DNA from: Paraoerskovia sediminicola
GTDB lineage: Bacteria > Actinomycetota > Actinomycetes > Actinomycetales > Cellulomonadaceae
DNA: 64,000 nucleotides
Assembly (NCBI RefSeq): GCF_030296575.1
Contig: NZ_AP027729.1
Location: 2,046,001-2,110,000, forward strand
Direction: 5' to 3'
Shown here: positions 1 to 64,000 of the stretch, in pieces
How positions within the stretch are numbered: the first letter of the stretch is position 1
How the letters are laid out: each line of letters starts with the position of its first letter
The notes under the pieces: generated by a model
The model's input: the letters and a program-made list of their open reading frames with translations, nothing else
Told to the model about the DNA's origin: nothing
Databases searched by the model: none
Made by a program: the position numbers and the translations under genes

Positions 1-250
1 GCCCGGGCACGTCGATGGGCGCGACGGCCGGCAGCACGTCTGTCGAGACGTCCGCCGTCACAGCTGTCGTCGCGCCCGCCGTCACGTCCGCACTCGGACC
101 GGCGCTCGCAGGCAGCGCGCCGAGCAGGCCGGCGCCGACGCCCAGCACGGACGCGGCCAGCACCGATGCCACCGCGCGCAGCCGTGCTGTCGTACGGCGC
201 GTCGGCGTCGCACCCCGGGCACGACGGCGGGCCGGGACGGCAGTGCTCAT
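1..250 (-). CDS. N-terminus of a secreted protein, cut by window edge
   Basis: Only the first 83 codons lie in the window. ATG is at 250-248. The peptide begins with an Arg-rich stretch (residues 7-27), followed by a hydrophobic Ala/Val/Leu segment (about residues 30-45) ending in an Ala-Ser-Ala-like site. This is a classical Sec or Tat signal peptide. It is followed by a Thr/Val/Ala-rich mature start. The gene runs in the same direction as the XPB helicase gene and begins 50 bases after that gene stops, so co-transcription is possible. Nothing of the catalytic or binding part is visible, so the function is unknown. Confidence 0.6.
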   Translation of the reverse strand, partial: MSTAVPARRRARGATPTRRTTARLRAVASVLAASVLGVGAGLLGALPASAGPSADVTAGATTAVTADVSTDVLPAVAPIDVPG

Positions 251-300
251 CGAACGATCGTCACCGAGCCCTCGGGCGGGCGCATCCGCTGGGTCGCAGG

Positions 301-1983
301 TCATGCCTCGTTCAGGTCCTCCGCGTCGACGATCCGGTAGGCGTAGCCCTGCTCGGCCAGGAACCGCTGCCGGTGGGCGGCGAAGTCCTGGTCGACCGTG
401 TCCCGGGCGACCACCGCGTAGAAGTGTGCCGTACGGCCGTCGGCCTTGGGGCGCATGATCCGGCCGAGGCGCTGCGCCTCCTCCTGCCGCGAGCCGAACG
501 AGCCGGAGACCTGGATCGCCACGGACGCCTCGGGCAGGTCGATCGAGAAGTTCGCGACCTTCGACACGACGAGGTGGTTGATCTCGCCCGAGCGGAACGC
601 GTCGTAGAGGCGCTGCCGTTCGCGGACCGTCGTCGCGCCGGTGATCAGCGGCGCGTCGAGGTGCTCGCTGAGCTCCTCGAGCTGGTCGATGTACTGCCCG
701 ATCACGAGCACCTGGTCCTCGGGGTGCTGGGCGACGATGCGCTCGACCACCCGGTTCTTGCCGGTGGCGCTCGCGGCGAGCCGGTAGCGGTCCTCGGGTT
801 CTGCGGTCGCGTAGACCATGCGCTCCGACTCGGGGAGGGTCAGGCGCACCTCGACGCAGTCGGCGGGCGCGATGTAGCCCTGCGCCTCGATGTCCTTCCA
901 CGGGGCGTCGTACCGCTTGGGTCCGATCAGCGAGAACACCTCGTCCTCGCGGCCGTCCTCCCGGACGAGGGTCGCCGTCAGACCGAGCCTGCGGCGGGCC
1001 TGGAGGTCGGCGGTCATACGGAAGATCGGTGCCGGGAGCAGGTGGACCTCGTCGTAGAGCACGAGGCCCCAGTCGCGGGCGTCGAGCAGCTCGAGGTGGG
1101 TGTAGACGCCCTTCCGTCGGGTCGTGAGGACCTGGTAGGTCGCGATCGTGACGGGCTTGATCTCCTTGCGGGCGCCGGAGTACTCGCCGATCTCGTCCTC
1201 GGTCAGGTCGGTGCGGCGCAGCAGCTCGTCGCGCCACTGCCGGGCGCTGACGGTGTTGGTCACGAGGATCAGGGTCGTGGTGCCCGAGCGTGCCATCGCG
1301 CCCGCCCCGACGATGGTCTTGCCGGCGCCGCAGGGCAGGACGACGACGCCGGAGCCGCCGTGCCAGAACCCCTCGATCGCCTGCTCCTGGTACGGGCGCA
1401 CGGACCACGGCTTGCGGACCTGCGCGCCGTCGTCCGACGTCGTGACCGTCTCGGTCGTGAGTGCGATCGGGTGCTTCTCGCCGTCGACGTACCCGGCGAG
1501 GTCCTCGGCGGGCCAGCCGAGCTTGACGAGGACCTGCTTGAGGTGGCCGCGTTCGCTGGGGTGGACGATCACGGTGAGGTCGTCGATCTTCTCGCCCACG
1601 AGGCCTGCGGTGCGGCGCGACTTGAGCACCTCGGCGAGCACGGCGCGGTCGAGCGCGTGCAGGACGAGCCCGTGCGCCGGGTCCTGGATCAGCTGCAGCC
1701 GCCCGTAGCGCGCCATGGTCTCGGCGACGTCGACCAGCAGCGCGTGCGGCACGGGGTAGCGGCTGTACTCCATCAGGGCGGCGACGACCTGCTCGGCGTC
1801 GTGCCCGGCGGCGCGCGCGTTCCACAGGCCCAGCGGTGTGAGCCGGTAGGTGTGGACGTGCTCGGGGGCGCGCTCGAGCTCGGCGAACGGCGCGATCGCG
1901 CGGCGGGCGTCGCGGGCGAGCTCGTGGTCGACCTCGAGCAGGAGGGTCTTGTCGCTCTGCACGATCAGCGGGCCGTCGGCCAT
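301..1983 (-). CDS. DNA repair helicase of the XPB/Rad25 family
   Basis: A superfamily 2 DNA helicase of 560 residues, the bacterial counterpart of eukaryotic XPB, expected to unwind DNA during repair. Visible motifs are Walker A (PCGAGKT, about residue 218), the DEVH box (about 309), the TAT of motif III followed directly by the XPB-specific RED motif (about 339), and motif VI (QRLGRIMRPK) near the C-terminus. The N-terminal 190 residues match the helicase-associated domain of this family. I chose the internal ATG at 1983 because GGAAGGA lies 7 bases upstream and family similarity starts at MADGPL; the open frame itself extends to 2076. It lies downstream of, and on the same strand as, the helicase-associated partner gene. 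Confidence 0.95.
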   Translation of the reverse strand: MADGPLIVQSDKTLLLEVDHELARDARRAIAPFAELERAPEHVHTYRLTPLGLWNARAAGHDAEQVVAALMEYSRYPVPHALLVDVAETMARYGRLQLIQDPAHGLVLHALDRAVLAEVLKSRRTAGLVGEKIDDLTVIVHPSERGHLKQVLVKLGWPAEDLAGYVDGEKHPIALTTETVTTSDDGAQVRKPWSVRPYQEQAIEGFWHGGSGVVVLPCGAGKTIVGAGAMARSGTTTLILVTNTVSARQWRDELLRRTDLTEDEIGEYSGARKEIKPVTIATYQVLTTRRKGVYTHLELLDARDWGLVLYDEVHLLPAPIFRMTADLQARRRLGLTATLVREDGREDEVFSLIGPKRYDAPWKDIEAQGYIAPADCVEVRLTLPESERMVYATAEPEDRYRLAASATGKNRVVERIVAQHPEDQVLVIGQYIDQLEELSEHLDAPLITGATTVRERQRLYDAFRSGEINHLVVSKVANFSIDLPEASVAIQVSGSFGSRQEEAQRLGRIMRPKADGRTAHFYAVVARDTVDQDFAAHRQRFLAEQGYAYRIVDAEDLNEA

Positions 1984-2068
1984 GCGGGTCCTTCCATCGG
2001 TCCTGGACGTTCGTCGGTCCCGTGAGCGTGCGACCTGGGCGCCTCGCGTCCGGCGGGACGCGGGGAGC

Positions 2069-2096
2069 ACCCGCACCCACGGGAGGGGGTGCGGGT
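2069..2096 (-). terminator. Hairpin after the helicase-associated gene
   Basis: A 10-bp perfect inverted repeat (arms 2069-2078 and 2087-2096, ACCCGCACCC and its complement) around an 8-base loop. It sits exactly at the stop codon of the upstream minus-strand gene and before XPB. There is no U-tract, as is common for actinobacterial terminators. It may reduce read-through into XPB. Confidence 0.55.
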
Positions 2097-4890
2097 CATG
2101 TCGGCTGGACCGACGCGATCCGGTGCACGGCGACGGTCAGCTCGGCCTCGCGCACGGTGTCGAGGGCGCGGAGCCGGCCACCGTCCAGCCGCAGGGGCCG
2201 CACCCGCCGGATCTCCGGCGTGCCACGGGTCCCCACGACCTCGAGCAGGACGTCGGTGCGCTCCTCGATCGCGTCGCGCAGCATGGCCAACGCGTCGGCG
2301 GGCTCGTTCGTTCCCGGCTCTGGGACCGGGCTGGGAGAGGTGCCGGACGGCGTCCGGTCACCTGCGGGTGCGGGCTGCGGCCGGTCGTCGCGGCCGTCGG
2401 GCTCGTCCGGGTGGCCGTCGCCGGGGTTCGTACCGTCCGCGCTTCGCTCGCCGTCGACGTCCTTCCCCTCCGACGCCCGCCACATCGCTCGTCCTCCCTG
2501 CTCGACGCTCGTGGCGCCGTCCGCTGTGCCGGTGGTGACGGTGGTGACGGCGGGTGCGCCCGTGGCCAGGAGACGTTCCGCGAGCTCGGTGAGCCGCGCC
2601 GTCCGCCGCGCCGGGTCCTCGGCCTGGTCCGGGAGGACCGAGGCCGCACGCGGGTCGGGTCGCAGCGACCGCACCCGCCGGCCCGCGACCCCGCCTACCC
2701 ACGCGGGTCGCGCGCGACCGGGGATCCGTGCTCGGGAGCCGCCGACGGCGATCACCTGCCCGTCGGGGCCCTCGACCGTCGGGGAGAGTCCGCGCTCCCG
2801 CAGGGCCGCGCGGACCTCGGCGGCCGGGGCGTGCGCGGCCAGCACGGTCGGAGCGATCGCGAACAGCCCGAGCGCGCGCAGCGCGCGGTCGTCGACGAGC
2901 CCCGCGAGGGCTGCGGGGTCGTCGCTGCGCAGGTAGCTCGTGGCGGAGCCGACGCGCAGCCGACCGTGGCGACGCGCCGCGTCGCGCACCAGGTATTCGA
3001 GGGGCTGCGGCACGGGGGTGCGCGAGTGGGAGCCGAGCGCGGCGAGGAGCTGGTCGGCGGTGCGGCCGGCGTCGAGCGCCCGTGTCACGGACGAGCCGGA
3101 GAACCGGACCGTCACGGCCGCTCCTCGGGACTCGACGTCGGCGGAGTCGGCGAGCAGCGCCTCGAGGGCAGGTCCGGGGCGCCCCGGCACGATGCCGGTG
3201 AGGTCGCCCTGGAGCAGCACCTCGTCGACCGGTGGCGGCACGAGCGCGTCCAGCGCGGCACCGAGCTCGGCCACGCGTGCCGGCGTGGGGTGGGGGAGCG
3301 TCCGCGATGCGGAGGCTGAAGCTCCTGCTGCTTCGTCGCCGCGCAGCGCCGCACCGAGCGGGGACGCCGCGCCGGCGCCGGTGATCCCGAGCGTGGCGGC
3401 CTCGGTGAGCAGGCCCTCGACGGCGGCGACCGGGGGACGGGACCGGGGGCTGCCCCAGCGCAGGACGTCCAGCACGGCGTCGGTGGTCAAGGACAGGCCG
3501 GGGTGCGCGACGAGGACCGAGAGGACCGAGGCACGCAGCCGTGGGACCCAGGGCCGGTGCAGGCCCGGGTCGAGGGCGGCGCGCAGGGCCCCCTTCTCGT
3601 CGCGCGAGCCCACGGACCACGGAGTCCGAGGGCTCACGGCCCACGAGGAGGCGAGCGCGGCCCACTGCTCGCCGACCCCGAGCTCGAGCCACTCGTCCGC
3701 GACGGTCGTCGGGGCGAAGTGCGGAGGGTCGTCGCCGTCGTCGCTGACGAGACCGGCGACGAGCGCGAGCTCGGCGACGACGGTGGCCGTCGGGGCGTCC
3801 GCGCCGAGGTCCTGCGCCGTCCGTCGCAGCTCCCGCACCCCCAGTCCGCCGCCGCGCAGCACGCCCTGCGGGTCCTCGCCCCACGACTCGACGAGGCGCG
3901 CCACCAGTCGCACGACCTCGAGGGCCGCGGTCGAGGCCTCGGCCTCGACGGTCTGCTCGGGAACCTCGCGCCCACCCGGGACCGGGGGAGCGGGTGCGGG
4001 TCGCGGTGCGTCCGCCCGTCGCGCAGGGCCAGGGCGACGTCCCGGGGGAGGACGACGTAGCGTCCGTCGGCGCGCTCCAGCAGGCCCTTGGCCAGGAGCC
4101 ACCGGGTCGCCTCGGCGCCCGCCCCGGACCGCGGGGCGACGCCGACCGGTGGGCCCCAGGTCAGGGCGCCGAGGATCTCGCGGGCACCGGGCGGTGCATC
4201 GGCAAGCGCCCCGGCGACGAGTTCTGCGGGGTCGGTCGGGTCGGCGGTGTCCGTCGGGCCAGCGGTGGCACTCGTGGCGTCGGCGGCGTGGGTCGTGCCC
4301 GCGCGCCGCGTCTGTGTCCCTGTCCCTGTCTTCGCCCCTGCACGTGACCTTGCTTCTACCCCATCCCCTGCCCCTGCCCCTGCCATCGGCTCGGGCTCGC
4401 GGGCCAGGCCGGCCGGGTGCGGACCGAGCACCTCGTCGACGCCGGGCGCCGCACGGAGCCGTCCGTCGCCGAGGTCGGGCGAGAGCTCGGCGCCGGGAAC
4501 GTCGCCACGGACAGGGACGTCGTCCGACCCGCCCCAGACGAGGCACGCGGCGGTGAGCTCGGCGAGCGCCCGGGTGAGTGCCGCGACCGCGTCGTCGTGC
4601 CGGGTGTCGCCCAGCACGGCGCGGACGACGTCGTCGATCGTCGTGCCGGGCGACGAGGCAGCGGAGCCGCCCAGGACGAGCACCGCCTCGAGCGCCTCGA
4701 TCGCCGCGGTGTCGAGCCGCGAGACCGCGATCTCGATGCTGTTGCGGCTCGTGGCGCGCGCGCCGAGCGACCGGAGGGTCGAGGGCGCGGGCACGGCCAG
4801 GTCGGGGCGTCGGTCGAGGAGGGTGACCAGCCGGTCCGCCGGGAGCGCGCGCAGCCACGGGCCGTACGGGGGCATCGGCGAGGTGGGCAT
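2096..4890 (-). CDS. Helicase-associated (XPB/Ssl2 C-terminal-like) domain protein, one frameshift
   Basis: About 930 residues. This is the actinobacterial protein with an XPB/Ssl2-like helicase-C domain but no ATPase motifs, usually encoded next to bacterial XPB. The N-terminal part begins MPTSPMPPYGPWLRALP and repeats a 'rate-lim' winged-helix pattern. The C-terminal half holds the helicase-C-like region (LLQGDLTGIVPGRP; LEYLVRDAARRHGRLRVGSA). The frame breaks at the G5 run 3984-3988; adding one G restores a continuous protein. ATG 4890 is preceded at 7 bases by TAACCT, so the mRNA may be leaderless. Partner function with XPB is inferred from family and context. Confidence 0.85.
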
Positions 4891-4957
4891 CCGCACCAGG
4901 TTACGCGAGCGCCCGCCGGCACTCCCCAGTCGCTGCACGGACGTTGTCTGCCGGCGG

Positions 4958-5001
4958 GCGGCCCGGCCTCACTCCGGACGCGGCCCGGCCTCGGTCCGGA
5001 C
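4958..5001. repeat. Two tandem 22-bp units in the gap before the cold-shock gene
   Basis: Two adjacent 22-base copies (4958-4979 and 4980-5001) differ at two positions. The core of each is GCGGCCCGGCCTC followed by TCCGGAC. They lie in the divergent gap between the helicase-associated gene and the cold-shock gene. No function is evident. Confidence 0.6.
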
Positions 5002-5085
5002 GCTGCCCGGACGTGTACCGGTCGTGCCCGGAGGGCGGGCCGACGGGCGTGACCCGTGGATGCCGCAGCAAGCCGCTGCGACCGG

Positions 5086-5091
5086 TAGCCT
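5086..5091 (+). promoter_or_regulatory. Putative -10 element of the cold-shock gene
   Basis: TAGCCT at 5086-5091 matches the -10 form seen before many genes here. It would give a 5' leader of about 50 bases before the GTG at 5149. No convincing -35 element is visible. Confidence 0.4.
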
Positions 5092-5148
5092 GGGGCATCG
5101 CGACCCGTGGAGCTCCCGGGGAGCCCAGGACGATTCAGCGAGGTTCAC

Positions 5149-5529
5149 GTGCCTACCGGCAAGGTCAAGTGGTTCGACACCGAACGTGGTTTCGGCTTCA
5201 TCGCGAGCGATGACGGCCACGAGGTGTTCCTTCACGCCTCCGCGCTCCCCGAGGGCGCCGCCCCGAAGCCCGGCAGCAAGGTCGAGTTCGGTGTCGCGGA
5301 CGGCAAGCGCGGTCCCTCCGCGCTGTCCGTGAAGCTCCTCGACCCCGTCGCGTCCGTCGCGAAGGCGCGGCGCAAGCCCGCCGACGACATGGCGGTCATC
5401 GTCGAGGACCTCATCAAGGTGCTCGACAGAGTGGGCAACGACCTGCGCCGCGGCCGGTACCCCGAGCCCGCGCGGGCCAAGCAGTACGGCACCCTCCTGC
5501 GTGCCGTCGCCGAGGACCTCGAGGCCTGA
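5149..5529 (+). CDS. Cold-shock domain protein with C-terminal extension
   Basis: 126 residues. The first 65 form a CspA-type cold-shock domain with RNP-1 (ERGFGFI) and RNP-2-like (EVFLHAS) nucleic-acid-binding motifs (GKVKWFDTERGFGFIA). The remaining 60 residues form a mostly helical extension (ADDMAVIVEDLIKVLDRVG) typical of the actinobacterial version, longer than the 67-residue CspA. GTG 5149 is supported by GAGG at 5140-5143 and by homology starting at VPTGKVKW. It is probably an RNA chaperone. DUF3027 begins 2 bases after the stop, so the two form an operon. Confidence 0.93.
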   Translation: MPTGKVKWFDTERGFGFIASDDGHEVFLHASALPEGAAPKPGSKVEFGVADGKRGPSALSVKLLDPVASVAKARRKPADDMAVIVEDLIKVLDRVGNDLRRGRYPEPARAKQYGTLLRAVAEDLEA

Positions 5530-5531
5530 GG

Positions 5532-6530
5532 ATGGGTGGACCCGTGGCATCGACGACCGTGCGCCGGCAGACCGGCGTCTCCGCCCGAGCGGCGCGCGAC
5601 GCCGTGCTCAACGGTGCCGTGGACGCCGCGCGCGAGGCTGCGGTTGGCGTTGCGAACCGCCCGGCCGACGTCGGCGACCACCTCGGGACGACGGCGCAGG
5701 CCGACCGGCTCATCTCGCACCACTTCGCGTGCAACCTCAAGGGCTACCGCGGGTGGCACTGGACCGTCACGGTCGCCCGCGTCCCGCGTGGCCGCACCGC
5801 GACGATCTGCGAGGTCGAGCTGCTGCCCGGCGACGAGGCGCTGCTCGCCCCCGACTGGCTGCCCTGGTCGGAGCGCCTGCGTCCCGGCGACGTGCGTCCC
5901 GGCGACGTCCTGCCGTTCAAGGCCGACGACCCGCGTCTCGAGGCCGGGTACACCCCGACCGGTGACGTCGAGGTCGACGAGGTCGCCATCGACGAGCTCG
6001 CGCTGGCACGGGTGCGTGTCCTGTCCCCCGAGGGGCGCGACGCCGCCGCGCAGCGCTGGTACGACGGCGACCGCGGTCCGAGCTCGCCGGCAGCCGTCGC
6101 GAGCAAGCGGGACTGCGGTTCGTGCGGGTTCCTCGCGCCCCTCCAGGGCGCGCTCGGCCAGGTGTTCGGCGTGTGCGCCGGCGAGTGGTCGCCGTCCGAC
6201 GGGACCGTCGTGAGCCTCGACCACGGCTGCGGCGCGCACTCCGAGACGGACGTGGCCCCGCACCCGAGCGACTGGCCCGAGCCGTCGGCGATCATCGACG
6301 AGACGACCCTCGAGGTCGTCGACGTCCCGCGCGGAGCGCCGGCGCAGGCCGAGCCCGAGGCGCAGGCCGAGCCTGCAGGGTCCGCGGAGCCCGAAGCGCA
6401 GGCCGAGCCCGTCGCGTCGGTCGAGCCCGAGGCGCAGGCCGAGCCTGCAGCGCCGGCGGAGCCCCAGGCTTCGAGCGAGCCCGACCCGTCCGCCGGAGCA
6501 GCTGGAGCGGCGCAGACCGCCGAGCCGTGA
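5532..6530 (+). CDS. DUF3027 protein with Glu-Pro-Ala repeat tail
   Basis: 332 residues. The body matches the actinobacterial DUF3027 family (HHFACNLKGYRGWHWTVTVARV near residue 63; CGSCG and two later Cys around residues 195-235 that could bind zinc). The function of the family is unknown. The last 60 residues are a degenerate tandem repeat of AEPEAQAEP, coded by near-repeats at 6340-6470, and look like an unstructured tail. The ATG lies 2 bases after the cold-shock gene, and the Hsp90-like gene follows at 28 bases. The same order is common in related actinobacteria. Confidence 0.88.
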   Translation: MGGPVASTTVRRQTGVSARAARDAVLNGAVDAAREAAVGVANRPADVGDHLGTTAQADRLISHHFACNLKGYRGWHWTVTVARVPRGRTATICEVELLPGDEALLAPDWLPWSERLRPGDVRPGDVLPFKADDPRLEAGYTPTGDVEVDEVAIDELALARVRVLSPEGRDAAAQRWYDGDRGPSSPAAVASKRDCGSCGFLAPLQGALGQVFGVCAGEWSPSDGTVVSLDHGCGAHSETDVAPHPSDWPEPSAIIDETTLEVVDVPRGAPAQAEPEAQAEPAGSAEPEAQAEPVASVEPEAQAEPAAPAEPQASSEPDPSAGAAGAAQTAEP

Positions 6531-6558
6531 CGGGCCCCGCCGTGGCCCGCACCGCACC

Positions 6559-9500
6559 GTGACGACCGACCCGTTCGGCACAGCCGGCCTGCGCGCCGCA
6601 GTCGCACGGGCCTGGCTCGAGTCGCCCGCGCGGTTCCGGGAGGACGCGAACACCGAGGAGGACTTCGGCCCCGGGCACTACGCCGGGCGCCTCGTCACCG
6701 AGCTCGCGCAGAACGCCGCCGACGCCGCCGCGCGCGCCGGCGTCCCCGGCCGTCTGCACCTCGAGCTGGTCGAACCTCCGTCGGAGCGGCCTGACGGGAC
6801 GCCCGCGGTGCTCGTGGCCCGCAACACCGGCGCGCCCCTCGACCGGGCGGGCGTCGTGGCGCTCGCCGGCATGCGCGCGTCGGCGAAGCGCGACGCGGAG
6901 TCCCAGGTCGGTCGGTTCGGCGTCGGCTTCAGCGCGGTCCGCGCGGTGTCGGACGACGTCACGGTCGCCTCGCGGTCCACCGGCGGCGTGCGCTTCTCCC
7001 TGGAGGCGACGCGCGAGCTGCTGGCTGGCCTCGGGAACGAACGTGGCGCTGACGTCGCCGAGGAGACCGGAGGTCGGGAGGCCGTAGAGCCGCTGACAGC
7101 CGAACACCCTGCGGAGCGCCGTACCGAGCTTGGTGCCGAGGTCCGCCGTCGGGGAACGTCCCTGCCGATGCTCCGGCTCCCGTTCGAAGCCTCGCTGATC
7201 GGGGACGTGACCGCCGATGCCCCGGGCCTCGATGCGCACGACCGCTACGAGACCGAGGTCCACGTCGTCCTGCGCGACGACCAGGCGACGGCCGCCGTCC
7301 GCGGCGAGCTCGCGGCCCTGGACGACCTGGTGCTCGTCGCGCTGCCGGCCCTCGACGAGATCACGGTCGTCCACGCCGGGGACGTGAGGGTGCTGCGGGA
7401 CGTCGAAGACCGCTGGGTGGTCGTCCGCGACCACGGCACGTTCCCGCCCGGCGACGGGGCACGGGTGGAGGACGCGGCCACCTGGGACGTCGCCTGGGCG
7501 CTGCCGCGCGAGGGCGGCGCACCCACAGGACCAGGGGCGAGCGACGCCGTCCTGCACGCCCCGACGCCCACGGCCGAGGCGATGGCGTTCCCCGCGGTGC
7601 TGCTCGCCTCGTTCCCGCTGGACCCGTCCCGTCGCCACGTCGTCGACGGCGAGGCCGCACGGACGGTCGCGCGGCACGCCGGAGCGGCGTACGCCCGGCT
7701 GGCGGAGGAGGTCGCCGCCCGGCCGGCGACCACAGGCCTGCACGTCCTCGACCTCGTCCCGACGGGCCTGCCCGGCTCGGCGGTCGACGCGCTGGTCCGG
7801 GATGCCGCGATCGAGGCGCTCGCGGCCGCGCCGGTGCTCGAGGCCGGGTCCGGCACGGACGCCGACCCCGATCCTGACCTCGCGCCCGGTCCAGGACGGG
7901 TCGCGCCGCGCGACGCCACCTTCGTCGCAGGCGACCCCGGTCAGGACCCGGCCGTGCTCGCCGCGCTGGCGCCCGGGACCCCGGGGCTGGTCGCCGTGAC
8001 CCCTGAGCAGGCTGCGCGGGCCCGCGCGTGCGGCGTGCAGCGGGCGGACCTGGCGGACGCCGTCGCGCGGGTCCCCGACGGTCTCTCGCCCGAGCGCTGG
8101 CGCGACCTCTACGCAGCGTTCGAGCCGTGGATCGCCGACGCCTCGGTGCGCGAGGCGCTCGGCACGGTCGCCGTCCCGCTCGCCGACGGCCGGGTGGCCC
8201 GCGGCGCACGGGGCCTCGTCCTGCCCACGGGAGCGGCGGCGGACCCTGATGTCTCCGGGGCTTTCGCCGCCCTCGACGTGCGGACGGTCCACCCGTCTGC
8301 GACCCACCCGGTCCTCGAGCGGCTCGGTGCGCGGTCGTCGGACGCCTTCGACGTGCTCGTCGGCGTGCGGGACGCCGTGGTCGCGGCCTCCGCCGATGTC
8401 CTCGACGGTGCTGCCGACGACGTCGAGGCGGACCGTCTGCGCGACGCCGTGCTCGGACTCGTCGCCGCAGCGCTGGCGGACCGGCCCGGCCTCGACCCGG
8501 ACCGGTTCCCGTTCTGGCTGGGCGAGCTGCCCCTCCCGGTGCGACACCTCTCCGAGGACGGGGCGTCCGACGCCGATCCCGCGCCGGCGCGGGAGTCCCT
8601 GCTCCCGGGGTCGCAGGCCGCGACGCTGCTCGACCTCCCTGCCGTCGCGGACGCGCTGGTCGGGCGCTGGGGCGAGGCGGTGCTCCGCGCGGTCGGCGTG
8701 CGGTCTGCGGTGGGCGTCTACGTCGTCCCCGACGTGCTGACCCCCGACGAGACGGCCGACGCGGGACCCCACGCGGAGGCGATGGCCGATCTCACCGCGC
8801 CGTCGCCCGACGACCCGGCCCCCTGGCTCGACGGCTGGCGCGTGTACCTCGAGGACGTGGCGGACGCCGTCGGGCACTCGGCCCACGTCGGGGACCTCGC
8901 GGCCGTCGCCGACCTCGACTCTGCTGCCGACCCCGCCCGGATGCTGCGGGCGGTGGCGCAGGACCGGGCCGCGCGGGCCGCGCTGCTCACCCCCGTGCGT
9001 GGTGCCGCCGGCCGGACGCACCCGTCGTACGCCGCGTGGTGGTTCGCCGGGCTGGGGGCCGCGTTCGCGCTCCCCGGGTCGGACGTACCCCTGCTGCGCG
9101 CGTGCCCCTACGACGGCCTCGACGAGGCGGTGCTGCGCGCGGTCGGTGGCGTGTCGACCCTCGCGGGGCTCGACGCGCTCGGCTGGGCGGAGGCGCTCGA
9201 CGGCCTGCCCGACGTGGGCGAGAGCGTCGATCCGGCGGTCGCGGTCGCGGTGTGGCGAGGGCTCGCCGAGGCTGCCGACGCGCTCGACGACGCGGGTCGG
9301 GCGGCGTTCGCGGACGACGTCGACCGCCTCCCCGTGCAGGACGGCGGCCGGTGCGTCGTCGTCGACGTCGCCGACGTCGTGGTCGCCGACGTCGCGTGCT
9401 GGGCCCAGCTGCGTGCCGTGGTCCCCGCTCCCGCGGGTCGTGCGGACGAGCTCGCGGACCTGCTCGACGTCCCGGTCGCGGAGGACCTGCCACCCGACGC

Positions 9501-9828
9501 GCCCGATCCCACGGCTCCTGCGGAGGCGGCGCCCCCGACCGAGCACGACGTCCCGGCGGCCGTGCGAGAGCTGTTCCCGGCGGTGCCGGTCGTCTGGACC
9601 GAGCACGAGGACCTACGGGTCGACGGCGTCGAGGTCGACTGGTGGGTCAGCGGACCGGACCGTGCGCGCGCGGCTCACGCCGCGACGTCCGACGGGCTCG
9701 CGAGGGCGCTCGCTGCCGCGAGCGGGAGGTTCGAGGACCGGCACGCGATCCTCGCCGTGCTGCTGAGCCCGGAGGACTCGACGGCGGTGCGACTCGACTC
9801 CGCCTGGGACGGTTACACGCCGCGGTAG
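6559..9828 (+). CDS. Hsp90/sacsin-like ATPase-domain protein
   Basis: 1089 residues, GTG start. The N-terminus carries a GHKL-type ATP-binding fold: an N-box ELAQNAADAAARAG (about residue 47), RNTGAP in place of the DxGxG motif, and GRFGVGFSA (about 117). This resembles the sacsin/Hsp90 N-terminal ATPase. A low-complexity insert (about 155-195, Glu/Gly/Ala-rich) interrupts the ATPase region. The rest is a long actinobacteria-specific body of unknown fold, rich in Asp, Ala and Val. No membrane segments or signal are seen. It is conserved in position between DUF3027 and DUF2530. Chaperone-like activity is an inference from the ATPase fold only. Confidence 0.85.
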   Translation: MTTDPFGTAGLRAAVARAWLESPARFREDANTEEDFGPGHYAGRLVTELAQNAADAAARAGVPGRLHLELVEPPSERPDGTPAVLVARNTGAPLDRAGVVALAGMRASAKRDAESQVGRFGVGFSAVRAVSDDVTVASRSTGGVRFSLEATRELLAGLGNERGADVAEETGGREAVEPLTAEHPAERRTELGAEVRRRGTSLPMLRLPFEASLIGDVTADAPGLDAHDRYETEVHVVLRDDQATAAVRGELAALDDLVLVALPALDEITVVHAGDVRVLRDVEDRWVVVRDHGTFPPGDGARVEDAATWDVAWALPREGGAPTGPGASDAVLHAPTPTAEAMAFPAVLLASFPLDPSRRHVVDGEAARTVARHAGAAYARLAEEVAARPATTGLHVLDLVPTGLPGSAVDALVRDAAIEALAAAPVLEAGSGTDADPDPDLAPGPGRVAPRDATFVAGDPGQDPAVLAALAPGTPGLVAVTPEQAARARACGVQRADLADAVARVPDGLSPERWRDLYAAFEPWIADASVREALGTVAVPLADGRVARGARGLVLPTGAAADPDVSGAFAALDVRTVHPSATHPVLERLGARSSDAFDVLVGVRDAVVAASADVLDGAADDVEADRLRDAVLGLVAAALADRPGLDPDRFPFWLGELPLPVRHLSEDGASDADPAPARESLLPGSQAATLLDLPAVADALVGRWGEAVLRAVGVRSAVGVYVVPDVLTPDETADAGPHAEAMADLTAPSPDDPAPWLDGWRVYLEDVADAVGHSAHVGDLAAVADLDSAADPARMLRAVAQDRAARAALLTPVRGAAGRTHPSYAAWWFAGLGAAFALPGSDVPLLRACPYDGLDEAVLRAVGGVSTLAGLDALGWAEALDGLPDVGESVDPAVAVAVWRGLAEAADALDDAGRAAFADDVDRLPVQDGGRCVVVDVADVVVADVACWAQLRAVVPAPAGRADELADLLDVPVAEDLPPDAPDPTAPAEAAPPTEHDVPAAVRELFPAVPVVWTEHEDLRVDGVEVDWWVSGPDRARAAHAATSDGLARALAAASGRFEDRHAILAVLLSPEDSTAVRLDSAWDGYTPR

Positions 9829-10067
9829 TCCGCGCGGTGCTTCTTCTCCCAGACGAGCCCGACGAGGCCCAGTGAGACGCCTGCGACGCAGATCAGGACG
9901 TGCCGCAGCGCCGTCACGTCCAGGATCATCAGCAGGCCGCAGACGATGCCGGCCACCACGAACACCGCGATACCGACGAGCAGGATCGGCCGCAGGTCGA
10001 CCCGCAGCGGCTCGGGCGCGGGCCTGCGTGTCTCGGGACGGAGCACGAGGTGGACGTGGGAGGGCAC
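9813..10067 (-). CDS. DUF2530 small membrane protein
   Basis: 84 residues with two hydrophobic helices (ILLVGIAVFVVAGIVCGLLM and a segment ending VSLGLVGLVW) and a basic C-terminus (WEKKHRADYRGV), matching the DUF2530 family. It is convergent with the Hsp90-like gene and overlaps its last 16 bases. The GTG at 10067 lies 6 bases from a TAGGAT -10 element (10074-10079 on the minus strand), so the mRNA is probably leaderless. Function is unknown. Confidence 0.85.
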   Translation of the reverse strand: MPSHVHLVLRPETRRPAPEPLRVDLRPILLVGIAVFVVAGIVCGLLMILDVTALRHVLICVAGVSLGLVGLVWEKKHRADYRGV

Positions 10068-10304
10068 AGGGCGATCCTACGGCTGCACGTGCCATCAGGA
10101 CTTCACCCGTTCGTCGGCGTCATGATCCCTCGCGCGCCCGGTCTCTCAGACCAGGACACGGAAGCGGAGCACGAGCGACGACGGGGTGCGCGATGGCGGG
10201 TCGGACGACGACGTCGGACGGCGGATCGAATCCGGAGAGCGACTTCGTCACGCTCGGGTTGCGATCGTGTTTCACCAGGTCTCGGAACGGTAACCATCGG
10301 TCAG

Positions 10305-10362
10305 TCACCCGGGTGAAAACCCTGCGTTCTGATGGAACTGGACAATCGTCCAATCTTATGAT
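10305..10362 (+). promoter_or_regulatory. Promoter region of the sugar transferase with two palindromes
   Basis: The 325-base gap 10068-10392 holds no gene. Near its end are a perfect 12-bp palindrome TCACCCGGGTGA (10305-10316) and an inverted repeat TGGAC-N4-GTCCA (10339-10352). A plausible promoter (TGGAAC at 10333-10338, 18-base spacer, TATGAT at 10357-10362) overlaps the second repeat. The stretch 10330-10380 is clearly lower in GC than its surroundings. Both repeats are candidate operators. Confidence 0.5.
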
Positions 10363-10392
10363 GGCGGCTATTCATATCCGGAGGTGTGGCCA

Positions 10393-11889
10393 GTGAGTGG
10401 AATCGTGACGGACGTCGTCAGCGACGTCCGCGGGCGACTCCTCGGGGCCCACACCGTCCCCGGTGCGCACGTCCGCAGCCCGATCTCGTGGATCGCGCTG
10501 CACCGTCGACGCATCGCCGTCACCGACTCCGCGGCCGTGGTCCTCGCCATGCTCGTGACCGTCCTGCTCGCGCACTACGGCGTCGTCGGCACGACGACGT
10601 CGCTCGAGGTGCTGTCCGCCTTCGCCGGAGTCATCGCGACCGCCTGGATCGTCGGCCTCTCGTTGATGAGGACGCGCGACGTGCGGGTGCTGGGACGTGG
10701 CCCGGCGGAGTACCAGCGGGTGTTCCTCGCGTCCTGGTGGTTGTTCGCGTCCATCGCCGTCGTCTCCTACGTGACGACGCTCGAGACGTCGCGCGGGTTC
10801 GTCCTCGTCGCCTTCCCGCTCGGGCTCGGTGCGGTCCTGGTCTCGCGGCTCGCCCTGCGCGGGAGCCTGCGCAAGGCCCGCGCCGCCGGCGTCGCGGCGC
10901 GGTCGGTGGTCGCCGTCGGCCGCCGGGAGCAGGTCTCGCGTCTCGTCCACGACTTCCACGACGACCCGATGTCGGGCTACCGCGTGATCGGGGTCTGCAT
11001 CCCCGGGGCGGAGCAGGCGGGCGACTCGACGGTGGCCGGTGTCCCGGTCCTCGGGGACCTCGAGTCGGCGGCCTCTGTCGTCGGCGTCACCGACACCGAC
11101 TGCGTCGCCGTGGCCGGCTCCGACGCCATGACCGCGGACGCCGTGAAGCGGCTGGGCTGGGCCCTCGAGCCCGCGGGCGTCGACATGATGCTCACCACCG
11201 AGCTCATGGACGTCGCCGGGCCCCGGATCATGGTGACGCCGACCGAGGGGATGTCCCTCGTCCACGTGGACGCCCCGCGCTTCTCGGGCCCGCGGTACGT
11301 CCTGAAGTCGACGATCGACTGGTTCGGCGCGCTCGCCATCACCGTCGTCCTGGCGCCCGTGATGATCGGCATCGCGGCGGCCGTCGCAATGACCAGCCGC
11401 GGCCCGGTGCTGTACCGGCAGGAGCGCGTCGGCCGCAACGGTGACACCTTCGGGATGCTCAAGTTCCGCTCGATGCGCACCGGGGCCGACGCCGAGGTCG
11501 CCGAGCTCGCGGCGGAGAACGACGGCTCCGGCCCGCTCTTCAAGATGCGCGACGACCCGCGCGTGACCCGCCTCGGCAAGGTCCTGCGCCGGTACTCCCT
11601 CGACGAGCTGCCCCAGCTGTTCAACGTGCTCCGCGGCCAGATGAGCCTCGTCGGCCCGCGCCCGCCCCTGCCCGTCGAGGTCTCGGCGTACGAGGACCAC
11701 GTCCACCGCCGCCTGCTCGTCAAGCCGGGCCTCACAGGTCTGTGGCAGGTCGGTGGCCGGTCCGACCTCAGTTGGGACGCGAGCGTCCGGCTCGACGTCT
11801 ACTACGTGGAGAACTGGACGATCTTCCTCGACCTCATGCTCATCGCGAAGACGGCCCGGGCCATCGTGTCCGGCTCAGGGGCGTACTGA
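10393..11889 (+). CDS. Polyprenyl-phosphate sugar-1-phosphate transferase (exopolysaccharide priming)
   Basis: 498 residues, WbaP/CpsE-type initiating glycosyltransferase. It would load a hexose-1-phosphate onto undecaprenyl phosphate at the membrane to start an extracellular polysaccharide or cell-wall glycan. There are four N-terminal membrane helices, a CoA-binding-like middle (VIGVCIPGAEQAG...), a fifth hydrophobic segment (about residues 310-335) and the catalytic block KFRSMRTGAD ... YSLDELPQLFNVLRGQMSLVGPRP ... LVKPGLTGLWQV. I prefer GTG 10393 over GTG 10384 because GGAGG (10380-10384) then sits 8 bases upstream. It stands alone, 54 bases before the purine permease. Confidence 0.93.
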   Translation: MSGIVTDVVSDVRGRLLGAHTVPGAHVRSPISWIALHRRRIAVTDSAAVVLAMLVTVLLAHYGVVGTTTSLEVLSAFAGVIATAWIVGLSLMRTRDVRVLGRGPAEYQRVFLASWWLFASIAVVSYVTTLETSRGFVLVAFPLGLGAVLVSRLALRGSLRKARAAGVAARSVVAVGRREQVSRLVHDFHDDPMSGYRVIGVCIPGAEQAGDSTVAGVPVLGDLESAASVVGVTDTDCVAVAGSDAMTADAVKRLGWALEPAGVDMMLTTELMDVAGPRIMVTPTEGMSLVHVDAPRFSGPRYVLKSTIDWFGALAITVVLAPVMIGIAAAVAMTSRGPVLYRQERVGRNGDTFGMLKFRSMRTGADAEVAELAAENDGSGPLFKMRDDPRVTRLGKVLRRYSLDELPQLFNVLRGQMSLVGPRPPLPVEVSAYEDHVHRRLLVKPGLTGLWQVGGRSDLSWDASVRLDVYYVENWTIFLDLMLIAKTARAIVSGSGAY

Positions 11890-11943
11890 AGCTCACGTGA
11901 GCATCCTGCGGAGATCCCGTGCGCATCTGGCACGATGGCGCGC

Positions 11944-13415
11944 ATGACGCAGCAGACCGACCCGGCCACGACGCCGGCGCCCGACGGGGCCCTCGACCGC
12001 TTCTTCAAGATCTCCGAGCGCGGCTCGACCGTGGGGCGCGAGGTGCGTGGCGGTCTCGTCACCTTCTTCGCGATGGCCTACATCATCGTGCTCAACCCGC
12101 TGATCATCGGGACCGTCCCCGACGGCACCGGGAACTTCCTCGGGGGCGGTGACGCACCGAACTTCGCGATGATCTCGGCGGCGACCGCGCTCGTCGCCGG
12201 GGTCCTGACCCTCGCGATGGGGTTCTTCGCGAACTTCCCGCTGGCGCTCGCGGCCGGGCTCGGGCTCAACGCCGTCGTCGCCTACTCGATCGCTTCTCTG
12301 CCCGACATGACGTGGGCCGACGCGATGGGGCTCGTCGTCATCGAGGGCCTGATCATCCTCGTCCTGGTGCTCACCGGTTTCCGCGAGGCCGTCTTCAAGG
12401 CGGTCCCGGTCGAGCTCAAGACGGCGATCAGCGTCGGCATCGGGCTGTTCATCGCGCTCATCGGCTTCGTCAACGCGGGGTTCGTCACCACCGGCAACGG
12501 CACGCCGCTGCAGCTCGGCGTGAACGGGTCGCTCGAGGGTTGGCCGATCGTGGTCTTCATCATCGGGCTGATCCTCACGATCGTGCTCTGGGTCCGCAAG
12601 GTCCGCGGCGCGCTGCTCATCGCGATCCTCACGGCGACCGCGCTCGCCGTCGTCGTGGAGAACGCCCTGCACATCGGCGCGAAGAACCCGGACGGCAGCA
12701 ACCCGCTCGGCTGGAACCTGAACGCACCCGCGTTCGACGGCGTCGTCGCCACCCCCGACTTCGGGCTGCTCGGCCAGTTCTCGCTCCTCGGGTCGTTCGA
12801 GAAGATCTCGGCGGTCACCGTCGTCCTGCTCGTGTTCTCGCTGCTGCTCGCCGACTTCTTCGACACGATGGGCACGATGGTCGCCGTCGGCGGCGAGGCG
12901 AAGCTGCTCGACGAGCACGGCAACCCGCCGCGCACCCGGGCGATCCTCGTCGTCGACTCCTCGCGGCCGTCGCCGGTGGCGCGGGCAGCGTGTCGTCGAA
13001 CACGAGCTACGTCGAGTCCACGACCGGTGTCGGTGAGGGTGCCCGCACCGGCCTCGCCTCCGTGGTCACCGGTGTGGCGTTCCTCCTGGCGACGTTCCTG
13101 TCGCCGCTGGTCGCCCTCGTCCCGTACGAGGCGGCGGCGCCGGCCCTGGTGTTCGTCGGGTTCCTGATGATGACGCAGGTCGCCGGGATCCGGTGGACGG
13201 ACGTCGAGATCGCGATCCCCGCGTTCCTCACCATCGTGGTCATGCCGTTCACCTACTCGATCAGCGACGGGATCGGTGTCGGGTTCGTGGCGTTCGTCGT
13301 CATCAAGCTCGCGCTCGGCAAGGTGCGGCAGATCCACCCGCTGATGTGGCTCGCGGCCGCGATGTTCGTCGTGTACTTCACGCTGGGGCCGATCGAGGCT
13401 GCGCTCGGGATCTGA
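11944..13415 (+). CDS. NCS2/AzgA-type purine permease, one frameshift
   Basis: About 490 residues, a multi-helix membrane transporter of the NCS2 family, AzgA branch (guanine/hypoxanthine/xanthine uptake by proton symport). Family markers are FAMAYIIVLNP near the start, GLGLNAVVAY and DFFDTMGTMVAVGGEAKLLD, then SVSSNTSYVESTTGVGEGARTG. The frame breaks at the CC of 12959-12960; one added C joins VVDS to LAAVAGGAGS. ATG 11944 and ATG 11935 are both possible; neither has a clear Shine-Dalgarno site. manA starts 6 bases after the stop. Confidence 0.9.
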
Positions 13416-13421
13416 TGGCAG

Positions 13422-14651
13422 GTGCACCCCTTCTATCGGCTCGAACCGGTCCTCCAGCGCTACGACTGGGGTTCCACGACCGCGCTGCAGGGCGTGCTCG
13501 GGTTGCCGGTCGACGGGCGGCCGGTCGCCGAGATGTGGATGGGTGCGCACCCACGGTCCCCGTCGACGGTCCGCGGCTGGGACGAGCCGCGGGGCGCGCC
13601 CGGTGAGGCGCTGGACGCGCTGATCCGCGAGCACCCTGAGGAGGTGCTCGGACGTCGGGCCGTCGAGACGTACGGTCCGCGGTTGCCGTTCCTGCTCAAG
13701 GTGCTCGCGGCGGAGAAGGCCCTGTCGTTGCAGGTGCACCCGCACCCGCACCGGGCGCGCGCGGGCTTCAACCGCGAGAACCGGGCCGGCCTGCCGCTCG
13801 ACGCGCCGGAGCGCAGCTTCAAGGACGACCAGCACAAGCCCGAGATGGTCGTCGCCGTCACCCGGTTCGAGGGGCTCTCAGGGTTCCGTCGTCCGCGCCG
13901 CGTCCTCGAGCTGCTCGACGGTCTCCCGGGTGACCTGGTCGGGCAGATGCGTGACGCGCTGCTGGCGCGGCCGACGAAGGCGGGTCTGCGCACGGCGTTC
14001 GCGCTCGCCGTGCGGGCGCGCACGGATCCCGAGGTGGCGACGGACCTCGCGCTGACCATCGAGGCCCTGCGCCGCCGGCTCGAGGATGGATCGCCGAGCC
14101 CGCGAGCCGACGCGACGGTGGTGCTGCTCGCCGAGCAGCACCCCGGAGACCCGGGAGCCGTCACGGCGCTGCTGCTGAATCGCGTGACGCTCGAGCCGGG
14201 GGAGTCGATGTTCGTCCCCGCCGGTCACGTGCACGCCTACCTGTCGGGGTGCGGCATGGAGATCATGGCGAGCTCGGACAACGTGCTGCGCGCAGGCCTG
14301 ACGGGCAAGTTCGTCGACGTCGAGGCGTTGCTCGACTGCGCGACGTTCACGCCTGGACCTGCTGCGAGGCCGGCCATCTCCCCGCTGGCCTCTGCGCTCG
14401 CCGTCTACCGGGCACCGATCCAGGAGTTCGCGATGGTGTTCGGTCGCGTCTCGGACGACGACGCGGGCGGGGCTGTCGCGCTGCCGGCGAGCGGGCCGCG
14501 CATCGTGGTCGTCGGCGAGGGGTCGGTGCGGCTCGAGTCGGCGTCGGGCGTGGCCGACCTGGTCCGTGGGGACTGCGTGCTCGTGCCCGACGTGGCCGGT
14601 CCCGTCACGGTCCGCGGTCAGGGCCTCGCTGCTGTCGGCTACCTCCCGTAG
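13422..14651 (+). CDS. manA: Mannose-6-phosphate isomerase, class I
   Basis: 409 residues. It converts fructose-6-phosphate and mannose-6-phosphate, feeding mannosylation and cell-envelope glycan synthesis. Zinc-site motifs are visible: QVHPHPHRA (about residue 104), a K-P-E-M motif (HKPEMVVAVTRFEGLSGFR) and PAGHVHAYLSG (about 268). The N-terminal YDWGSTTAL and the MEIMASSDNVLRAGLTGKFVD block are typical. GTG 13422 is the only start that includes the conserved N-terminus. It follows the permease by 6 bases and may be coupled to it. Confidence 0.93.
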   Translation: MHPFYRLEPVLQRYDWGSTTALQGVLGLPVDGRPVAEMWMGAHPRSPSTVRGWDEPRGAPGEALDALIREHPEEVLGRRAVETYGPRLPFLLKVLAAEKALSLQVHPHPHRARAGFNRENRAGLPLDAPERSFKDDQHKPEMVVAVTRFEGLSGFRRPRRVLELLDGLPGDLVGQMRDALLARPTKAGLRTAFALAVRARTDPEVATDLALTIEALRRRLEDGSPSPRADATVVLLAEQHPGDPGAVTALLLNRVTLEPGESMFVPAGHVHAYLSGCGMEIMASSDNVLRAGLTGKFVDVEALLDCATFTPGPAARPAISPLASALAVYRAPIQEFAMVFGRVSDDDAGGAVALPASGPRIVVVGEGSVRLESASGVADLVRGDCVLVPDVAGPVTVRGQGLAAVGYLP

Positions 14652-14754
14652 CGATGGTCCGTCGTAGCAGTTGCGTGGCGGCCCGCGCGGCCGTCCGACC
14701 GAGCCTTCGGCCCGGGTGGGTGCGGATCTGATCACTGTCGGCCCGGGCGGGCGC

Positions 14755-14780
14755 GGGCCGGCACGGAGCCTCCGGCCCTT
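14755..14780 (+). terminator. Rho-independent terminator after manA
   Basis: The stem GGGCCGG (14755-14761) pairs with CCGGCCC (14772-14778) around a 10-base loop and is followed by TTTCATT. It lies between manA and marR and probably ends the manA transcript. Confidence 0.6.
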
Positions 14781-14814
14781 TCATTCGCTGGGGTAATGAC
14801 TTAGGGTAACGACA

Positions 14815-15246
14815 GTGATCGACGAACACAGCGACTCCCACCTCGCCAGCGACCTCCGCATCGCCAACGCGCGCCTCGGGCGGCGCCTGCGCTCCCAGCA
14901 CGGCGACGCCGACCTGCCGGATCACCTGTTCGCGGTGCTCGCGGCGCTCGTGCGGGGCGGGCCGGCGACGCCGGGCGCCCTCGCGGCGCACGAGTGCATG
15001 CGCCCGCCGTCGATGACCCGCAGCGTCAACGCCCTGGCCGAGCTGGGCTTCGTGTCGAAGTCGGCGGACCCCGACGACCGCCGCCAGGTGGTCGTCGAGC
15101 TCACGGACGCCGGCCGCCGCGAGGTGCTCGAGACGCGCCGCCGGCGCGACGCCTGGCTCGCGCGGCGCCTCGAGACCCTGACGGCGGACGAGCTGGCCAC
15201 CCTCGACGCTGCCCAAGCCCTCATGACCCGGATCGCCACCGTATGA
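14815..15246 (+). CDS. MarR-family transcriptional regulator
   Basis: 143 residues, winged-helix MarR fold. The recognition helix is in PGALAAHECMRPPSMTRSVNALAELGFV and the wing is ADPDDRRQVVVELTDAGR, the family's DxRxxxxxLT signature. GTG 14815 lies 7 bases after TAGGGT (14802-14807), so the transcript is likely leaderless. The stop overlaps the ATG of the MFS gene (ATGA), indicating translational coupling. It most likely controls the exporter. Confidence 0.93.
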   Translation: MIDEHSDSHLASDLRIANARLGRRLRSQHGDADLPDHLFAVLAALVRGGPATPGALAAHECMRPPSMTRSVNALAELGFVSKSADPDDRRQVVVELTDAGRREVLETRRRRDAWLARRLETLTADELATLDAAQALMTRIATV

Positions 15247-16577
15247 GCTCGACCTTCGCCTCCCTCCGATATCCCAACTACCGCATCTGGTTCGGCGCCG
15301 CCCTCGTCGCCAACATCGGCACCTGGATGCAGCGGGTCGCTCAGGACTGGCTCGTGCTGACGGTGCTCACCGACAACTCGGGTGTCGCCGTCGGGATCAC
15401 GACGGGCCTCCAGTTCCTGCCCGTGCTGCTCCTGTCGCCCTGGGCCGGGCTGCTGGCCGACCGGGTCCCCCGACGACGGCTGCTGATGATCACGCAGGGG
15501 TCCATGGGTCTCCTCGCGGGCGGGCTCGGCGCACTCGTGCTGCTCGGCCACGCCGAGCTCTGGCACGCGTACCTCTTCGCGTTCCTGCTCGGCTGCGTCG
15601 CCGCGATCGACAACCCCGTGCGCCAGACCTTCGTCGCCGAGATGGTCCCCGCAGAGAAGCTCTCCAACGCCGTGGGCCTCAACAGCGCGTCGTTCAACGC
15701 GGCGCGACTGATCGGCCCCGGCGTCGCCGGCCTGCTCATCGCCGCGATCGGCACGGGCTGGGTGTTCGTCTTCAACGGGATCTCGTTCGGGGCGACCATC
15801 GCCGCGCTGGCGTTCATGCGGACGGACTCGCTGCGGCCGATGCCGAGCGCGGGCCGCAGCCGCGGTCAGATCCGTGAGGGCATCGCCTACGTCAAGGGCC
15901 GCAGCGACATCGTGGTGATCATGGTCGTGGTCGGCATCGTGTCGTCGCTCGGGCTCAACTTCCAGCTCACCGCGGCGCTCATGGCCACGACCGAGTTCGA
16001 CAAGGGGCCGGGGGAGTACGGCGTGCTCGGCTCGATCCTCGCCATCGGATCGCTGGCGGGAGCGCTGATGGCGGCCAGGCGCGACCGGCCACGGGTACGC
16101 CTGGTCATCGGGTCGGCGCTCGCGTTCGGTGTCGCCTCAGGAGTGATGGCGCTCATGCCCACGTACTGGACCTACGCGGCCATGAGCATCGTCGTGGGCT
16201 TCTGCTCGCTGACCATGCTCACATCGGCGAACTCGACGATCCAGATGTCGACCAGCCCCGAGGTCCGCGGGCGCGTCATGTCGCTCTACATGATCGTCCT
16301 GCTCGGGGCGAACCCGGTCGGGTCCCCGCTCGTCGGCTGGATCGGCGAGGTGTTCGGGGCGCGCTGGTCGATCGGGGTCGGGGCGATCGCCTCGATCGTG
16401 GTCGCGCTCGGCGCGGCCCTGTGGACCAAGCGGCACTGGCGCTACGACGTGAGCTATCGGCTCCACGCCAGCCCGCACGTCGTCGTCACGCACCCCGCGA
16501 CCGCACCGGCCGAGCGTGAGGCTGCCGCGGACCGCATCGCGGGCGACGACGCGGCGGGGCGCTCCACCGCCGCGTGA
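15243..16577 (+). CDS. MFS transporter, EntS/MFS_3-type exporter
   Basis: 444 residues with about twelve membrane helices. Motifs are LADRVPRRRLLM (motif A, loop 2-3), DNPVRQTFVAEMVPAEKLSNAVGLNSASFNAARLIGPGVAG (characteristic of the EntS/MFS_3 branch) and STSPEVRGRVMSLYMIVLLG. It is probably a drug or siderophore exporter; the substrate cannot be read from sequence. ATG 15243 overlaps the marR stop. The C-terminal 60 residues are cytoplasmic and Ala/Asp-rich. serC converges from the other side 3 bases later. Confidence 0.9.
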   Translation: MSSTFASLRYPNYRIWFGAALVANIGTWMQRVAQDWLVLTVLTDNSGVAVGITTGLQFLPVLLLSPWAGLLADRVPRRRLLMITQGSMGLLAGGLGALVLLGHAELWHAYLFAFLLGCVAAIDNPVRQTFVAEMVPAEKLSNAVGLNSASFNAARLIGPGVAGLLIAAIGTGWVFVFNGISFGATIAALAFMRTDSLRPMPSAGRSRGQIREGIAYVKGRSDIVVIMVVVGIVSSLGLNFQLTAALMATTEFDKGPGEYGVLGSILAIGSLAGALMAARRDRPRVRLVIGSALAFGVASGVMALMPTYWTYAAMSIVVGFCSLTMLTSANSTIQMSTSPEVRGRVMSLYMIVLLGANPVGSPLVGWIGEVFGARWSIGVGAIASIVVALGAALWTKRHWRYDVSYRLHASPHVVVTHPATAPAEREAAADRIAGDDAAGRSTAA

Positions 16578-16579
16578 GC

Positions 16580-17712
<1,133 letters not shown>

Positions 17713-17851
17713 GTCGTCACGATAGTCGGGGGACACATAAACTGTGCACTGCCCGTCGGTCCTGCCCGGTCGCCCGTGCGCTCACCCCGAGCGAGGCGCC
17801 CGGCACAGGTGGGACGGGGAACCGCGAGCGAGGATGCGACAGGAGCACGAC

Positions 17852-18561
17852 GTGACCGACCTGATCGACACGACCGAGATGTACCTCAAGACGATCTACG
17901 AGCTCGACGAGGAGGGCATCACGCCCCTGCGAGCCCGGATCGCCGAACGTCTCGGCCACTCGGGGCCCACCGTCTCGCAGACCGTGGCCCGGATGGAGCG
18001 TGACGGTCTCGTCGTCGTCACCGGCGACCGGCACCTCGAGCTCACCGAGGCCGGCTGGTCCAAGGCCCGGCGGGTCATGCGCAAGCACCGCCTCGCCGAG
18101 CGCCTGCTCACCGACGTCATCAAGCTCGACTGGGAGTACGTCCACGTCGAGGCGTGCCGGTGGGAGCACGTCATGAGCGAGCTCGTGGAGCGTCGTCTCA
18201 TCGACCTGCTGGACCACCCGCACCACGACCCCTACGGCAACCCGATCCCCGGGCTCGGCGAGCTGGGCGAGGGCCTCGAGGACGTCCCGTTCCTCGACGG
18301 TGTCGTCTCGCTCCCCGCGTTCGTCGCGGCCTGGAAGGGCGGGGGCTCGTGCGCGCGACGGTCACCCGGGTCGCCGAGCCGCTGCAGACCGACGTCGACC
18401 TGCTCGCGCGGCTCGACGAGGCCGGGATCCTCCCCGGCCGCGAGGTCGTCGTCGACCATGCGGCCGACGCGCTCTCGGTCTCGGTCCCCGGGGGCGGCCT
18501 GATCCTCGAGCTGCCGGACGACGTCGCGCGGCACATCTTCGTGTCCGCTTCCTCCGCTTGA
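17852..18561 (+). CDS. dtxR: DtxR/IdeR-type metal-dependent repressor, one frameshift
   Basis: 236 residues. A metal-sensing repressor of iron or manganese genes. The N-terminal winged helix ([39 protein letters not shown]) is followed by the metal-binding and dimerisation region ([21 protein letters not shown] with the Cys, Glu and His ligands) and an SH3-like C-terminal domain ([23 protein letters not shown]). The frame breaks at the G5 run 18341-18345; one G added gives WKGGGLVRATV. GTG 17852 has AGGAG 6 bases upstream. It is divergent from serC. Confidence 0.92.
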
Positions 18562-18704
18562 CGTCCGTTTTGTCCGGCAGGACGAGGGGGTCGCTGACCG
18601 GTCCTAGACCCGATGGTGACCGGGTGAAGACCTGCCCCTGAACCGCGAGATCATGCGCATCGACGGCTGTCGGTCGGGGCACTGACGGTCGTCCTGTGAC
18701 CTCC

Positions 18705-18720
18705 GTAACCGGAACGTGAC
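18705..18720 (+). promoter_or_regulatory. GTAAC-N6-GTGAC box upstream of the NlpC/P60 gene
   Basis: GTAAC (18705-18709) and GTGAC (18716-18720) are separated by 6 bases. The right half overlaps a plausible -35 (TGACTT, 18717-18722), which is 17 bases before TACGTT (18740-18745). Similar boxes stand before the three Rpf-like genes at 53-57 kb. Confidence 0.5.
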
Positions 18721-18792
18721 TTTCTCCGTCAGGTCGGGTACGTTCGGACCTGCCGATCGAGACACCCGTCCCGAACGGCCCCCGGACGGAAC

Positions 18793-18966
18793 GCCGAACC
18801 CTGTCGCCGTCCGAGGTAACGACCACACAGACGGCAGGGGCGGAGGAACCAGTGAAAACGGGCATCGACAGATGTCCTTGGGGTGAAGCCGGAGGGACCG
18901 AGGTCCCGAAGGCCGGGCAGATCTCCCGCCCGAATCCGACAGCTCACTTCGCAGGCATCGAGGAGA
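18793..18966 (+). ncRNA. ydaO/yuaA-type c-di-AMP riboswitch
   Basis: The 174-base leader holds the conserved blocks of the ydaO class: GCCGAACCCTGTCGCC at the start, a GGTAAC-containing arm, GGGGCGGAGGAACCA, CTTGGGGTGAA, then CCGAATCCGACAGCTCACTT and GCAGGCATCGAGGAGAGG just before the start codon. This class binds cyclic di-AMP and usually turns expression off. In actinobacteria it is known upstream of Rpf and NlpC/P60 cell-wall hydrolase genes, as here. The start codon lies 9 bases after the final element, so either ribosome access or early termination could be controlled. Confidence 0.9.
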
Positions 18967-18974
18967 GGTAAAAC

Positions 18975-19850
18975 GTGTCCGTTAGCACCACTGCGCGCCA
19001 CCGTGCCGCACGTCGCCCCATGGCGGCGTCCGTCGCCGAGTCGGCCAAGAACCTCAGCAACAGCACCGCTGCGCGGCGCACCGCTGTCGTCGCCGCATCG
19101 TCGGGGCTCCTCGTCTCGATGATCGCTGCGAGCCCCGCCACGGCAGCCCCGGTCAACCAGGACTCGGGCAAGCTCAGCAGCGTCGACACCTCGACGCTCA
19201 CCGCCGAGGCCCGCCAGGCCCTGGAGGCCGCGCCGGCCGTGGTCGTCGACTCCAAGCTCTCCTGGGACATCGAGGTCGCGGACATCGACGTGACGCCGGC
19301 GCCCGAGCCCGAGCCGGAGCCCGAGCCCGAGCCGGTTCGCGTCCAGCAGACGAGCCGCACGGCCGAGCGCACGACGACCGAGTCCTCGAGCTCCGAGTCG
19401 TCCAGCTCGCAGTCCTCGAGCTCTGACTCGTCCAGCTCCGAGTCGTCCAGCTCGTCCTCGAGCTCCGAGTCGTCCAGCTCCGAGTCCTCGAACGACTCCG
19501 CCGCTCCCGCCGCGGCTGCGAACAGCTCGATCATCTCGATCGCCAGCCGCTACGTCGGCGTCCCGTACGTCTACGGCGGCTCGACCCCGTCGGGCTTCGA
19601 CTGCTCCGGGTTCACGCAGTACGTGTTCGCCCAGGCCGGCATCTCGCTGCCCCGCAGCTCCGGTGCCCAGGGCAGCGTCGGCACCCGGATCTCGCGGTCG
19701 CAGGCTCAGCCGGGCGACCTCATCTGGACCCCGGGCCACATCGCGATCTACGCGGGCGGCAACACGCAGATCGACGCGCCCCGCCCGGGCAAGACGATCC
19801 AGTTCCGCAACATCTGGCAGTCGAACCCGACCTTCATCCGGGTCGGCTGA
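18975..19850 (+). CDS. Secreted NlpC/P60 peptidoglycan endopeptidase
   Basis: 291 residues. An N-terminal export signal (hydrophobic TAVVAASSGLLVSMIAASP, about residues 37-55, ending PATAAP) leads to a helical segment, an (EP)n stretch (about 110-120), a long Ser/Glu-rich linker (about 135-175) and a C-terminal NlpC/P60 domain. The catalytic Cys is in FDCSGFTQ (about 209), the His in PGHIAIYAG (about 254), and the third polar residue follows. It is expected to cleave peptide stems of peptidoglycan outside the membrane. GTG 18975 follows the riboswitch. The Ser-rich linker is a candidate for O-mannosylation. Confidence 0.93.
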   Translation: MSVSTTARHRAARRPMAASVAESAKNLSNSTAARRTAVVAASSGLLVSMIAASPATAAPVNQDSGKLSSVDTSTLTAEARQALEAAPAVVVDSKLSWDIEVADIDVTPAPEPEPEPEPEPVRVQQTSRTAERTTTESSSSESSSSQSSSSDSSSSESSSSSSSSESSSSESSNDSAAPAAAANSSIISIASRYVGVPYVYGGSTPSGFDCSGFTQYVFAQAGISLPRSSGAQGSVGTRISRSQAQPGDLIWTPGHIAIYAGGNTQIDAPRPGKTIQFRNIWQSNPTFIRVG

Positions 19851-19865
19851 CCGCAGCAGCTCCAC

Positions 19866-19905
19866 GAGGCCCCGGGGCCGTCCTGACGGACGGTCCCGGG
19901 GCCTC
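19866..19905 (+). terminator. Hairpin terminator after the NlpC/P60 gene
   Basis: An 18-bp stem (19866-19883 with 19888-19905) closed by a TGAC loop, with a single G-T pair. GC-rich with a weak T-tail (TCGTCGTT). It lies 15 bases after the stop codon. Confidence 0.75.
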
Positions 19906-20017
19906 GTCGTTGCCCCGACCTCCCGCTGCGGCTCGAGGCGCACGCGGAACCTGCGCGGCACGTGCGCGAGGCGCGCGCGGGATGTGCTCCCGTCCAGGGG
20001 TCCGCTAGGTTGTTGCC

Positions 20018-20053
20018 GTGAACTGGCGACGAGGCGAGCGGGGTCTGCGATGA
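20018..20053 (+). CDS. Possible 11-residue leader peptide (uORF) of the stress-protein gene
   Basis: A GTG at 20018 lies 6 bases after a TAGGTT -10 element (20006-20011), the spacing seen at other leaderless genes in this window. It opens a 12-codon frame (MNWRRGERGLR then TGA). Its stop overlaps the ATG of the universal stress protein as ATGA. If translated, it would couple translation of the stress protein to a leaderless initiation event. It is Arg-rich and unlikely to act as a protein on its own. Confidence 0.45.
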   Translation: MNWRRGERGLR

Positions 20054-21016
20054 CACGACCGACGACGATCCTGGTGGGGGTCGACGGATCGGCACCGAGC
20101 CTGCACGCGCTCGACTGGGCCGTGGCCCACGCCAAGCGCATCGGCTGGTCGCTGCACGTGGTGTGCAGCTACTCGCTGCCGTCGTTCACCGCAGCCTCCC
20201 GACGGCGGCTACGCAGCCCTCGACGACACCGCGATCCAGGAGGGCGCGCGCGCCGTCCTGGACGAGGCGCGGTCCCGGGCGGACGCCCAGGGCGTCGACG
20301 TCACGTCCACGCTGACCACCGGTGACGCCGCCGGGGTCCTCGTCGAGCTCTCCCGCGACCACGGCCTCGCGGTGGTCGGCACGCGGGGCAGCGGCGGGTT
20401 CGCGGAGCGGCTGCTGGGCACGACCTCGTCGGCGCTGCCGGCGCACGCCTACTGCCCGACCATCGTCGTCCCGCTGCGCTCGTCCGTGGACGAGCCGATG
20501 CCGACCGACGCCGAGAACCTGCCGGCGGTCCGGCCGCTGAACCGGATCGTCGTCGGTGTCGACGGGTCGCCGTGGGCCGAGCGGGCCCTCGGGCTGGGGA
20601 TCACCGTGGCCAAGGCGTGGGGCGCCGAGATCGTCGCCGTGGCCGGGGTGCCGGTGGGGACCGGCGCCGGCCTGCTGGCCTGGCTGCCCGCGGCGATCGA
20701 CCACGAGCAGGTGCTCAACGACATCAGTGCCGGGCTCGACGTGATCGTGGACCGTCACGAGGCGGAGAACCCCGGGCTGAGCATCCGGCGCATCGTGCTG
20801 GACGGCAGCGGTGCGGAGCTGCTCACCGAGTTCTCGCAGGCGTCGGACCTCATCGTGCTCGGCTCGCGTGGCCGTGGCGGGTTCGCCGGCCTGCTGCTCG
20901 GGTCCACGAGCCAGGCGGTGCTGCAGCACGCGGTCTGCCCGGTCATGGTCGTGACCAAGCGCTGCACGGAGAACGCCGAGGCGCTCGAGCAGGGCTCGGC
21001 GGGCTCCGACGACTGA
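20050..21016 (+). CDS. Two-domain universal stress protein (UspA family), one frame break
   Basis: About 322 residues with two tandem Usp domains. Each starts with a strand ending VGVDGS (residues 7-14 and about 174-183) and ends with an ATP-binding G-loop (VGTRGSGGFAERLLGTTSSA; LGSRGRGGFAGLLLGSTSQA). Family members bind ATP and act in stress or dormancy. The frame breaks at CCC 20198-20200. Removing one base gives AASDGGYAALDD; adding two gives the form AAS-x-DGGYAALDD. The ATG overlaps the stop of the upstream leader ORF. Confidence 0.88.
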
Positions 21017-21033
21017 CGTCCGGAAGGATCGGG

Positions 21034-21930
21034 TCAGCTGCGGTTGCGGTAGAGGCGCATCGTGATCGGTGCGAGCACCGCGGTCAGGACGACCGCAGCC
21101 ACCAGCGCCCACGTCACGTCGTCGACGCCGGCGGTCCCCGACATGAGGCCTCGGGCCGCAGTCGTCAGGTGCGACACCGGGTTCACGTCGACGAACCCCT
21201 GCAGGACGTCCGGCATCGTCGTCGGGTCGACGAAGATGTTGGACGCGAACGTCAACGGCATGAGCACCATCATGGACACGCCCATGACGGCGTTGGGGGA
21301 GCGCAGCACGAGCCCGAGGATCGTGAAGATCCAGCTGAGGGCGAAGGCGAAGACGAGGAGCAGCAGCACCGCCAGCACGACCCCCACCACGCCGCCGTCG
21401 GGACGGAAGCCCAGGAGCAGACCGAGGGCGATCGTGACCACCGACGCGATCGTGTAGCGGACGGTGTCGCCCAGGAGCGCCCCGACGATCGGCGCCGGTC
21501 GCCAGATCGGCAAGGAGCGGAACCGGTCGAAGACGCCCTTCGTGATGTCGGTGTTCATCGTGTAGCCCGTGTAGACGGTCGTGAAGAGCACCGTCTGGAC
21601 GAGGATGCCGGGCAGCAGGTACTGCAGGTAGGCCTCGGTGCTGCCCGCCAGCGCCCCGCCGAAGAGGTACGTGAACATCAGCGTGAAGATCACCGGGGTC
21701 ACGGTCACGTCGAACAGCTGCTCAGGGACGTGCTTGATCTTCAGGAGCGCGCGCCACGCGAACGTCAGCGTCGACGAGACGGCGGACGGCCGGTCGGGGC
21801 GACGGTCGAGCGCGATCGCGTCGCGCAGGGCGTGGTCGTCGGGGGTCGCGGTGCCCTCCGGTGCCGGGGCGTCCGCGCGTGCTGTGCGGGCGGTCCGGTC
21901 CGCCTGGTCCGTCTGGTCCGATGCGGTCAT
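21034..21930 (-). CDS. ABC-2 type exporter permease (DrrB-like)
   Basis: 298 residues with six membrane helices after a 50-residue polar, Asp/Thr/Ala-rich N-terminus. Family features are TPVIFTLMFTYLFGGALAGS, LPGILVQTVLFTTVYTGYTM, the intracellular FDRFRSLPIWRPAPIVGA and NPVSHLTTAARGLM. This is the membrane partner of the ATPase encoded just upstream. The start overlaps that stop (ATGA at 21927-21930 on the minus strand), so they form a coupled pair. The exported substrate (drug or lipid) is unknown. Confidence 0.9.
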   Translation of the reverse strand: MTASDQTDQADRTARTARADAPAPEGTATPDDHALRDAIALDRRPDRPSAVSSTLTFAWRALLKIKHVPEQLFDVTVTPVIFTLMFTYLFGGALAGSTEAYLQYLLPGILVQTVLFTTVYTGYTMNTDITKGVFDRFRSLPIWRPAPIVGALLGDTVRYTIASVVTIALGLLLGFRPDGGVVGVVLAVLLLLVFAFALSWIFTILGLVLRSPNAVMGVSMMVLMPLTFASNIFVDPTTMPDVLQGFVDVNPVSHLTTAARGLMSGTAGVDDVTWALVAAVVLTAVLAPITMRLYRNRS

Positions 21931-22976
21931 CAGGCCACCTCCGCCCGGTCGTCGGTTTCGCGGTCGTCGCCGGCCGTCGTCGGGCCGCGGGAGGCCCCGG
22001 CACCCTCGGCATCGTCCGGGGTGTGCCCCGTCAGGGTCAGGAAGACCTCGTCGAGGCTCGGTTGGCCGAGGGAGAACTCGGGGACGGTGATGCCGGCGTC
22101 GGCCAGTGCGGGGAGGAGCTGCGCGACGGAGTGCTCCGAGCCTTCCGGGACGCGCGCGCTGAGCCCGTACGGGTCGGCGGCGGCCGTCGCATCGGCTCCG
22201 AGCACCCGGCCGACGATGCCGATCGCCTCGGCCCGGCGCGCGGTGTCCGCGACCCGCAGCTCGACCGCGCCCCGCCCGACGGACCGCTTGAGGTCGGCCG
22301 CGGTGCCCTCAGCGATGACCTTCCCGTGGTCGATCACGGCGATACGGTCGGCGAGCTGGTCGGCCTCCTCGAGGTACTGGGTCGTCAGCAGCACCGTCGC
22401 GCCGTCGGCGACGAGGACCCGCACGATGTCCCACACCTGGTTGCGCGAGCGGGGGTCGAGGCCGGTCGTCGGTTCGTCGAGGAACAGCACCTCGGGGCTC
22501 ATCACGAGGCTCGCCGCGAGGTCGATGCGGCGCCGCATGCCGCCCGAGTACGTCTTGACCTGCCGCCCGCCCGCGTCCTCGAGGCCGAACGCGCCGAGGA
22601 GGTCGAGGCAGCGGCGTCGGGCCCGGGCACCCTTGAACCCGTACAGCCGGGCGAGCATCACCAGGTTCTCGAGGCCCGTCAGGTCCTCGTCGACCGAGGC
22701 GTACTGACCGGTGAGGCCGACGCAGGTGCGGACGGCGTCCGCGTCCTGGACCACGTCGTGACCGAGCACGCGCGCGGTCCCGGCATCGGGTCGCAGTAGG
22801 GTCGCGAGCATCCGGACGGCGGTCGTCTTGCCGGCACCGTTGGGCCCGAGGACCGAGTAGACCGCGCCGCGGGGCACGTCGAGATCGATGCCGTCGACCG
22901 CCCGGGTGACGGACCTGCGGCTCTTGAAGTGCTTGACCAGTCCTCTGGCCTCGACGGCCAGCTCCGACTGCGGCAT
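21930..22976 (-). CDS. ABC exporter ATPase (DrrA-like)
   Basis: 348 residues from ATG 22976, which has GAGGAG 8 bases upstream. An alternative ATG at 23027 ([15 protein letters not shown]) also has a good ribosome site (GAGGTGG). Motifs are Walker [10 protein letters not shown], signature [10 protein letters not shown], Walker [12 protein letters not shown] and the switch His region. The C-terminal 90 residues are the DrrA-type extension ([21 protein letters not shown]). It powers the neighbouring DrrB-like permease. Confidence 0.92.
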
Positions 22977-23174
22977 CGGTGTGCTCCTCGCTCGGCGGGA
23001 GGCCATCTTCTCCCGGACCACCGACATCGGTCCACCTCGTTTCCCGAGCCCGGGCCTCGTCGCGGTGTGCGGGGACGTTTCCGTGCGCGTGTCCTGCGGG
23101 CGGCTCCCGATGTGCCGTGCGTAGGCTCCTCGGACCCGCCGCGACCGCGGCGCTCGACATTCCCGGGAGGCCCC

Positions 23175-24740
23175 TTGTCCTCGATCGTCACCGTGCTGCA
23201 CGACGCGCGGATCCCCGGCCGCCCCGAGCCGGTCGACGTGCTCGTGCTCGACGACGGGACGGTCGAGGTCGGCCCGAGCCGGTCGTGGCCGGAGCCCGGT
23301 GCCGCCGGGTCACCGATCGTCGTCGACGTCGAAGGCCGCTGGGTGGTGCCGGGGCTGTGGGACGAGCACGTGCACATGCTGCAGTGGTCGCTGGCCAGGG
23401 CGCGCGTCGACCTGTCGGCGACCCGGAGCGCCGCCGAGGCGGTGCAGGTCGTCGCGGACCACCTGGCCGTGCTCCCGGACACCGAGACGGCGCCGCGGGT
23501 GGTAGGTGACGTCGTCGTCGGCTTCGGCTTCCGTGACGCGATGTGGCCGGACCTGCCGACCCGTGCGGCGCTCGACGCCGTGGCGGGCGACGTGGCGGTG
23601 GTCCTGGTCGGCGGTGACTGCCACTGCGGGTGGGTCTCCAGCGCGGCCGCGCAGGTCCTGGGCGCCGAGGTCGACGCGTCGGGCATCCTCCGGGAGGAGG
23701 AGTGGTTCGAGGTGTCCCGCCGGCTCGACCGTCAGGCGGAGTCCGAGCTCGACGGCCTCGTGGTCGTGGCGGGCACGTTCGCGGCGGCCAGGGGCGTCGT
23801 GGGGATCGTCGACCTGGAGATGGCCGACAACGTGCGCGCGTGGCAGCGGCGCGTCGCCGCGGGCGCCACGTCGCTCCAGGTCGAGGTCGGGGTGTACGCG
23901 GACCGGCTGGAGGAGTGGATCGCAGCCGGGCGTCGTTCGGGGGACGTCGTCCCGGACACCGGCGACCTGGTCCGGATCGGCCCGCTCAAGGTGATGTCCG
24001 ACGGTTCGCTGAACACCCGCACGGCGTTCTGCTGTGCCCCCTACGCGGCGGGTCCCGACGGAGAGGCAGACGCTGCAGGAGCCGAGGCAGCAGACCTCGC
24101 CGCGCCGGCGACGGAGGCTCACGAGGACCGCGGTGCGCTGGACGTCGAGCCCGAGGAGCTGCGTGACCTCCTGCTGCGTGCGACGGGCGCAGGGATCGAG
24201 ACGACGGTCCACGCGATCGGGGACGCCGCGGTGGGCCTGGTCCTCGACACGTACGCCGAGCTGGGGATCGGCGGCCGCATGGAGCACGCACAGCTCGTCG
24301 CGCGGCAGGATCTGCCCAGGTTCGCCGAGCTCGGCGTCGTCGCGAGCGTCCAGCCGGAGCACGCGATGGACGACCGGGACGTCGTCGACCGCTACTGGGC
24401 GGGCACGTCGGCGATCCCGTACCCCCTCGCGTCGCTCGTCGAGGCGGGGGCGACCGTGCGCCTGGGGTCCGACGCGCCCGTGGCGACCCTGGACCCGTGG
24501 GCGGCGATGGCGGCGGCGGTGCACCGCGCGCGTGACGGGCGGGAGGCGTGGCGTCCCGAGGAGCGCATCGACGTGCGGACGGCCCTCGCCGCGCACGCCC
24601 GCGGCCGCGACGAGGTGCGGACCGGGGACGTCGCGGACCTGGTGGTCGTCGACCGGGACCCGTTCGGCCCGGACGAGCCGCTGCGCGACATGCCGGTGTG
24701 GGCGACGATGGTCGGCGGCCGCTGGACGTTCCGCGCCTGA
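23175..24740 (+). CDS. YtcJ-like amidohydrolase (Amidohydrolase_3)
   Basis: 521 residues, metal-dependent hydrolase of the amidohydrolase superfamily. Metal-site motifs are DEHVHM (about 62-67), [18 protein letters not shown] and [16 protein letters not shown]. An Ala/Glu-rich insert (about residues 296-318) follows [16 protein letters not shown] and is not part of the core fold. The start is taken as TTG 23175 because GGGAGG lies 5 bases upstream and similarity begins at [19 protein letters not shown] at about 23120 could be its -10 element. The substrate is not predictable. Confidence 0.88.
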
Positions 24741-24789
24741 GCCGGCGCGACGTCGTCCGACACCCGGCAACTCCACCAGCCCGGCCCGG

Positions 24790-24822
24790 CCCGGCCCCGC
24801 CCAGCCCCAGGGCGGGGCCGGG
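24790..24822. terminator. Bidirectional hairpin between convergent genes
   Basis: A 12-bp perfect stem CCCGGCCCCGCC (24790-24801) with its complement at 24811-24822 and a 9-base loop. It lies between the convergent amidohydrolase and aminotransferase genes and could end both transcripts. Confidence 0.65.
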
Positions 24823-24839
24823 GTGCTCGGGCGACGTCC

Positions 24840-26126
24840 TCAGGCGGGGAGGGAACCGGTGGCGGCCTCGGCCGCGGCGAGCAGGACGCACGTCGCGACG
24901 CCGTCCATGGCGACCTCGATCTCCGACAGCGGCGGCAGCGTCGGGGCGAGCCGGATGTTCTCGTCGGCCGGGTCGTTCCCGTAGGGGAACGTGGCGCCGG
25001 CCGGCGTCAGCGCGATGCCTGCCTCCTTGGCGAGCGAGATCACGCGCGAGGCGGTGCCGGGCACCACGTCGAGGCTGACGAAGTACCCGCCCTTGGGCTC
25101 GGTCCAGCGGGCCACGCCGTGCTCGCCGAGCCGGTCGCGGAGGATCGACACGACGGCGTCGAACTTCGGCGCGATGACCTCGCGGTGGCGGCGCATGTGG
25201 CTGCGCACGCCCTCGGCGTCGCCGAAGAACCGCGCGTGGCGCAGCTGGTTCACCTTGTCCGGCCCGATCGACTGGAACGCGAGGTGCTTCTTGTACCAGG
25301 TGATGTTCGCGGGGGACGACGCCATGAACGACACCCCGGAGCCCGGGAACGTGATCTTGGAGGTCGACGCGTACATCACGACGCGGTCCGGGTTCCCGGC
25401 GGCCTCGGCCAGGCCGATCGCGTCGGCGCTGTGCACCTCGTCGTCGGTCAGGTGGTGGACGGCGTAGGCGTTGTCCCACAGGATCCGGAAGTCGGGCGCC
25501 GCGGTCGGCATGGAGACGAGGCGGCGGGCGACCTCGGTGGAGACGACGGAGCCGTCGGGGTTCGCGTAGGTCGGCACGACCCAGAGGCCCTTGATCGACG
25601 GGTCGTCGGCCACGAGCGCTGCGACGGCGTCGGGGTCGGGGCCGTCGTCCGTCATGGGGACGGTGACCATCTCGATGCCGAGCGCCTCGCACACGGCGAA
25701 GTGGCGGTCGTACCCGGGGACGGGGCAGACGAACTTGACCTTCTCCTCCTGGCCCCACGGGCGGGTGGAGCCGGGGACGCCGAAGAGCGTCGCGAACGTG
25801 AGGGTGTCGTGCATCAGGGTCAGGGACGCGTTGCCGCCGGCGATGAGCTGCGCCACGGGGACGTCGAGCAGCTCCGCGAAGATGCGCCGCAGCTCGACCA
25901 GACCGTCGAGGCCCCCGTAGTTGCGGACGTCCGTGCCGGCCTCGCTCGCGACCGTGCCGGCGCCCGGGAGGTTCAGCAGGCCGTCCGAGAGGTCGAGCTG
26001 CTCGGCCGAGGGCTTGCCGCGCGTCAGGTCGAGGGACAGCCCGCGCGCCTTCAGGTCGGCGTACGCCTGCTGCTGGGCGGCGAGGACGCCGGGTGCGGCG
26101 TCGGGTGCGAGAGCGAGGGTCGTCAT
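24840..26126 (-). CDS. Aspartate aminotransferase, subgroup Ic type
   Basis: 428 residues, PLP-dependent fold type I. It matches the actinobacterial type Ic aspartate aminotransferase family (related to Corynebacterium AspT). Markers are LDLTRGKPSAEQLDLSDGLL, RNYGGLDGLVELR, PGYDRHFAVCEALGIEM, WVVPTYANPDGSV, WDNAYAVHHL and the PLP lysine in MYASTSKITFPGSGVSF. It likely makes aspartate from oxaloacetate and glutamate. ATG 26126 is 7 bases from a TAGACT -10 element (26134-26139, minus strand), indicating a leaderless mRNA. Confidence 0.88.
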   Translation of the reverse strand: MTTLALAPDAAPGVLAAQQQAYADLKARGLSLDLTRGKPSAEQLDLSDGLLNLPGAGTVASEAGTDVRNYGGLDGLVELRRIFAELLDVPVAQLIAGGNASLTLMHDTLTFATLFGVPGSTRPWGQEEKVKFVCPVPGYDRHFAVCEALGIEMVTVPMTDDGPDPDAVAALVADDPSIKGLWVVPTYANPDGSVVSTEVARRLVSMPTAAPDFRILWDNAYAVHHLTDDEVHSADAIGLAEAAGNPDRVVMYASTSKITFPGSGVSFMASSPANITWYKKHLAFQSIGPDKVNQLRHARFFGDAEGVRSHMRRHREVIAPKFDAVVSILRDRLGEHGVARWTEPKGGYFVSLDVVPGTASRVISLAKEAGIALTPAGATFPYGNDPADENIRLAPTLPPLSEIEVAMDGVATCVLLAAAEAATGSLPA

Positions 26127-26266
26127 GCGTCCGAGTCTAGGACCGCAGCGCGTGCGGGCCAGTGTGCGGGACGAGCGTCCCGCCCTGTGGACGCTCGATG
26201 CTGGGCCGGCCGGCCCGAGGGTCCGGCCCGAGGGTCCGGTGCCGGCGACCGGAACTCGTGGGCGTG

Positions 26267-26295
26267 TTGTCATCGACAGTCTTTCGATATATCGT
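26267..26295 (+). promoter_or_regulatory. Promoter of the padR gene with an overlapping palindrome
   Basis: TTGTCA (26267-26272), a 17-base spacer and TATCGT (26290-26295) form one of the best promoters in the window. The perfect palindrome CGATATATCG (26285-26294) overlaps the -10 element, and a further TATCGAT follows at 26311-26317. PadR regulators often repress their own gene through AT-rich palindromes of this kind, so self-regulation is likely. Confidence 0.55.
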
Positions 26296-26353
26296 TGACG
26301 TATCGATGGGGCGTCACACAGGGCGCCCGTCGACGACGAAGGAGAGAACGACC

Positions 26354-27126
26354 ATGAAGCAGGACTACGGACGCGGCGCAGGCCGCGACATGTACGCACA
26401 GATCGACTTCGACCAGCGCGGCTCCGGCGACGCATGGGGAGATGCCTGGGGAGACGCCGGTCCCGCCGGGCCGGGCGGACCTCGGCGCGGCGGTCGCCGG
26501 GGTCCTGAGGGCCGGGCGCGCCGCGGCGGGTTCCCCGGTGGCCCGGGCGGGCCTGGGGACAGTGGCCCGCGCGGTCACGGGCCGCGCGGCGGTCACGGCG
26601 GCCCCGGAGGCCGGGGACGCGGCGGGCGCCGGGGCTCGCGTGGCGACGTCCGCGGCGCCGTCCTGACCCTCCTGGCCGAGCAGCCCATGCACGGCTACCA
26701 GCTCATCCAGGAGATCGCGGAGCGCAGCGGGGGCTCTGGGAGCCGAGCCCCGGCGCCGTCTACCCGGCGCTGAGCCTCCTCGAGGACGAGGGCCTCGTCA
26801 CCATCACGGCCGAGGGCGGGCGCAAGCTGGCCCACCTGACCGATGCCGGCCGTGCTCACGTCGAGGAGCGCGCCGAGGAGATCGGTGACCCGTTCGACCG
26901 TTCCGGTGGCGGACGACACGGCGGGCGCGGTCCGCGGGAGGCCCGTGACCTCCGCGACAAGGTGGGGGAGGTGGCCGCTGCCGTCGTGCAGATCGCGAAG
27001 ACCGGCTCGCCCAGCCAGGTGGCGGTCGCCGGCGAGCTGCTGGAGAAGGCCCGTCAGGACCTGTACCTGGTTCTGGCACAGCCGGCCGAACGGGACGCCG
27101 AGACGCGCGACGGCGACGCCGAGTAG
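26354..27126 (+). CDS. PadR-family regulator with Gly/Arg-rich N-terminus, one frameshift
   Basis: About 257 residues. The first 100 are low-complexity Gly/Arg/Pro (RGG-like) sequence, followed by the PadR winged helix (RGAVLTLLAEQPMHGYQLIQEI, then LWEPSPGAVYPALSLLEDEGLV and GRKLAHLTDAGR) and a C-terminal helical dimerisation region. The frame breaks at the G5 run 26729-26733; one added G gives SGGLWEPSPGAVYP. ATG 26354 has AGGAGA upstream. The Gly/Arg stretch is common in this family in actinobacteria; its role is unclear. The target may be a transporter or itself. Confidence 0.88.
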
Positions 27127-27129
27127 CGG

Positions 27130-27743
27130 TCAGTCGTCCTCGATCACCCGCGCGAGCCTGCGCAGCCCGACGCGCATCATCACGCGGAGCAGCACCCCGA
27201 GCGGCGGTCGGGTCCACGCCGCCGGGAGCGGGCCCGCGAGATGCACGGACTCCCACCACGTCACCACGCAGCGGTCGGAGCCCGTCGGGGTGACCTCGAA
27301 CCCAGCGACCCCGAGCAGGATCGGACCGGTCTTGCGGATCATGACGGTGCGGGTCTCCCGCCCCGTCGCCGGTTCCCTGTCGCGCGACGCGGTCCCGGCA
27401 CTGCCGGCGGGAGTTCCGGTGCGAGCGTCGGACGGCGGAGCTCCCCCGCCCGGACCGTCACCATCCGGTCCACGAACCCCGGGGCGCCCCGGGTCGCCCA
27501 CGGTCCTGAGACCATCGTGAAGGTCTCGCCCTCCGGACCGCCGCCGGGGCGGGGCGCGGTGCGGGACGTCGTCGTCCACCGGTGCGACCCCGACTCCGCC
27601 CTGGTGAGGGGGATCCACCGTGGGTGCGTCCGCCAGTCCGCAACCCAGGAGAAGGCGACGTCCGCCGGGACGTCGAGCTCGCGGCGTTCCGTCACGGCGC
27701 GGAGGGGCTCGTCCCGCGTGCCCTCTCGCCTGTCCTCGTCCAT
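27130..27743 (-). CDS. SRPBCC (polyketide cyclase-like) protein, one frameshift
   Basis: About 204 residues with the START-like hydrophobic-pocket fold: LDVPADVAFSWVADWRTHPRWIPLT near the start, MVSGPWATRGAPGFVDRM in the middle, and VTWWESVHLAGPLPAAW before the long C-terminal helix. The frame breaks at the C5 run 27443-27447 (plus strand); one added base joins VTVRAGG to APPSDARTG. The ATG at 27743 is 9 bases inside an alternative GTG at 27752 that overlaps the upstream stop (GTGA). Ligand unknown. It is convergent with padR, 3 bases apart. Confidence 0.78.
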
Positions 27744-27748
27744 GTCGC

Positions 27749-28852
27749 TCACCGAGGTGGCGCCCACGTCGTCGGGCCGGTCCGAGCGGTGCCGTCGCCC
27801 TCCGGGGCCGTTCCGTCGGGCGGCACAGGGCTCGGAGCCCGGGTCGGAGCCGGGGTGCCCGGTGCCGAGGTGCTCGGTGCTGCGGGGCCGGGCGCGCTCG
27901 GGTTGGGACGGCGCACGTCCTTCGCTGCTGGGGCCTGCGGGGCTGTGCCGTTCGGGACCGGACCTCCTGACGCCTCGCGCCCGTCCCTCCGGGACGGTTC
28001 CGGCTGCGCGGGCTGATCGTCCGCGCGGCGCCGACGCAGGCCCCGTCGCCGAGGAGCCGGACGCGTCTCGACGAGCCGCGGACCCTCCGTGGAGGACTCC
28101 ACCTCGACCACCTCCAGGACCCGGCCGAACACCTGCGGTGGCGGGCCGAACGCCGCCTGCGTCTGCTTGATCACCCCGCGACCGAGGGCCCGACCGCCGA
28201 GGAACCCGACGGCCGCGCCGATGCCGAAGGGGACGACCCGGCCGAGCGCCATGCCACCCTGCTTGGCGAGCTGCGTCTTGACGAAGCGGTGCGAGAGGGC
28301 ACGGTTCACCTGGCGCAGGGTCCCCTGCGGCATCCGCGTGAGGAGCACCTTGCCCCACGCCATCGGGGAGCCGCCCGCGGCCCGCTCGACGTCGCGCGCA
28401 CCCCGGTCCCCGAGGACCGAGACGAGCAGGAGCGCACGCCGTCGCTCGACGTCCTCCACGGCGATGCCGTGCACCTCGGCGACAGCGAGGGCGAACGCCG
28501 CCGCGCTCGCGAAGAAGGTGGCGATGTCGCTCGACGTGAGCACGATCCCCGCGGTCGTCCCGACCGCGGGGACCGCCGCGGCGACACCTACCGCCCCGCC
28601 GGTGGCGGACACGACCGTGAGGAACTCGCGCTCGAGGATCTGCACGACCTGCGCCGGGGAGGCCCCCGGATTGCGTCGCCGCACGGAGTCGACATGAGCA
28701 CGGACGGCCGCCGACGGGATCATCACGGCCTGCGCCAGCGCGGCGTCGAGGACCGGGGTCCTGCGGCCGGGCGGGAGCGTGCCGTCGTCGGGATCGACCG
28801 GCGGCAGCTCGTGCGGGGTCAGCTCACCCTTCTTCGCGCGACGTGAGGGCAT
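27749..28852 (-). CDS. Conserved membrane-associated protein, possibly EcsC-like
   Basis: 367 residues. The N-terminal 220 contain Gly/Ala-rich hydrophobic helices (GGAVGVAAAVPAVGTTAGIVL; VVPFGIGAAVGFLGGRALG) and a motif SDIATFFASAAAFALAVAEVHGI, reminiscent of EcsC-type proteins. I am not certain of the family. The last 110 residues are a disordered Pro/Ala/Arg-rich tail. The gene is transcribed with the SRPBCC gene, whose possible GTG start overlaps its stop. The function is unknown. Confidence 0.6.
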   Translation of the reverse strand: MPSRRAKKGELTPHELPPVDPDDGTLPPGRRTPVLDAALAQAVMIPSAAVRAHVDSVRRRNPGASPAQVVQILEREFLTVVSATGGAVGVAAAVPAVGTTAGIVLTSSDIATFFASAAAFALAVAEVHGIAVEDVERRRALLLVSVLGDRGARDVERAAGGSPMAWGKVLLTRMPQGTLRQVNRALSHRFVKTQLAKQGGMALGRVVPFGIGAAVGFLGGRALGRGVIKQTQAAFGPPPQVFGRVLEVVEVESSTEGPRLVETRPAPRRRGLRRRRADDQPAQPEPSRRDGREASGGPVPNGTAPQAPAAKDVRRPNPSAPGPAAPSTSAPGTPAPTRAPSPVPPDGTAPEGDGTARTGPTTWAPPR

Positions 28853-28937
28853 TCTCGGCCTTCCGGGTCGTGTGTCCGGCGTGCGGTGGCGCCGGAGCAG
28901 GCGGGTTCGTTCGCGGGTACGTGCGACGGGCGGCGGG

Positions 28938-29716
28938 TCAGTCCTCGGCCGCGCCCGAGTCGACGAACGACAGGTCGACCTTCGCGCCGGCCTTGAGCGT
29001 GTTGCCCACGGTGCAGGTCTTGTCGATGGCGCGCTCCGCGACGGTCAGCAGGCGCTCGCGGGCGGCCTCGTCGAGGGACGACAGATCGACCTCGAAGCGC
29101 TCGCTCAACGTCGGGTAGCGGTCGTCGTCGAGGTCCTTGGTCCCGTCGACGCGGATCGTCGCCGTGTAGTCGTCCCCGAGCCGGCGCGCGAACGTCACGT
29201 CGCTCGACATCCCCGCGCACGCCGCGAGCGCGAGCTTCAGCAGCTCCCCGGGGGTGAAGACGGCACCCTCGCTCGCCGGCCCGATCTCCACGGACGCGCC
29301 GCGCTCGGAGTGCCCGCGGTAGGTGCGCCCGCCCGTCCGCTCGACCCACAGCGCGTCGGTCGGCGCAGCGGAGGAGGGGGTGATCTCCTCGTCGGAGTCG
29401 GAGTCGGAGTCGGAGTCGTCGTCGTCAGCCTGGTCGCTGTCAGCCTGGTCGCTGTCCGCCTGGTCCTCGTCCGCCTGGTCGCCCTTGCCGGACTCTTCGC
29501 CCTCGCTGGATTCGGCAGATTCGGCGGATTCTTCAGGGCCGTCGTGCGGAGGTCCGTCGTAGGCCGACGAGTCGGCCGCGTGGTCGTCGACCGCGGCGTC
29601 GGGGTCGCGTCGGGTCACGACCGGTGCGTCGTCGGCGGTGATCGCCGGGTCGCCGGGGAGGCCGGGGTCCCGGAGGTCTCGATGGGGTCGGTCGGTGCTG
29701 AGGTCTCGTCCGTCAT
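28938..29716 (-). CDS. OsmC-family hydroperoxide reductase with acidic N-terminal extension, one frameshift
   Basis: The last 140 residues form an OsmC/Ohr domain with the two active-site cysteines ([20 protein letters not shown]), which reduces organic hydroperoxides. The first 115 residues are an unusual Asp/Ser/Glu/Ala-rich extension with (DQADS)n and (SD)n repeats, absent from typical 140-residue members. Frame repair at G4 29655-29658 (plus strand) leads to ATG 29716 ([16 protein letters not shown]), which has GGAAGGA 7 bases upstream. That supports this start over others in the raw frame. Confidence 0.85.
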
Positions 29717-29842
29717 GGCTGGATCCTTCCATCTGCCCGTGCCGTCTGTGCGTGCCGGTCGGCGCATCCGTCGTGTCGGTGGCGCCGGACGGGCCCCGCC
29801 CGTACGGGTCCACTGTCGGTCTGTCTGTCTAGACTCGCCAAC

Positions 29843-31215
<1,373 letters not shown>

Positions 31216-31269
31216 GCCGGTAGTCTTGTCGCGGCTCGCGTGCGGGTCACGCGGCGCCGGCAGGCGCAC

Positions 31270-31342
31270 GCGCCTGTAGCTCAGGGGATAGAGCACCGCT
31301 CTCCTAAAGCGGGTGTCGCCGGTTCGAATCCGGCCAGGCGCA
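31270..31342 (+). tRNA. tRNA-Arg (anticodon CCT)
   Basis: A 73-base cloverleaf. The acceptor stem GCGCCTG pairs with CAGGCGC and the discriminator is A. The D-arm is TAGCTCAGGGGATAGAGCA, the anticodon loop CTCCTAA, and the T-arm GCCGGTTCGAATCCGGC. CCA is not encoded. A TAGTCT at 31221-31226 could be its -10 element. Confidence 0.97.
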
Positions 31343-31735
31343 CAGAGCGGAGCAGGGCCCCGTCCACCGGCTCGCAGGCCGCAGACGCGCGGCCCATTCA
31401 TTTCGTCCCGAGGTGAGAGCGCTCTATCCCGGCGACATTCCGCGCATTCGTGCTGGACGCTCGTCCGACATCGAGCTTGGACCGGCCGGTGAGGCAAACG
31501 TGCAGGTGAGGGCCGGTTAGGTGCTGGCCGCGAACTAATTTGACGTCGCTCGTCCGGGCCTGTCACTATTACTTCTGACGGCACGTACCGCCTGCCCCTG
31601 CGCGGTGCGTGTCGTCTTTTCATGCCCGGACACAGGGCGGGGACGCGCGGTCGCCGACCCTGCAGCGGGGCATCGACCTGCTCAGCCCCGGCGTGCCGCC
31701 CGAGTGCTGTGGTCACCGCCGGTTAGCGTTCGTAG
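31343..31735. other. 393-base non-coding gap with hairpin and promoter-like signals
   Basis: No credible ORF is present. The gap contains a 10-bp palindrome AGAGCGCTCT (31416-31425), a sigma-70-like TTGACG (31540-31545) with CACTAT 18 bases later (31564-31569), a strong hairpin with a T-run (31578-31620), and the -10 element of the next gene (TAGCGT, 31724-31729). GC content is locally lower around 31525-31575. A small RNA gene is possible. Confidence 0.45.
31578..31620 (+). terminator. 14-bp hairpin followed by CTTTTC
   Basis: Arms 31578-31591 and 31602-31615 pair over 14 bp (two G-U pairs), with a 10-base loop, followed by C and four T. This is one of the few hairpins here with a real T-tract. 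It begins about 9 bases after a promoter-like CACTAT, so it ends either a very short RNA or transcripts from the tRNA-Arg side. Confidence 0.6.
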
Positions 31736-34700
31736 GTGACTGCTCCGCGTCCCACCTTTGGTGCCAAGACCCTCGCCGAGCTCGCGCGCGCCGCGAACGG
31801 TTCGGACCAGGTCCGCGACGACGACGCGCCCCGCCTCGGCGGGCCCGTGCTCGTCCCGGACCCGGACGACGCCGACCTCGTGCGGTCCGCCGTGTCCAGC
31901 TGGCGGTCGTCGCTGGTCGAGCTCGCCGGAGGATCGTCGCTCGCCGACATCGAGCGGCTCGGCCATGCCGTCCTCGACCTGAGCGGTGCCCACCCGTCAG
32001 GGGTCGCGCAGCTCTTCGCGGGGCGCCCCACGCGGCTGTCGAACATCTTCCGGGAGACGAGCGGGGCCATGCCCGGCGCACGTCGCCGGGCCCGCGCCGT
32101 CGTGTCGCGGTCCCAGGAGTACGGACAGTCCTACGGCGTCCCGGCGACCTACCTCGCCATCGGCGTCGCTACCTGGGCCGCCGGCAGGCCCGCACCCGAG
32201 TCGGACGACGTCGTGGCGCTCGCCCGCGTGACCGAGGGCGCCGGGCGGACGGACGACGCGCCCTACCTGACGCTCGCGAACCTCGCGGACGACGGTGCTG
32301 ACGACCGTGCTGACGACCAGGCTCGCGACGGTGCCGACGAGCGTGCCGTCGACGCAGCCCTCGACGGTGCCGAGGGCGACGTCCCCGGCAGGGCCGGGGC
32401 CGGGTCGCCGGAGGCCCTGAGCGGGGCCGACGTGAGCACGGTCGACGAGGTCGACGCAGCCCACGAGGCCGATGGGCCGGACACGGCGGCGACGAACGGC
32501 GAGAGCCGGGCGGGGACGGAGCCCGCCCCGCTCTCCGCGACCGGACCGGAGGGAAGCCGCGTCGCGGACGAGTCCGACACCTCCCGCGTGCCGGACCCGG
32601 AGGCTGCCGAGGAGCCTGGATCGTCGGACCAGGAAAGGCGCGAGGTCGCGCTCCGCGAGCGCATCGTCCGCGCGCCGGTCCTGCTACGACCCATCACGGT
32701 CACGCCGATCGGGGACGGCGCAGACTTCGAGCTCGTCCTCGAACCGACGCTCGAGATCAACCCGCTGCTCGCACGCACGCTCCGGTCGCACGGCGCGCTC
32801 CTCGACCCGATCGCGCTCGCCCGCAGCACCTTCACGTCCTCGGGGTTCGAGCCGGACGACGCCCTGAACCGCATCCAGGCGCTGGGTGAGGCCGTCCTCC
32901 AGGACTTCGACCTCGGCCAGCGCGTCCTCGTCGGTGCCTTCGTCCACCCGGGCCAGCTGCTCGTCGACGACCTGGACGAGGTCTCGACGTCGCTCGAGCG
33001 GCACGAGGTGGTCGGCGCGATCGCCGGCGTGGCCGACGCGGTGACGAGCGCGTACCACCCGGCGCCGGACGTCGCTCCCGGCGACGTCGACCCGGCCGTG
33101 GAGCGTGGCGTCGGAGACCTCGACCGTGCCCAGCGGCGCGTCCTCGCGACCGTGGCGGCGGGCAACCACGTCTTCGTCGACGCACCCGCTGGAGCCGACG
33201 TCCCCGGGACGGTCGCGGCGGTCGTCGCCGACGCCGCCTCGCGCGGGCAGAGCATCCTCTACGTGCCGGGACACCGCCGCGCGGCCGACGCGATGATCGC
33301 CAGGCTGGACCGCCTCGGGCTCGGCGACCTGGTCCTCGACGTGCCGGTCACCCCGACGTGGCGGTCCGAGGTCGCCGAGCGGCTCCTGGGCGCGATGTCC
33401 GCTGCTCAGGAGGAGCCGAAGACGAGCGGGTCCGACGAGGGCATCGACGCGCTGCTGGGTGCCCGGAGCCGGCTCGCTGCCTACATCGACGCGCTCCACC
33501 TCGTCCGGGAACCGTGGCAGGTCTCCGCCTACGACGCGCTGCAGGCGCTCGCGCGCCTCAGCTCGGAGCGCCCTGTGCCGACCACCACCGTGCGGCTCGC
33601 CGCGTCCGTCACCCTCGCGGTCGGCGCGGAGCGTCGTGCCGAGCTCGCCCGCGACCTCGAGGAGCTTGCTCGGCTCGGCGCGTTCACGGAGCGCGCGCGC
33701 ACGACGCCGTGGGCCGGTGCGCACCTGCTGACCGACGCGGCCGCCGACGACACGCTGCTCAGGGTGCAGCGAGTGGCGGAGCAGACCCTGCCGCAGCTGA
33801 TGCGCCAGGTCGAGGAGGTCGCGACCAGCACCGGGCTGGAGCCCGCCACCTCGATGGCGGAGTGGTCCGACCAGCTCACGATGCTCGGCGGCATGCGGGG
33901 GACGCTCGACGTCTTCCTGCCCGAGGTGTTCGAGCGTGCCGCCACGGACATGGTCCACGCGACGGCGACGCGCCAGTGGCGGGCCGAGCGGGGTGTGGAG
34001 CTCGGCTGGTCCCAGCGCCGCCGGCTGCGCAAGCAGGCCAAGGACATGGTGCGACCCGGCGTCCGGGTCACGGACCTGCACGCCGCGCTCATCGAGGTCG
34101 CCGAGCAGCGCACCGTCTGGCAGCAGCACTGCCCCCGCGGAGGCTGGCCCACCCTGCCCCCGGGTCTCGCCGCGATCGAGGAGACCCAGGAGGCCGTGCG
34201 GATCGACCTCGAGGCGCTCTCCCCGATCCTCGCCGACACCGAGATCGTCGCCGGGCCGGACGGCGCCCCCGGCGAGGGCGGGCTCGCCGACCTCCCGTTC
34301 CAGGTGCTGGCCGCGCGGCTCGCGTCGCTGGTCGCCGACGCGTCCGCGCTCGAGAGCCTGCCGCAGCGCACCGGGCTGCTCCGGTCGGTGCGAGACGCGG
34401 GACTGGGGACGCTCGTCGACGACCTCGCCGCACGGCAGGTCCCCGAGGTCGGGGTCGCCACGGAGCTCGACCTCGCCTGGTGGAGCTCGGTCTTCGAGCA
34501 GGTCCTCGCCCAGGACCCCGCGCTCGCCGGGCAGGACAGCGCAGGGCTGGAGGCCCTCGCCTCGCGGTTCCGCGAGCTGGACCGCCGACACGTCGACTCG
34601 CTCGCAGGTCGGGTGCGCGACGACGTCCGGGACCACCTGGGCGCCGCGCTCCGCGAGCAGCGCACCGAGGCCGAGCAGCTGTTCTCCGAGCTGATGGGCG

Positions 34701-36084
34701 GACGCCTCACGAACGTCCGGGACACCTCCGAGCGGTACCCGCGCCTCGTCCGGCGCCTGCGCCCGTGCACGATCGCGACCCCGACGTCCGTGCCGCAGCT
34801 CGCCGCGCCGAGCAGGACGGTGGACGTCGTCGTCCTCGACTCCGTCCAGAACACCCCCGTGGAGCACCTGCTCTCCGCGATCGCGCGAGCGCGTCAGGTG
34901 GTCGTGCTCGCCGATCCGAGGACGGCGACGGGGACCGCGGTGTCCGAGCTCGCGGACGTCCTGGCGACCGTGACGCTCACCCCGCCGCCGAGCCCCCGGG
35001 ATCCGGGCATCACCGGGTTCCTCGTCGACCACGGGTACGAGGGACTCCTCGAGCCGGCAGCCCTGCCTCGCTACGAGACGCTCGTCCACCACGACCTCGT
35101 CGACGGTCGCGGGATGCCTGACGAGGCGTCCGGGCTCGTCGAGAGCACCCAGGCCGAGGTCGACCGGGTGGTGGAGATCGCGATCGAGCACGCCCTGACC
35201 CGCCCCGACGAGTCGTTCGGGATCGTCGCCGCCACCCCGGTGCACGCGGAGCGCATCCGCGAGGCCCTGCTGCAGGAGGTCCGGCGGAGCCCGGCCCTGG
35301 CACCGTTCTTCAGCGGCACGCGACCGGAACCGGTCGTGGTCACCGGGCTGCGCGACACGGCCGGGCTCGAGCGCGACACCGTCGTGATCACGATCGGCAT
35401 CGGCCGGACCCCGCACGGCCGGGTGCTGCACCGGTTCGGGCCGCTCGCCGACGACGGCGCCGACGCGATGCTTCTCGGCGCCGTGGCCGCTGCCCGTCGC
35501 TCGGTACGCGTGGTGTCGTGCTTCGAGAGCGCGGACCTCGATCCTGATCGGCTGCGGAGCCCGGGGCACGCCTGCTGCGCGAGCTGCTCGAGGTCGTCGC
35601 GGCCCGGAGCGGCGCCCAGGACCAGGTGCTGATCGGCGACGGCCCCGAGGGCGGGCCCGACCGGCTCGTCCTGGACCTCGCGGAGCGGCTGTGGCGGGCA
35701 GGCTTGATGGTCGAGACCGACTACGGGACCGGGACGGACCGCCGCATCCCCCTCGTCGTCGGCCACCCCGACCTGCCGAACGAGCTCCTCGTCGCCGTGC
35801 TGACCGACGACGCGGAGTACGTCGCCGAGCCGAGCGTCCGCCTCCGCGACCGGCGGCGAGCCGAGGAGCTCGAGGCCCTCGGGTGGACGGTGGTGCAGGT
35901 CTGGTCGGCCGCCGCGTTCCTCGACCCGGTGAAGGAGGCCGAGCGGATCCGCCGTGTCGTCCAGGCCGCCCGGGACGGCCGAGGAGCGGTCGCGGTCGGT
36001 GCAGCGGGCGTCGGCGCGGCGCGGGCCACCTCCGCCGTCGGGGACCCCGAGCCGGTCGTGATCGAGCTGGACGACGACGCGTGA
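31736..36084 (+). CDS. Very large helicase-like protein with degenerate motifs, one frameshift
   Basis: About 1450 residues. The layout follows actinobacterial 'AAA/DUF4011-like' helicase proteins: an N-terminal region (LSGAHPSGVAQLFAGRPTRL), an acidic repetitive linker (about 180-290), a superfamily 1-like helicase core and a C-terminal restriction-endonuclease-like segment ending VQVWSAAAFLDP. Key motifs look lost: the Walker A site reads DAPAGADVPGT (482-492, no Lys), the DEAQ site reads DSVQ (1035-1038), and motif III reads ADPRTA. The frame breaks at G4 35563-35566; one G gives RLRSPGARLLRELLEV. GTG 31736 is 6 bases after TAGCGT, so leaderless. Function is unknown; it may be a pseudoenzyme. 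Confidence 0.8.
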
Positions 36085-36091
36085 TCTCCCG

Positions 36092-36385
36092 GTGAGCGGC
36101 GACGGCCCGGCGCCTGCGGGGGCGGGTCGCGCGGCCCCGGACGGCCGCGGCCGCGCGCACGCAGGCACGCGCGGCGCAGGTGCAGACGACGCCTCGGCCT
36201 CAGACGCGGCGACCGACGGCGTGCGTCGGCGGCACCGACGCGTCGTCCGGCCTGGGACCGAGCAGACGTCGGTCGCCGGTCCGAGCTCGGACGAGCGGCC
36301 CCTCGGCCGCGGCAACGCTCCCTCCGACGGAACCGACGAGGGCAACGACCGACGTCTGCGTCAGGACGTGCCGCCCCACTGGTAG
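36092..36385 (+). CDS. Small hypothetical protein after the helicase-like gene
   Basis: 97 residues from GTG 36092, 7 bases after the preceding stop. It is hydrophilic, Arg/Asp/Ala-rich and disordered, ending in the more structured NDRRLRQDVPPHW. That tail is my main reason to keep it; Arg-rich frames of this size occur by chance in such GC-rich DNA. No ribosome site is visible, so it would rely on coupling to the upstream gene. Confidence 0.4.
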   Translation: MSGDGPAPAGAGRAAPDGRGRAHAGTRGAGADDASASDAATDGVRRRHRRVVRPGTEQTSVAGPSSDERPLGRGNAPSDGTDEGNDRRLRQDVPPHW

Positions 36386-36540
36386 GCCCGCCCGCTAGAC
36401 CCTGGCAGGCCAACCCGATACGCCCATGATGCGCCCGGCCAGGCGGTAGGTCCGGGGCAGGGACCGGACTCGCGGTACTCCGCGGATGCGTCGCGACGGT
36501 ATCGCGCAGGCGTCGTGCAGGGTTGTCGTCCGGCGAGCGT

Positions 36541-37014
36541 TCAGTGCCGCGGTGTGGGCGCTGACGGGGAAGACCCGCCCGCGCCGTCCGCGGAGCCCTT
36601 CGTGCCGGCGGCGAGCAGGTCGCGGATCTCCCGGAGAGCGAGCACCTCGTCCGACTGCTGCTCCGGCTCCTCCTCCCCGGCGGGGCTCTCGCGACGTGCG
36701 GCGAGAGCGTTCATCGGGACGACGATCACGAAGTACACAGCCGCCGCGACGAGCAGGAACTGCAGCGCGGCGTTGAGGATCGTCCCGACGCTGATCACGG
36801 CCGACGTGCCGTCGGAGAGCTCGCGGATCGTGATGTCCCACAGGCCGGTCAGGTCGGGCTTGCCGAAGATCGCCGCGATGAGCGGGCTGATCAGGTTGTC
36901 CACGATGGCGGTGACGACGGCACCGAACGCGGCGCCGATCACGACTCCGACGGCGAGGTCGACCGCGTTGCCGCGTGCGATGAAGTCCTTGAACCCGGTC
37001 AGCATCTTGCTCAT
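36541..37014 (-). CDS. mscL: Large-conductance mechanosensitive channel
   Basis: 157 residues, homopentameric membrane channel that opens under osmotic downshock. Motifs are MLTGFKDFIARGNAVDLAVGVVIGAAFGAVVTAIVDNLISPL (N-terminal helix and TM1), a periplasmic loop, TM2 (LQFLLVAAAVYFVIVVPMN) and a charged C-terminal bundle. ATG 37014 has GAGGG 5 bases upstream. It follows the SAF-domain gene on the same strand, about 115 bases later. The C-terminal tail is longer and Ser/Gly-rich. Confidence 0.96.
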   Translation of the reverse strand: MSKMLTGFKDFIARGNAVDLAVGVVIGAAFGAVVTAIVDNLISPLIAAIFGKPDLTGLWDITIRELSDGTSAVISVGTILNAALQFLLVAAAVYFVIVVPMNALAARRESPAGEEEPEQQSDEVLALREIRDLLAAGTKGSADGAGGSSPSAPTPRH

Positions 37015-37130
37015 GTGCGCCCTCGATCTCTCGGTTCGGTGCGGTGCGGTGCGACGTCGTGCGGTGTCGTGCTCGTCGTGCGCTGTCGTCTCGAGCGGCG
37101 GTGGCCCGGCTGCGCTCTGAGCAGATGTTT

Positions 37131-37862
37131 TCACGGGACCAGGACGGCGGCGATCCGGGACGTCGCCCCGGCGCGCGCGACGGCGACCGCCTCGTCGTCG
37201 GACACGGCGACGAGCACCAGAGGCGCCTCCTCCGGTGCGCCCTGGCCGAGCACGGACGCAGCGGTCGGTCCGCTCGTGTCTGCGCCCAGGCCCGCTCCGC
37301 TCGTGACCACCGCGCTGCGAGCGATACGCCCCTCGGTCGGGTCGTGCTCGCCCACGAGGTCCAGGGCCACGAGGTCGACGGTGTCCCCAGGGACCAGGAG
37401 TTCCGCGATCGCGGGGTCCACGAGTCGCACGGGCACGACGACGGAGCCCGCGGGAGCCGAGTACGTGTGCTGTCCGCCCGCGACCAGGCCGTCGGAGAGC
37501 GGGGTCCCTGCGGCGAGGTCGGTCGTCGCGCGACGACCGACGGCCTGCTCGGGTCGCGTGAGGGCTTCCACCGGGACGAGTCGGGTCGGGTACCTCGTGA
37601 CGCTGACCGCGGCCGCGGTGACCGTCGCGCCGTGGTCGATCCTCTCGGCGACGACGAGCACCGGCCGGGTCGGTGGGTCCGGTGGCGCGAGAACCCCTAC
37701 GCCCACGGCCGCGGCGCTCCCCAGGCAGACCGCCGCGACGAGATGACGCCACCGCCAGAGCCCTCGTCGAAGCGAGCGGACGGCGCGGTCACGCCGGACC
37801 GCGGACGCTGTCGCGCCAGACGACCGGCGCGGGGACGGCTCGCTGCGAGGTAGGTGAGGCAC
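37131..37862 (-). CDS. SAF-domain protein (CpaB/RcpC-like)
   Basis: 243 residues. A basic N-terminus is followed by one membrane helix (HLVAAVCLGSAAAVGVGVLA, about 39-58) and an extracytoplasmic SAF domain (VLVVAERIDHGATVTAAAVSVTRYP; AVGRRATTDLAAGTPLS). The fold is shared with the pilus assembly protein CpaB, but no pilus genes are nearby and in this neighbourhood the family is of unknown role. GTG 37862 starts VPHLPRSEP. It lies between FmdB and mscL on one strand, a common actinobacterial arrangement. Confidence 0.85.
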   Translation of the reverse strand: MPHLPRSEPSPRRSSGATASAVRRDRAVRSLRRGLWRWRHLVAAVCLGSAAAVGVGVLAPPDPPTRPVLVVAERIDHGATVTAAAVSVTRYPTRLVPVEALTRPEQAVGRRATTDLAAGTPLSDGLVAGGQHTYSAPAGSVVVPVRLVDPAIAELLVPGDTVDLVALDLVGEHDPTEGRIARSAVVTSGAGLGADTSGPTAASVLGQGAPEEAPLVLVAVSDDEAVAVARAGATSRIAAVLVP

Positions 37863-38016
37863 GTCGCGAACCTAGGACGTCGGCGTCCGCGGTTCGGTCG
37901 TGGGACGGTCGGCTGTGGGGGAGCGGGGTCTGGCCTGAGCTGTGGACGGAGTGGTTGCGGTCGCACGGCCGGCGAAGTCGGACGGAGCTCGCCGGCAGGG
38001 CAGCCGAGGCCTCTCG

Positions 38017-38387
38017 TCAGCCGGCGGAGCCGGAACCGGAGCCCTTGGACGACGCGGAGGCCGAGGACGACGACGCGGACGACGTGCTGCCGGTCGACTC
38101 CTTGCTGCCGGAGGACCCGGAGCCCCCGACGAGTCCTTGGAGCCCGAACCGTCCTTGGAACCCCCGCCGCTCACCGTCGAGCTGGAACCGCTCGAACGGC
38201 TCTTCGACCCGGCGCGCGAGTCGGTGCGGTAGAACCCGGAGCCCTTGAAGGTCACGCCGACGGAGGAGAAGACCTTGCGCAGCCGGCCGGAGCACTCCGG
38301 GCACGTGGAGAGCGCGTCGTCGGTGAACGACTGGTGGATGTCGAAGGTGTGCTCGCACGCGGTGCAGGCGTAGGCGTAGGTAGGCAC
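38017..38387 (-). CDS. FmdB-type zinc-ribbon protein with Ser/Gly tail, one frameshift
   Basis: About 123 residues. The first 60 form the FmdB zinc ribbon (PTYAYACTACEHTFDIHQSF; CPECSGRLRKVFSSVGVTFKGSGFYRTD) with two CxxC pairs. The tail is Ser/Gly/Lys-rich and disordered. GTG 38387 has GGGAGA upstream. The frame breaks in the tail at the C5 run 38123-38127; one added base keeps the Ser/Gly pattern (GSGSSGSKESTG) instead of switching to Arg/Pro. The family is often called a regulatory protein, with little evidence. Confidence 0.88.
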
Positions 38388-38499
38388 GGGTCTCCCGGGG
38401 GTCGGTCGTCGTACTCGACCGGCGGCAGTTCGGTCGGCTGGCACTCGGGGTGCCGGAGTGCCGATCATACGTCGCGGCCGCGCGCGGTAGTCTCGCACC

Positions 38500-41154
38500 G
38501 TGTCTGCTGCCCCACCTCCCACCGAGACCGAAGCCGAGCCCGGCGCCGATGCCACGGGCGGCCCGGACGCGCAACCGGGCCGGCGACGCGCCTGGCGCGC
38601 CGTCGCCACGACCGTGGCGATCGTCGTGGTCCTCGCGCTCGTCGCGGTGACGGTCTTCTCCGTGGTGGTGCTGCGTCGTCCGCTCCCCGACACGGGCGGC
38701 GACCTGACGCTCGGGGGCCTGCAGAGCGACGTGACGGTGCAGCGCGACGCGCAGGGCGTGCCCACGATCACCGCGTCGAGCGACCACGACCTGTTCATGG
38801 CCCAGGGCTACGTCCAGGCCCAGGACCGCTTCTTCGAGATGGACTACCGGCGCCACGTGACGTCCGGGCGCCTGGCGGAGCTCGTCGGCGACCAGCCCGA
38901 GGCGATCGCCGCCGACAAGGTCACGCGGACGTTCGGCTGGCGCGACGTCGCCGAGCAGGAGTGGGAGCTCGTCTCGCCCGAGACCCGTGCGTACCTGCAG
39001 GCGTACGCCCAGGGCGTGAACGCCTACCTCGAGGGCCGGGACACCGGGGCGATCGCTGTGGAGTACACCGTGCTCGGCCTCCAGGTCGACGTCGAGGAGC
39101 CCGAGCCGTGGGACCCGATCGACTCGCTCGCGTGGCTCAAGGCGATGGCCTGGGACCTGCGCGGGAACTACGACGACGAGCTCGACCGCGCCCTCTCGTA
39201 CGGCACGCTGCGCGACGTCGAGCTCGTCGACGAGCTGTTCCCGCCCTACGACGCCGAGGCGCACACGCCGATCCTCGACCCCGAGGAGGTCGCCGCGACC
39301 GTCTCGGGGGCGGAGGAGGCGTCGGCCCCCGTCGAGGACGACGCCCTGGCGCTCGCGGACGACGAGGTCACCGCGGCGCTGCGGTCCGCGTCGGACGCGC
39401 TCGCCGCAGTCCCGGTGCTCGTCGGCCGCGGTGAGGACTCCGGGTCGAACTCCTGGGTCGTGTCGGGCGAGCACACGGAGTCCGGGCAGCCGCTGCTCGC
39501 GAACGACCCGCACCTGGCCCTGGGTGCCCCCAGCATCTGGGCCCAGGTCGGCCTCCAGTGCAGCACGATCGGTCCGGACTGCACGTTCGACGTCTCGGGC
39601 TTCTCGTTCGCAGGTTTCCCGGGGGTGTTCATCGGTCACAACGACCAGCTCGCGTGGGGCCTGACGAACATGGGCGCGGACGTGACCGACTTCTTCGTCG
39701 AGCGCGTCGAGGACGGCTCCTACCTGAAGGACGACGAGTGGATCCCGCTCGAGTCCCGACCCGAGACGATCCACGTCAACGGCGGGAGCGACGAGTCCTT
39801 CATCGTCCACACCACCGAGCACGGACCTGTCGTGTCCGGGGTGCTGAGCGAGCTCAACGCCGCCATGCACGTCCCGTCGGACGACGTCCCGGTCGGCGGC
39901 ACGGTCGTGTCGCTCGGCTGGACCGCGCTCACCCCGGGCCGGACGGCGGACGCCGTCTTCGCTCTGGGCAGGGCCGCGGACGCGGCCGACGTGCAGGCTG
40001 CCGCCGAGCTGTTCGAGGTGCCGGCGCAGAACATCGTCTTCGCGACCATCGACGGGCACATCGGGTACCAGGCACCAGGGCGCATCCCGATCCGCAAGAC
40101 GGTGAGCGGTGCGCTGCCGAGCGACGGCTCCTGGCCCCGGCCCGGCTGGGACAGCCGCTATGACTGGACCGGCTACGTCGACCCGGCCGACATGCCCCGG
40201 GTGCTCGACCCGGCCGAAGGCTTCATCGTCGCCGCGAACCAGGCCGTGCAGCCGCGCAGCGCTTCGCCGTTCCTCACGACGGACTGGGACTTCGGGTACC
40301 GCTCGGAGCGGATCCGGACCCTGCTCGAGGGCAAGATCGCCGACGGTGGCAAGGTCGGCGTCGCCGACATGCAAGAGATCCAGCTCGACGACTGGAGCCC
40401 CTTCGCCGAGGCTCTCGTCCCGGCGCTGCTGTCGATCGACGTGGGCGAGGGGTTCGACGCCGACGGCCAGGCGCTCCTGGAGGACTGGGACTACGGCACG
40501 GGCGTCGACTCGGCACCGGCCGCGTACTTCGCCGCCGTGTGGAGCAACATCCTGGAGCTGACCTTCTGGGACGACGTGCCGCCGTCGATGCGACCGGCCG
40601 GGAGCAGCCAGTCCCTCGCGGTCGTCGAGCAGCTGCTCGAGCGACCGGCGGACCAGCTCTGGGACGACCGCAGCACCGTCGGTCTGGTGGAGACCAGGGA
40701 CGAGATCCTCAAGGATGCCCTGGTCTCGGCGCGCGCCGAGATGACGACCCAGGTGAGCAAGCGCCCGACCGACTGGGCGTGGGGCAAGGTGCACCAGCTC
40801 CGGCTCGAGCACCCGGTGCTCGGCGGTCCGTCGATCCCCGGCGTCGTGCGCAGCATCGTGAACCCCGACCCGGTGGGCATGCCGGGCGGTTCGTCGATCG
40901 TCAACGCCGTCGGCTGGGACGCTGCCGCCGGAACGTTCGACGTGACGGCGGGCCCGTCGATGCGGATGGTCGTCGACCTCGGGAACCTGGACGCCTCCAC
41001 GTGGGTGACGGTGACGGGAGTGTCGGGCCACCCGGCCTCACCCCACTACGACGACCAGCTGGACGCGTGGGCGACCGGTGAGACGTACGCGTGGCCGTTC
41101 AGCAGCTCGGCCGTCGACGGCGCCGCGCAGGACGAGGCGACCCTCCGCCCCTGA
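38500..41154 (+). CDS. Penicillin acylase-family Ntn hydrolase, membrane-anchored
   Basis: 884 residues. An N-terminal cytoplasmic part and one membrane helix (ATTVAIVVVLALVAVTVFSVVVL, about 34-56) lead to an outside-facing penicillin acylase fold. The alpha chain has HDLFMAQGYVQAQDRFFEMD. The autocatalytic cleavage site and nucleophilic Ser are in SGSNSWVVSG (about 309-318). Downstream are NDPHLALGAPSIW and FAGFPGVFIGHNDQLAWGLTN. Relatives cleave acylated amides such as acyl-homoserine lactones or penicillin; the true substrate is unknown. GTG 38500 lies 6 bases after TAGTCT (38488-38493), so leaderless. Confidence 0.93.
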   Translation: MSAAPPPTETEAEPGADATGGPDAQPGRRRAWRAVATTVAIVVVLALVAVTVFSVVVLRRPLPDTGGDLTLGGLQSDVTVQRDAQGVPTITASSDHDLFMAQGYVQAQDRFFEMDYRRHVTSGRLAELVGDQPEAIAADKVTRTFGWRDVAEQEWELVSPETRAYLQAYAQGVNAYLEGRDTGAIAVEYTVLGLQVDVEEPEPWDPIDSLAWLKAMAWDLRGNYDDELDRALSYGTLRDVELVDELFPPYDAEAHTPILDPEEVAATVSGAEEASAPVEDDALALADDEVTAALRSASDALAAVPVLVGRGEDSGSNSWVVSGEHTESGQPLLANDPHLALGAPSIWAQVGLQCSTIGPDCTFDVSGFSFAGFPGVFIGHNDQLAWGLTNMGADVTDFFVERVEDGSYLKDDEWIPLESRPETIHVNGGSDESFIVHTTEHGPVVSGVLSELNAAMHVPSDDVPVGGTVVSLGWTALTPGRTADAVFALGRAADAADVQAAAELFEVPAQNIVFATIDGHIGYQAPGRIPIRKTVSGALPSDGSWPRPGWDSRYDWTGYVDPADMPRVLDPAEGFIVAANQAVQPRSASPFLTTDWDFGYRSERIRTLLEGKIADGGKVGVADMQEIQLDDWSPFAEALVPALLSIDVGEGFDADGQALLEDWDYGTGVDSAPAAYFAAVWSNILELTFWDDVPPSMRPAGSSQSLAVVEQLLERPADQLWDDRSTVGLVETRDEILKDALVSARAEMTTQVSKRPTDWAWGKVHQLRLEHPVLGGPSIPGVVRSIVNPDPVGMPGGSSIVNAVGWDAAAGTFDVTAGPSMRMVVDLGNLDASTWVTVTGVSGHPASPHYDDQLDAWATGETYAWPFSSSAVDGAAQDEATLRP

Positions 41155-41169
41155 TCCGGGTCCCGTCGG

Positions 41170-41797
41170 TCAGAGGCGGTGCCAGCCCTCAGGGGTGGCG
41201 TAGGCGTCGATGTGGCGGTCGTGCTCCTCGTAGGGGAGGGGCCGCTCGGCAGCGTCGTAGACCTCGGACGGGTAGACGAGCGCGACCACCATCGTGCCGG
41301 GGCGGACGTGGGCGAGCGCGCGGTCGTACCACCCGCCGCCCTGACCGAGCCGGACCCCTGAGGTGTCGACGGCGAGCGCGGGAGCGATGACGACGTCGGC
41401 GTCCGCCAGCGTCTGCGGGCCGAGCGGCGGCGTCCCGGGCTCCGGGGGCGTCCGGGCGCGCGCACGGTGAGGTTCTCGTTGCCGTCGAACTCCGCCCAGT
41501 CCCGCTGCAGTCCGGCGCCGAGCACGGGGAGCAGCACGCGGGTGCCACGGGCGGCGAGCAGGTCGAGGATCGGCGCGGTGCCTGGTTCGTTGGGCCGGGC
41601 CGCGTACGACGCGACGCATGACGCGCCCGCCACCGCGGGGATGGTCGCGACGACCTCGGCGAGCGCTGCGGCGGCCTCGGTGCGCAGTCGCGCCGACCGC
41701 TCTTCGCGGCCGGCCCGGATCGCCTGGCGCAGGGCGATCTTCGCGTCCTCCGGATCGGTGGACGCGAGGACGGGGTAGGGCTGCGGGGGCCGCTCAT
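41170..41797 (-). CDS. 5-formyltetrahydrofolate cyclo-ligase, two frameshifts
   Basis: About 209 residues. It makes methenyl-THF from 5-formyl-THF with ATP. Motifs are DAKIALRQAIRAGREERS at the N-terminus, VLLPVLGAGLQRDWAEF, and the conserved LGQGGGWYDRALAHV loop. Two breaks fit single missing bases: the G5 run 41785-41789 just after ATG 41797 (restoring MSGPPQPYPVLASTDPEDAK), and the G5 run 41444-41448 (restoring RAPGRPPEPGTPPLGPQTLADAD). ATG 41797 lies 6 bases from GAGAAT on the minus strand. It is convergent with the acylase gene and divergent from the GNAT gene. Confidence 0.88.
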
Positions 41798-41916
41798 GCG
41801 TGCATTCTCGCAAAGATCCGACTCTTGCGAGCATCTCGACATCCGGGGGCCTATGCTCTCGCCGTATCGAGTCCGCGGCGGGGCCGCGACACCGCCCGTC
41901 TGATTGCGAGCAGCAC

Positions 41917-42564
41917 ATGTCCCAGGGGGCGAAGGGTCTGTGGGGGCGAGTCGCGCGCCCGTGGCCGGTCGTCCTGGTCGAGGAGATCCCGGCCGGGCGC
42001 CTCGAGCTCCGTCCGCTGCACCGGCGTGACGCCGACGACTGGATGGACCTGAGGGCGCGCAACGCGACCTGGCTCGACCGCTGGGAGGCGACGTCACCGC
42101 ACCCCGGCACCGGTAGTGCCCCGACGTTCGGCGAGTACGTGCGGACGCTCTCGTCGCAGGGCAGGGCGGGTACCGCCCTGCCGTTCGCCGTCGACCTCGA
42201 GGACGAGCTCGTCGGTCAGCTCACCGTCTCGAGCATCACGCGCGGCTCGCTCGAGTCGGCCAGCATCGGGTACTGGGTCGGGGAGCACGTCGCCGGGCGC
42301 AACGTGATCCCGACGGCGGTCGCGATGGCCACCGACTACTGCTTCTCGGTGCTCGGCCTGCACCGCATCGAGATCAACATCCGTCCCGAGAACCGGGCGA
42401 GCCTGCGGGTCGTGGAGAAGCTCGGGTTCCGGGACGAGGGCGTGCGCGAGCGGTTCCTGCACATCCAGGGCGACTGGCGCGACCACCGGACGTTCGCGCT
42501 GACGGCCGACGAGGTCCCCGACGGACTCCTGCTCCGCGCCCGGGCGATCTGGACGACCCCCTGA
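41917..42564 (+). CDS. GNAT acetyltransferase, RimJ/RimL-type
   Basis: 215 residues. The acetyl-CoA-binding GNAT fold is clear: GRLELRPLHRRDADDWMDLR at the start, SIGYWVGEHVAGRNVIPTAVAM (the acetyl-CoA pyrophosphate loop), and LHRIEINIRPENRASLRVVEKLGFRDEGVRERFLHI, typical of RimJ-like N-terminal acetyltransferases of ribosomal proteins. The exact substrate is unknown. ATG 41917 was chosen as the first Met before the conserved region; no strong ribosome site is visible. Confidence 0.9.
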   Translation: MSQGAKGLWGRVARPWPVVLVEEIPAGRLELRPLHRRDADDWMDLRARNATWLDRWEATSPHPGTGSAPTFGEYVRTLSSQGRAGTALPFAVDLEDELVGQLTVSSITRGSLESASIGYWVGEHVAGRNVIPTAVAMATDYCFSVLGLHRIEINIRPENRASLRVVEKLGFRDEGVRERFLHIQGDWRDHRTFALTADEVPDGLLLRARAIWTTP

Positions 42565-42693
42565 CCTGTCCCCGGTAGGCCTCGCCGAGCCGCCAGTACC
42601 GGAGATCCCGGGGGCTCGCACGCGGGCCCGAGGGTGCCCGACACGCCGCGGCGCGTCCCGATCGTCCCGTTCGGTCTCGCCTACCGTCGTGAC

Positions 42694-43860
42694 GTGAACT
42701 CGTCCACGGGAATCGTCGCGCTGATGCTCGTCGTCCTGTGGCTCGCCTACTTCCTCCCCACCCGTGTCCAGCAGCGTCAGCAGCTGCTCGACTCGCAGCT
42801 GGGGGATCGGTTCTCCGGGTCGCTCAGAGTTCTCGCGGTCGCGGGTGGTTCGCCCCGCGGGTCGGCTCCGGACGTGGCACGCACGGGTCGTCGGACGGCG
42901 GACGCGCACCTGCCGGGGGCAGCCCCGGTCCTGATGATCGAGCAGCACGAGAGGCCTCGACCCATGAGCAGCACCTACGCACCTCGCCCGGTCGGCGGGG
43001 ACGGCGCGAGCCGCCTTGCTCCGACCGGCCTGTCACCGGCGCGCTCCGCGATGCTCGCGCGCCGCGCCGCGGCAGCCCGGCGTCGCCTGATCCTGACGCT
43101 GGGTCTGCTGGTCGTGACGGTCGGAGTCGTGGTCGCCGCCGCTGTGGGTGTCCTCGCCTGGGCCGTCGTCGCGGTGCCGGCAGCTCTGCTCGTCGCCGTG
43201 CTGGTCCTGGGACGCCGTGCCTCGGCGTCGGCCGCGCGCTCGGACGCTGCCTGGCACGCGGAGCGCAGGGCGCGTGCGGCGTCACGTGCCTCGCGCGACG
43301 TGGTGGGCGCTCCGGTGGTCCCGCGCCGTGCCACCGGGCACGCCGTGCGCAGGTCTGCTGCCGAGACCGGGATGATCCCGCGCGTCGCGAGCCCGGCGAC
43401 CTCTGCAGGCGGCTCGAAGGACGGCGTCGGCTCCGGGGACGGTGGTTCCGAGATCGAGCGCGCTCGGGAGGCCGCCCGAGCCGCCGCGGACGACGAGACC
43501 CGGACCGAGGTCATCGCCGTGGTCGAGGCTCCGGTCGGCACGGCGGCCGGCGCGAAGAGCGCACCCGCAGCCGCGGCACCCACGGCCACTGCGCCCGCGA
43601 CGGCCACCGAGAGCGACGACGACCTGGGCCGTGCCTGGAACCCGGTCCCGGTGCCCCGCCCGACCTACACGATGAAGCCGGCCGCGCCGCGGCGGGAGCC
43701 CGCTCCGCTGACCGACGCGACGCCCACGGTCCGCCGGGGCGACGCCGGACCCGTGCGCACCGCCGCGCCGGCCGCGGCGACCCCTGCGGCGGTGCACCCC
43801 GAGTCCCTCGGGGTCGACCTCAACCAGGTCCTCGCTCGCCGGCGCGCTGCCGGTCAGTGA
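42694..43860 (+). CDS. Conserved actinobacterial membrane protein of unknown function
   Basis: 388 residues. One N-terminal membrane helix (STGIVALMLVVLWLAYFLPT, residues 3-22) is followed by a charged region and a second pair of helices (LILTLGLLVVTVGVVVAAAVG; VVAVPAALLVAVLVLG, about 135-170). A long disordered Ala/Thr/Pro/Arg-rich tail ends in a conserved-looking VDLNQVLARRRAAGQ. GTG 42694 lies 6 bases after TACCGT (42682-42687), so leaderless. I do not recognise a named family. The place after a RimJ-type GNAT and before tRNA-Ala is common in relatives. Confidence 0.75.
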   Translation: MNSSTGIVALMLVVLWLAYFLPTRVQQRQQLLDSQLGDRFSGSLRVLAVAGGSPRGSAPDVARTGRRTADAHLPGAAPVLMIEQHERPRPMSSTYAPRPVGGDGASRLAPTGLSPARSAMLARRAAAARRRLILTLGLLVVTVGVVVAAAVGVLAWAVVAVPAALLVAVLVLGRRASASAARSDAAWHAERRARAASRASRDVVGAPVVPRRATGHAVRRSAAETGMIPRVASPATSAGGSKDGVGSGDGGSEIERAREAARAAADDETRTEVIAVVEAPVGTAAGAKSAPAAAAPTATAPATATESDDDLGRAWNPVPVPRPTYTMKPAAPRREPAPLTDATPTVRRGDAGPVRTAAPAAATPAAVHPESLGVDLNQVLARRRAAGQ

Positions 43861-43981
43861 TCGTCCGCTCGTCCGACGGTGTCTCGCGGAGCGCCCGGTG
43901 TGCGGCTCGGCAGGGCCGCGCAGCGGGGCGCGAGCGGATTCCACGATCACTCTCCCGGGGTGCTAATGTTGGCTCCGCCTT

Positions 43982-44054
43982 GGGGCTATGGCGCAGTTGG
44001 TAGCGCGTCTCGTTCGCAATGAGAAGGTCGGGGGTTCGAATCCCCCTAGCTCCA
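43982..44054 (+). tRNA. tRNA-Ala (anticodon CGC)
   Basis: A 73-base cloverleaf. The acceptor stem GGGGCTA pairs with TAGCTCC (one G-U), the D-arm is GGCGCAGTTGGTAGCGC, the anticodon loop TTCGCAA, and the T-arm GGGGGTTCGAATCCCCC. The discriminator is A; CCA is not encoded. TAATGT at 43964-43969 is a good -10 element, placing transcription start about 6 bases before the mature end. Confidence 0.97.
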
Positions 44055-44059
44055 CCGGA

Positions 44060-44091
44060 GAAGGCCCGGAACCGCATGGTTCCGGGCCTTC
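44060..44091 (+). terminator. Terminator of tRNA-Ala
   Basis: A perfect 14-bp stem (44060-44073 with 44078-44091, GAAGGCCCGGAACC) with loop GCAT, 5 bases after the tRNA. The T-tract is weak. Confidence 0.85.
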
Positions 44092-44165
44092 CGTCGTCCC
44101 GTGGGCCCGTCGCGCACGGGCCCGGTCGTCCCGCTGCTCAGTCGTCCCGTCTCAGTGAGGTGCCT

Positions 44166-45685
44166 GTGATCCCCGTCGTCCCGCTCCCGTCGATCGTCCG
44201 CGAGCTCGAGGGAACCGTCCCGGTGCCCTCCCTCGTCGTGGTGTCGGACGCCGGGGTACCGGATCGGGTGCAGGCCGTCGCCGCGCAGCGTCTCGCCAGA
44301 GCCGCGCGCTTGGGTGACGCGCAGGGTGGCACGCCGGGGGAGGGGCAGAGCGACCAGCCGGGCACGCAGATCGGGTCGCCGGTCGAGGTGCGGCTCGTGC
44401 TCGACGAGACAGCCGGGCCGGAGGGCTCGGCGTCGTCGGAGCGGTACACGCTCGAAGTCCGCGAGGACGGCGTCAGGGTCGCCGCTCCCGGACCCGAGGG
44501 CCTCCAGCACGGCGTCAGCACGCTGTGCCAGCTGCTCGTCGCGGCCCGCGCGGTCGCCGGGACCGATGCCGACGCGGATGCTGACGTGCTCGACCTGCCG
44601 TGCGTCGTCGTCCACGATGCGCCGCGCTACGCGTGGCGGGGCTTCTCGCTCGACATCGCCCGGAACTTCTTCGGTCCCGACGCGATCGAGCGCGTGATCG
44701 ACCAGGTCCTGGACCATCGGATGAACGTGCTGCACCTGCACCTCACGGACGACCAGGGTTGGCGCATCGAGTCCCCGTCGCGCCCGGAGCTCACCGAGCG
44801 CGGCTCGTCGACCCAGATGGGGGACGGGCCCGGCGGGTTCCTGTCGCTGGCCGACTACGACCGGATCCAGGACTACGCCGCCGACCGCGGCATCACCGTG
44901 GTCCCGGAGATCGACGTGCCCGGGCACACGAACGCGGCGACGCACGTGTACGGCGACCTCCGGCCGGACGGCGTCCCGACGGCGGCGTACCGGGGCATGG
45001 AGGTCGGGTTCTCGGGCCTCGCCTACGACCTGCCGGCCACCGAGCCGTTCCTGCGCGCCGTGTTCGGGGACCTCGCGGCGGCGACCCGCGGTGAGTTCGT
45101 CCACTTCGGCGGTGACGAGGCGCACGCGATGGAGGCACCCGAGTACGCGCGGCTCGTCGAGCTGTGCGAGCGGATCGTGCTCGAGACCGGCAAGAAGGCC
45201 GTGGCCTGGCAGGAGGCCGCCCACGCCGAGCTCCGGCCCGGCACGCTCGTGCAGTTCTGGGACACCAACGCGAAGGACCACGACGCGCTCGTGCGCGCGG
45301 CGGAGCAGGGCGCGCGGTTCCTCGTCTCGCCCGGCAACCGGTCGTACCTCGACATGCACTACGTCGAGGGCTACCCCTCGGGCAGGACTGGGCGGGGATC
45401 GTCGAGCTGCGCGACTCGTACGAGTGGGACCCCGAGTCGGTGGTCGACGGTCTGCCAGCCGACGCGATCGAGGGCGTGGAGGCCGCGGTGTGGACCGAGA
45501 CCATCGACACGGAGGCCAAGCTCTACGAGATGCTGCTGCCCCGGCTCGCCGCGGTCGCCGAGGTCGCGTGGACCGACCCGGCCCGCAAGGACTGGTCCGG
45601 GTTCCGCGCGCGCATCGCCTCGGTGGCGTCCGCGTGGGACCGGGACGGGCTCCCCTTCTACCGTTCGCCGCAGGTGGACTGGTAG
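44166..45685 (+). CDS. GH20 beta-N-acetylhexosaminidase, one frameshift
   Basis: About 506 residues. An N-terminal GH20b-like alpha/beta domain is followed by the catalytic barrel, with [51 protein letters not shown] and the catalytic Asp-Glu pair in HFGGDEAH (about residue 317). It removes terminal GlcNAc from chitin or peptidoglycan fragments. No signal peptide is seen, so it may act inside the cell on recycled sugars. The frame breaks at the C4 run 45374-45377; one C restores [24 protein letters not shown] 44166 has GAGG 5 bases upstream. Confidence 0.92.
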
Positions 45686-45689
45686 CGGG

Positions 45690-47375
45690 TCAGATCCAGC
45701 TGGTCAGCCACATGTGCTGGTGCCAGAACTCGTAGCTGACCTGCATGCCGGACCAGAGCGGGTAGAAGTACGCGCCGGCGAGCCCGGCCAGGGCGAGCGC
45801 GATCCCGATGCCCCACCGCACGCGCCGTCGCGCCGTCGCGCGACCCTCGGTGTGCTCGAGGGCGAGCGTCATCGCGTAGACGAGCGCGAGCACCATCCAG
45901 GGGACGAACACGACCGAGTAGAACGTGAAGATGGTGCGGTCCGGCGTCAGGAGCCACGGGACCCACCCGGCGACCAGGCCGACGAGCACGGCCGAGGCAC
46001 GCCAGTCGAAGCGGCGCACGAGGAACCAGACGGTGACGAGCAGCGCGACGGTCCCGAGCCACCAGACGGCCGGGTTGCCGACGGCGGAGATCGCCTCGAC
46101 GCACCGGTCCGCTCCGCAGGTCCCGCTGCCGTCGTCGAACGACTCGAAGTAGAACGACGTCGGCCGCAGCTGGAGCGGCCAGCCCCACGGGTTCGACGCG
46201 TAGGGGTGCTCGGCGGAGAGCCCCGTGTGGAACGTCCACATCGAGACGTGGTACTCCCAGAACGACCGCAGCGACTCGGGGAGCCACGTCACACCCTCGC
46301 CCGGGTGCGTCGCCGCCCACTGCCGCATGTACCCCTCGGACGAGGCGAACCAGGACGCCCAGGTGGCGAGGTAGGTGAGCAGCGCCGTCGGCAGCATGAT
46401 GAGCGCGGCGGGTACGGCGTCCACCATGAAGGTGTCCTCCCACCAGCGCTTCACGCCGACCTTGCGTCGCGCGGTGGCGTCCCAGAGGACCGACAGGAGC
46501 GCGAGCGCGGCGAGGAAGTACAGCCCGGACCACTTGGTGCCGCACGCGAGGCCGAGCGCGACCGCGGCCGCGAAGCGCCACCAGCGCCAGCCGAGCCGCG
46601 GCCCGTACCGCCCGATCGCCCCGCCGGAGTCGAGGACGTCCGCGACCTTGCTCGCGAGCCGACGCCGCGAGCTGTCGCGGTCGCGCAGGATGCACCAGAA
46701 CGCGACGAGCACCCAGAACATGAGGAACCCGTCGAGCAGGGTGATGCGGGACAGGACGATCGCCTCGCCGTCGACCGCGAGCAGGGCTCCCGCGGCGACG
46801 CCCATCGCCGTCGACGCGAACAGGCGCCGCGCGACGCGGGCGAGGAGGAAGACGGCGAGCGTCCCGACGACGGCCGCCGAGACGCGCCAGCCGAACGAGC
46901 TCTCGGCGCCAGGGCCGGCCATACCGAGGGCGATCATCCACTTGCCGAGCTGGGGGTGGACGACGTACGACGCCTCGGGCAGGTATCCGTCGACCTGGCC
47001 CGCCTCGAAGGCCGCGTTCGGGTCGTCCGGCCAGGAGCCCTCGTAGCCGAGGTTCAGCAGCGTCCACGAGTCCTTGACGTAGTAGGTCTCGTCGAACACG
47101 AGCTCGTGGGGGTGGCCGAGGTTCCACAGGCGCAGCACGCCGGCGACGAGCGTGACCAGCGCGGGGCCGAGCCAGGCCCACAGGCGGTCGTTCGCCGTCG
47201 CCCCGAGAGCGAGGGTCCGGGCGCCGAGGAGGAGCTCGAGCATGCGCTCGTGCGCCGCGGACCGGGTACCGCCGACGACCGTCGGTGCGAGATCCGTGGC
47301 CGGGGCGCCGTCGTCGCTGCCGGTCGACGATCCGGTCGGCGGCTCCTCGCGAGGGTCTGTCTGCACGGAGGTCAT
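45690..47375 (-). CDS. pmt: Protein O-mannosyltransferase (PMT, GT39)
   Basis: 561 residues with about eleven membrane helices. The GT39 catalytic Asp-Glu is in [13 protein letters not shown] (about 94-106), in the first extracytoplasmic loop; [15 protein letters not shown] follows. The C-terminal PMT domain includes [30 protein letters not shown]. It transfers mannose from polyprenyl-phosphate-mannose to Ser/Thr of proteins during Sec export. Divergent from rsmI, a standard actinobacterial arrangement. Ser-rich secreted proteins in this window (NlpC/P60, Rpf-like) are candidate substrates. Confidence 0.95.
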
Positions 47376-47480
47376 GCTAGGGCCGTTCGGCGTGCCAGAG
47401 TGGTGTCATGTCGAAGTCCGGTGGCGCGGTCCAGGGAGATTCCGAGGGGCCGTCCCGGCGGGCGGGGGGCGGACGACGCC

Positions 47481-48339
47481 GTGGCGCAGCGCAGGACGCT
47501 CCCGCCGGGCGGGGCGCTGGTCCTCGCGGGCACCCCGATCGGCAACGCGGACGACGCCTCGGCGCGGCTCGTGGACCTCATCGAGCACGCGGAGGTGATC
47601 GCCGCCGAGGACACCCGACGGCTCCACGCGCTCGCGGGTCGGCTCGGCGTGAAGGTCGGTGCTCGGGTCGTCAGCTGCCACGAGCACAACGAGGCCGAAC
47701 GGGCCGACGAGCTGCTCGACGTCGTCGAGGGGGCGGCGTGGTGGCCGTGGTCACCGATGCGGGCATGCCCAGCGTCTCGGACCCGGGCTACCGGATCGTC
47801 ACACGCGCGATCGAGCGGGGACTGGCGGTGACCGCCGCGCCCGGGCCGAGCGCCGTCCTCACCGCGCTCGCGCTGTCCGGGCTGCCCACCGACCGCTTCA
47901 GCTTCGAGGGTTTCGCCCCGCGCAAGCCGGGGAGCGGGCCCGGGCGTTCGCGGCGCTCGCGCGCGAGCCCCGGACGATGGTGTTCTTCGAGGCCCCGCAC
48001 CGCATCGCCGACACGCTCGCCTCGATGACCGAGGCGTTCGGCGCCGAGCGGTCTGCCGCCGTCTGTCGCGAGCTCACCAAGACGTACGAGGAGGTCCTGC
48101 GGGGTGGCCTCGGTGACCTCGCGGCGCGGGCCGAGGACGGACTGCGGGGCGAGATCTGCGTGGTGGTCGGTGGAGCCCCGGCCCGCGAGGCGGCGTCCGA
48201 GGCCGACCTGGTCGCGGAGGTGCTCGCCCGGGTCGACGGCGGCGAACGGCTCAAGGAGGCCGTCGCCGAGGTGGCGGAGGCCTCGGGCGTGCAGAAGCGC
48301 GCTCTCTACGGCGCGGCGCTCGCGGCCCGCAAGTCCTGA
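47481..48339 (+). CDS. rsmI: 16S rRNA 2'-O-methyltransferase RsmI, two frameshifts
   Basis: About 287 residues. It methylates the ribose of C1402 of 16S rRNA. Motifs are [85 protein letters not shown] and [12 protein letters not shown], all typical. The gene is split by two missing bases: the G5 run 47729-47733 and the G4 run 47929-47932; with both repaired it is continuous. The start is uncertain. GTG 47481 is in frame. ATG 47408 would fit only if the G6 at 47463-47469 were one base too long, giving MSKSGG...[12 protein letters not shown]. Confidence 0.9.
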
Positions 48340-48364
48340 CCGGAGGCGGGCGGAGCCGGCAGGG

Positions 48365-49002
48365 TCAGGCGTTCGAGGCGCGCAGCGTCACGCCGGCCCC
48401 CGCATCGCTGCCCGGGCCGTCTCCCCGAGCTCGACCGTGACCGGTGCCGTGAGGTCGGTGAGAACGGTCGTGGCGAGCCCGAGGCGTGCGGCGTCCAGCG
48501 CGGTGTCCTTCACGCAGTGCGACTCCGCGAGGCCGACGACGTCGACGGACCCGACCCCCGCCGCGGCGAGGATGTCGGCGAGGGGACGGCCGTCGTCGTC
48601 CACCCCCTCGAAGCCGCTGTAGGCCGCCGCGTACTCACCCTTCTTCACCGCCGCGTCCGCGGCGAGGCCGTCGAGCGCCGGGTGGAGCGCGGCCTCCGCG
48701 GTCCCTGCGACGCCGTGCGGCGGCCACGTGTCGACGAAGTCCGGTTCCTCGGGTGGGGTCGCGAAGTGCCGGCCGGGGTCGACGTGCCAGTCCTGGGTGG
48801 TGACGATCAGCGCGTAGTCGTCCCGGTGCGTCCCGGCGAAGTCGGCGACGCGGTGCGCGACGGCGTCCCCGCCCTCGACCGGGAGGGCGCCGCCTTCGCA
48901 GAAGGTGGGTTGCACGTCGACGACGATCAGGGCGCGGGCGGTGCCCGCGGCGTCGGACGGCGTGGCCGGCTGCGGTGCTGCGTGCGGGTGCGTGTCGGTC
49001 AT
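48365..49002 (-). CDS. Nicotinamidase/isochorismatase-family hydrolase, C-terminal frameshift
   Basis: About 212 residues. The PncA-type fold has Asp (IVVDVQPTFCEGG), Lys (VKKGEYAAAYSGF) and Cys (GLAESHCVKDTALDA) in catalytic positions, and metal-binding residues in TQDWHVDPGRHF. It deamidates nicotinamide in NAD salvage. In the raw frame it stops at 48388 just after AAMRGPA. One added base in the C5 run 48397-48401 extends it to AAMRGAGVTLRASNA (stop 48365), the usual family ending. It is divergent from the aminotransferase gene. Confidence 0.87.
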
Positions 49003-49059
49003 GCGTCCACGATGTCACCACCCGGGCCGGGACGACAGGCCCGGCGATAGCCTGAGGAC

Positions 49060-50253
49060 ATGCCACGCGAGATGGAGTTCCGGCGGATCCCCGGACTGCC
49101 CCCGTACGTCTTCACGATCATCGACGGCCTCAAGCAGGAGGCGCGCCGCGCCGGCCGGGACGTCGTCGACCTGGGATTCGGCAACCCCGACCTGCCGAGC
49201 CCTGAGATCGCCGTCGAGAAGCTGGCCGAGGCCGCGCACAACACGCGCAACCACCGCTACTCCGCGTCCCGGGGCATCCCGAAGCTCCGCGAGGCCGCGG
49301 CGGCGCTGTACCAACGGAGGTTCGGCGTCACGCTCGACCCCGACACCGAGATCATCTCGACGATCGGCGCGAAGGAGGGCTTCAGCCACCTCATGTGGGT
49401 GCTCCTGCAGCCCGGCGACGCCGCGATCGTCCCGACGCCGAGCTACCCGATCCACATCTGGGGGCCCTACTTCGCGGGCGCGGACGCCCGTCAGGTCCCG
49501 ATCGGCGACGGCACGGACGCGGCCGGGTACATCGACCGGGTCATGGAGGCGTGGGAGTACGGGTGGCCCAAGCCGCGCGTCGTGGTCCTGTCGTTCCCGC
49601 ACAACCCGACGACGACGTTCGCCACCAAGGCGGACCTGCAGCGGCTCGTCGACTGGGCGCAGGAGCGCGACGTCGTCCTCGTCCACGACCTCGCCTACGC
49701 GGACATGACGTTCGACGGCCGCACGCCGCCGTCGATCATGGAGTGCGACGGCGCCAAGGAGGTCGCGGTCGAGCTGTACTCGATGACCAAGTCCTTCTCC
49801 ATGGCGGGCTGGCGGGTGGCGTTCCTCGTCGGCCGCCGCGACGTCGTCGGCGCCCTGGCGAAGCTCAAGAGCTACCTGGACTACGGGACGTTCCAGCCCG
49901 TGCAGATCGCGGCGACCGTCACGCTCAACGAGGCGACCGAGTACCCGGCCGAGGTCTCGGAGATCTACGAGTCGCGCCGCAACGCCCTGTGCGACGGGCT
50001 CGACCGGATCGGGTGGGACATCCAGCGACCGGCGGGGACGATGTTCGCGTGGGCGCGGATCCCCGAGCCGTACCGCGACATGGGGTCGATCGAGTTCGCG
50101 ACGCACCTCGTCGAGGAGTGCGACGTCGCCGTGTCCCCGGGGGTCGGGTTCGGTACGGGTGGCGAGGGGTTCGTGCGGTTCGCGCTCATCGAGAACGAGC
50201 ACCGCATCGCCCAGGCCGTGCGCGGTCTCAAGCGCGGGCTGACGCGGCTGTAG
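49060..50253 (+). CDS. Class I aminotransferase, AlaC-like
   Basis: 397 residues, PLP-dependent. Motifs are RRIPGLPPYVFTIIDGLK, DLGFGNPDLPSP, HRYSASRGIPKLREAAAALY, GAKEGFSHLMW, VVLSFPHNPTT and the PLP-lysine segment YSMTKSFSMAGWRVAF. This best fits the glutamate-pyruvate (AlaC) branch, making alanine, though LL-diaminopimelate aminotransferase is related. ATG 49060 lies 6 bases after TAGCCT (49048-49053), although GAGGA also overlaps the spacer. Confidence 0.9.
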   Translation: MPREMEFRRIPGLPPYVFTIIDGLKQEARRAGRDVVDLGFGNPDLPSPEIAVEKLAEAAHNTRNHRYSASRGIPKLREAAAALYQRRFGVTLDPDTEIISTIGAKEGFSHLMWVLLQPGDAAIVPTPSYPIHIWGPYFAGADARQVPIGDGTDAAGYIDRVMEAWEYGWPKPRVVVLSFPHNPTTTFATKADLQRLVDWAQERDVVLVHDLAYADMTFDGRTPPSIMECDGAKEVAVELYSMTKSFSMAGWRVAFLVGRRDVVGALAKLKSYLDYGTFQPVQIAATVTLNEATEYPAEVSEIYESRRNALCDGLDRIGWDIQRPAGTMFAWARIPEPYRDMGSIEFATHLVEECDVAVSPGVGFGTGGEGFVRFALIENEHRIAQAVRGLKRGLTRL

Positions 50254-50299
50254 CGCCGGCGTCGGGCCCGCTGCAGCATCGCGCGTGTTTCCTGACAGC

Positions 50300-50315
50300 A
50301 GTGAAATGCCTCACT
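50300..50315. promoter_or_regulatory. CRP-like palindrome upstream of an orphan gene
   Basis: AGTGA (50300-50304), 6 bases, TCACT (50311-50315). This matches 8 of 10 arm positions of the CRP/GlxR consensus TGTGA-N6-TCACA. It lies in a lower-GC stretch (50285-50365) of the 200-base gap before the orphan gene, which also holds AT-rich promoter-like sequence (TTTACTTACG; GGATAGCGT). Confidence 0.4.
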
Positions 50316-50453
50316 TCGAGTTTACTTACGTCTTCTCCGTTGGATAGCGTTAAGGCGCTGACCCGGGCCGTGCCCCTCGGCGACCACTGGTGATCGTCGG
50401 GGTTCTCGCGGACCCGGGACAGCACTAGCAGCGCCCGGCGAGGAGAGGTAGCG

Positions 50454-50858
50454 ATGAGCGTCACGACAGGTGTGCGGACCGCGTTCGAGTACCCCGGACG
50501 TGACGCGTCCGAGTTCGACCGGTCCTCGCGCCCTGCGATCGCCTCGCTCGTGCGCAAGGGACACCCGGAGACGACGGTCCGGCGCGCCATGGCCGACATC
50601 GGTCGTAGCTTCGACGGACGTGACGTGCGCGTCTTCGCCACCGGGCCCGAGATCTTCGTCGTCGCGGCGCACGGAGAGGACATGCCGATCCCCACGGACC
50701 AGCCGGCCGTCGTGGCCAGGTTCAGCTCGGCCCGCGTGCGGTTCACGCTCATGGAGCCCGCCGAGCTCGAGGTCGACGCGGTCGTCCTCGGGAGCGCTGC
50801 GCCTCGCGACGCCGCCCGGAGGTTCTCGGCCTATGTACGCGAGCACCTCGCCCGCTGA
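50454..50858 (+). CDS. Small conserved-looking protein of unknown function
   Basis: 134 residues with a strong ribosome site (AGGAGAGG) before ATG 50454. It is soluble, with mixed alpha/beta composition; the middle (DVRVFATGPEIFVVAAHGEDM; ARVRFTLMEPAELEVDAVVLG) looks like a beta sheet, and the C-terminus (RDAARRFSAYVREHLAR) like an amphipathic helix. I do not recognise a family. It is 20 bases upstream of metG but metG seems to have its own promoter. A CRP-like site lies upstream. Confidence 0.7.
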   Translation: MSVTTGVRTAFEYPGRDASEFDRSSRPAIASLVRKGHPETTVRRAMADIGRSFDGRDVRVFATGPEIFVVAAHGEDMPIPTDQPAVVARFSSARVRFTLMEPAELEVDAVVLGSAAPRDAARRFSAYVREHLAR

Positions 50859-50878
50859 CCCCCGCCTAGGATGGCGGC

Positions 50879-52543
50879 ATGCCCGACGCACCCACGCCCG
50901 CGCCGTCCGCCACCTCCGGTGAGACGGAGACGCCCGGTTCGGCGTTCTACCTGACCACCCCGATCTACTACGTGAACGATGCCCCGCACATCGGGCACGC
51001 GTACACGACGGTGGCGGCCGACGTCATCACGCGGTGGCACCGGCAGCGCCAGGAGGACGTCTGGTTCCTCACCGGGACCGACGAGCACGGGCAGAAGGTC
51101 CTGCGCACCGCCGAGGCGAACGGGGTCAGCCCCCAGGAGTGGGCCGACTCGCTCGTCGAGGCCGAGTGGGAGCCGGTGCTCGCGACGATCGACGCGACGA
51201 ACGACGACTTCATCCGCACCACGCAGGAGCGGCACACCTCCCGCGTCCAGCAGTTCATCCAGGACCTGCACGACCGCGGCGAGATCTACGCCGGCTCGTA
51301 CGAGGGCCCGTACTGCGTGGGCTGCGAGGAGTACAAGCTCCCGGGCGACCTGATCGACGGGACGGGGGAGTACGAGGGCGAGAAGCTGTGCCCCGTCCAC
51401 GGGCGTCCGGTCGAGATGCTGGCGGAGCAGAACTACTTCTTCCGCATGAGCGCCTACGCCGAGCGGCTGCTCGCGCTCTACGAGGAGCACCCCGAGTTCG
51501 TGCAGCCCGCGTCGGCGCGCAACGAGGTCATCGGGTTCGTCAAGCAGGGCCTGCAGGACCTCTCGATCTCGCGCTCGACGTTCAACTGGGGCGTACCGAT
51601 CCCGTGGGACTCCAAGCACGTCCTCTACGTCTGGTTCGACGCGCTGCTCAACTACATGACCGCCGTCGGGTACGGCAGCGACGACCCGCAGGCGCAGGCG
51701 AAGTTCGCCCGGACGTGGCCGGCGGACGTCCACCTCGTCGGCAAGGACATCCTGCGGTTCCACGCCGTGATCTGGCCCGCGATGCTCATGGCCGCGGGGC
51801 TCCCGCTGCCCACCACCGTGTTCGCGCACGGCTGGCTGCTGGTCGGCGGCGAGAAGATGAGCAAGTCGAAGCTCACCGGCATCGCCCCGTCGCAGATCAC
51901 CGACCACTTCGGCTCCGACGCGTTCCGCTACTACTTCATGCGCGCCATCGCGTTCGGCCAGGACGGCTCGTTCTCCTGGGAGGACATCTCGTCGCGCTAC
52001 ACGGCCGAGCTCGCCAACGGGTTCGGCAACCTCGCCTCGCGCGTCGCGGCGATGATCGGCAAGAACTTCGGCGGCTCGCTGCCCGAGGCCGGGCCCGCGA
52101 CGGATGCCGAGCGCGCGCTCGAGGCCGTCGCCGCGAAGGCCGTCGCCGACGCCGAGGCCGCGATCGACCGCATCGCGATCCACGAGGCGATCAACGCCGT
52201 GTGGACCCTGGTCGACGCCACGAACGTCTACCTCACCGAGCAGGAGCCCTGGAAGGTCGTCAAGACCGAGAAGGACGCCGACGGCGCGCTGCCCCAGGGC
52301 GGCCGCGTCGCCACGGTCCTCGTCACGGCCGCCGAGGCGCTGCGCTGCCTCGCGGTGCTGCTGCACCCGGTGATGCCGCAGGCCGCCCAGAAGCTCTGGG
52401 ACTCGCTCGGTGCCGAGGTCCCGCTCGGGCAGCTCGCGGCGCAGCACATCGACGGGGCCGGGATCTTCGGGGCGCTGCCCGCCGGGACCACGGTCACCAA
52501 GGGTGAGTCGCTGTTCCCGCGGCTGGAGGACCCGGCGTCCTGA
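50879..52543 (+). CDS. metG: Methionyl-tRNA synthetase
   Basis: 554 residues, class I synthetase without the C-terminal tRNA-binding domain. Motifs are FYLTTPIYYVNDAPHIGHAY (HIGH), a zinc-knuckle-like CVGCEEYKLPGD ... CPVHGRPVE, WGVPIPWD, VWFDALLNY, and GEKMSKSKLTGI (KMSKS). The N-terminal 20 residues are a disordered Pro/Thr-rich extension. ATG 50879 lies 6 bases after TAGGAT (50867-50872), so leaderless. It starts the metG, tatD, rpf, rsmA, ispE block. Confidence 0.97.
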   Translation: MPDAPTPAPSATSGETETPGSAFYLTTPIYYVNDAPHIGHAYTTVAADVITRWHRQRQEDVWFLTGTDEHGQKVLRTAEANGVSPQEWADSLVEAEWEPVLATIDATNDDFIRTTQERHTSRVQQFIQDLHDRGEIYAGSYEGPYCVGCEEYKLPGDLIDGTGEYEGEKLCPVHGRPVEMLAEQNYFFRMSAYAERLLALYEEHPEFVQPASARNEVIGFVKQGLQDLSISRSTFNWGVPIPWDSKHVLYVWFDALLNYMTAVGYGSDDPQAQAKFARTWPADVHLVGKDILRFHAVIWPAMLMAAGLPLPTTVFAHGWLLVGGEKMSKSKLTGIAPSQITDHFGSDAFRYYFMRAIAFGQDGSFSWEDISSRYTAELANGFGNLASRVAAMIGKNFGGSLPEAGPATDAERALEAVAAKAVADAEAAIDRIAIHEAINAVWTLVDATNVYLTEQEPWKVVKTEKDADGALPQGGRVATVLVTAAEALRCLAVLLHPVMPQAAQKLWDSLGAEVPLGQLAAQHIDGAGIFGALPAGTTVTKGESLFPRLEDPAS

Positions 52544-52651
52544 CGGCCCTCCGGGAGCGGACCGTCGTCCGACGCGGGCCTGCGAGCTCCCGACCAGAGC
52601 GCCCGACCAGCGCGCTCGACCAGCCTGACCTGCGACCGGTGAGGAGACCGG

Positions 52652-53719
52652 ATGGCGAAGCGGCGTGAACGTGGCTGGCCCGTGGACCCGGACCCGCTGC
52701 CGTTCCCTGTCGTCGACAACCACACGCACCTCGACGCGATCGCGCCCTTCGCGGCGCAGGTCACCGACCGGGTGCCGGACGACGCCGGGAACCTCGTCGA
52801 GGTGCCGATCCCGGTGCCGACGGTCGCGGAGACCGTCGCGCGCGCCGAGGCGGTCGGCGTCGACCGGATGGTGCAGGTGGGCTGCGACCTCGAGGCGGTG
52901 CGCTGGACCGACGAGCTGCTGCGCGGCACCTCTCCGTTGTCGTCCGGCCCGCCGCCGAGCACGGCGCCGAGCATGCGGCCGAGCACGGCACCCAGCACGC
53001 GGCGGAGCACGCCGCCGAGCACAGCGCTGCTCGGCGCCGTTGCGATCCACCCGAACGAGGCGGTGCTGCACGCGCTCGGGGCGCACCCGGACGCGTCAGC
53101 GATCGAGATCGCGGCCGACGGCCTCACCCCGGAACCGGGTGCCGTCCACGCCACGTCGCTCGACGACGCCATCGCGGAGGTCGCCGCCGTCGCCGGGGCG
53201 AACCCTCGCGTGCGAGCGATCGGCGAGACCGGCATGGACCTGTTCCGCGCCGGCCCGCAGGGTGAGCGGGTGCAGCGCGAGGCGTTCCGGGCGCACGTCG
53301 CGCTCGCGAAGGAGCTCGGGCTCGCGATGCAGATCCATGATCGCGACGCGCACGCCCAGGTGCTCGACGTCCTCGCGAGCGACGGCGCGCCCGAGGTCAC
53401 GGTGTTCCACTGCTTCTCGGGAGACGCGGAGATGGCGCGGTTCTGCGCCGAGCAGGGCTGGTACCTGTCGTTCGCCGGCCCGGTGTCGTTCCGGGCGAAC
53501 GAGGGGCTCCGAGAGGCGCTGCGCGAGGTGCCGCTGAGCCAGGTCCTCGTCGAGACCGACGCCCCGTACCTGACGCCGCACCCGTACCGGGGCCGGCCCA
53601 ACGCCCCCTATCTGCTCCCGCACACGGTGCGCACGGTCGCCGAGGTGCTGGGCGTCGACCTGGAGCGGGTGTGCCGGACCGTCTCGGAGACCTCCGAGCG
53701 GGTGTACGGCGCCTGGTAA
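52652..53719 (+). CDS. TatD-family metal-dependent DNase with repeat insertion
   Basis: 355 residues. The TatD fold is clear: VVDNHTHLD (metal HxH, about 21-29), GETGMDLFRAGPQGERVQREAF, MQIHDRDAH, FHCFSGDAEMA and VETDAPYLTPHPYRG. It is expected to be a 3'-5' deoxyribonuclease in repair or turnover. Between GTSPLSS and LLGAVAIHPN lies an insert of six 4-residue units (PSTA-like, residues 102-125) coded by a 12-bp tandem repeat; typical members lack it. ATG 52652 has GAGGAG upstream. Confidence 0.92.
   Translation: MAKRRERGWPVDPDPLPFPVVDNHTHLDAIAPFAAQVTDRVPDDAGNLVEVPIPVPTVAETVARAEAVGVDRMVQVGCDLEAVRWTDELLRGTSPLSSGPPPSTAPSMRPSTAPSTRRSTPPSTALLGAVAIHPNEAVLHALGAHPDASAIEIAADGLTPEPGAVHATSLDDAIAEVAAVAGANPRVRAIGETGMDLFRAGPQGERVQREAFRAHVALAKELGLAMQIHDRDAHAQVLDVLASDGAPEVTVFHCFSGDAEMARFCAEQGWYLSFAGPVSFRANEGLREALREVPLSQVLVETDAPYLTPHPYRGRPNAPYLLPHTVRTVAEVLGVDLERVCRTVSETSERVYGAW
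52955..53026 (+). repeat. Six 12-bp tandem units inside tatD
   Basis: Six imperfect copies of CCGAGCACGGCG in frame, each coding Pro-Ser-Thr-Ala or a variant (PSMR, PSTR, RSTP). The repeat accounts for the low-complexity insertion of the TatD-type protein. Confidence 0.8.
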
Positions 53720-53749
53720 GCGGCGTCTACCTGCACTGCTGTCGCGAAG

Positions 53750-53765
53750 GTCACGATTCCGCTAC
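53750..53765 (+). promoter_or_regulatory. GTCAC-N6-GCTAC box upstream of the first Rpf-like gene
   Basis: A degenerate form of the GTAAC-N6-GTTAC box, directly followed by GGTCG as at the other two Rpf-like genes. It overlaps a possible -10 (TACGGT, 53763-53768). The gene starts about 80 bases later. Confidence 0.4.
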
Positions 53766-53846
53766 GGTCGAGCGCGGAGCCGCCGACGGCACGAGCCGGG
53801 CGCTCCCGACGCACCGAGCCGGACCCGCAACGCCCGAAGGAGAACT

Positions 53847-55147
53847 GTGCCCCCGAGCCGCCGCAGCCTGCACGCGCACACCTCTCGGCCGCCGCGGTCG
53901 CCTCGTCGCCTGACGGTCCAGTCGCTCGTCCTGGTCTGCCTCGTCGGCGCGACGGGCACCGTGGCCATGGCGCACGACACCGTCACGATCGATCAGGACG
54001 GTGCGGTGCGGACCGTCGCGACGCCCGACGGCGCCACGGTGGCCGAGGTCCTCGAGTCGGCCGGGGTCACCACGTCCGAGCACGACCTCGTCCAGCCCGG
54101 GCCCGACGCCGTCGTCGACGACGGGGACACCGTGGTCGTGCGGACCAGCCGTGAGATCGAGGTCGAGACGGACGGCCGCGTCGAGACGGTGCGGACGACG
54201 GCGGGCACGGTCGGCGAGTACCTCGCCTCCTCGGGCCTCGCGCCGACGGCACGGTCAGCGAGGCGTCCAGGTCGGCGGCGATCGGGCGCGAGCCCGTGCG
54301 TCTGACCACGGTGAAGTCGGTCAAGGTCACGGCGGACGGCGAGTCGAGGGACCTGACGACCACCGCCGCGACGGTGGGCCGGGCCCTCACGGAGGCCGGG
54401 GTGATCCTCCGCGACGGCGACGAGTCGTCCGTGGCGCTGAGCGCCCCCGTCGCCGACGGCATGTCCGTGGTCGTGCGCCGGACCGCGACCAGCGCGGAGA
54501 CGGAGACCGAGACCCTCGACTTCGAGACCGAGGAGGTCGACGACCCGACCCTCCTCGAGGGCACCACCGAGGTCGTCCAGGAGGGGCGCGACGGCGAGTC
54601 CGTCACGACGTTCACGGTCGTGACGCTCGACGGCGACGAGGTCTCCCGCACGCCGCTCGCGCAGCGCGTGGTGCGCGAGCCGCGCACCGAGATCGTCCAC
54701 AACGGCACCATGCCGGAACCGGAACCGGAACCGGAACCGGAACCGGAACCGGAGCCCGAGCCCGAGCCGGCGCCTGAGGCGGCCTCGTCCGGCTCGTCCT
54801 CGTCGGGGAGCTCCTCGTCCGGGTCCTCGCCCGGCCCGGCGATCTCGGGGTCGCCGCGGGCGATCGGTCAACAGCTCGCCGCGGAGCGGGGCTGGACGGG
54901 CTCCGAGTGGACGTGCCTCGAGAAGCTCTGGACCAAGGAGAGCAACTGGAACCCGAACGCGCGCAACCCCTCGAGCGGTGCGCACGGGATCCCGCAGTCC
55001 TTGCCGGGGAGCAAGATGGCCTCGGCCGGCTCCGACTGGGCCACGAACCCGGCGACGCAGATCACCTGGGGCCTCGGGTACATCGCCGGGCGCTACGGCA
55101 CCCCGTGCGGTGCGTGGGGCCACTCGGTCTCGACCGGCTGGTACTGA
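53847..55147 (+). CDS. Rpf-like secreted protein 1: DUF348, G5, lysozyme-like domain; one frameshift
   Basis: About 434 residues. A membrane or signal segment (TVQSLVLVCLVGATGTVAMA) is followed by two DUF348 repeats (TVTIDQDGAVRTVATPDGA; VKVTADGESRDLTTTAAT), a G5 domain (about 215-290), an (EP)n and Ser/Gly linker, and a C-terminal lysozyme-like transglycosylase domain (CLEKLWTKESNWNPNARNPS; GAHGIPQSLPGSKMASAGSDW) with the probable catalytic Glu in WTKESNW. It would cut peptidoglycan outside the cell. The frame breaks at CC 54243-54244; one added base restores GLAPDGTVSEASRSAAIGREPV. GTG 53847 has AAGGAGA upstream. Confidence 0.88.
54713..54748 (+). repeat. Six perfect CCGGAA hexamers coding (EP)n
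   Basis: Six perfect tandem copies, continued by less perfect ones to about 54770. They code the Glu-Pro linker of the first Rpf-like protein and could vary in number by slippage. Confidence 0.8.
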
Positions 55148-55166
55148 CCGGCTGGTACTGACCGGC
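55133..55166 (+). repeat. 14-bp tandem duplication at the gene end
   Basis: Two perfect copies of ACCGGCTGGTACTG (55133-55146, 55147-55160) plus a partial third. The first contains the last codons and stop of the first Rpf-like gene. The rest of the 356-base gap to the next gene holds the promoter box at 55368 and nothing else evident. Confidence 0.75.
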
Positions 55167-55367
55167 CGAGCAGACCGGCAGGCAGCCGCTGCCCAGAACG
55201 GAACCGGCCGTCTGTCGTGAGCGCGCAGGGCGGGTGGCACCGGCCGTCCGGCACCCACGGGCCGGCACCGACGACCGCTGCGTGTGACCCGCCTCATGAC
55301 ATTTCGCACGGTGTCGCGGGGGCCTCGCGGATGATTCGTGAAGGTCGGGCACCGACCTTGGTCCTTG

Positions 55368-55383
55368 GTAACGGAACGGTTAC
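55368..55383 (+). promoter_or_regulatory. GTAAC-N6-GTTAC box upstream of the second Rpf-like gene
   Basis: A perfect inverted repeat with 6-base spacer, set between a -35 (TTGGTC, 55358-55363) and a -10 (TACGGT, 55381-55386) that are 17 bases apart. Its position inside the promoter suggests control of transcription from this site about 120 bases before the gene. Confidence 0.55.
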
Positions 55384-55503
55384 GGTCGTCGGCGTGCGCC
55401 GCCACCAGGCCTGAGCGCACGAGCGGCACACACGCTGCACGCCACCCGGTCGCACGACGTCACCCGTCGTCCCGCGCCCGGGCCGCCGACGCAAGGACCG
55501 ACC

Positions 55504-56811
55504 ATGACCAGACAGCACCGGACCGGCGCGCACGCCGCCGACGACTCGACGCCCGCAGCAGCGGACCCCACCCGGACCGACGGGTCGACCAGCAGGACGC
55601 GCCGCACACGCCGCGCGTCGCACCGTGCCCCGCGCCCGTTCTGGCGCCGCGGTCTGCCGATCACACTCGCCGCGACCGGTGTCGCCGTCGTCGCGAGCGG
55701 GGCCGTCGCCTACGCGGTCGGGGAGAAGACCATCGCGCTGGACGTCGACGGCACCGTCACTCAGGTGTCCACCCGGGCCAAGGACGTCGACGCGCTGCTC
55801 GCCGCCGAGGACATCGAGACGTCGAGCCGCGACCTGGTGGCGCCGGGCGTCGGGACGCCTCTCGAGGACGGGGACGACGTCGTCGTGCGGACGGCGCAGA
55901 AGGTCACCGTCGTGGACGACGACGGCGAGCAGGACGTCTGGACCACCGCGGAGGACGCCGACGGTGCGCTCGCGGCCCTCTCGGCCCGCGCCGAGGGCGA
56001 CGTCAGGCTGGCCGCCTCGCGGTCCGGGGCCGACGGGCGTTCCGAGTTGCCGATGGCGCTGGACTCCGACGCCCCGGTCGCCGTGGTCGCCGACGGCGAG
56101 ACCGCCGTCGTGCCGGACGGTGGGACGGACGTCGACTCGGCGCTGGCCGAGGCCGACGTGGACGTCGACGAGGACGACCAGGTCCACGTCGAGGCGGCGG
56201 ACCCGGCCGTCGTGGACGACGAGTCGGAGGCGGCCCTCGCGGTCGTCGTCCAGCGCGTCGATGTCGAGGAGGAGACCACCACGGAGACGGTGGACCACGA
56301 GACGACGACGGTCGACGACCCCGACCGGTACACGGACGAGGCCGACGTCGTCACCCAGGAGGGCGAGGACGGCGAGCGCACCACCGTCGAGAAGGTCACC
56401 CGAGTCGACGGCGAGGTCGTCGACTCGGAGACCGTCTCGGACGAGGTGACCACGAAGCCGGTCGACGAGATCGTCAGCAAGGGCACCAAGGAGCGCCCCG
56501 TGGCGAACCCGACCTCCAACGAGTCCCTCGGTCGGTCGATGGCCGCGAGCCGCGGGTGGGGCGGCAGCCAGGCCGAGTGCCTCGACAGCCTCTGGACGCG
56601 CGAGTCCGGCTGGAGCTCGACCGCCACGAACCCCTCGAGCGGCGCCTACGGGATCCCGCAGTCGCTGCCCGGCACGAAGATGGCGACCGCCGGCAGCGAC
56701 TGGCAGACGAACCCGACCACCCAAATCACGTGGGGCCTCGACTACATCGCGGCTGCCTACGGCACGCCGTGCGGCGCGTGGGCCCACTCGGAAGCCACCG
56801 GCTGGTACTGA
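55504..56811 (+). CDS. Rpf-like secreted protein 2: DUF348, G5, lysozyme-like domain
   Basis: 435 residues. Basic N-terminus, membrane or signal segment (LPITLAATGVAVVASGAVAYAVG, about 55-77), DUF348-like repeats (IALDVDGTVTQVSTRAKDVDALL), a G5 domain (ETVDHETTTVDDPDRYTDEADVV) and a C-terminal lysozyme-like domain nearly identical in layout to the preceding gene (CLDSLWTRESGWSSTATNPSSGAYGIPQSLPGTKMATAGSDW). It lacks the Ser-rich linker. The middle is very acidic. Probable secreted murein transglycosylase. ATG 55504 has AAGGA upstream. Confidence 0.9.
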   Translation: MTRQHRTGAHAADDSTPAAADPTRTDGSTSRTRRTRRASHRAPRPFWRRGLPITLAATGVAVVASGAVAYAVGEKTIALDVDGTVTQVSTRAKDVDALLAAEDIETSSRDLVAPGVGTPLEDGDDVVVRTAQKVTVVDDDGEQDVWTTAEDADGALAALSARAEGDVRLAASRSGADGRSELPMALDSDAPVAVVADGETAVVPDGGTDVDSALAEADVDVDEDDQVHVEAADPAVVDDESEAALAVVVQRVDVEEETTTETVDHETTTVDDPDRYTDEADVVTQEGEDGERTTVEKVTRVDGEVVDSETVSDEVTTKPVDEIVSKGTKERPVANPTSNESLGRSMAASRGWGGSQAECLDSLWTRESGWSSTATNPSSGAYGIPQSLPGTKMATAGSDWQTNPTTQITWGLDYIAAAYGTPCGAWAHSEATGWY

Positions 56812-56930
56812 GCCGGTCCCGAGGCTCGTCAGGATCGGTCTCGGCGGTGCCGAGCGTCCGATCTTTCCGACTCCGCCCGATACGGCGGGTCGATCAGGTC
56901 ACATTCCCCGCTGCAGGGGTAGGCAACTTG

Positions 56931-56946
56931 ATAACGAATCGGTTAC
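56931..56946 (+). promoter_or_regulatory. ATAAC-N6-GTTAC box upstream of the rpfB-like gene
   Basis: One mismatch from the perfect box, with TACGGT (56944-56949) at the same relative place as for the second Rpf-like gene. The 340-base gap 56812-57151 shows no other feature apart from this element. Confidence 0.5.
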
Positions 56947-57151
56947 GGTCGTTCTCGAGTCGCCGCACCGGGCGGGACCGAACGGTCCACCCGGCAGCAA
57001 CGACGGCACTGGCTCGTCAGCAGCCTCCCTGCCACGGACTCCGGATCGACAGTCGCACGCCCAGGTCGGCCCACGCCGTCCGCCCCTCGGGGCACGGGTG
57101 ACGCCACAGGCGTCGTGACGTCGTGACCGGGCCCACGAACGAAGGAACACT

Positions 57152-58489
57152 GTGAACGAGAACTTCGACGGCGCCACCGGCGCCGAGACCCAGCCCCTCG
57201 ACCTCGGGGCCTCGACCTCCGGGTCGCAGGCCGCACCTGAGGCCTCCGCCGCTGCGACCGCCACCCGGCGTCGCCGCTGGCCGCTCATCGCGGGCGTCAC
57301 GACCGTCGCCGTCGTGGCGACCGGTGCCGTGGCCTACGCCGACGCGCACAAGACCGTGACGCTCGACGTCGACGGCGTCAGCACCACGGTGACGACGTTC
57401 GCCGGTTCGGTCGACGGCGTCCTGGACGAGCAGGGCGTCGAGGTCGGTGACCGCGACCTGGTCGCACCCGGCGTCGATGCGTCGCTCGCCGAGGGCAGCG
57501 ACATCGTCGTGCGCTCGGGCAAGCAGGTCGTCATCTCCGCCGACGGCGAGGACGCGACCGTGTGGACGACCGCGCTCGACGCGGACGAGGCGCTGGACGT
57601 CTTCGCCTCCCGCGGCGACGACGTCGCCCTCGTCGCCTCCCGCGGCGGTGCCGAGGGACGCGAGGACCTCCCGCTCGCGCTGAACGCCGACGGCGCTGTC
57701 GCGCTGACGGTCGACGGCGAGACCACGACGGTCGACGACGGCTCCCTGGACGTCGACGGCGTCCTCGAGTCCGAGGGCGTCGAGCTCGGCGACCTCGACC
57801 GCATGCACGTCGAGCGCGACGACTCGGCCGACCCGGCCGTGACCCTCGTCGTGCAGCGCGTGACGGTCAAGAACGAGGAGAAGACCAAGGACGTCGACTT
57901 CGAGACGAAGACCGTCGAGGACCCCGACCGCTACTCGGACCTGGGCACCAAGGTCAAGACCGAGGGCAAGAAGGGCGTCTACACGACGGTCAACAAGGTC
58001 ACCCGCGTGGACGGCGAGGTCGAGTCGACCGAGCTCGTCGAAGAGGGCGTCACCACGAAGCCCGTGGACAAGGTTCTCGTCAAGGGCACCAAGGCTCGCC
58101 CGGCTCCCGAGCCGGAGCCCGAGCCCGAGCCGGCCTCCACGTCGAGCTCCTCCGGCTCGTCCTCGTCGAGCTCCTCGTCCAGCTCGTCGAGCTCCTCCGA
58201 CTCGGAACCGGCGCCTGCGCCCGCACCCGAGAAGGACCTGGGCAGCGCCCCGGCCGGCGTCTGGTCGCAGCTCGCGCAGTGCGAGTCGGGCGGCAACCCG
58301 TCGACGAACACCGGCAACGGCTACTACGGCCTGTACCAGTTCTCGCTACCGACCTGGCGGGCGATGGGCGGCTCCGGCCTCCCGTCCGAGAACTCGGCAG
58401 CCGAGCAGACGCGCCTCGCCAAGAAGCTGCAGGCGCAGTCGGGCTGGGGCCAGTGGCCGCACTGCTCGTCGAAGCTCGGCCTGCGCTGA
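57152..58489 (+). CDS. rpfB: Resuscitation-promoting factor, RpfB-type
   Basis: 445 residues. Membrane anchor (PLIAGVTTVAVVATGAVAYA, about 42-61), DUF348 repeats (TVTLDVDGVSTTVTTFAGSVD and later), a G5 domain (DVDFETKTVEDPDRYSDLGT), an (EP)n and Ser-rich linker and a classical Rpf domain (WSQLAQCESGGNPSTNTGNG; catalytic Glu in CESGG about 379; YYGLYQFSLPTW). This is the expected rpf gene before rsmA in actinobacteria. It should cleave peptidoglycan and promote growth from dormancy. GTG 57152 has AAGGAA upstream. Confidence 0.95.
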   Translation: MNENFDGATGAETQPLDLGASTSGSQAAPEASAAATATRRRRWPLIAGVTTVAVVATGAVAYADAHKTVTLDVDGVSTTVTTFAGSVDGVLDEQGVEVGDRDLVAPGVDASLAEGSDIVVRSGKQVVISADGEDATVWTTALDADEALDVFASRGDDVALVASRGGAEGREDLPLALNADGAVALTVDGETTTVDDGSLDVDGVLESEGVELGDLDRMHVERDDSADPAVTLVVQRVTVKNEEKTKDVDFETKTVEDPDRYSDLGTKVKTEGKKGVYTTVNKVTRVDGEVESTELVEEGVTTKPVDKVLVKGTKARPAPEPEPEPEPASTSSSSGSSSSSSSSSSSSSSDSEPAPAPAPEKDLGSAPAGVWSQLAQCESGGNPSTNTGNGYYGLYQFSLPTWRAMGGSGLPSENSAAEQTRLAKKLQAQSGWGQWPHCSSKLGLR

Positions 58490-58518
58490 TCTGAGCGCAC
58501 GCGGCACAGCACGACCTC

Positions 58519-58566
58519 ACGGGGTGGGCCCCTCGGATCCGACGAGATCCGAGGGGCCCACCCCGT
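58519..58566 (+). terminator. Strong terminator after rpfB
   Basis: A perfect 21-bp stem (58519-58539 with 58546-58566) and a 6-base loop, 30 bases after the rpfB stop. The longest perfect inverted repeat found here. No T-tract. Confidence 0.9.
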
Positions 58567-58626
58567 CTGCGTGCTCGTGACGGGCCGCGCGGTCCGGTCG
58601 CACCTGGAGGTCGGTAGGCTCGGCGC

Positions 58627-59523
58627 ATGACCGACGCCCCGGGCGGCCTGCTGGGCCCCGCCGAGATCCGCGACCTCGCGGCGCGCCTCGGCATCCGCCC
58701 CACCAAGACCCTGGGGCAGAACTTCGTGCACGACGGCGGCACGGTCCGCAAGATCGTGCGTGCCGCGGGCGTCGCGCCCGGGGACCGGGTGGTCGAGATC
58801 GGCCCCGGGCTGGGCTCGTTGACGCTCGGTCTGCTCGACGCCGGGGCCTCGGTCGTGGCGGTCGAGATCGACCCGCCCCTCGCCGAGCAGCTGCCGCGCA
58901 CGGTCGCCGAGGTGCGGCCCGACCTCACCGACCGGCTCGACGTCGTCGGTGCCGACGCGCTCGACGTCGAGACCCTGCCGGGCGAGCCGCCCGTGGCGCT
59001 CGTCGCGAACCTGCCGTACAACGTCGCGGTGCCCGTCCTGCTGACGTTCCTCGAGCGGTTCGACTCGCTGCGGACCGTCCTGGTCATGGTGCAGGCGGAG
59101 GTCGCCGACCGGCTGGCAGCCGGTCCCGGCAGCCGCACGTACGGGGTCCCCTCGGCGAAGGCGGCGTGGTACGCGTCCGCGCGGCGCGCCTCGACCGTCG
59201 GACGGTCCGTGTTCTGGCCGGTGCCGAACGTCGACTCCGCGCTCGTGCGCATGGACCGGCGCGACCCGCCCAGCACCACCGCGACGCGGGAGCAGGTGTT
59301 CGCCGTGATCGACGCGGCCTTCGCGCAGCGACGCAAGACCTTGCGCTCCACGCTCGCCGGCCTCGCCGGCAGCCCTGCCGCAGCCCAGGCGGCCTGCGAG
59401 GTGGCGGGCGTCGACCCGGGCCTGCGGGGCGAGCGGCTCGACGTCGTCCAGTTCGCGCGGATCGCGGAGGCGCTCGGGGACGGCGCGGCGCCCGGCCCCC
59501 GCGCCGCCGGGCCCTCCTCGTGA
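58627..59523 (+). CDS. rsmA: 16S rRNA dimethyladenosine transferase
   Basis: 298 residues. It dimethylates A1518 and A1519 of 16S rRNA. Motifs are [11 protein letters not shown], the SAM site [27 protein letters not shown], the NLPYN catalytic motif, and the C-terminal [14 protein letters not shown] 58627 lies 6 bases after TAGGCT (58615-58620), so leaderless. The stop overlaps the ispE GTG (GTGA), giving coupling. Confidence 0.97.
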
Positions 59524-60602
59524 CCGGCCTCCGCGTGGTGCCGGGCCCCGGAGGACCTCGGGGCCCGCGGGGACCCGAGGGCTCGGGTGGCACCGGCGGC
59601 CAGGGCGACGACCAGCGCCGCGCCGCGCCGTCGTCCGGCGTCCCGGCCACCGTCCGGGTGCGCGCACCCGGGAAGGTCAACCTGTCGCTGCGGGTGGGCG
59701 CGGTCCAGGACGACGGGTACCACCCGCTCGTCACGGTGTTCCAGGCCGTCTCGCTCGCGGAGGAGGTCACGCTGACCGAGCGGGCCGCGGGTGCAGGGAT
59801 CCTCGTCGAGGTCACCGGGCCGGCGTCGGACGGCGTCCCGACGGACCGGACGAACCTCGCCTGGCAGGCGGTCGAGCTGGTCGCCGAGCGGGCGGGGGTC
59901 GACCCGGACGTGCACGTCGAGCTCCACAAGGGCGTTCCCGTCGGTGGCGGCATGGCCGGCGGGTCCGCGGACGCCGCGGCCGCCCTGGTCGCGGCCGACC
60001 ACCTGCTGCACGCCGGCCTGTCGCGCGACGAGCTCCACGAGCTCGCGGCGCGGCTGGGCTCCGACGTGCCGTTCGGCCTCCTCGGGCACGTCGCGGTCGG
60101 GACGGGGCGCGGCCACCTGCTCACGCCGGCGATGACGAGGGGCGAGCTCCACTGGGCGCTCGGCACGCGGGCCCGGGGACTGTCCACCGCCGAGGTCTAC
60201 CGGACCTTCGACGAACGCGGTCCCGGCGACGGGTCGTCCGCCGCGGAGCGCGAGCCCGTCCACGTCGACCAGGACGCCGAGCTCCTCCAGGCCCTCGGGG
60301 CGGGGGACACCGAGGGCGTCGGCCGGGCGCTGCACAACGACCTCCAGGCGGCTGCCCTCCACCTGGCGCCCGAGCTCGCGGACGTCCTGACCGTCGCCGA
60401 GCGGGCGGGAACCCTCGGAGCCATCGTGTCGGGGTCGGGCCCGACCGTCGCCGCGTTGGCGCGCTCACCGCGCCACGCCCGGGCGATCGGGGCCGCGTGG
60501 ACGGCGGCAGGGGTCGTCGACGGCGTCCACGTCGCCTCGGGACCGACGCACGGCGCCCGGATCGTGCACTCGGTGGCGTCCGACGGTCCACCCCGACCCT
60601 GA
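59520..60602 (+). CDS. ispE: 4-diphosphocytidyl-2-C-methyl-D-erythritol kinase
   Basis: 360 residues. GHMP kinase of the MEP isoprenoid pathway. Motifs are [16 protein letters not shown], the phosphate loop [20 protein letters not shown] and [10 protein letters not shown] near the end. From GTG 59520, which overlaps the rsmA stop, the first 45 residues are a Gly/Pro-rich extension ([11 protein letters not shown]) not found in typical members; a start near GTG 59658 is possible but would lose the overlap. Confidence 0.93.
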
Positions 60603-60727
60603 CTGCGCCCCCGGCCCGGTCGAGGACGCCCCACGAGCACACCGGTCGCGCGGCCGCACGCCACCGCGGACCCACAGCACCAGTGACGACAGCACCCAGC
60701 ACGCACCACCATCACGGACGGAGCCCC

Positions 60728-62772
60728 ATGGCCCACCTGCTCGGCGCCGACGACATCTCCCTCGTCGTCGGCACCCGCACCCTCCTCTCGGGCGTCAGCC
60801 TCGGGCTGGACGACGGCGACCGCGTCGGTGTCGTCGGCCCCAACGGGGCCGGCAAGTCGACGCTGCTCCGGCTCCTCGCCGGGACCCAGGAGTCGGACGG
60901 CGGCCGCGTCACCCGGGTGGGTGGCTCCCGGACCGCGATGCTCGTCCAGCGCGACGACGACTCCGCAGGCGCGACGATCCGCGACCTCGTCCACGGGTCG
61001 ACGGCCACGCACGAGTGGGCCGGCGATGCCGGGATCCGGTCGGTGCACGCCGGACTCCTGGGCGACCTCGACCTGGACGGTCCCGCGGCGCACCTGTCCG
61101 GGGGCAGCGGCGGCGGGTCGCGCTCGCGGCCCTCCTGGTCGAGGACCCCGACGTCCTGATGCTCGACGAGCCCACCAACCACCTCGACGTGGAGGGCGTC
61201 GCGTGGCTCGCGGAGCACCTCAACGCGCGGTACGCGCGGCCCGGCGCCCGGGGCGCCCTGGTCGTCGTGACCCACGACCGCTGGTTCCTCGACGCCGTCT
61301 GCTCGCGCATGTGGGAGGTGCGCGGCGACGGCACCGGCGCCGTCGACGGGTACGACGGCGGGTATGCGGCCTACGTGCTCGCACGCGCCGAGCGGGCCCG
61401 CAGCGCCCAGGTGGCCGCCGAGAAGCGGGACAACCTGCTGCGCAAGGAGCTCGCGTGGCTCCAGCGCGGCGCCCCGGCGCGCACGTCGAAGCCGAAGTTC
61501 CGGCTCGACGCGGCCGCCGCGCTCATCGCCGACGAGCCCCCGCCGCGCGAGACGCTCGAGCTCGCCCGCACCGCCACGAAGCGCCTCGGCAAGGACGTGC
61601 TCGACCTCGAGGACGTGACCGTGCAGGTCCCGCTGCGGTGGGTGGCCCACACGGACGCGCGCGACGCGGGCGACGCGAGATCCGGGACCGCAGGGACGCC
61701 GTCCGACGCCCCGACCCGACCTTCCGAGGCGGACCCGGTGGGCGGCGCGCCCGAGAACCGGCCGGGCGACCTCGACGGCGGCCACCGCGTGCTGCTGGAC
61801 GACGTGACCTGGCGCCTCGGGCCGGGGGACCGGTACGGCGTCGTCGGGGTCAACGGTGCCGGGAAGACGACGCTGCTCGCGCTGCTCGCCGGCCGTCGCG
61901 ACCCCGACCGGGGCAGGGTCAAGCGCGGCAAGACCGTCGCGGTCGCCGAGCTCAGCCAGGACGTCGCCGAGCTCGACGACCTGGCGCACCTGCGGGTCGT
62001 CGAAGTCGTCGAGCGGGAGCGCAACTCCGTGGTCGTCGGGGGCAAGGAGCTCACCGCGTCGCAGCTCGTCGAGAAGCTCGGCTTCACCAAGGAGCGGGCG
62101 CGGACCCCGGTGCGCGACCTCTCGGGCGGCGAGCGGCGGCGCCTCCAGCTGCTGCGGCTGCTCGTGACCGAGCCGAACGTGCTGCTGCTCGACGAACCCA
62201 CGAACGACCTCGACACGGACACGCTCGCGGCGCTCGAGGACCTGCTCGACGGGTATCCGGGCACGCTGATCGTCGTCTCGCACGACCGGTACCTGCTCGA
62301 GCGCGTCTGCGACCGGCAGGTGGCGCTGCTCGGGGACGGCCAGATCCGTGACCTGCCCGGGGGCGTCGAGCAGTACCTGGAGCTGCGGCGTGCGGCCGCG
62401 GCCGGTCGTGGGGCCGTCGGCTCGGGGGCAGCCGGCGCCGGCGCGTCGGGTGGCTCAAGAGCGGCGGGAGCTGCAGGGCCCGGCGGAGGGGCAGTGGCGG
62501 GAGGTGGCCCCGACGGCGTTGCGGCGCAGCCCGCAGCCCCCGTCGCCGGGCCGTCGCCGGCCGAGCTCCGCGCCGCGAAGAAGGAGCTGACCCGCATCGA
62601 GCGCAGGCTCGGCAAGATCGCGGAGTCCGAGGCCAGGATCCACGCGAAGATGGCCGAGCAGGCGACGGACCACGAGGCGGTGGGAGCGCTCGACACGCAG
62701 CTCCGCGAGCTCGCGGACGAGAAGGACGAGCTCGAGGCCGCGTGGCTGGAGGCCGCCGAGATCGCGGGGTGA
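60728..62772 (+). CDS. ABC-F ATPase, Uup-like, one frameshift
   Basis: About 681 residues, two ABC domains without membrane helices. Walker A GPNGAGKSTLLRLLAG and VNGAGKTTLLALLAG; Walker B LMLDEPTNHLD and LLLDEPTNDLD; signatures LSGGQRRR (restored) and LSGGERRR. A Gly/Ala-rich linker leads to a C-terminal coiled coil (LTRIERRLGKIAESEARIHA) as in Uup. ABC-F proteins act on ribosomes. The frame breaks at the G5 run 61100-61104. An Asp/Ala/Pro-rich insert (about 318-352) interrupts the start of domain two. ATG 60728 has GGACGGAG upstream. Confidence 0.92.
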
Positions 62773-62991
62773 TGCCGCGTCGGTTGCGCTGGGCTCCGGC
62801 TCCGCGGCTCGTCGGGGCCTCCCGGACTGCCAGGACGCAGCAGGCCTCTCGCGCCCCTCGGGCCTCTCCGGCCTGGTGGGGCCCTCGGACCCGCGAGTGA
62901 GACCCTGCGACCGCTGACCGTCACCCGCACGTCGTGTCGTGTTGGGGCGGAGTTCGCCGGGCGGTGACCTCGTGTCCCTACCGTCCGGTGC

Positions 62992-64000
62992 GTGCGGATA
63001 TCGGTGATCGGGTGCGGGTACCTCGGAGCGGTCCACGCTGCCGCGATGGCCGAGCTCGGTCACGAGGTGGTCGGTGTCGACAGCGACGCCGAGAAGGTCG
63101 AGTACCTCTCACGGGGCAAGGCGCCGTTCTACGAGCCGGGCCTCCCAGAGATCCTGACCTCCGCGACCGTGACCGGACGCCTCCGCTTCACGACGGACCT
63201 CGCCGCGGTCACCGGTTCGGCCGTGCACTTCCTCGCCGTCGGGACCCCGCAGTCGTCCGACGGGCAGAGCGCGGACCTGCGCTTCGTCGACGCCGCCGTT
63301 GCGGCGCTGCTCCTCACCTGCGTCCCGGCGACCTGGTCGTCGGCAAGAGCACCGTGCCCGTGGGCACCGCCGCACGGCTGCGCGACGACGTCCGCGCCAC
63401 CGGCGCAGACCTCGTCTGGAACCCGGAGTTCCTGCGCGAAGGGCACGCCGTCCAGGACACGATCTCGCCCGACCGCATCGTGTACGGGGTCGCGGCTGAC
63501 GACCCGCCGTCCAGCCCGTCGCCCGACCCGTCGTCCAGTGCGTCGCCCGCAGGTGACGCAGCAGGCTGTGGAGCGGCCGCGCGGTCCGTCGCCGTGCTCG
63601 ACGAGGTCTACGCAGCGGCCATCGCGGCGGGGACCCCGCGCCTCGTGACCGATCTCGCGACGGCCGAGCTCGTCAAGACCGCGGCCAACGCGTTCCTGGC
63701 GACCAAGATCTCCTTCATCAACGCGATGGCCGAGATCGCTGAGGTCGCGGGCGCCGACGTGACGCAGCTGGCCGACGCGATCGGCCACGACGCACGCATC
63801 GGTCGCGCGTTCCTCAACGCGGGGGTCGGCTTCGGAGGAGGCTGTCTCCCCAAGGACATCCGCGCCGTCACGGCCCGAGCCAAAGAGCTCGGCCGCGGCG
63901 AGTCGCTGCGCTTCCTGGAGGAGGTCGACGCGATCAACCTCCGGCGGCGGGAGCGCGTCGTCGGGCTGGTCGTCGACGCTCTCGACGGCTCGGTCTTCGG
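62992..64000 (+). CDS. ugd: UDP-glucose 6-dehydrogenase family, cut by window edge, one frameshift
   Basis: About 336 residues visible. NAD-binding start (ISVIGCGYLGAVHAAAMAELGHEVVGVD), KAPFYEPGLPEIL, VGTPQSSDG, GKSTVPVGTAARLRDDV, NPEFLREGHAVQDT, ELVKTAANAFLATKISFINAMAE and the catalytic Cys in FGGGCLPKDIRA. It oxidises UDP-glucose to UDP-glucuronate for envelope polysaccharides. The frame breaks at CC 63312-63313; one C restores AALLPHLRPGDLVVGKSTVP. A Ser/Pro-rich insert follows RIVYGVAADD. GTG 62992 is 7 bases after TACCGT, so leaderless. Confidence 0.92.

Follow-up and report, generated by a model that had tools for sequence, protein, structure and literature searches.

Sacsin is a human ataxia protein, and the arms of GHKL ATPases act as a clamp. 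The ATPase engine (N-terminal plus middle domain) predicted for the protein described here is shared with TmtA, which we take to be the Tiamat protein, and with longer actinobacterial proteins of the sacsin type. In sacsin, the ATP-site residues given in a table of PMC9880540 are E116/N120/D123 and G188/G191/G193, together with the arginine R474. Tiamat is described in PMC10482375 as enriched in Actinobacteria and almost always chromosomal, with an unknown mechanism. No paper on the present bacterial ATPase family was among the matches listed in a search of a literature library with few subscription papers and no bioRxiv preprints.

The gene was analyzed within a 64,000-nucleotide stretch of Paraoerskovia sediminicola DNA (the window). 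An earlier note had assigned a GHKL-type ATPase N-terminus to the plus-strand reading frame at 6559-9828, and a cold-shock protein, DUF3027 and DUF2530 to its neighbors. This was confirmed: the frame encodes 1089 aa, NCBIfam NF047352 (P_loop_sacsin) matched residues 44-136 with 71 bits (cut-off 50), and all three neighbors were found by profile search. The features of the locus are as follows.

301-2076, minus strand: XPB-type helicase, flank of the conserved block
2096-~4938, minus strand: Helicase_C_3 protein, flank of the conserved block, frame break near 3970-4000
5107-5529, plus strand: cold-shock domain protein, extended at the C-terminus; GTG 5149 is the likely start (judged by eye)
5532-6530, plus strand: DUF3027 protein, 332 aa (Pfam, E 3.3e-83)
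6559-9828, plus strand: sacsin-type ATPase gene (Hsp90-class, GHKL), 1089 aa, GTG start (ORF call)
6616-7428, plus strand: GHKL N-terminal domain of the ATPase, residues ~20-290 (NF047352, fold match, conservation)
7456-7827, plus strand: predicted Hsp90-middle-like domain of the ATPase, residues ~300-423 (fold match 8eob_B, conservation)
7630-7635, plus strand: R358-R359 codons of the ATPase, an invariant pair
7828-9825, plus strand: C-terminal body of the ATPase, residues 424-1089 (AlphaFold model, Pfam scan)
9595-9648, plus strand: conserved C-terminal motif of the ATPase, residues 1013-1030, around H1016, L1019, G1023, W1028 and W1029
9813-10067, minus strand: DUF2530 small protein (E 5.3e-6, 27 bits, cut-off 25.5)

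In the window, the cold-shock gene (CSP), DUF3027 and the ATPase gene (SACS) thus follow each other on one strand and face DUF2530. The cold-shock gene ends 2 bp before the DUF3027 start, a gap of 28 bp separates DUF3027 from the downstream ATPase gene, and the convergent ATPase and DUF2530 genes overlap by 16 bp.

The Pfam profiles SACS and HATPase_c matched the ATPase with E-values of 0.0016-0.0017, both scoring under their own cut-offs (SACS, PF25794: 18.8 bits against 32.8). The AlphaFold model had a mean pLDDT of 87.5 and a pTM of just 0.63, so that its domain arrangement is uncertain, and the pLDDT fell under 50 in the lid region (residues 109-120). On this model, the N-terminal and middle domains of Hsp90 (8eob_B) matched residues 21 to 423 (Z 13.7, rmsd 5.5, 285 residues aligned) and sacsin SR1 (5v44_C) matched with Z 13.2 and rmsd 3.2 over 180 aligned residues. 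In a conservation alignment of 101 rows, one genome being present twice, position E48 held E in 99 rows and D in 2, and N52, D55, G91, G118, G121, G123, R358 and R359 were identical in all 101. E48/N52/D55 and G118/G121/G123 have the same spacing as the two sacsin triplets tabulated in PMC9880540. Judged by position, the R358-R359 pair is probably the counterpart of sacsin R474 and Hsp90 R380. From sequence and model, an Hsp90-class engine made of an N-domain and a middle-like domain looks complete.

The remainder of the protein had been described as a body without recognizable domain. This holds for the last ~665 residues, in which no Pfam match and no recognizable effector domain were found. 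It does not hold for the part before them, since the Hsp90 structure matches span residues 20 to about 423; the body as first described is therefore not wholly featureless. Most of the C-terminal body was modeled at high confidence. When the whole model was used to search the PDB, the listed matches were occupied by the engine (residues 9-500), and the body was hardly covered. A profile-profile comparison of windows of the body gave no probability above 7.9% for tandem repeats, with single E-values down to 7.6e-4.

The ATPase resembles eukaryotic sacsin (SIRPT/SR1) in its GHKL N-domain, in how its ATP residues are spaced, and in an Hsp90-middle-like domain that carries a candidate for the catalytic-loop arginine. 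It differs from sacsin in having a single N-domain, where sacsin has three SIRPT modules, and in the lack of a UBL, DnaJ or HEPN match in Pfam. On the sacsin side, the sequence compared was that of SR1. With HtpG and Hsp90 the ATPase shares the fold of the N and middle domains and the ATP residues, but PF00183 did not match at E 0.01 and the NCBIfam HSP90 family protein model, with a cut-off of 455 bits, scored 18.5. Phage RIIA was matched in a viral structure library and, weakly, by a PHROG profile (E 0.02); unlike the ATPase, RIIA is phage-borne and has no known link to DUF3027, and its rows fitted loosely (rmsd 5.3-27.3).

Of 80 related loci, 79 had DUF3027 upstream of the ATPase gene in the same orientation, 78 of them at a distance of at most 200 bp; in the exceptional locus (L086) the sequence holds just 2 bases before the ATPase gene. 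The gene run is therefore beyond chance. Across 98 distinct same-strand loci, with start codons placed by alignment and with L086 and a duplicate (L166, identical to L092) left out, the two genes overlapped by 4 bp in 52 and were spaced by at most 100 bp in 89. Of 100 loci offering 1.5 kb or more of room, 79 had a convergent DUF2530 gene no more than 3 kb downstream, two genomes being counted twice in this set (L166 = L092; L180 and L209 both from G405). The claim of a conserved gene set, which a lack of conserved co-occurrence had been named as refuting, was thus not refuted. The close pair of the block is DUF3027 and the ATPase gene, in an operon-like arrangement, and in many lineages an MFS gene stands between the cold-shock gene and DUF3027. 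That adjacency of SACS and DUF2530 is common too counts against the DUF3027 pairing.

Among 94 listed genomes of the 146 ATPase-positive genomes of the class, DUF3027 was found on the same strand within 1 kb upstream in 77 and within 5 kb in 4 further ones. The two genes lay on opposite strands, 1.0-3.9 kb apart, in five rearranged genomes (G421, G476, G485, G505 and G514), an arrangement compatible with the ATPase being either a partner of DUF3027 or a passenger beside this gene. Family f98 had the ATPase gene apart from DUF3027 in all six genomes transcribed, which means that co-translation of the pair is not obligatory; in the annotated locus of this family the ATPase gene still adjoins DUF2530.

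Within the class Actinomycetes, the ATPase was present in 146 of 296 genomes, and DUF3027 in 292; the ATPase count excludes 7 of an initial 153 genomes, whose matches were weak or confined to the N-terminus. DUF3027 was also present in 148 of the 150 ATPase-less genomes, with a weak match in 15 of them; as it is near-universal, the phylogenetic profile is uninformative on the pairing. A set of 17 ATPase-less loci all kept DUF3027 and, downstream, one or more of NCS2, MarR and SerC; the cold-shock gene was present in 15 of them. The block from XPB/HelC3 to SepH/SerC was largely retained across the class whether the ATPase was present or absent. The neighbors therefore do not need the ATPase. 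Given these absences, the split in family f98 and the interposed MFS gene, the proposal that the four genes form one stress or RNA-maintenance module is not supported. The analysis yielded no evidence either for or against a role in cold, heat or RNA maintenance.

The ATPase tree required 15 changes of family label, against a minimum of 13 and a shuffled mean of 29.9 (43 of 51 rows labeled). Compared over 49 pairs, the ATPase and DUF3027 distances were correlated (Mantel r 0.79, 0 of 999 permutations), with mean identities of 45% for the ATPase and 55% for DUF3027, i.e., the ATPase changes faster. Vertical inheritance by itself would produce correlated distances and kept adjacency. The ATPase was found in none of 50,697 phage records and in 3 of 72,556 plasmid records, all three amid core chromosomal genes and none on a mobilizable plasmid. 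The ATPase gene is chromosomal, old and inherited vertically within the class, and its absences are probably repeated losses, since the tree follows taxonomy and ATPase-less genomes retain much of the block.

Genome G526 was considered as a joint loss of DUF3027 and the ATPase and was rejected, as its contig stops inside the ATPase gene and the upstream region is missing; the three other genomes without a DUF3027 match were 75-82% complete. Replacement of HtpG by the ATPase was also rejected. With HtpG scored at E under 1e-100, 37 of the 296 genomes had both, 15 only HtpG, 109 only the ATPase and 135 neither, a deviation towards co-occurrence and not mutual exclusion (Fisher p 6.8e-4, uncorrected for phylogeny). 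Full-length HtpG was thus missing from 109 of the 146 ATPase carriers sampled, and the genome of the window (87.6% complete) yielded no HtpG candidate.

DUF3027 is listed among actinobacterial signature proteins in PMC4255298 (SCO4330, ML2142), Rv0877 is given as a DUF3027 protein in PMC7781554, and PMC6585502 records transposon insertions in SCO4330 together with lower actinorhodin output. A literature search by gene names found no role for DUF3027. The protein has a modeled alpha/beta N-domain (residues ~20-104), a low-complexity tail and a conserved cysteine motif (C195, C198, C215, C233, H236) that is possibly zinc-binding. Its model (mean pLDDT 60.7) had no Foldseek match at E 0.001; residues ~20-104 resembled cystatin/NTF2-like sheets, the best match being a designed protein (Z 8.8), and a sequence search of the PDB gave four short matches (E 0.0034-0.61) and no convincing relative. 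The 15 class genomes in which DUF3027 matched only weakly (families f17 and f6; E 1e-15 to 1e-27) included none of the 146 ATPase carriers, and in the four of them that were read an acidic tail stood in place of the half with the cysteine motif. The motif was kept in all 17 other ATPase-less loci (L183-L197, L200, L201). That the C-terminal half of DUF3027 binds the ATPase is a suggestion only, the acidic-tail cases representing two events at most.

We give about even credence to the ATPase being a housekeeping, single-module chaperone or remodeler of the Hsp90/sacsin type, with DUF3027 as its likeliest client or partner. From its residues and predicted fold, the protein would both hydrolyze ATP and clamp. 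ATP binding would close the lid over E48/N52/D55, R358/R359 would then be brought onto the gamma-phosphate so that the arms clamp, and hydrolysis would reopen them. The client would be held by the C-terminal body with its conserved motif, and the ATPase would fold, assemble or remodel it; the likeliest candidate is DUF3027, with its cysteine motif, or a complex containing DUF3027. DUF3027 would then be a client and not a mere neighbor. Its presence in nearly all ATPase-less genomes favors a client or partner over a mere co-chaperone; as about half of the genomes have DUF3027 without the ATPase, such a client would manage without it.

It is rather improbable that the ATPase is a passenger, i.e., a housekeeping chaperone or clamp unrelated to DUF3027 that is held in place by a rarely rearranging chromosome region. 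The retention of the block with or without the ATPase and the f98 genomes, which keep the ATPase away from DUF3027, speak for it, but the 4-bp overlap in over half of the loci is tighter than mere position requires. A nucleic-acid clamp of the MutL/MORC/SMCHD1 type, acting together with the helicases and the cold-shock protein encoded close by, appears very unlikely. The ATPase modules of MORC2, Morc3 and SMCHD1 were among the fold matches, with SMCHD1 (Z 13.0) level with Hsp90 and sacsin, and helicase and cold-shock genes adjoin the locus. These matches, however, lie on the same engine and not above those of Hsp90 and sacsin, the helicase genes have the opposite orientation, the MFS gene often parts the cold-shock gene from DUF3027, and the Pfam scan of the ATPase found no nucleic-acid-binding domain.

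We also consider it unlikely that the ATPase belongs with the innate anti-phage sensors of Tiamat (TmtA) type and became fixed on the actinomycete chromosome. The PADLOC profile for TmtA (PDLC03964) matched residues 11-438 (E 1.3e-31) and all 42 aligned family members, the repeated absences and the faster change relative to DUF3027 would fit a conflict, and the enrichment and chromosomal location of Tiamat reported in PMC10482375 agree with it. The match is nevertheless confined to the engine (profile positions 16-410 of 1538), and the ATPase did not match the TmtA models (~1300-1780 aa) over their full length; the sole whole-length match was that of a longer relative (L205; positions 5-1779 of 1782 in its best model). 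The five longer relatives read have 1541-1801 aa, compared with 840-1163 aa for the ATPase across the DUF3027-linked loci read, and the three scanned with Pfam ended in an SF2 helicase (two) or NOV_C (one), neither of which was found in the ATPase. Unlike TmtA and these relatives, the ATPase is tied to DUF3027; its single shared locus in most families and its taxonomy-following tree are also unlike most defense genes, and it was absent from the phage and mobilizable plasmid records. In 118 actinomycete genomes, 65 of 68 strong TmtA matches were members of the DUF3027-coupled sacsin-type family. Judged by these profile matches, actinobacterial 'Tiamat' calls may in part be this gene.

It is possible, if doubtful, that actinomycetes own a dedicated housekeeping machine of the Hsp90/sacsin class, formed by the ATPase and DUF3027, and that many actinobacterial 'Tiamat' calls are this chaperone. 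If defense catalogs do count the ATPase as Tiamat, the enrichment of this system that has been reported for Actinobacteria should be re-examined. Being encoded with DUF3027, the ATPase offers a concrete handle on the role of that protein. If the chaperone reading is true, the ATPase would provide a bacterial model of sacsin action that has a single module and is genetically tractable, and with it the sacsin ATP cycle could be tested in a simple host.

The ATPase gene codes for 1089 residues. The protein scored 71 bits against the NCBIfam sacsin ATP-binding model (cut-off 50) and matched Pfam SACS and HATPase_c below cut-off only. The neighbours named in the earlier note, a cold-shock protein (CSP), DUF3027 and a convergent DUF2530, were borne out by the annotation. 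As only 2 bp separate the end of the CSP gene from the start of DUF3027, and 28 bp the end of DUF3027 from the start of the ATPase, the three genes look like one operon in the window. The ATPase and other genes considered in the window are:

6559-9828, plus strand: ATPase open reading frame, 1089 residues
2096-4938, minus strand: Helicase_C_3 gene, with a frame break near 3970-4000; its orthologue at locus L058 matches in two frames
10384-11889, plus strand: exopolysaccharide sugar transferase, downstream of DUF2530
11932-13412, plus strand: NCS2 permease gene; its frame breaks near 12960, and the orthologue runs on in another frame to 13412

The Helicase_C_3 frame break is either an assembly error or real. 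In some relatives, Cellulosimicrobium for one, the sugar transferase also lies nearby; in others it is not within reach.

The structure of the ATPase was modelled from an alignment of 42 family members (mean pLDDT 87.5, pTM 0.63). A PDB search with the model placed residues 21-423 on the N and middle domains of Hsp90, 8eob_B being the best match (Z 13.7, rmsd 5.5, 285 aligned). The SR1 domain of human sacsin was matched by residues 21-282 (Z 13.2, rmsd 3.2, 180 aligned), and with SMCHD1 at Z 13.0 the three scores were tied. Residues E48, L49, N52, D55, A56, G118, G121 and G123 are equally spaced counterparts of the sacsin ATP residues named in PMC9880540. Among 101 rows of the family alignment, position 48 had E in 99 with D in the other 2, position 56 had A in 99 with S in the other 2, and N52, D55, G118, G121, G123, R358 and R359 were invariant. 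By position, one or other of R358 and R359 is placed as the counterpart of sacsin R474 and Hsp90 R380. The pLDDT fell below 50 in the lid region (residues 109-120), which might be modelled weakly as a moving part would be. From these features the protein is predicted, very probably, to bind and hydrolyse ATP. Residues 424-1089 were modelled mostly at high confidence, had no Pfam match and were barely covered by the PDB search with the whole model. Sequence comparison gave no convincing repeats in this body, and a conserved C-terminal motif was found around H1016, G1023, W1028 and W1029.

Of 80 ATPase loci from genome contigs, 79 had a DUF3027 gene upstream in the same orientation, and the sole exception had no room upstream. 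When 3 plasmid-labelled records and 20 further genomes were added, both genes were on one strand in 100 of 103 loci. After removal of one artefact and one duplicate, and with start codons picked by alignment, the genes overlapped by 4 bp in 52 of 98 loci and were at most 100 bp apart in 89. DUF2530 was downstream and convergent in 79 of the 100 loci with room, matched on the same strand in 2 and was not found downstream in 19. Among the 94 genomes listed of the 146 ATPase-positive ones in the class survey, DUF3027 was less than 1 kb upstream in 77 and less than 5 kb in 4 more, and in 6 others the genes were less than 9 kb apart. Of these six, one (G164, family f18) has them on one strand separated by 8.4 kb, with ∼8.2 kb of extra sequence lying between them, and the other five have them on opposite strands, 1.0-3.9 kb apart. 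The two genes were distant or on separate contigs in 7, six of them of family f98, and these f98 genomes show that the pair is separable. In one f98 locus, according to Pfam annotation, the ATPase still faces DUF2530 near purine-synthesis genes.

The ATPase was present in 146 of 296 Actinomycetes genomes, after 7 rows with weak or N-terminal-only matches had been taken out of 153; DUF3027 was present in 292. In a phylum survey of 296 genomes, DUF3027 occurred in exactly the 26 class members drawn, 14 of which had the full-length ATPase; outside the class, three genomes gave partial N-terminal matches only. In a FastTree tree of 51 ATPase rows, 8 of them unlabelled and the labels mixing NCBI names with group codes, the proteins clustered by family, with 15 label changes against a minimum of 13 and a mean of 29.9 after shuffling, and ATPase distances tracked those of DUF3027 (Mantel r 0.79). 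DUF3027 was present in all 17 ATPase-less loci, each with one or more of NCS2, MarR and SerC downstream, and 15 had the CSP gene upstream; four further ones (families f17 and f6) had CSP-DUF3027, then DUF2530 or SerC beyond. The full order was found in an annotated Tsukamurella record. We read the ATPase gene as old and many times lost. Repeated gain is unlikely, since carriers share one slot, though loss rather than gain is not proven by the counts. In loci L225-L228 of f17 and f6, whose genomes have no full ATPase, DUF3027 has its N-terminal domain only and an acidic tail replaces the cysteine-motif half. Two PLSDB records called plasmids, NZ_LT559118.1 (11.9 Mb) and NZ_LN868939.1 (2.7 Mb), carry the core chromosomal block and look like mislabelled chromosomes or chromosome pieces.

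A defence role for the ATPase is a less probable alternative to the chaperone reading given below. The PADLOC profile for the Tiamat protein TmtA (PDLC03964) matched its residues 11-438 (E 1.3e-31) and 42 of 42 family members. In 118 class genomes, 68 places matched the profile with E no higher than 1.3e-21; 65 belonged to the ATPase family, compared by eye with survey positions, and the remaining three lay in proteins whose open frames span 1565-1610 aa. Scores overlapped, the best of the ATPase family being 152.9 bits versus 153.6. Five sacsin-type proteins of 1541-1801 aa outside the DUF3027 locus (L203-L207; G218:C19, G282:C40, G314:C3, G299:C34, G213:C10) are Tiamat or Tiamat-like, the Tiamat identity of the longer proteins not being sure for all. 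A TmtA model covered L205 throughout, most of L206 and the N-terminal part of the other three. Unlike the window ATPase, which has neither by Pfam, the three long proteins scanned with Pfam end in an SF2 helicase (two) or NOV_C (one). PMC10482375 counts Tiamat with the systems enriched in Actinobacteria and describes its mechanism as unknown and its location as almost always chromosomal; whether its Tiamat calls include the ATPase family depends on the models and thresholds used.

Replacement of Hsp90 by the ATPase is not supported as such, because no mutual exclusion with HtpG was seen across the 296 class genomes. PF00183 (HtpG) was above cut-off in 72 of these, with E below 1e-100 in 52, and the window's own genome (87.6% complete) gave no HtpG candidate. 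The stress or RNA-protein maintenance role proposed in the earlier note is a possibility without support. Because even genes with no obvious connection keep their order at this locus, adjacency by itself proves little. The published phenotypes that were found are those of the partner DUF3027. According to PMC6585502, SCO4330 (DUF3027) had more than 5 insertions among mutants with less actinorhodin, and these could also act in Streptomyces through a downstream gene. PMC7781554 reports the DUF3027 gene Rv0877 as frameshifted in one BCG isolate, where DUF3027 may thus be dispensable. The pairing with DUF3027 is the strongest clue to function, and we give about even odds to the reading that the ATPase is a chaperone or remodeller and DUF3027 its client or partner; that 148 of the 150 ATPase-less class genomes have DUF3027 argues for a client rather than a cofactor.
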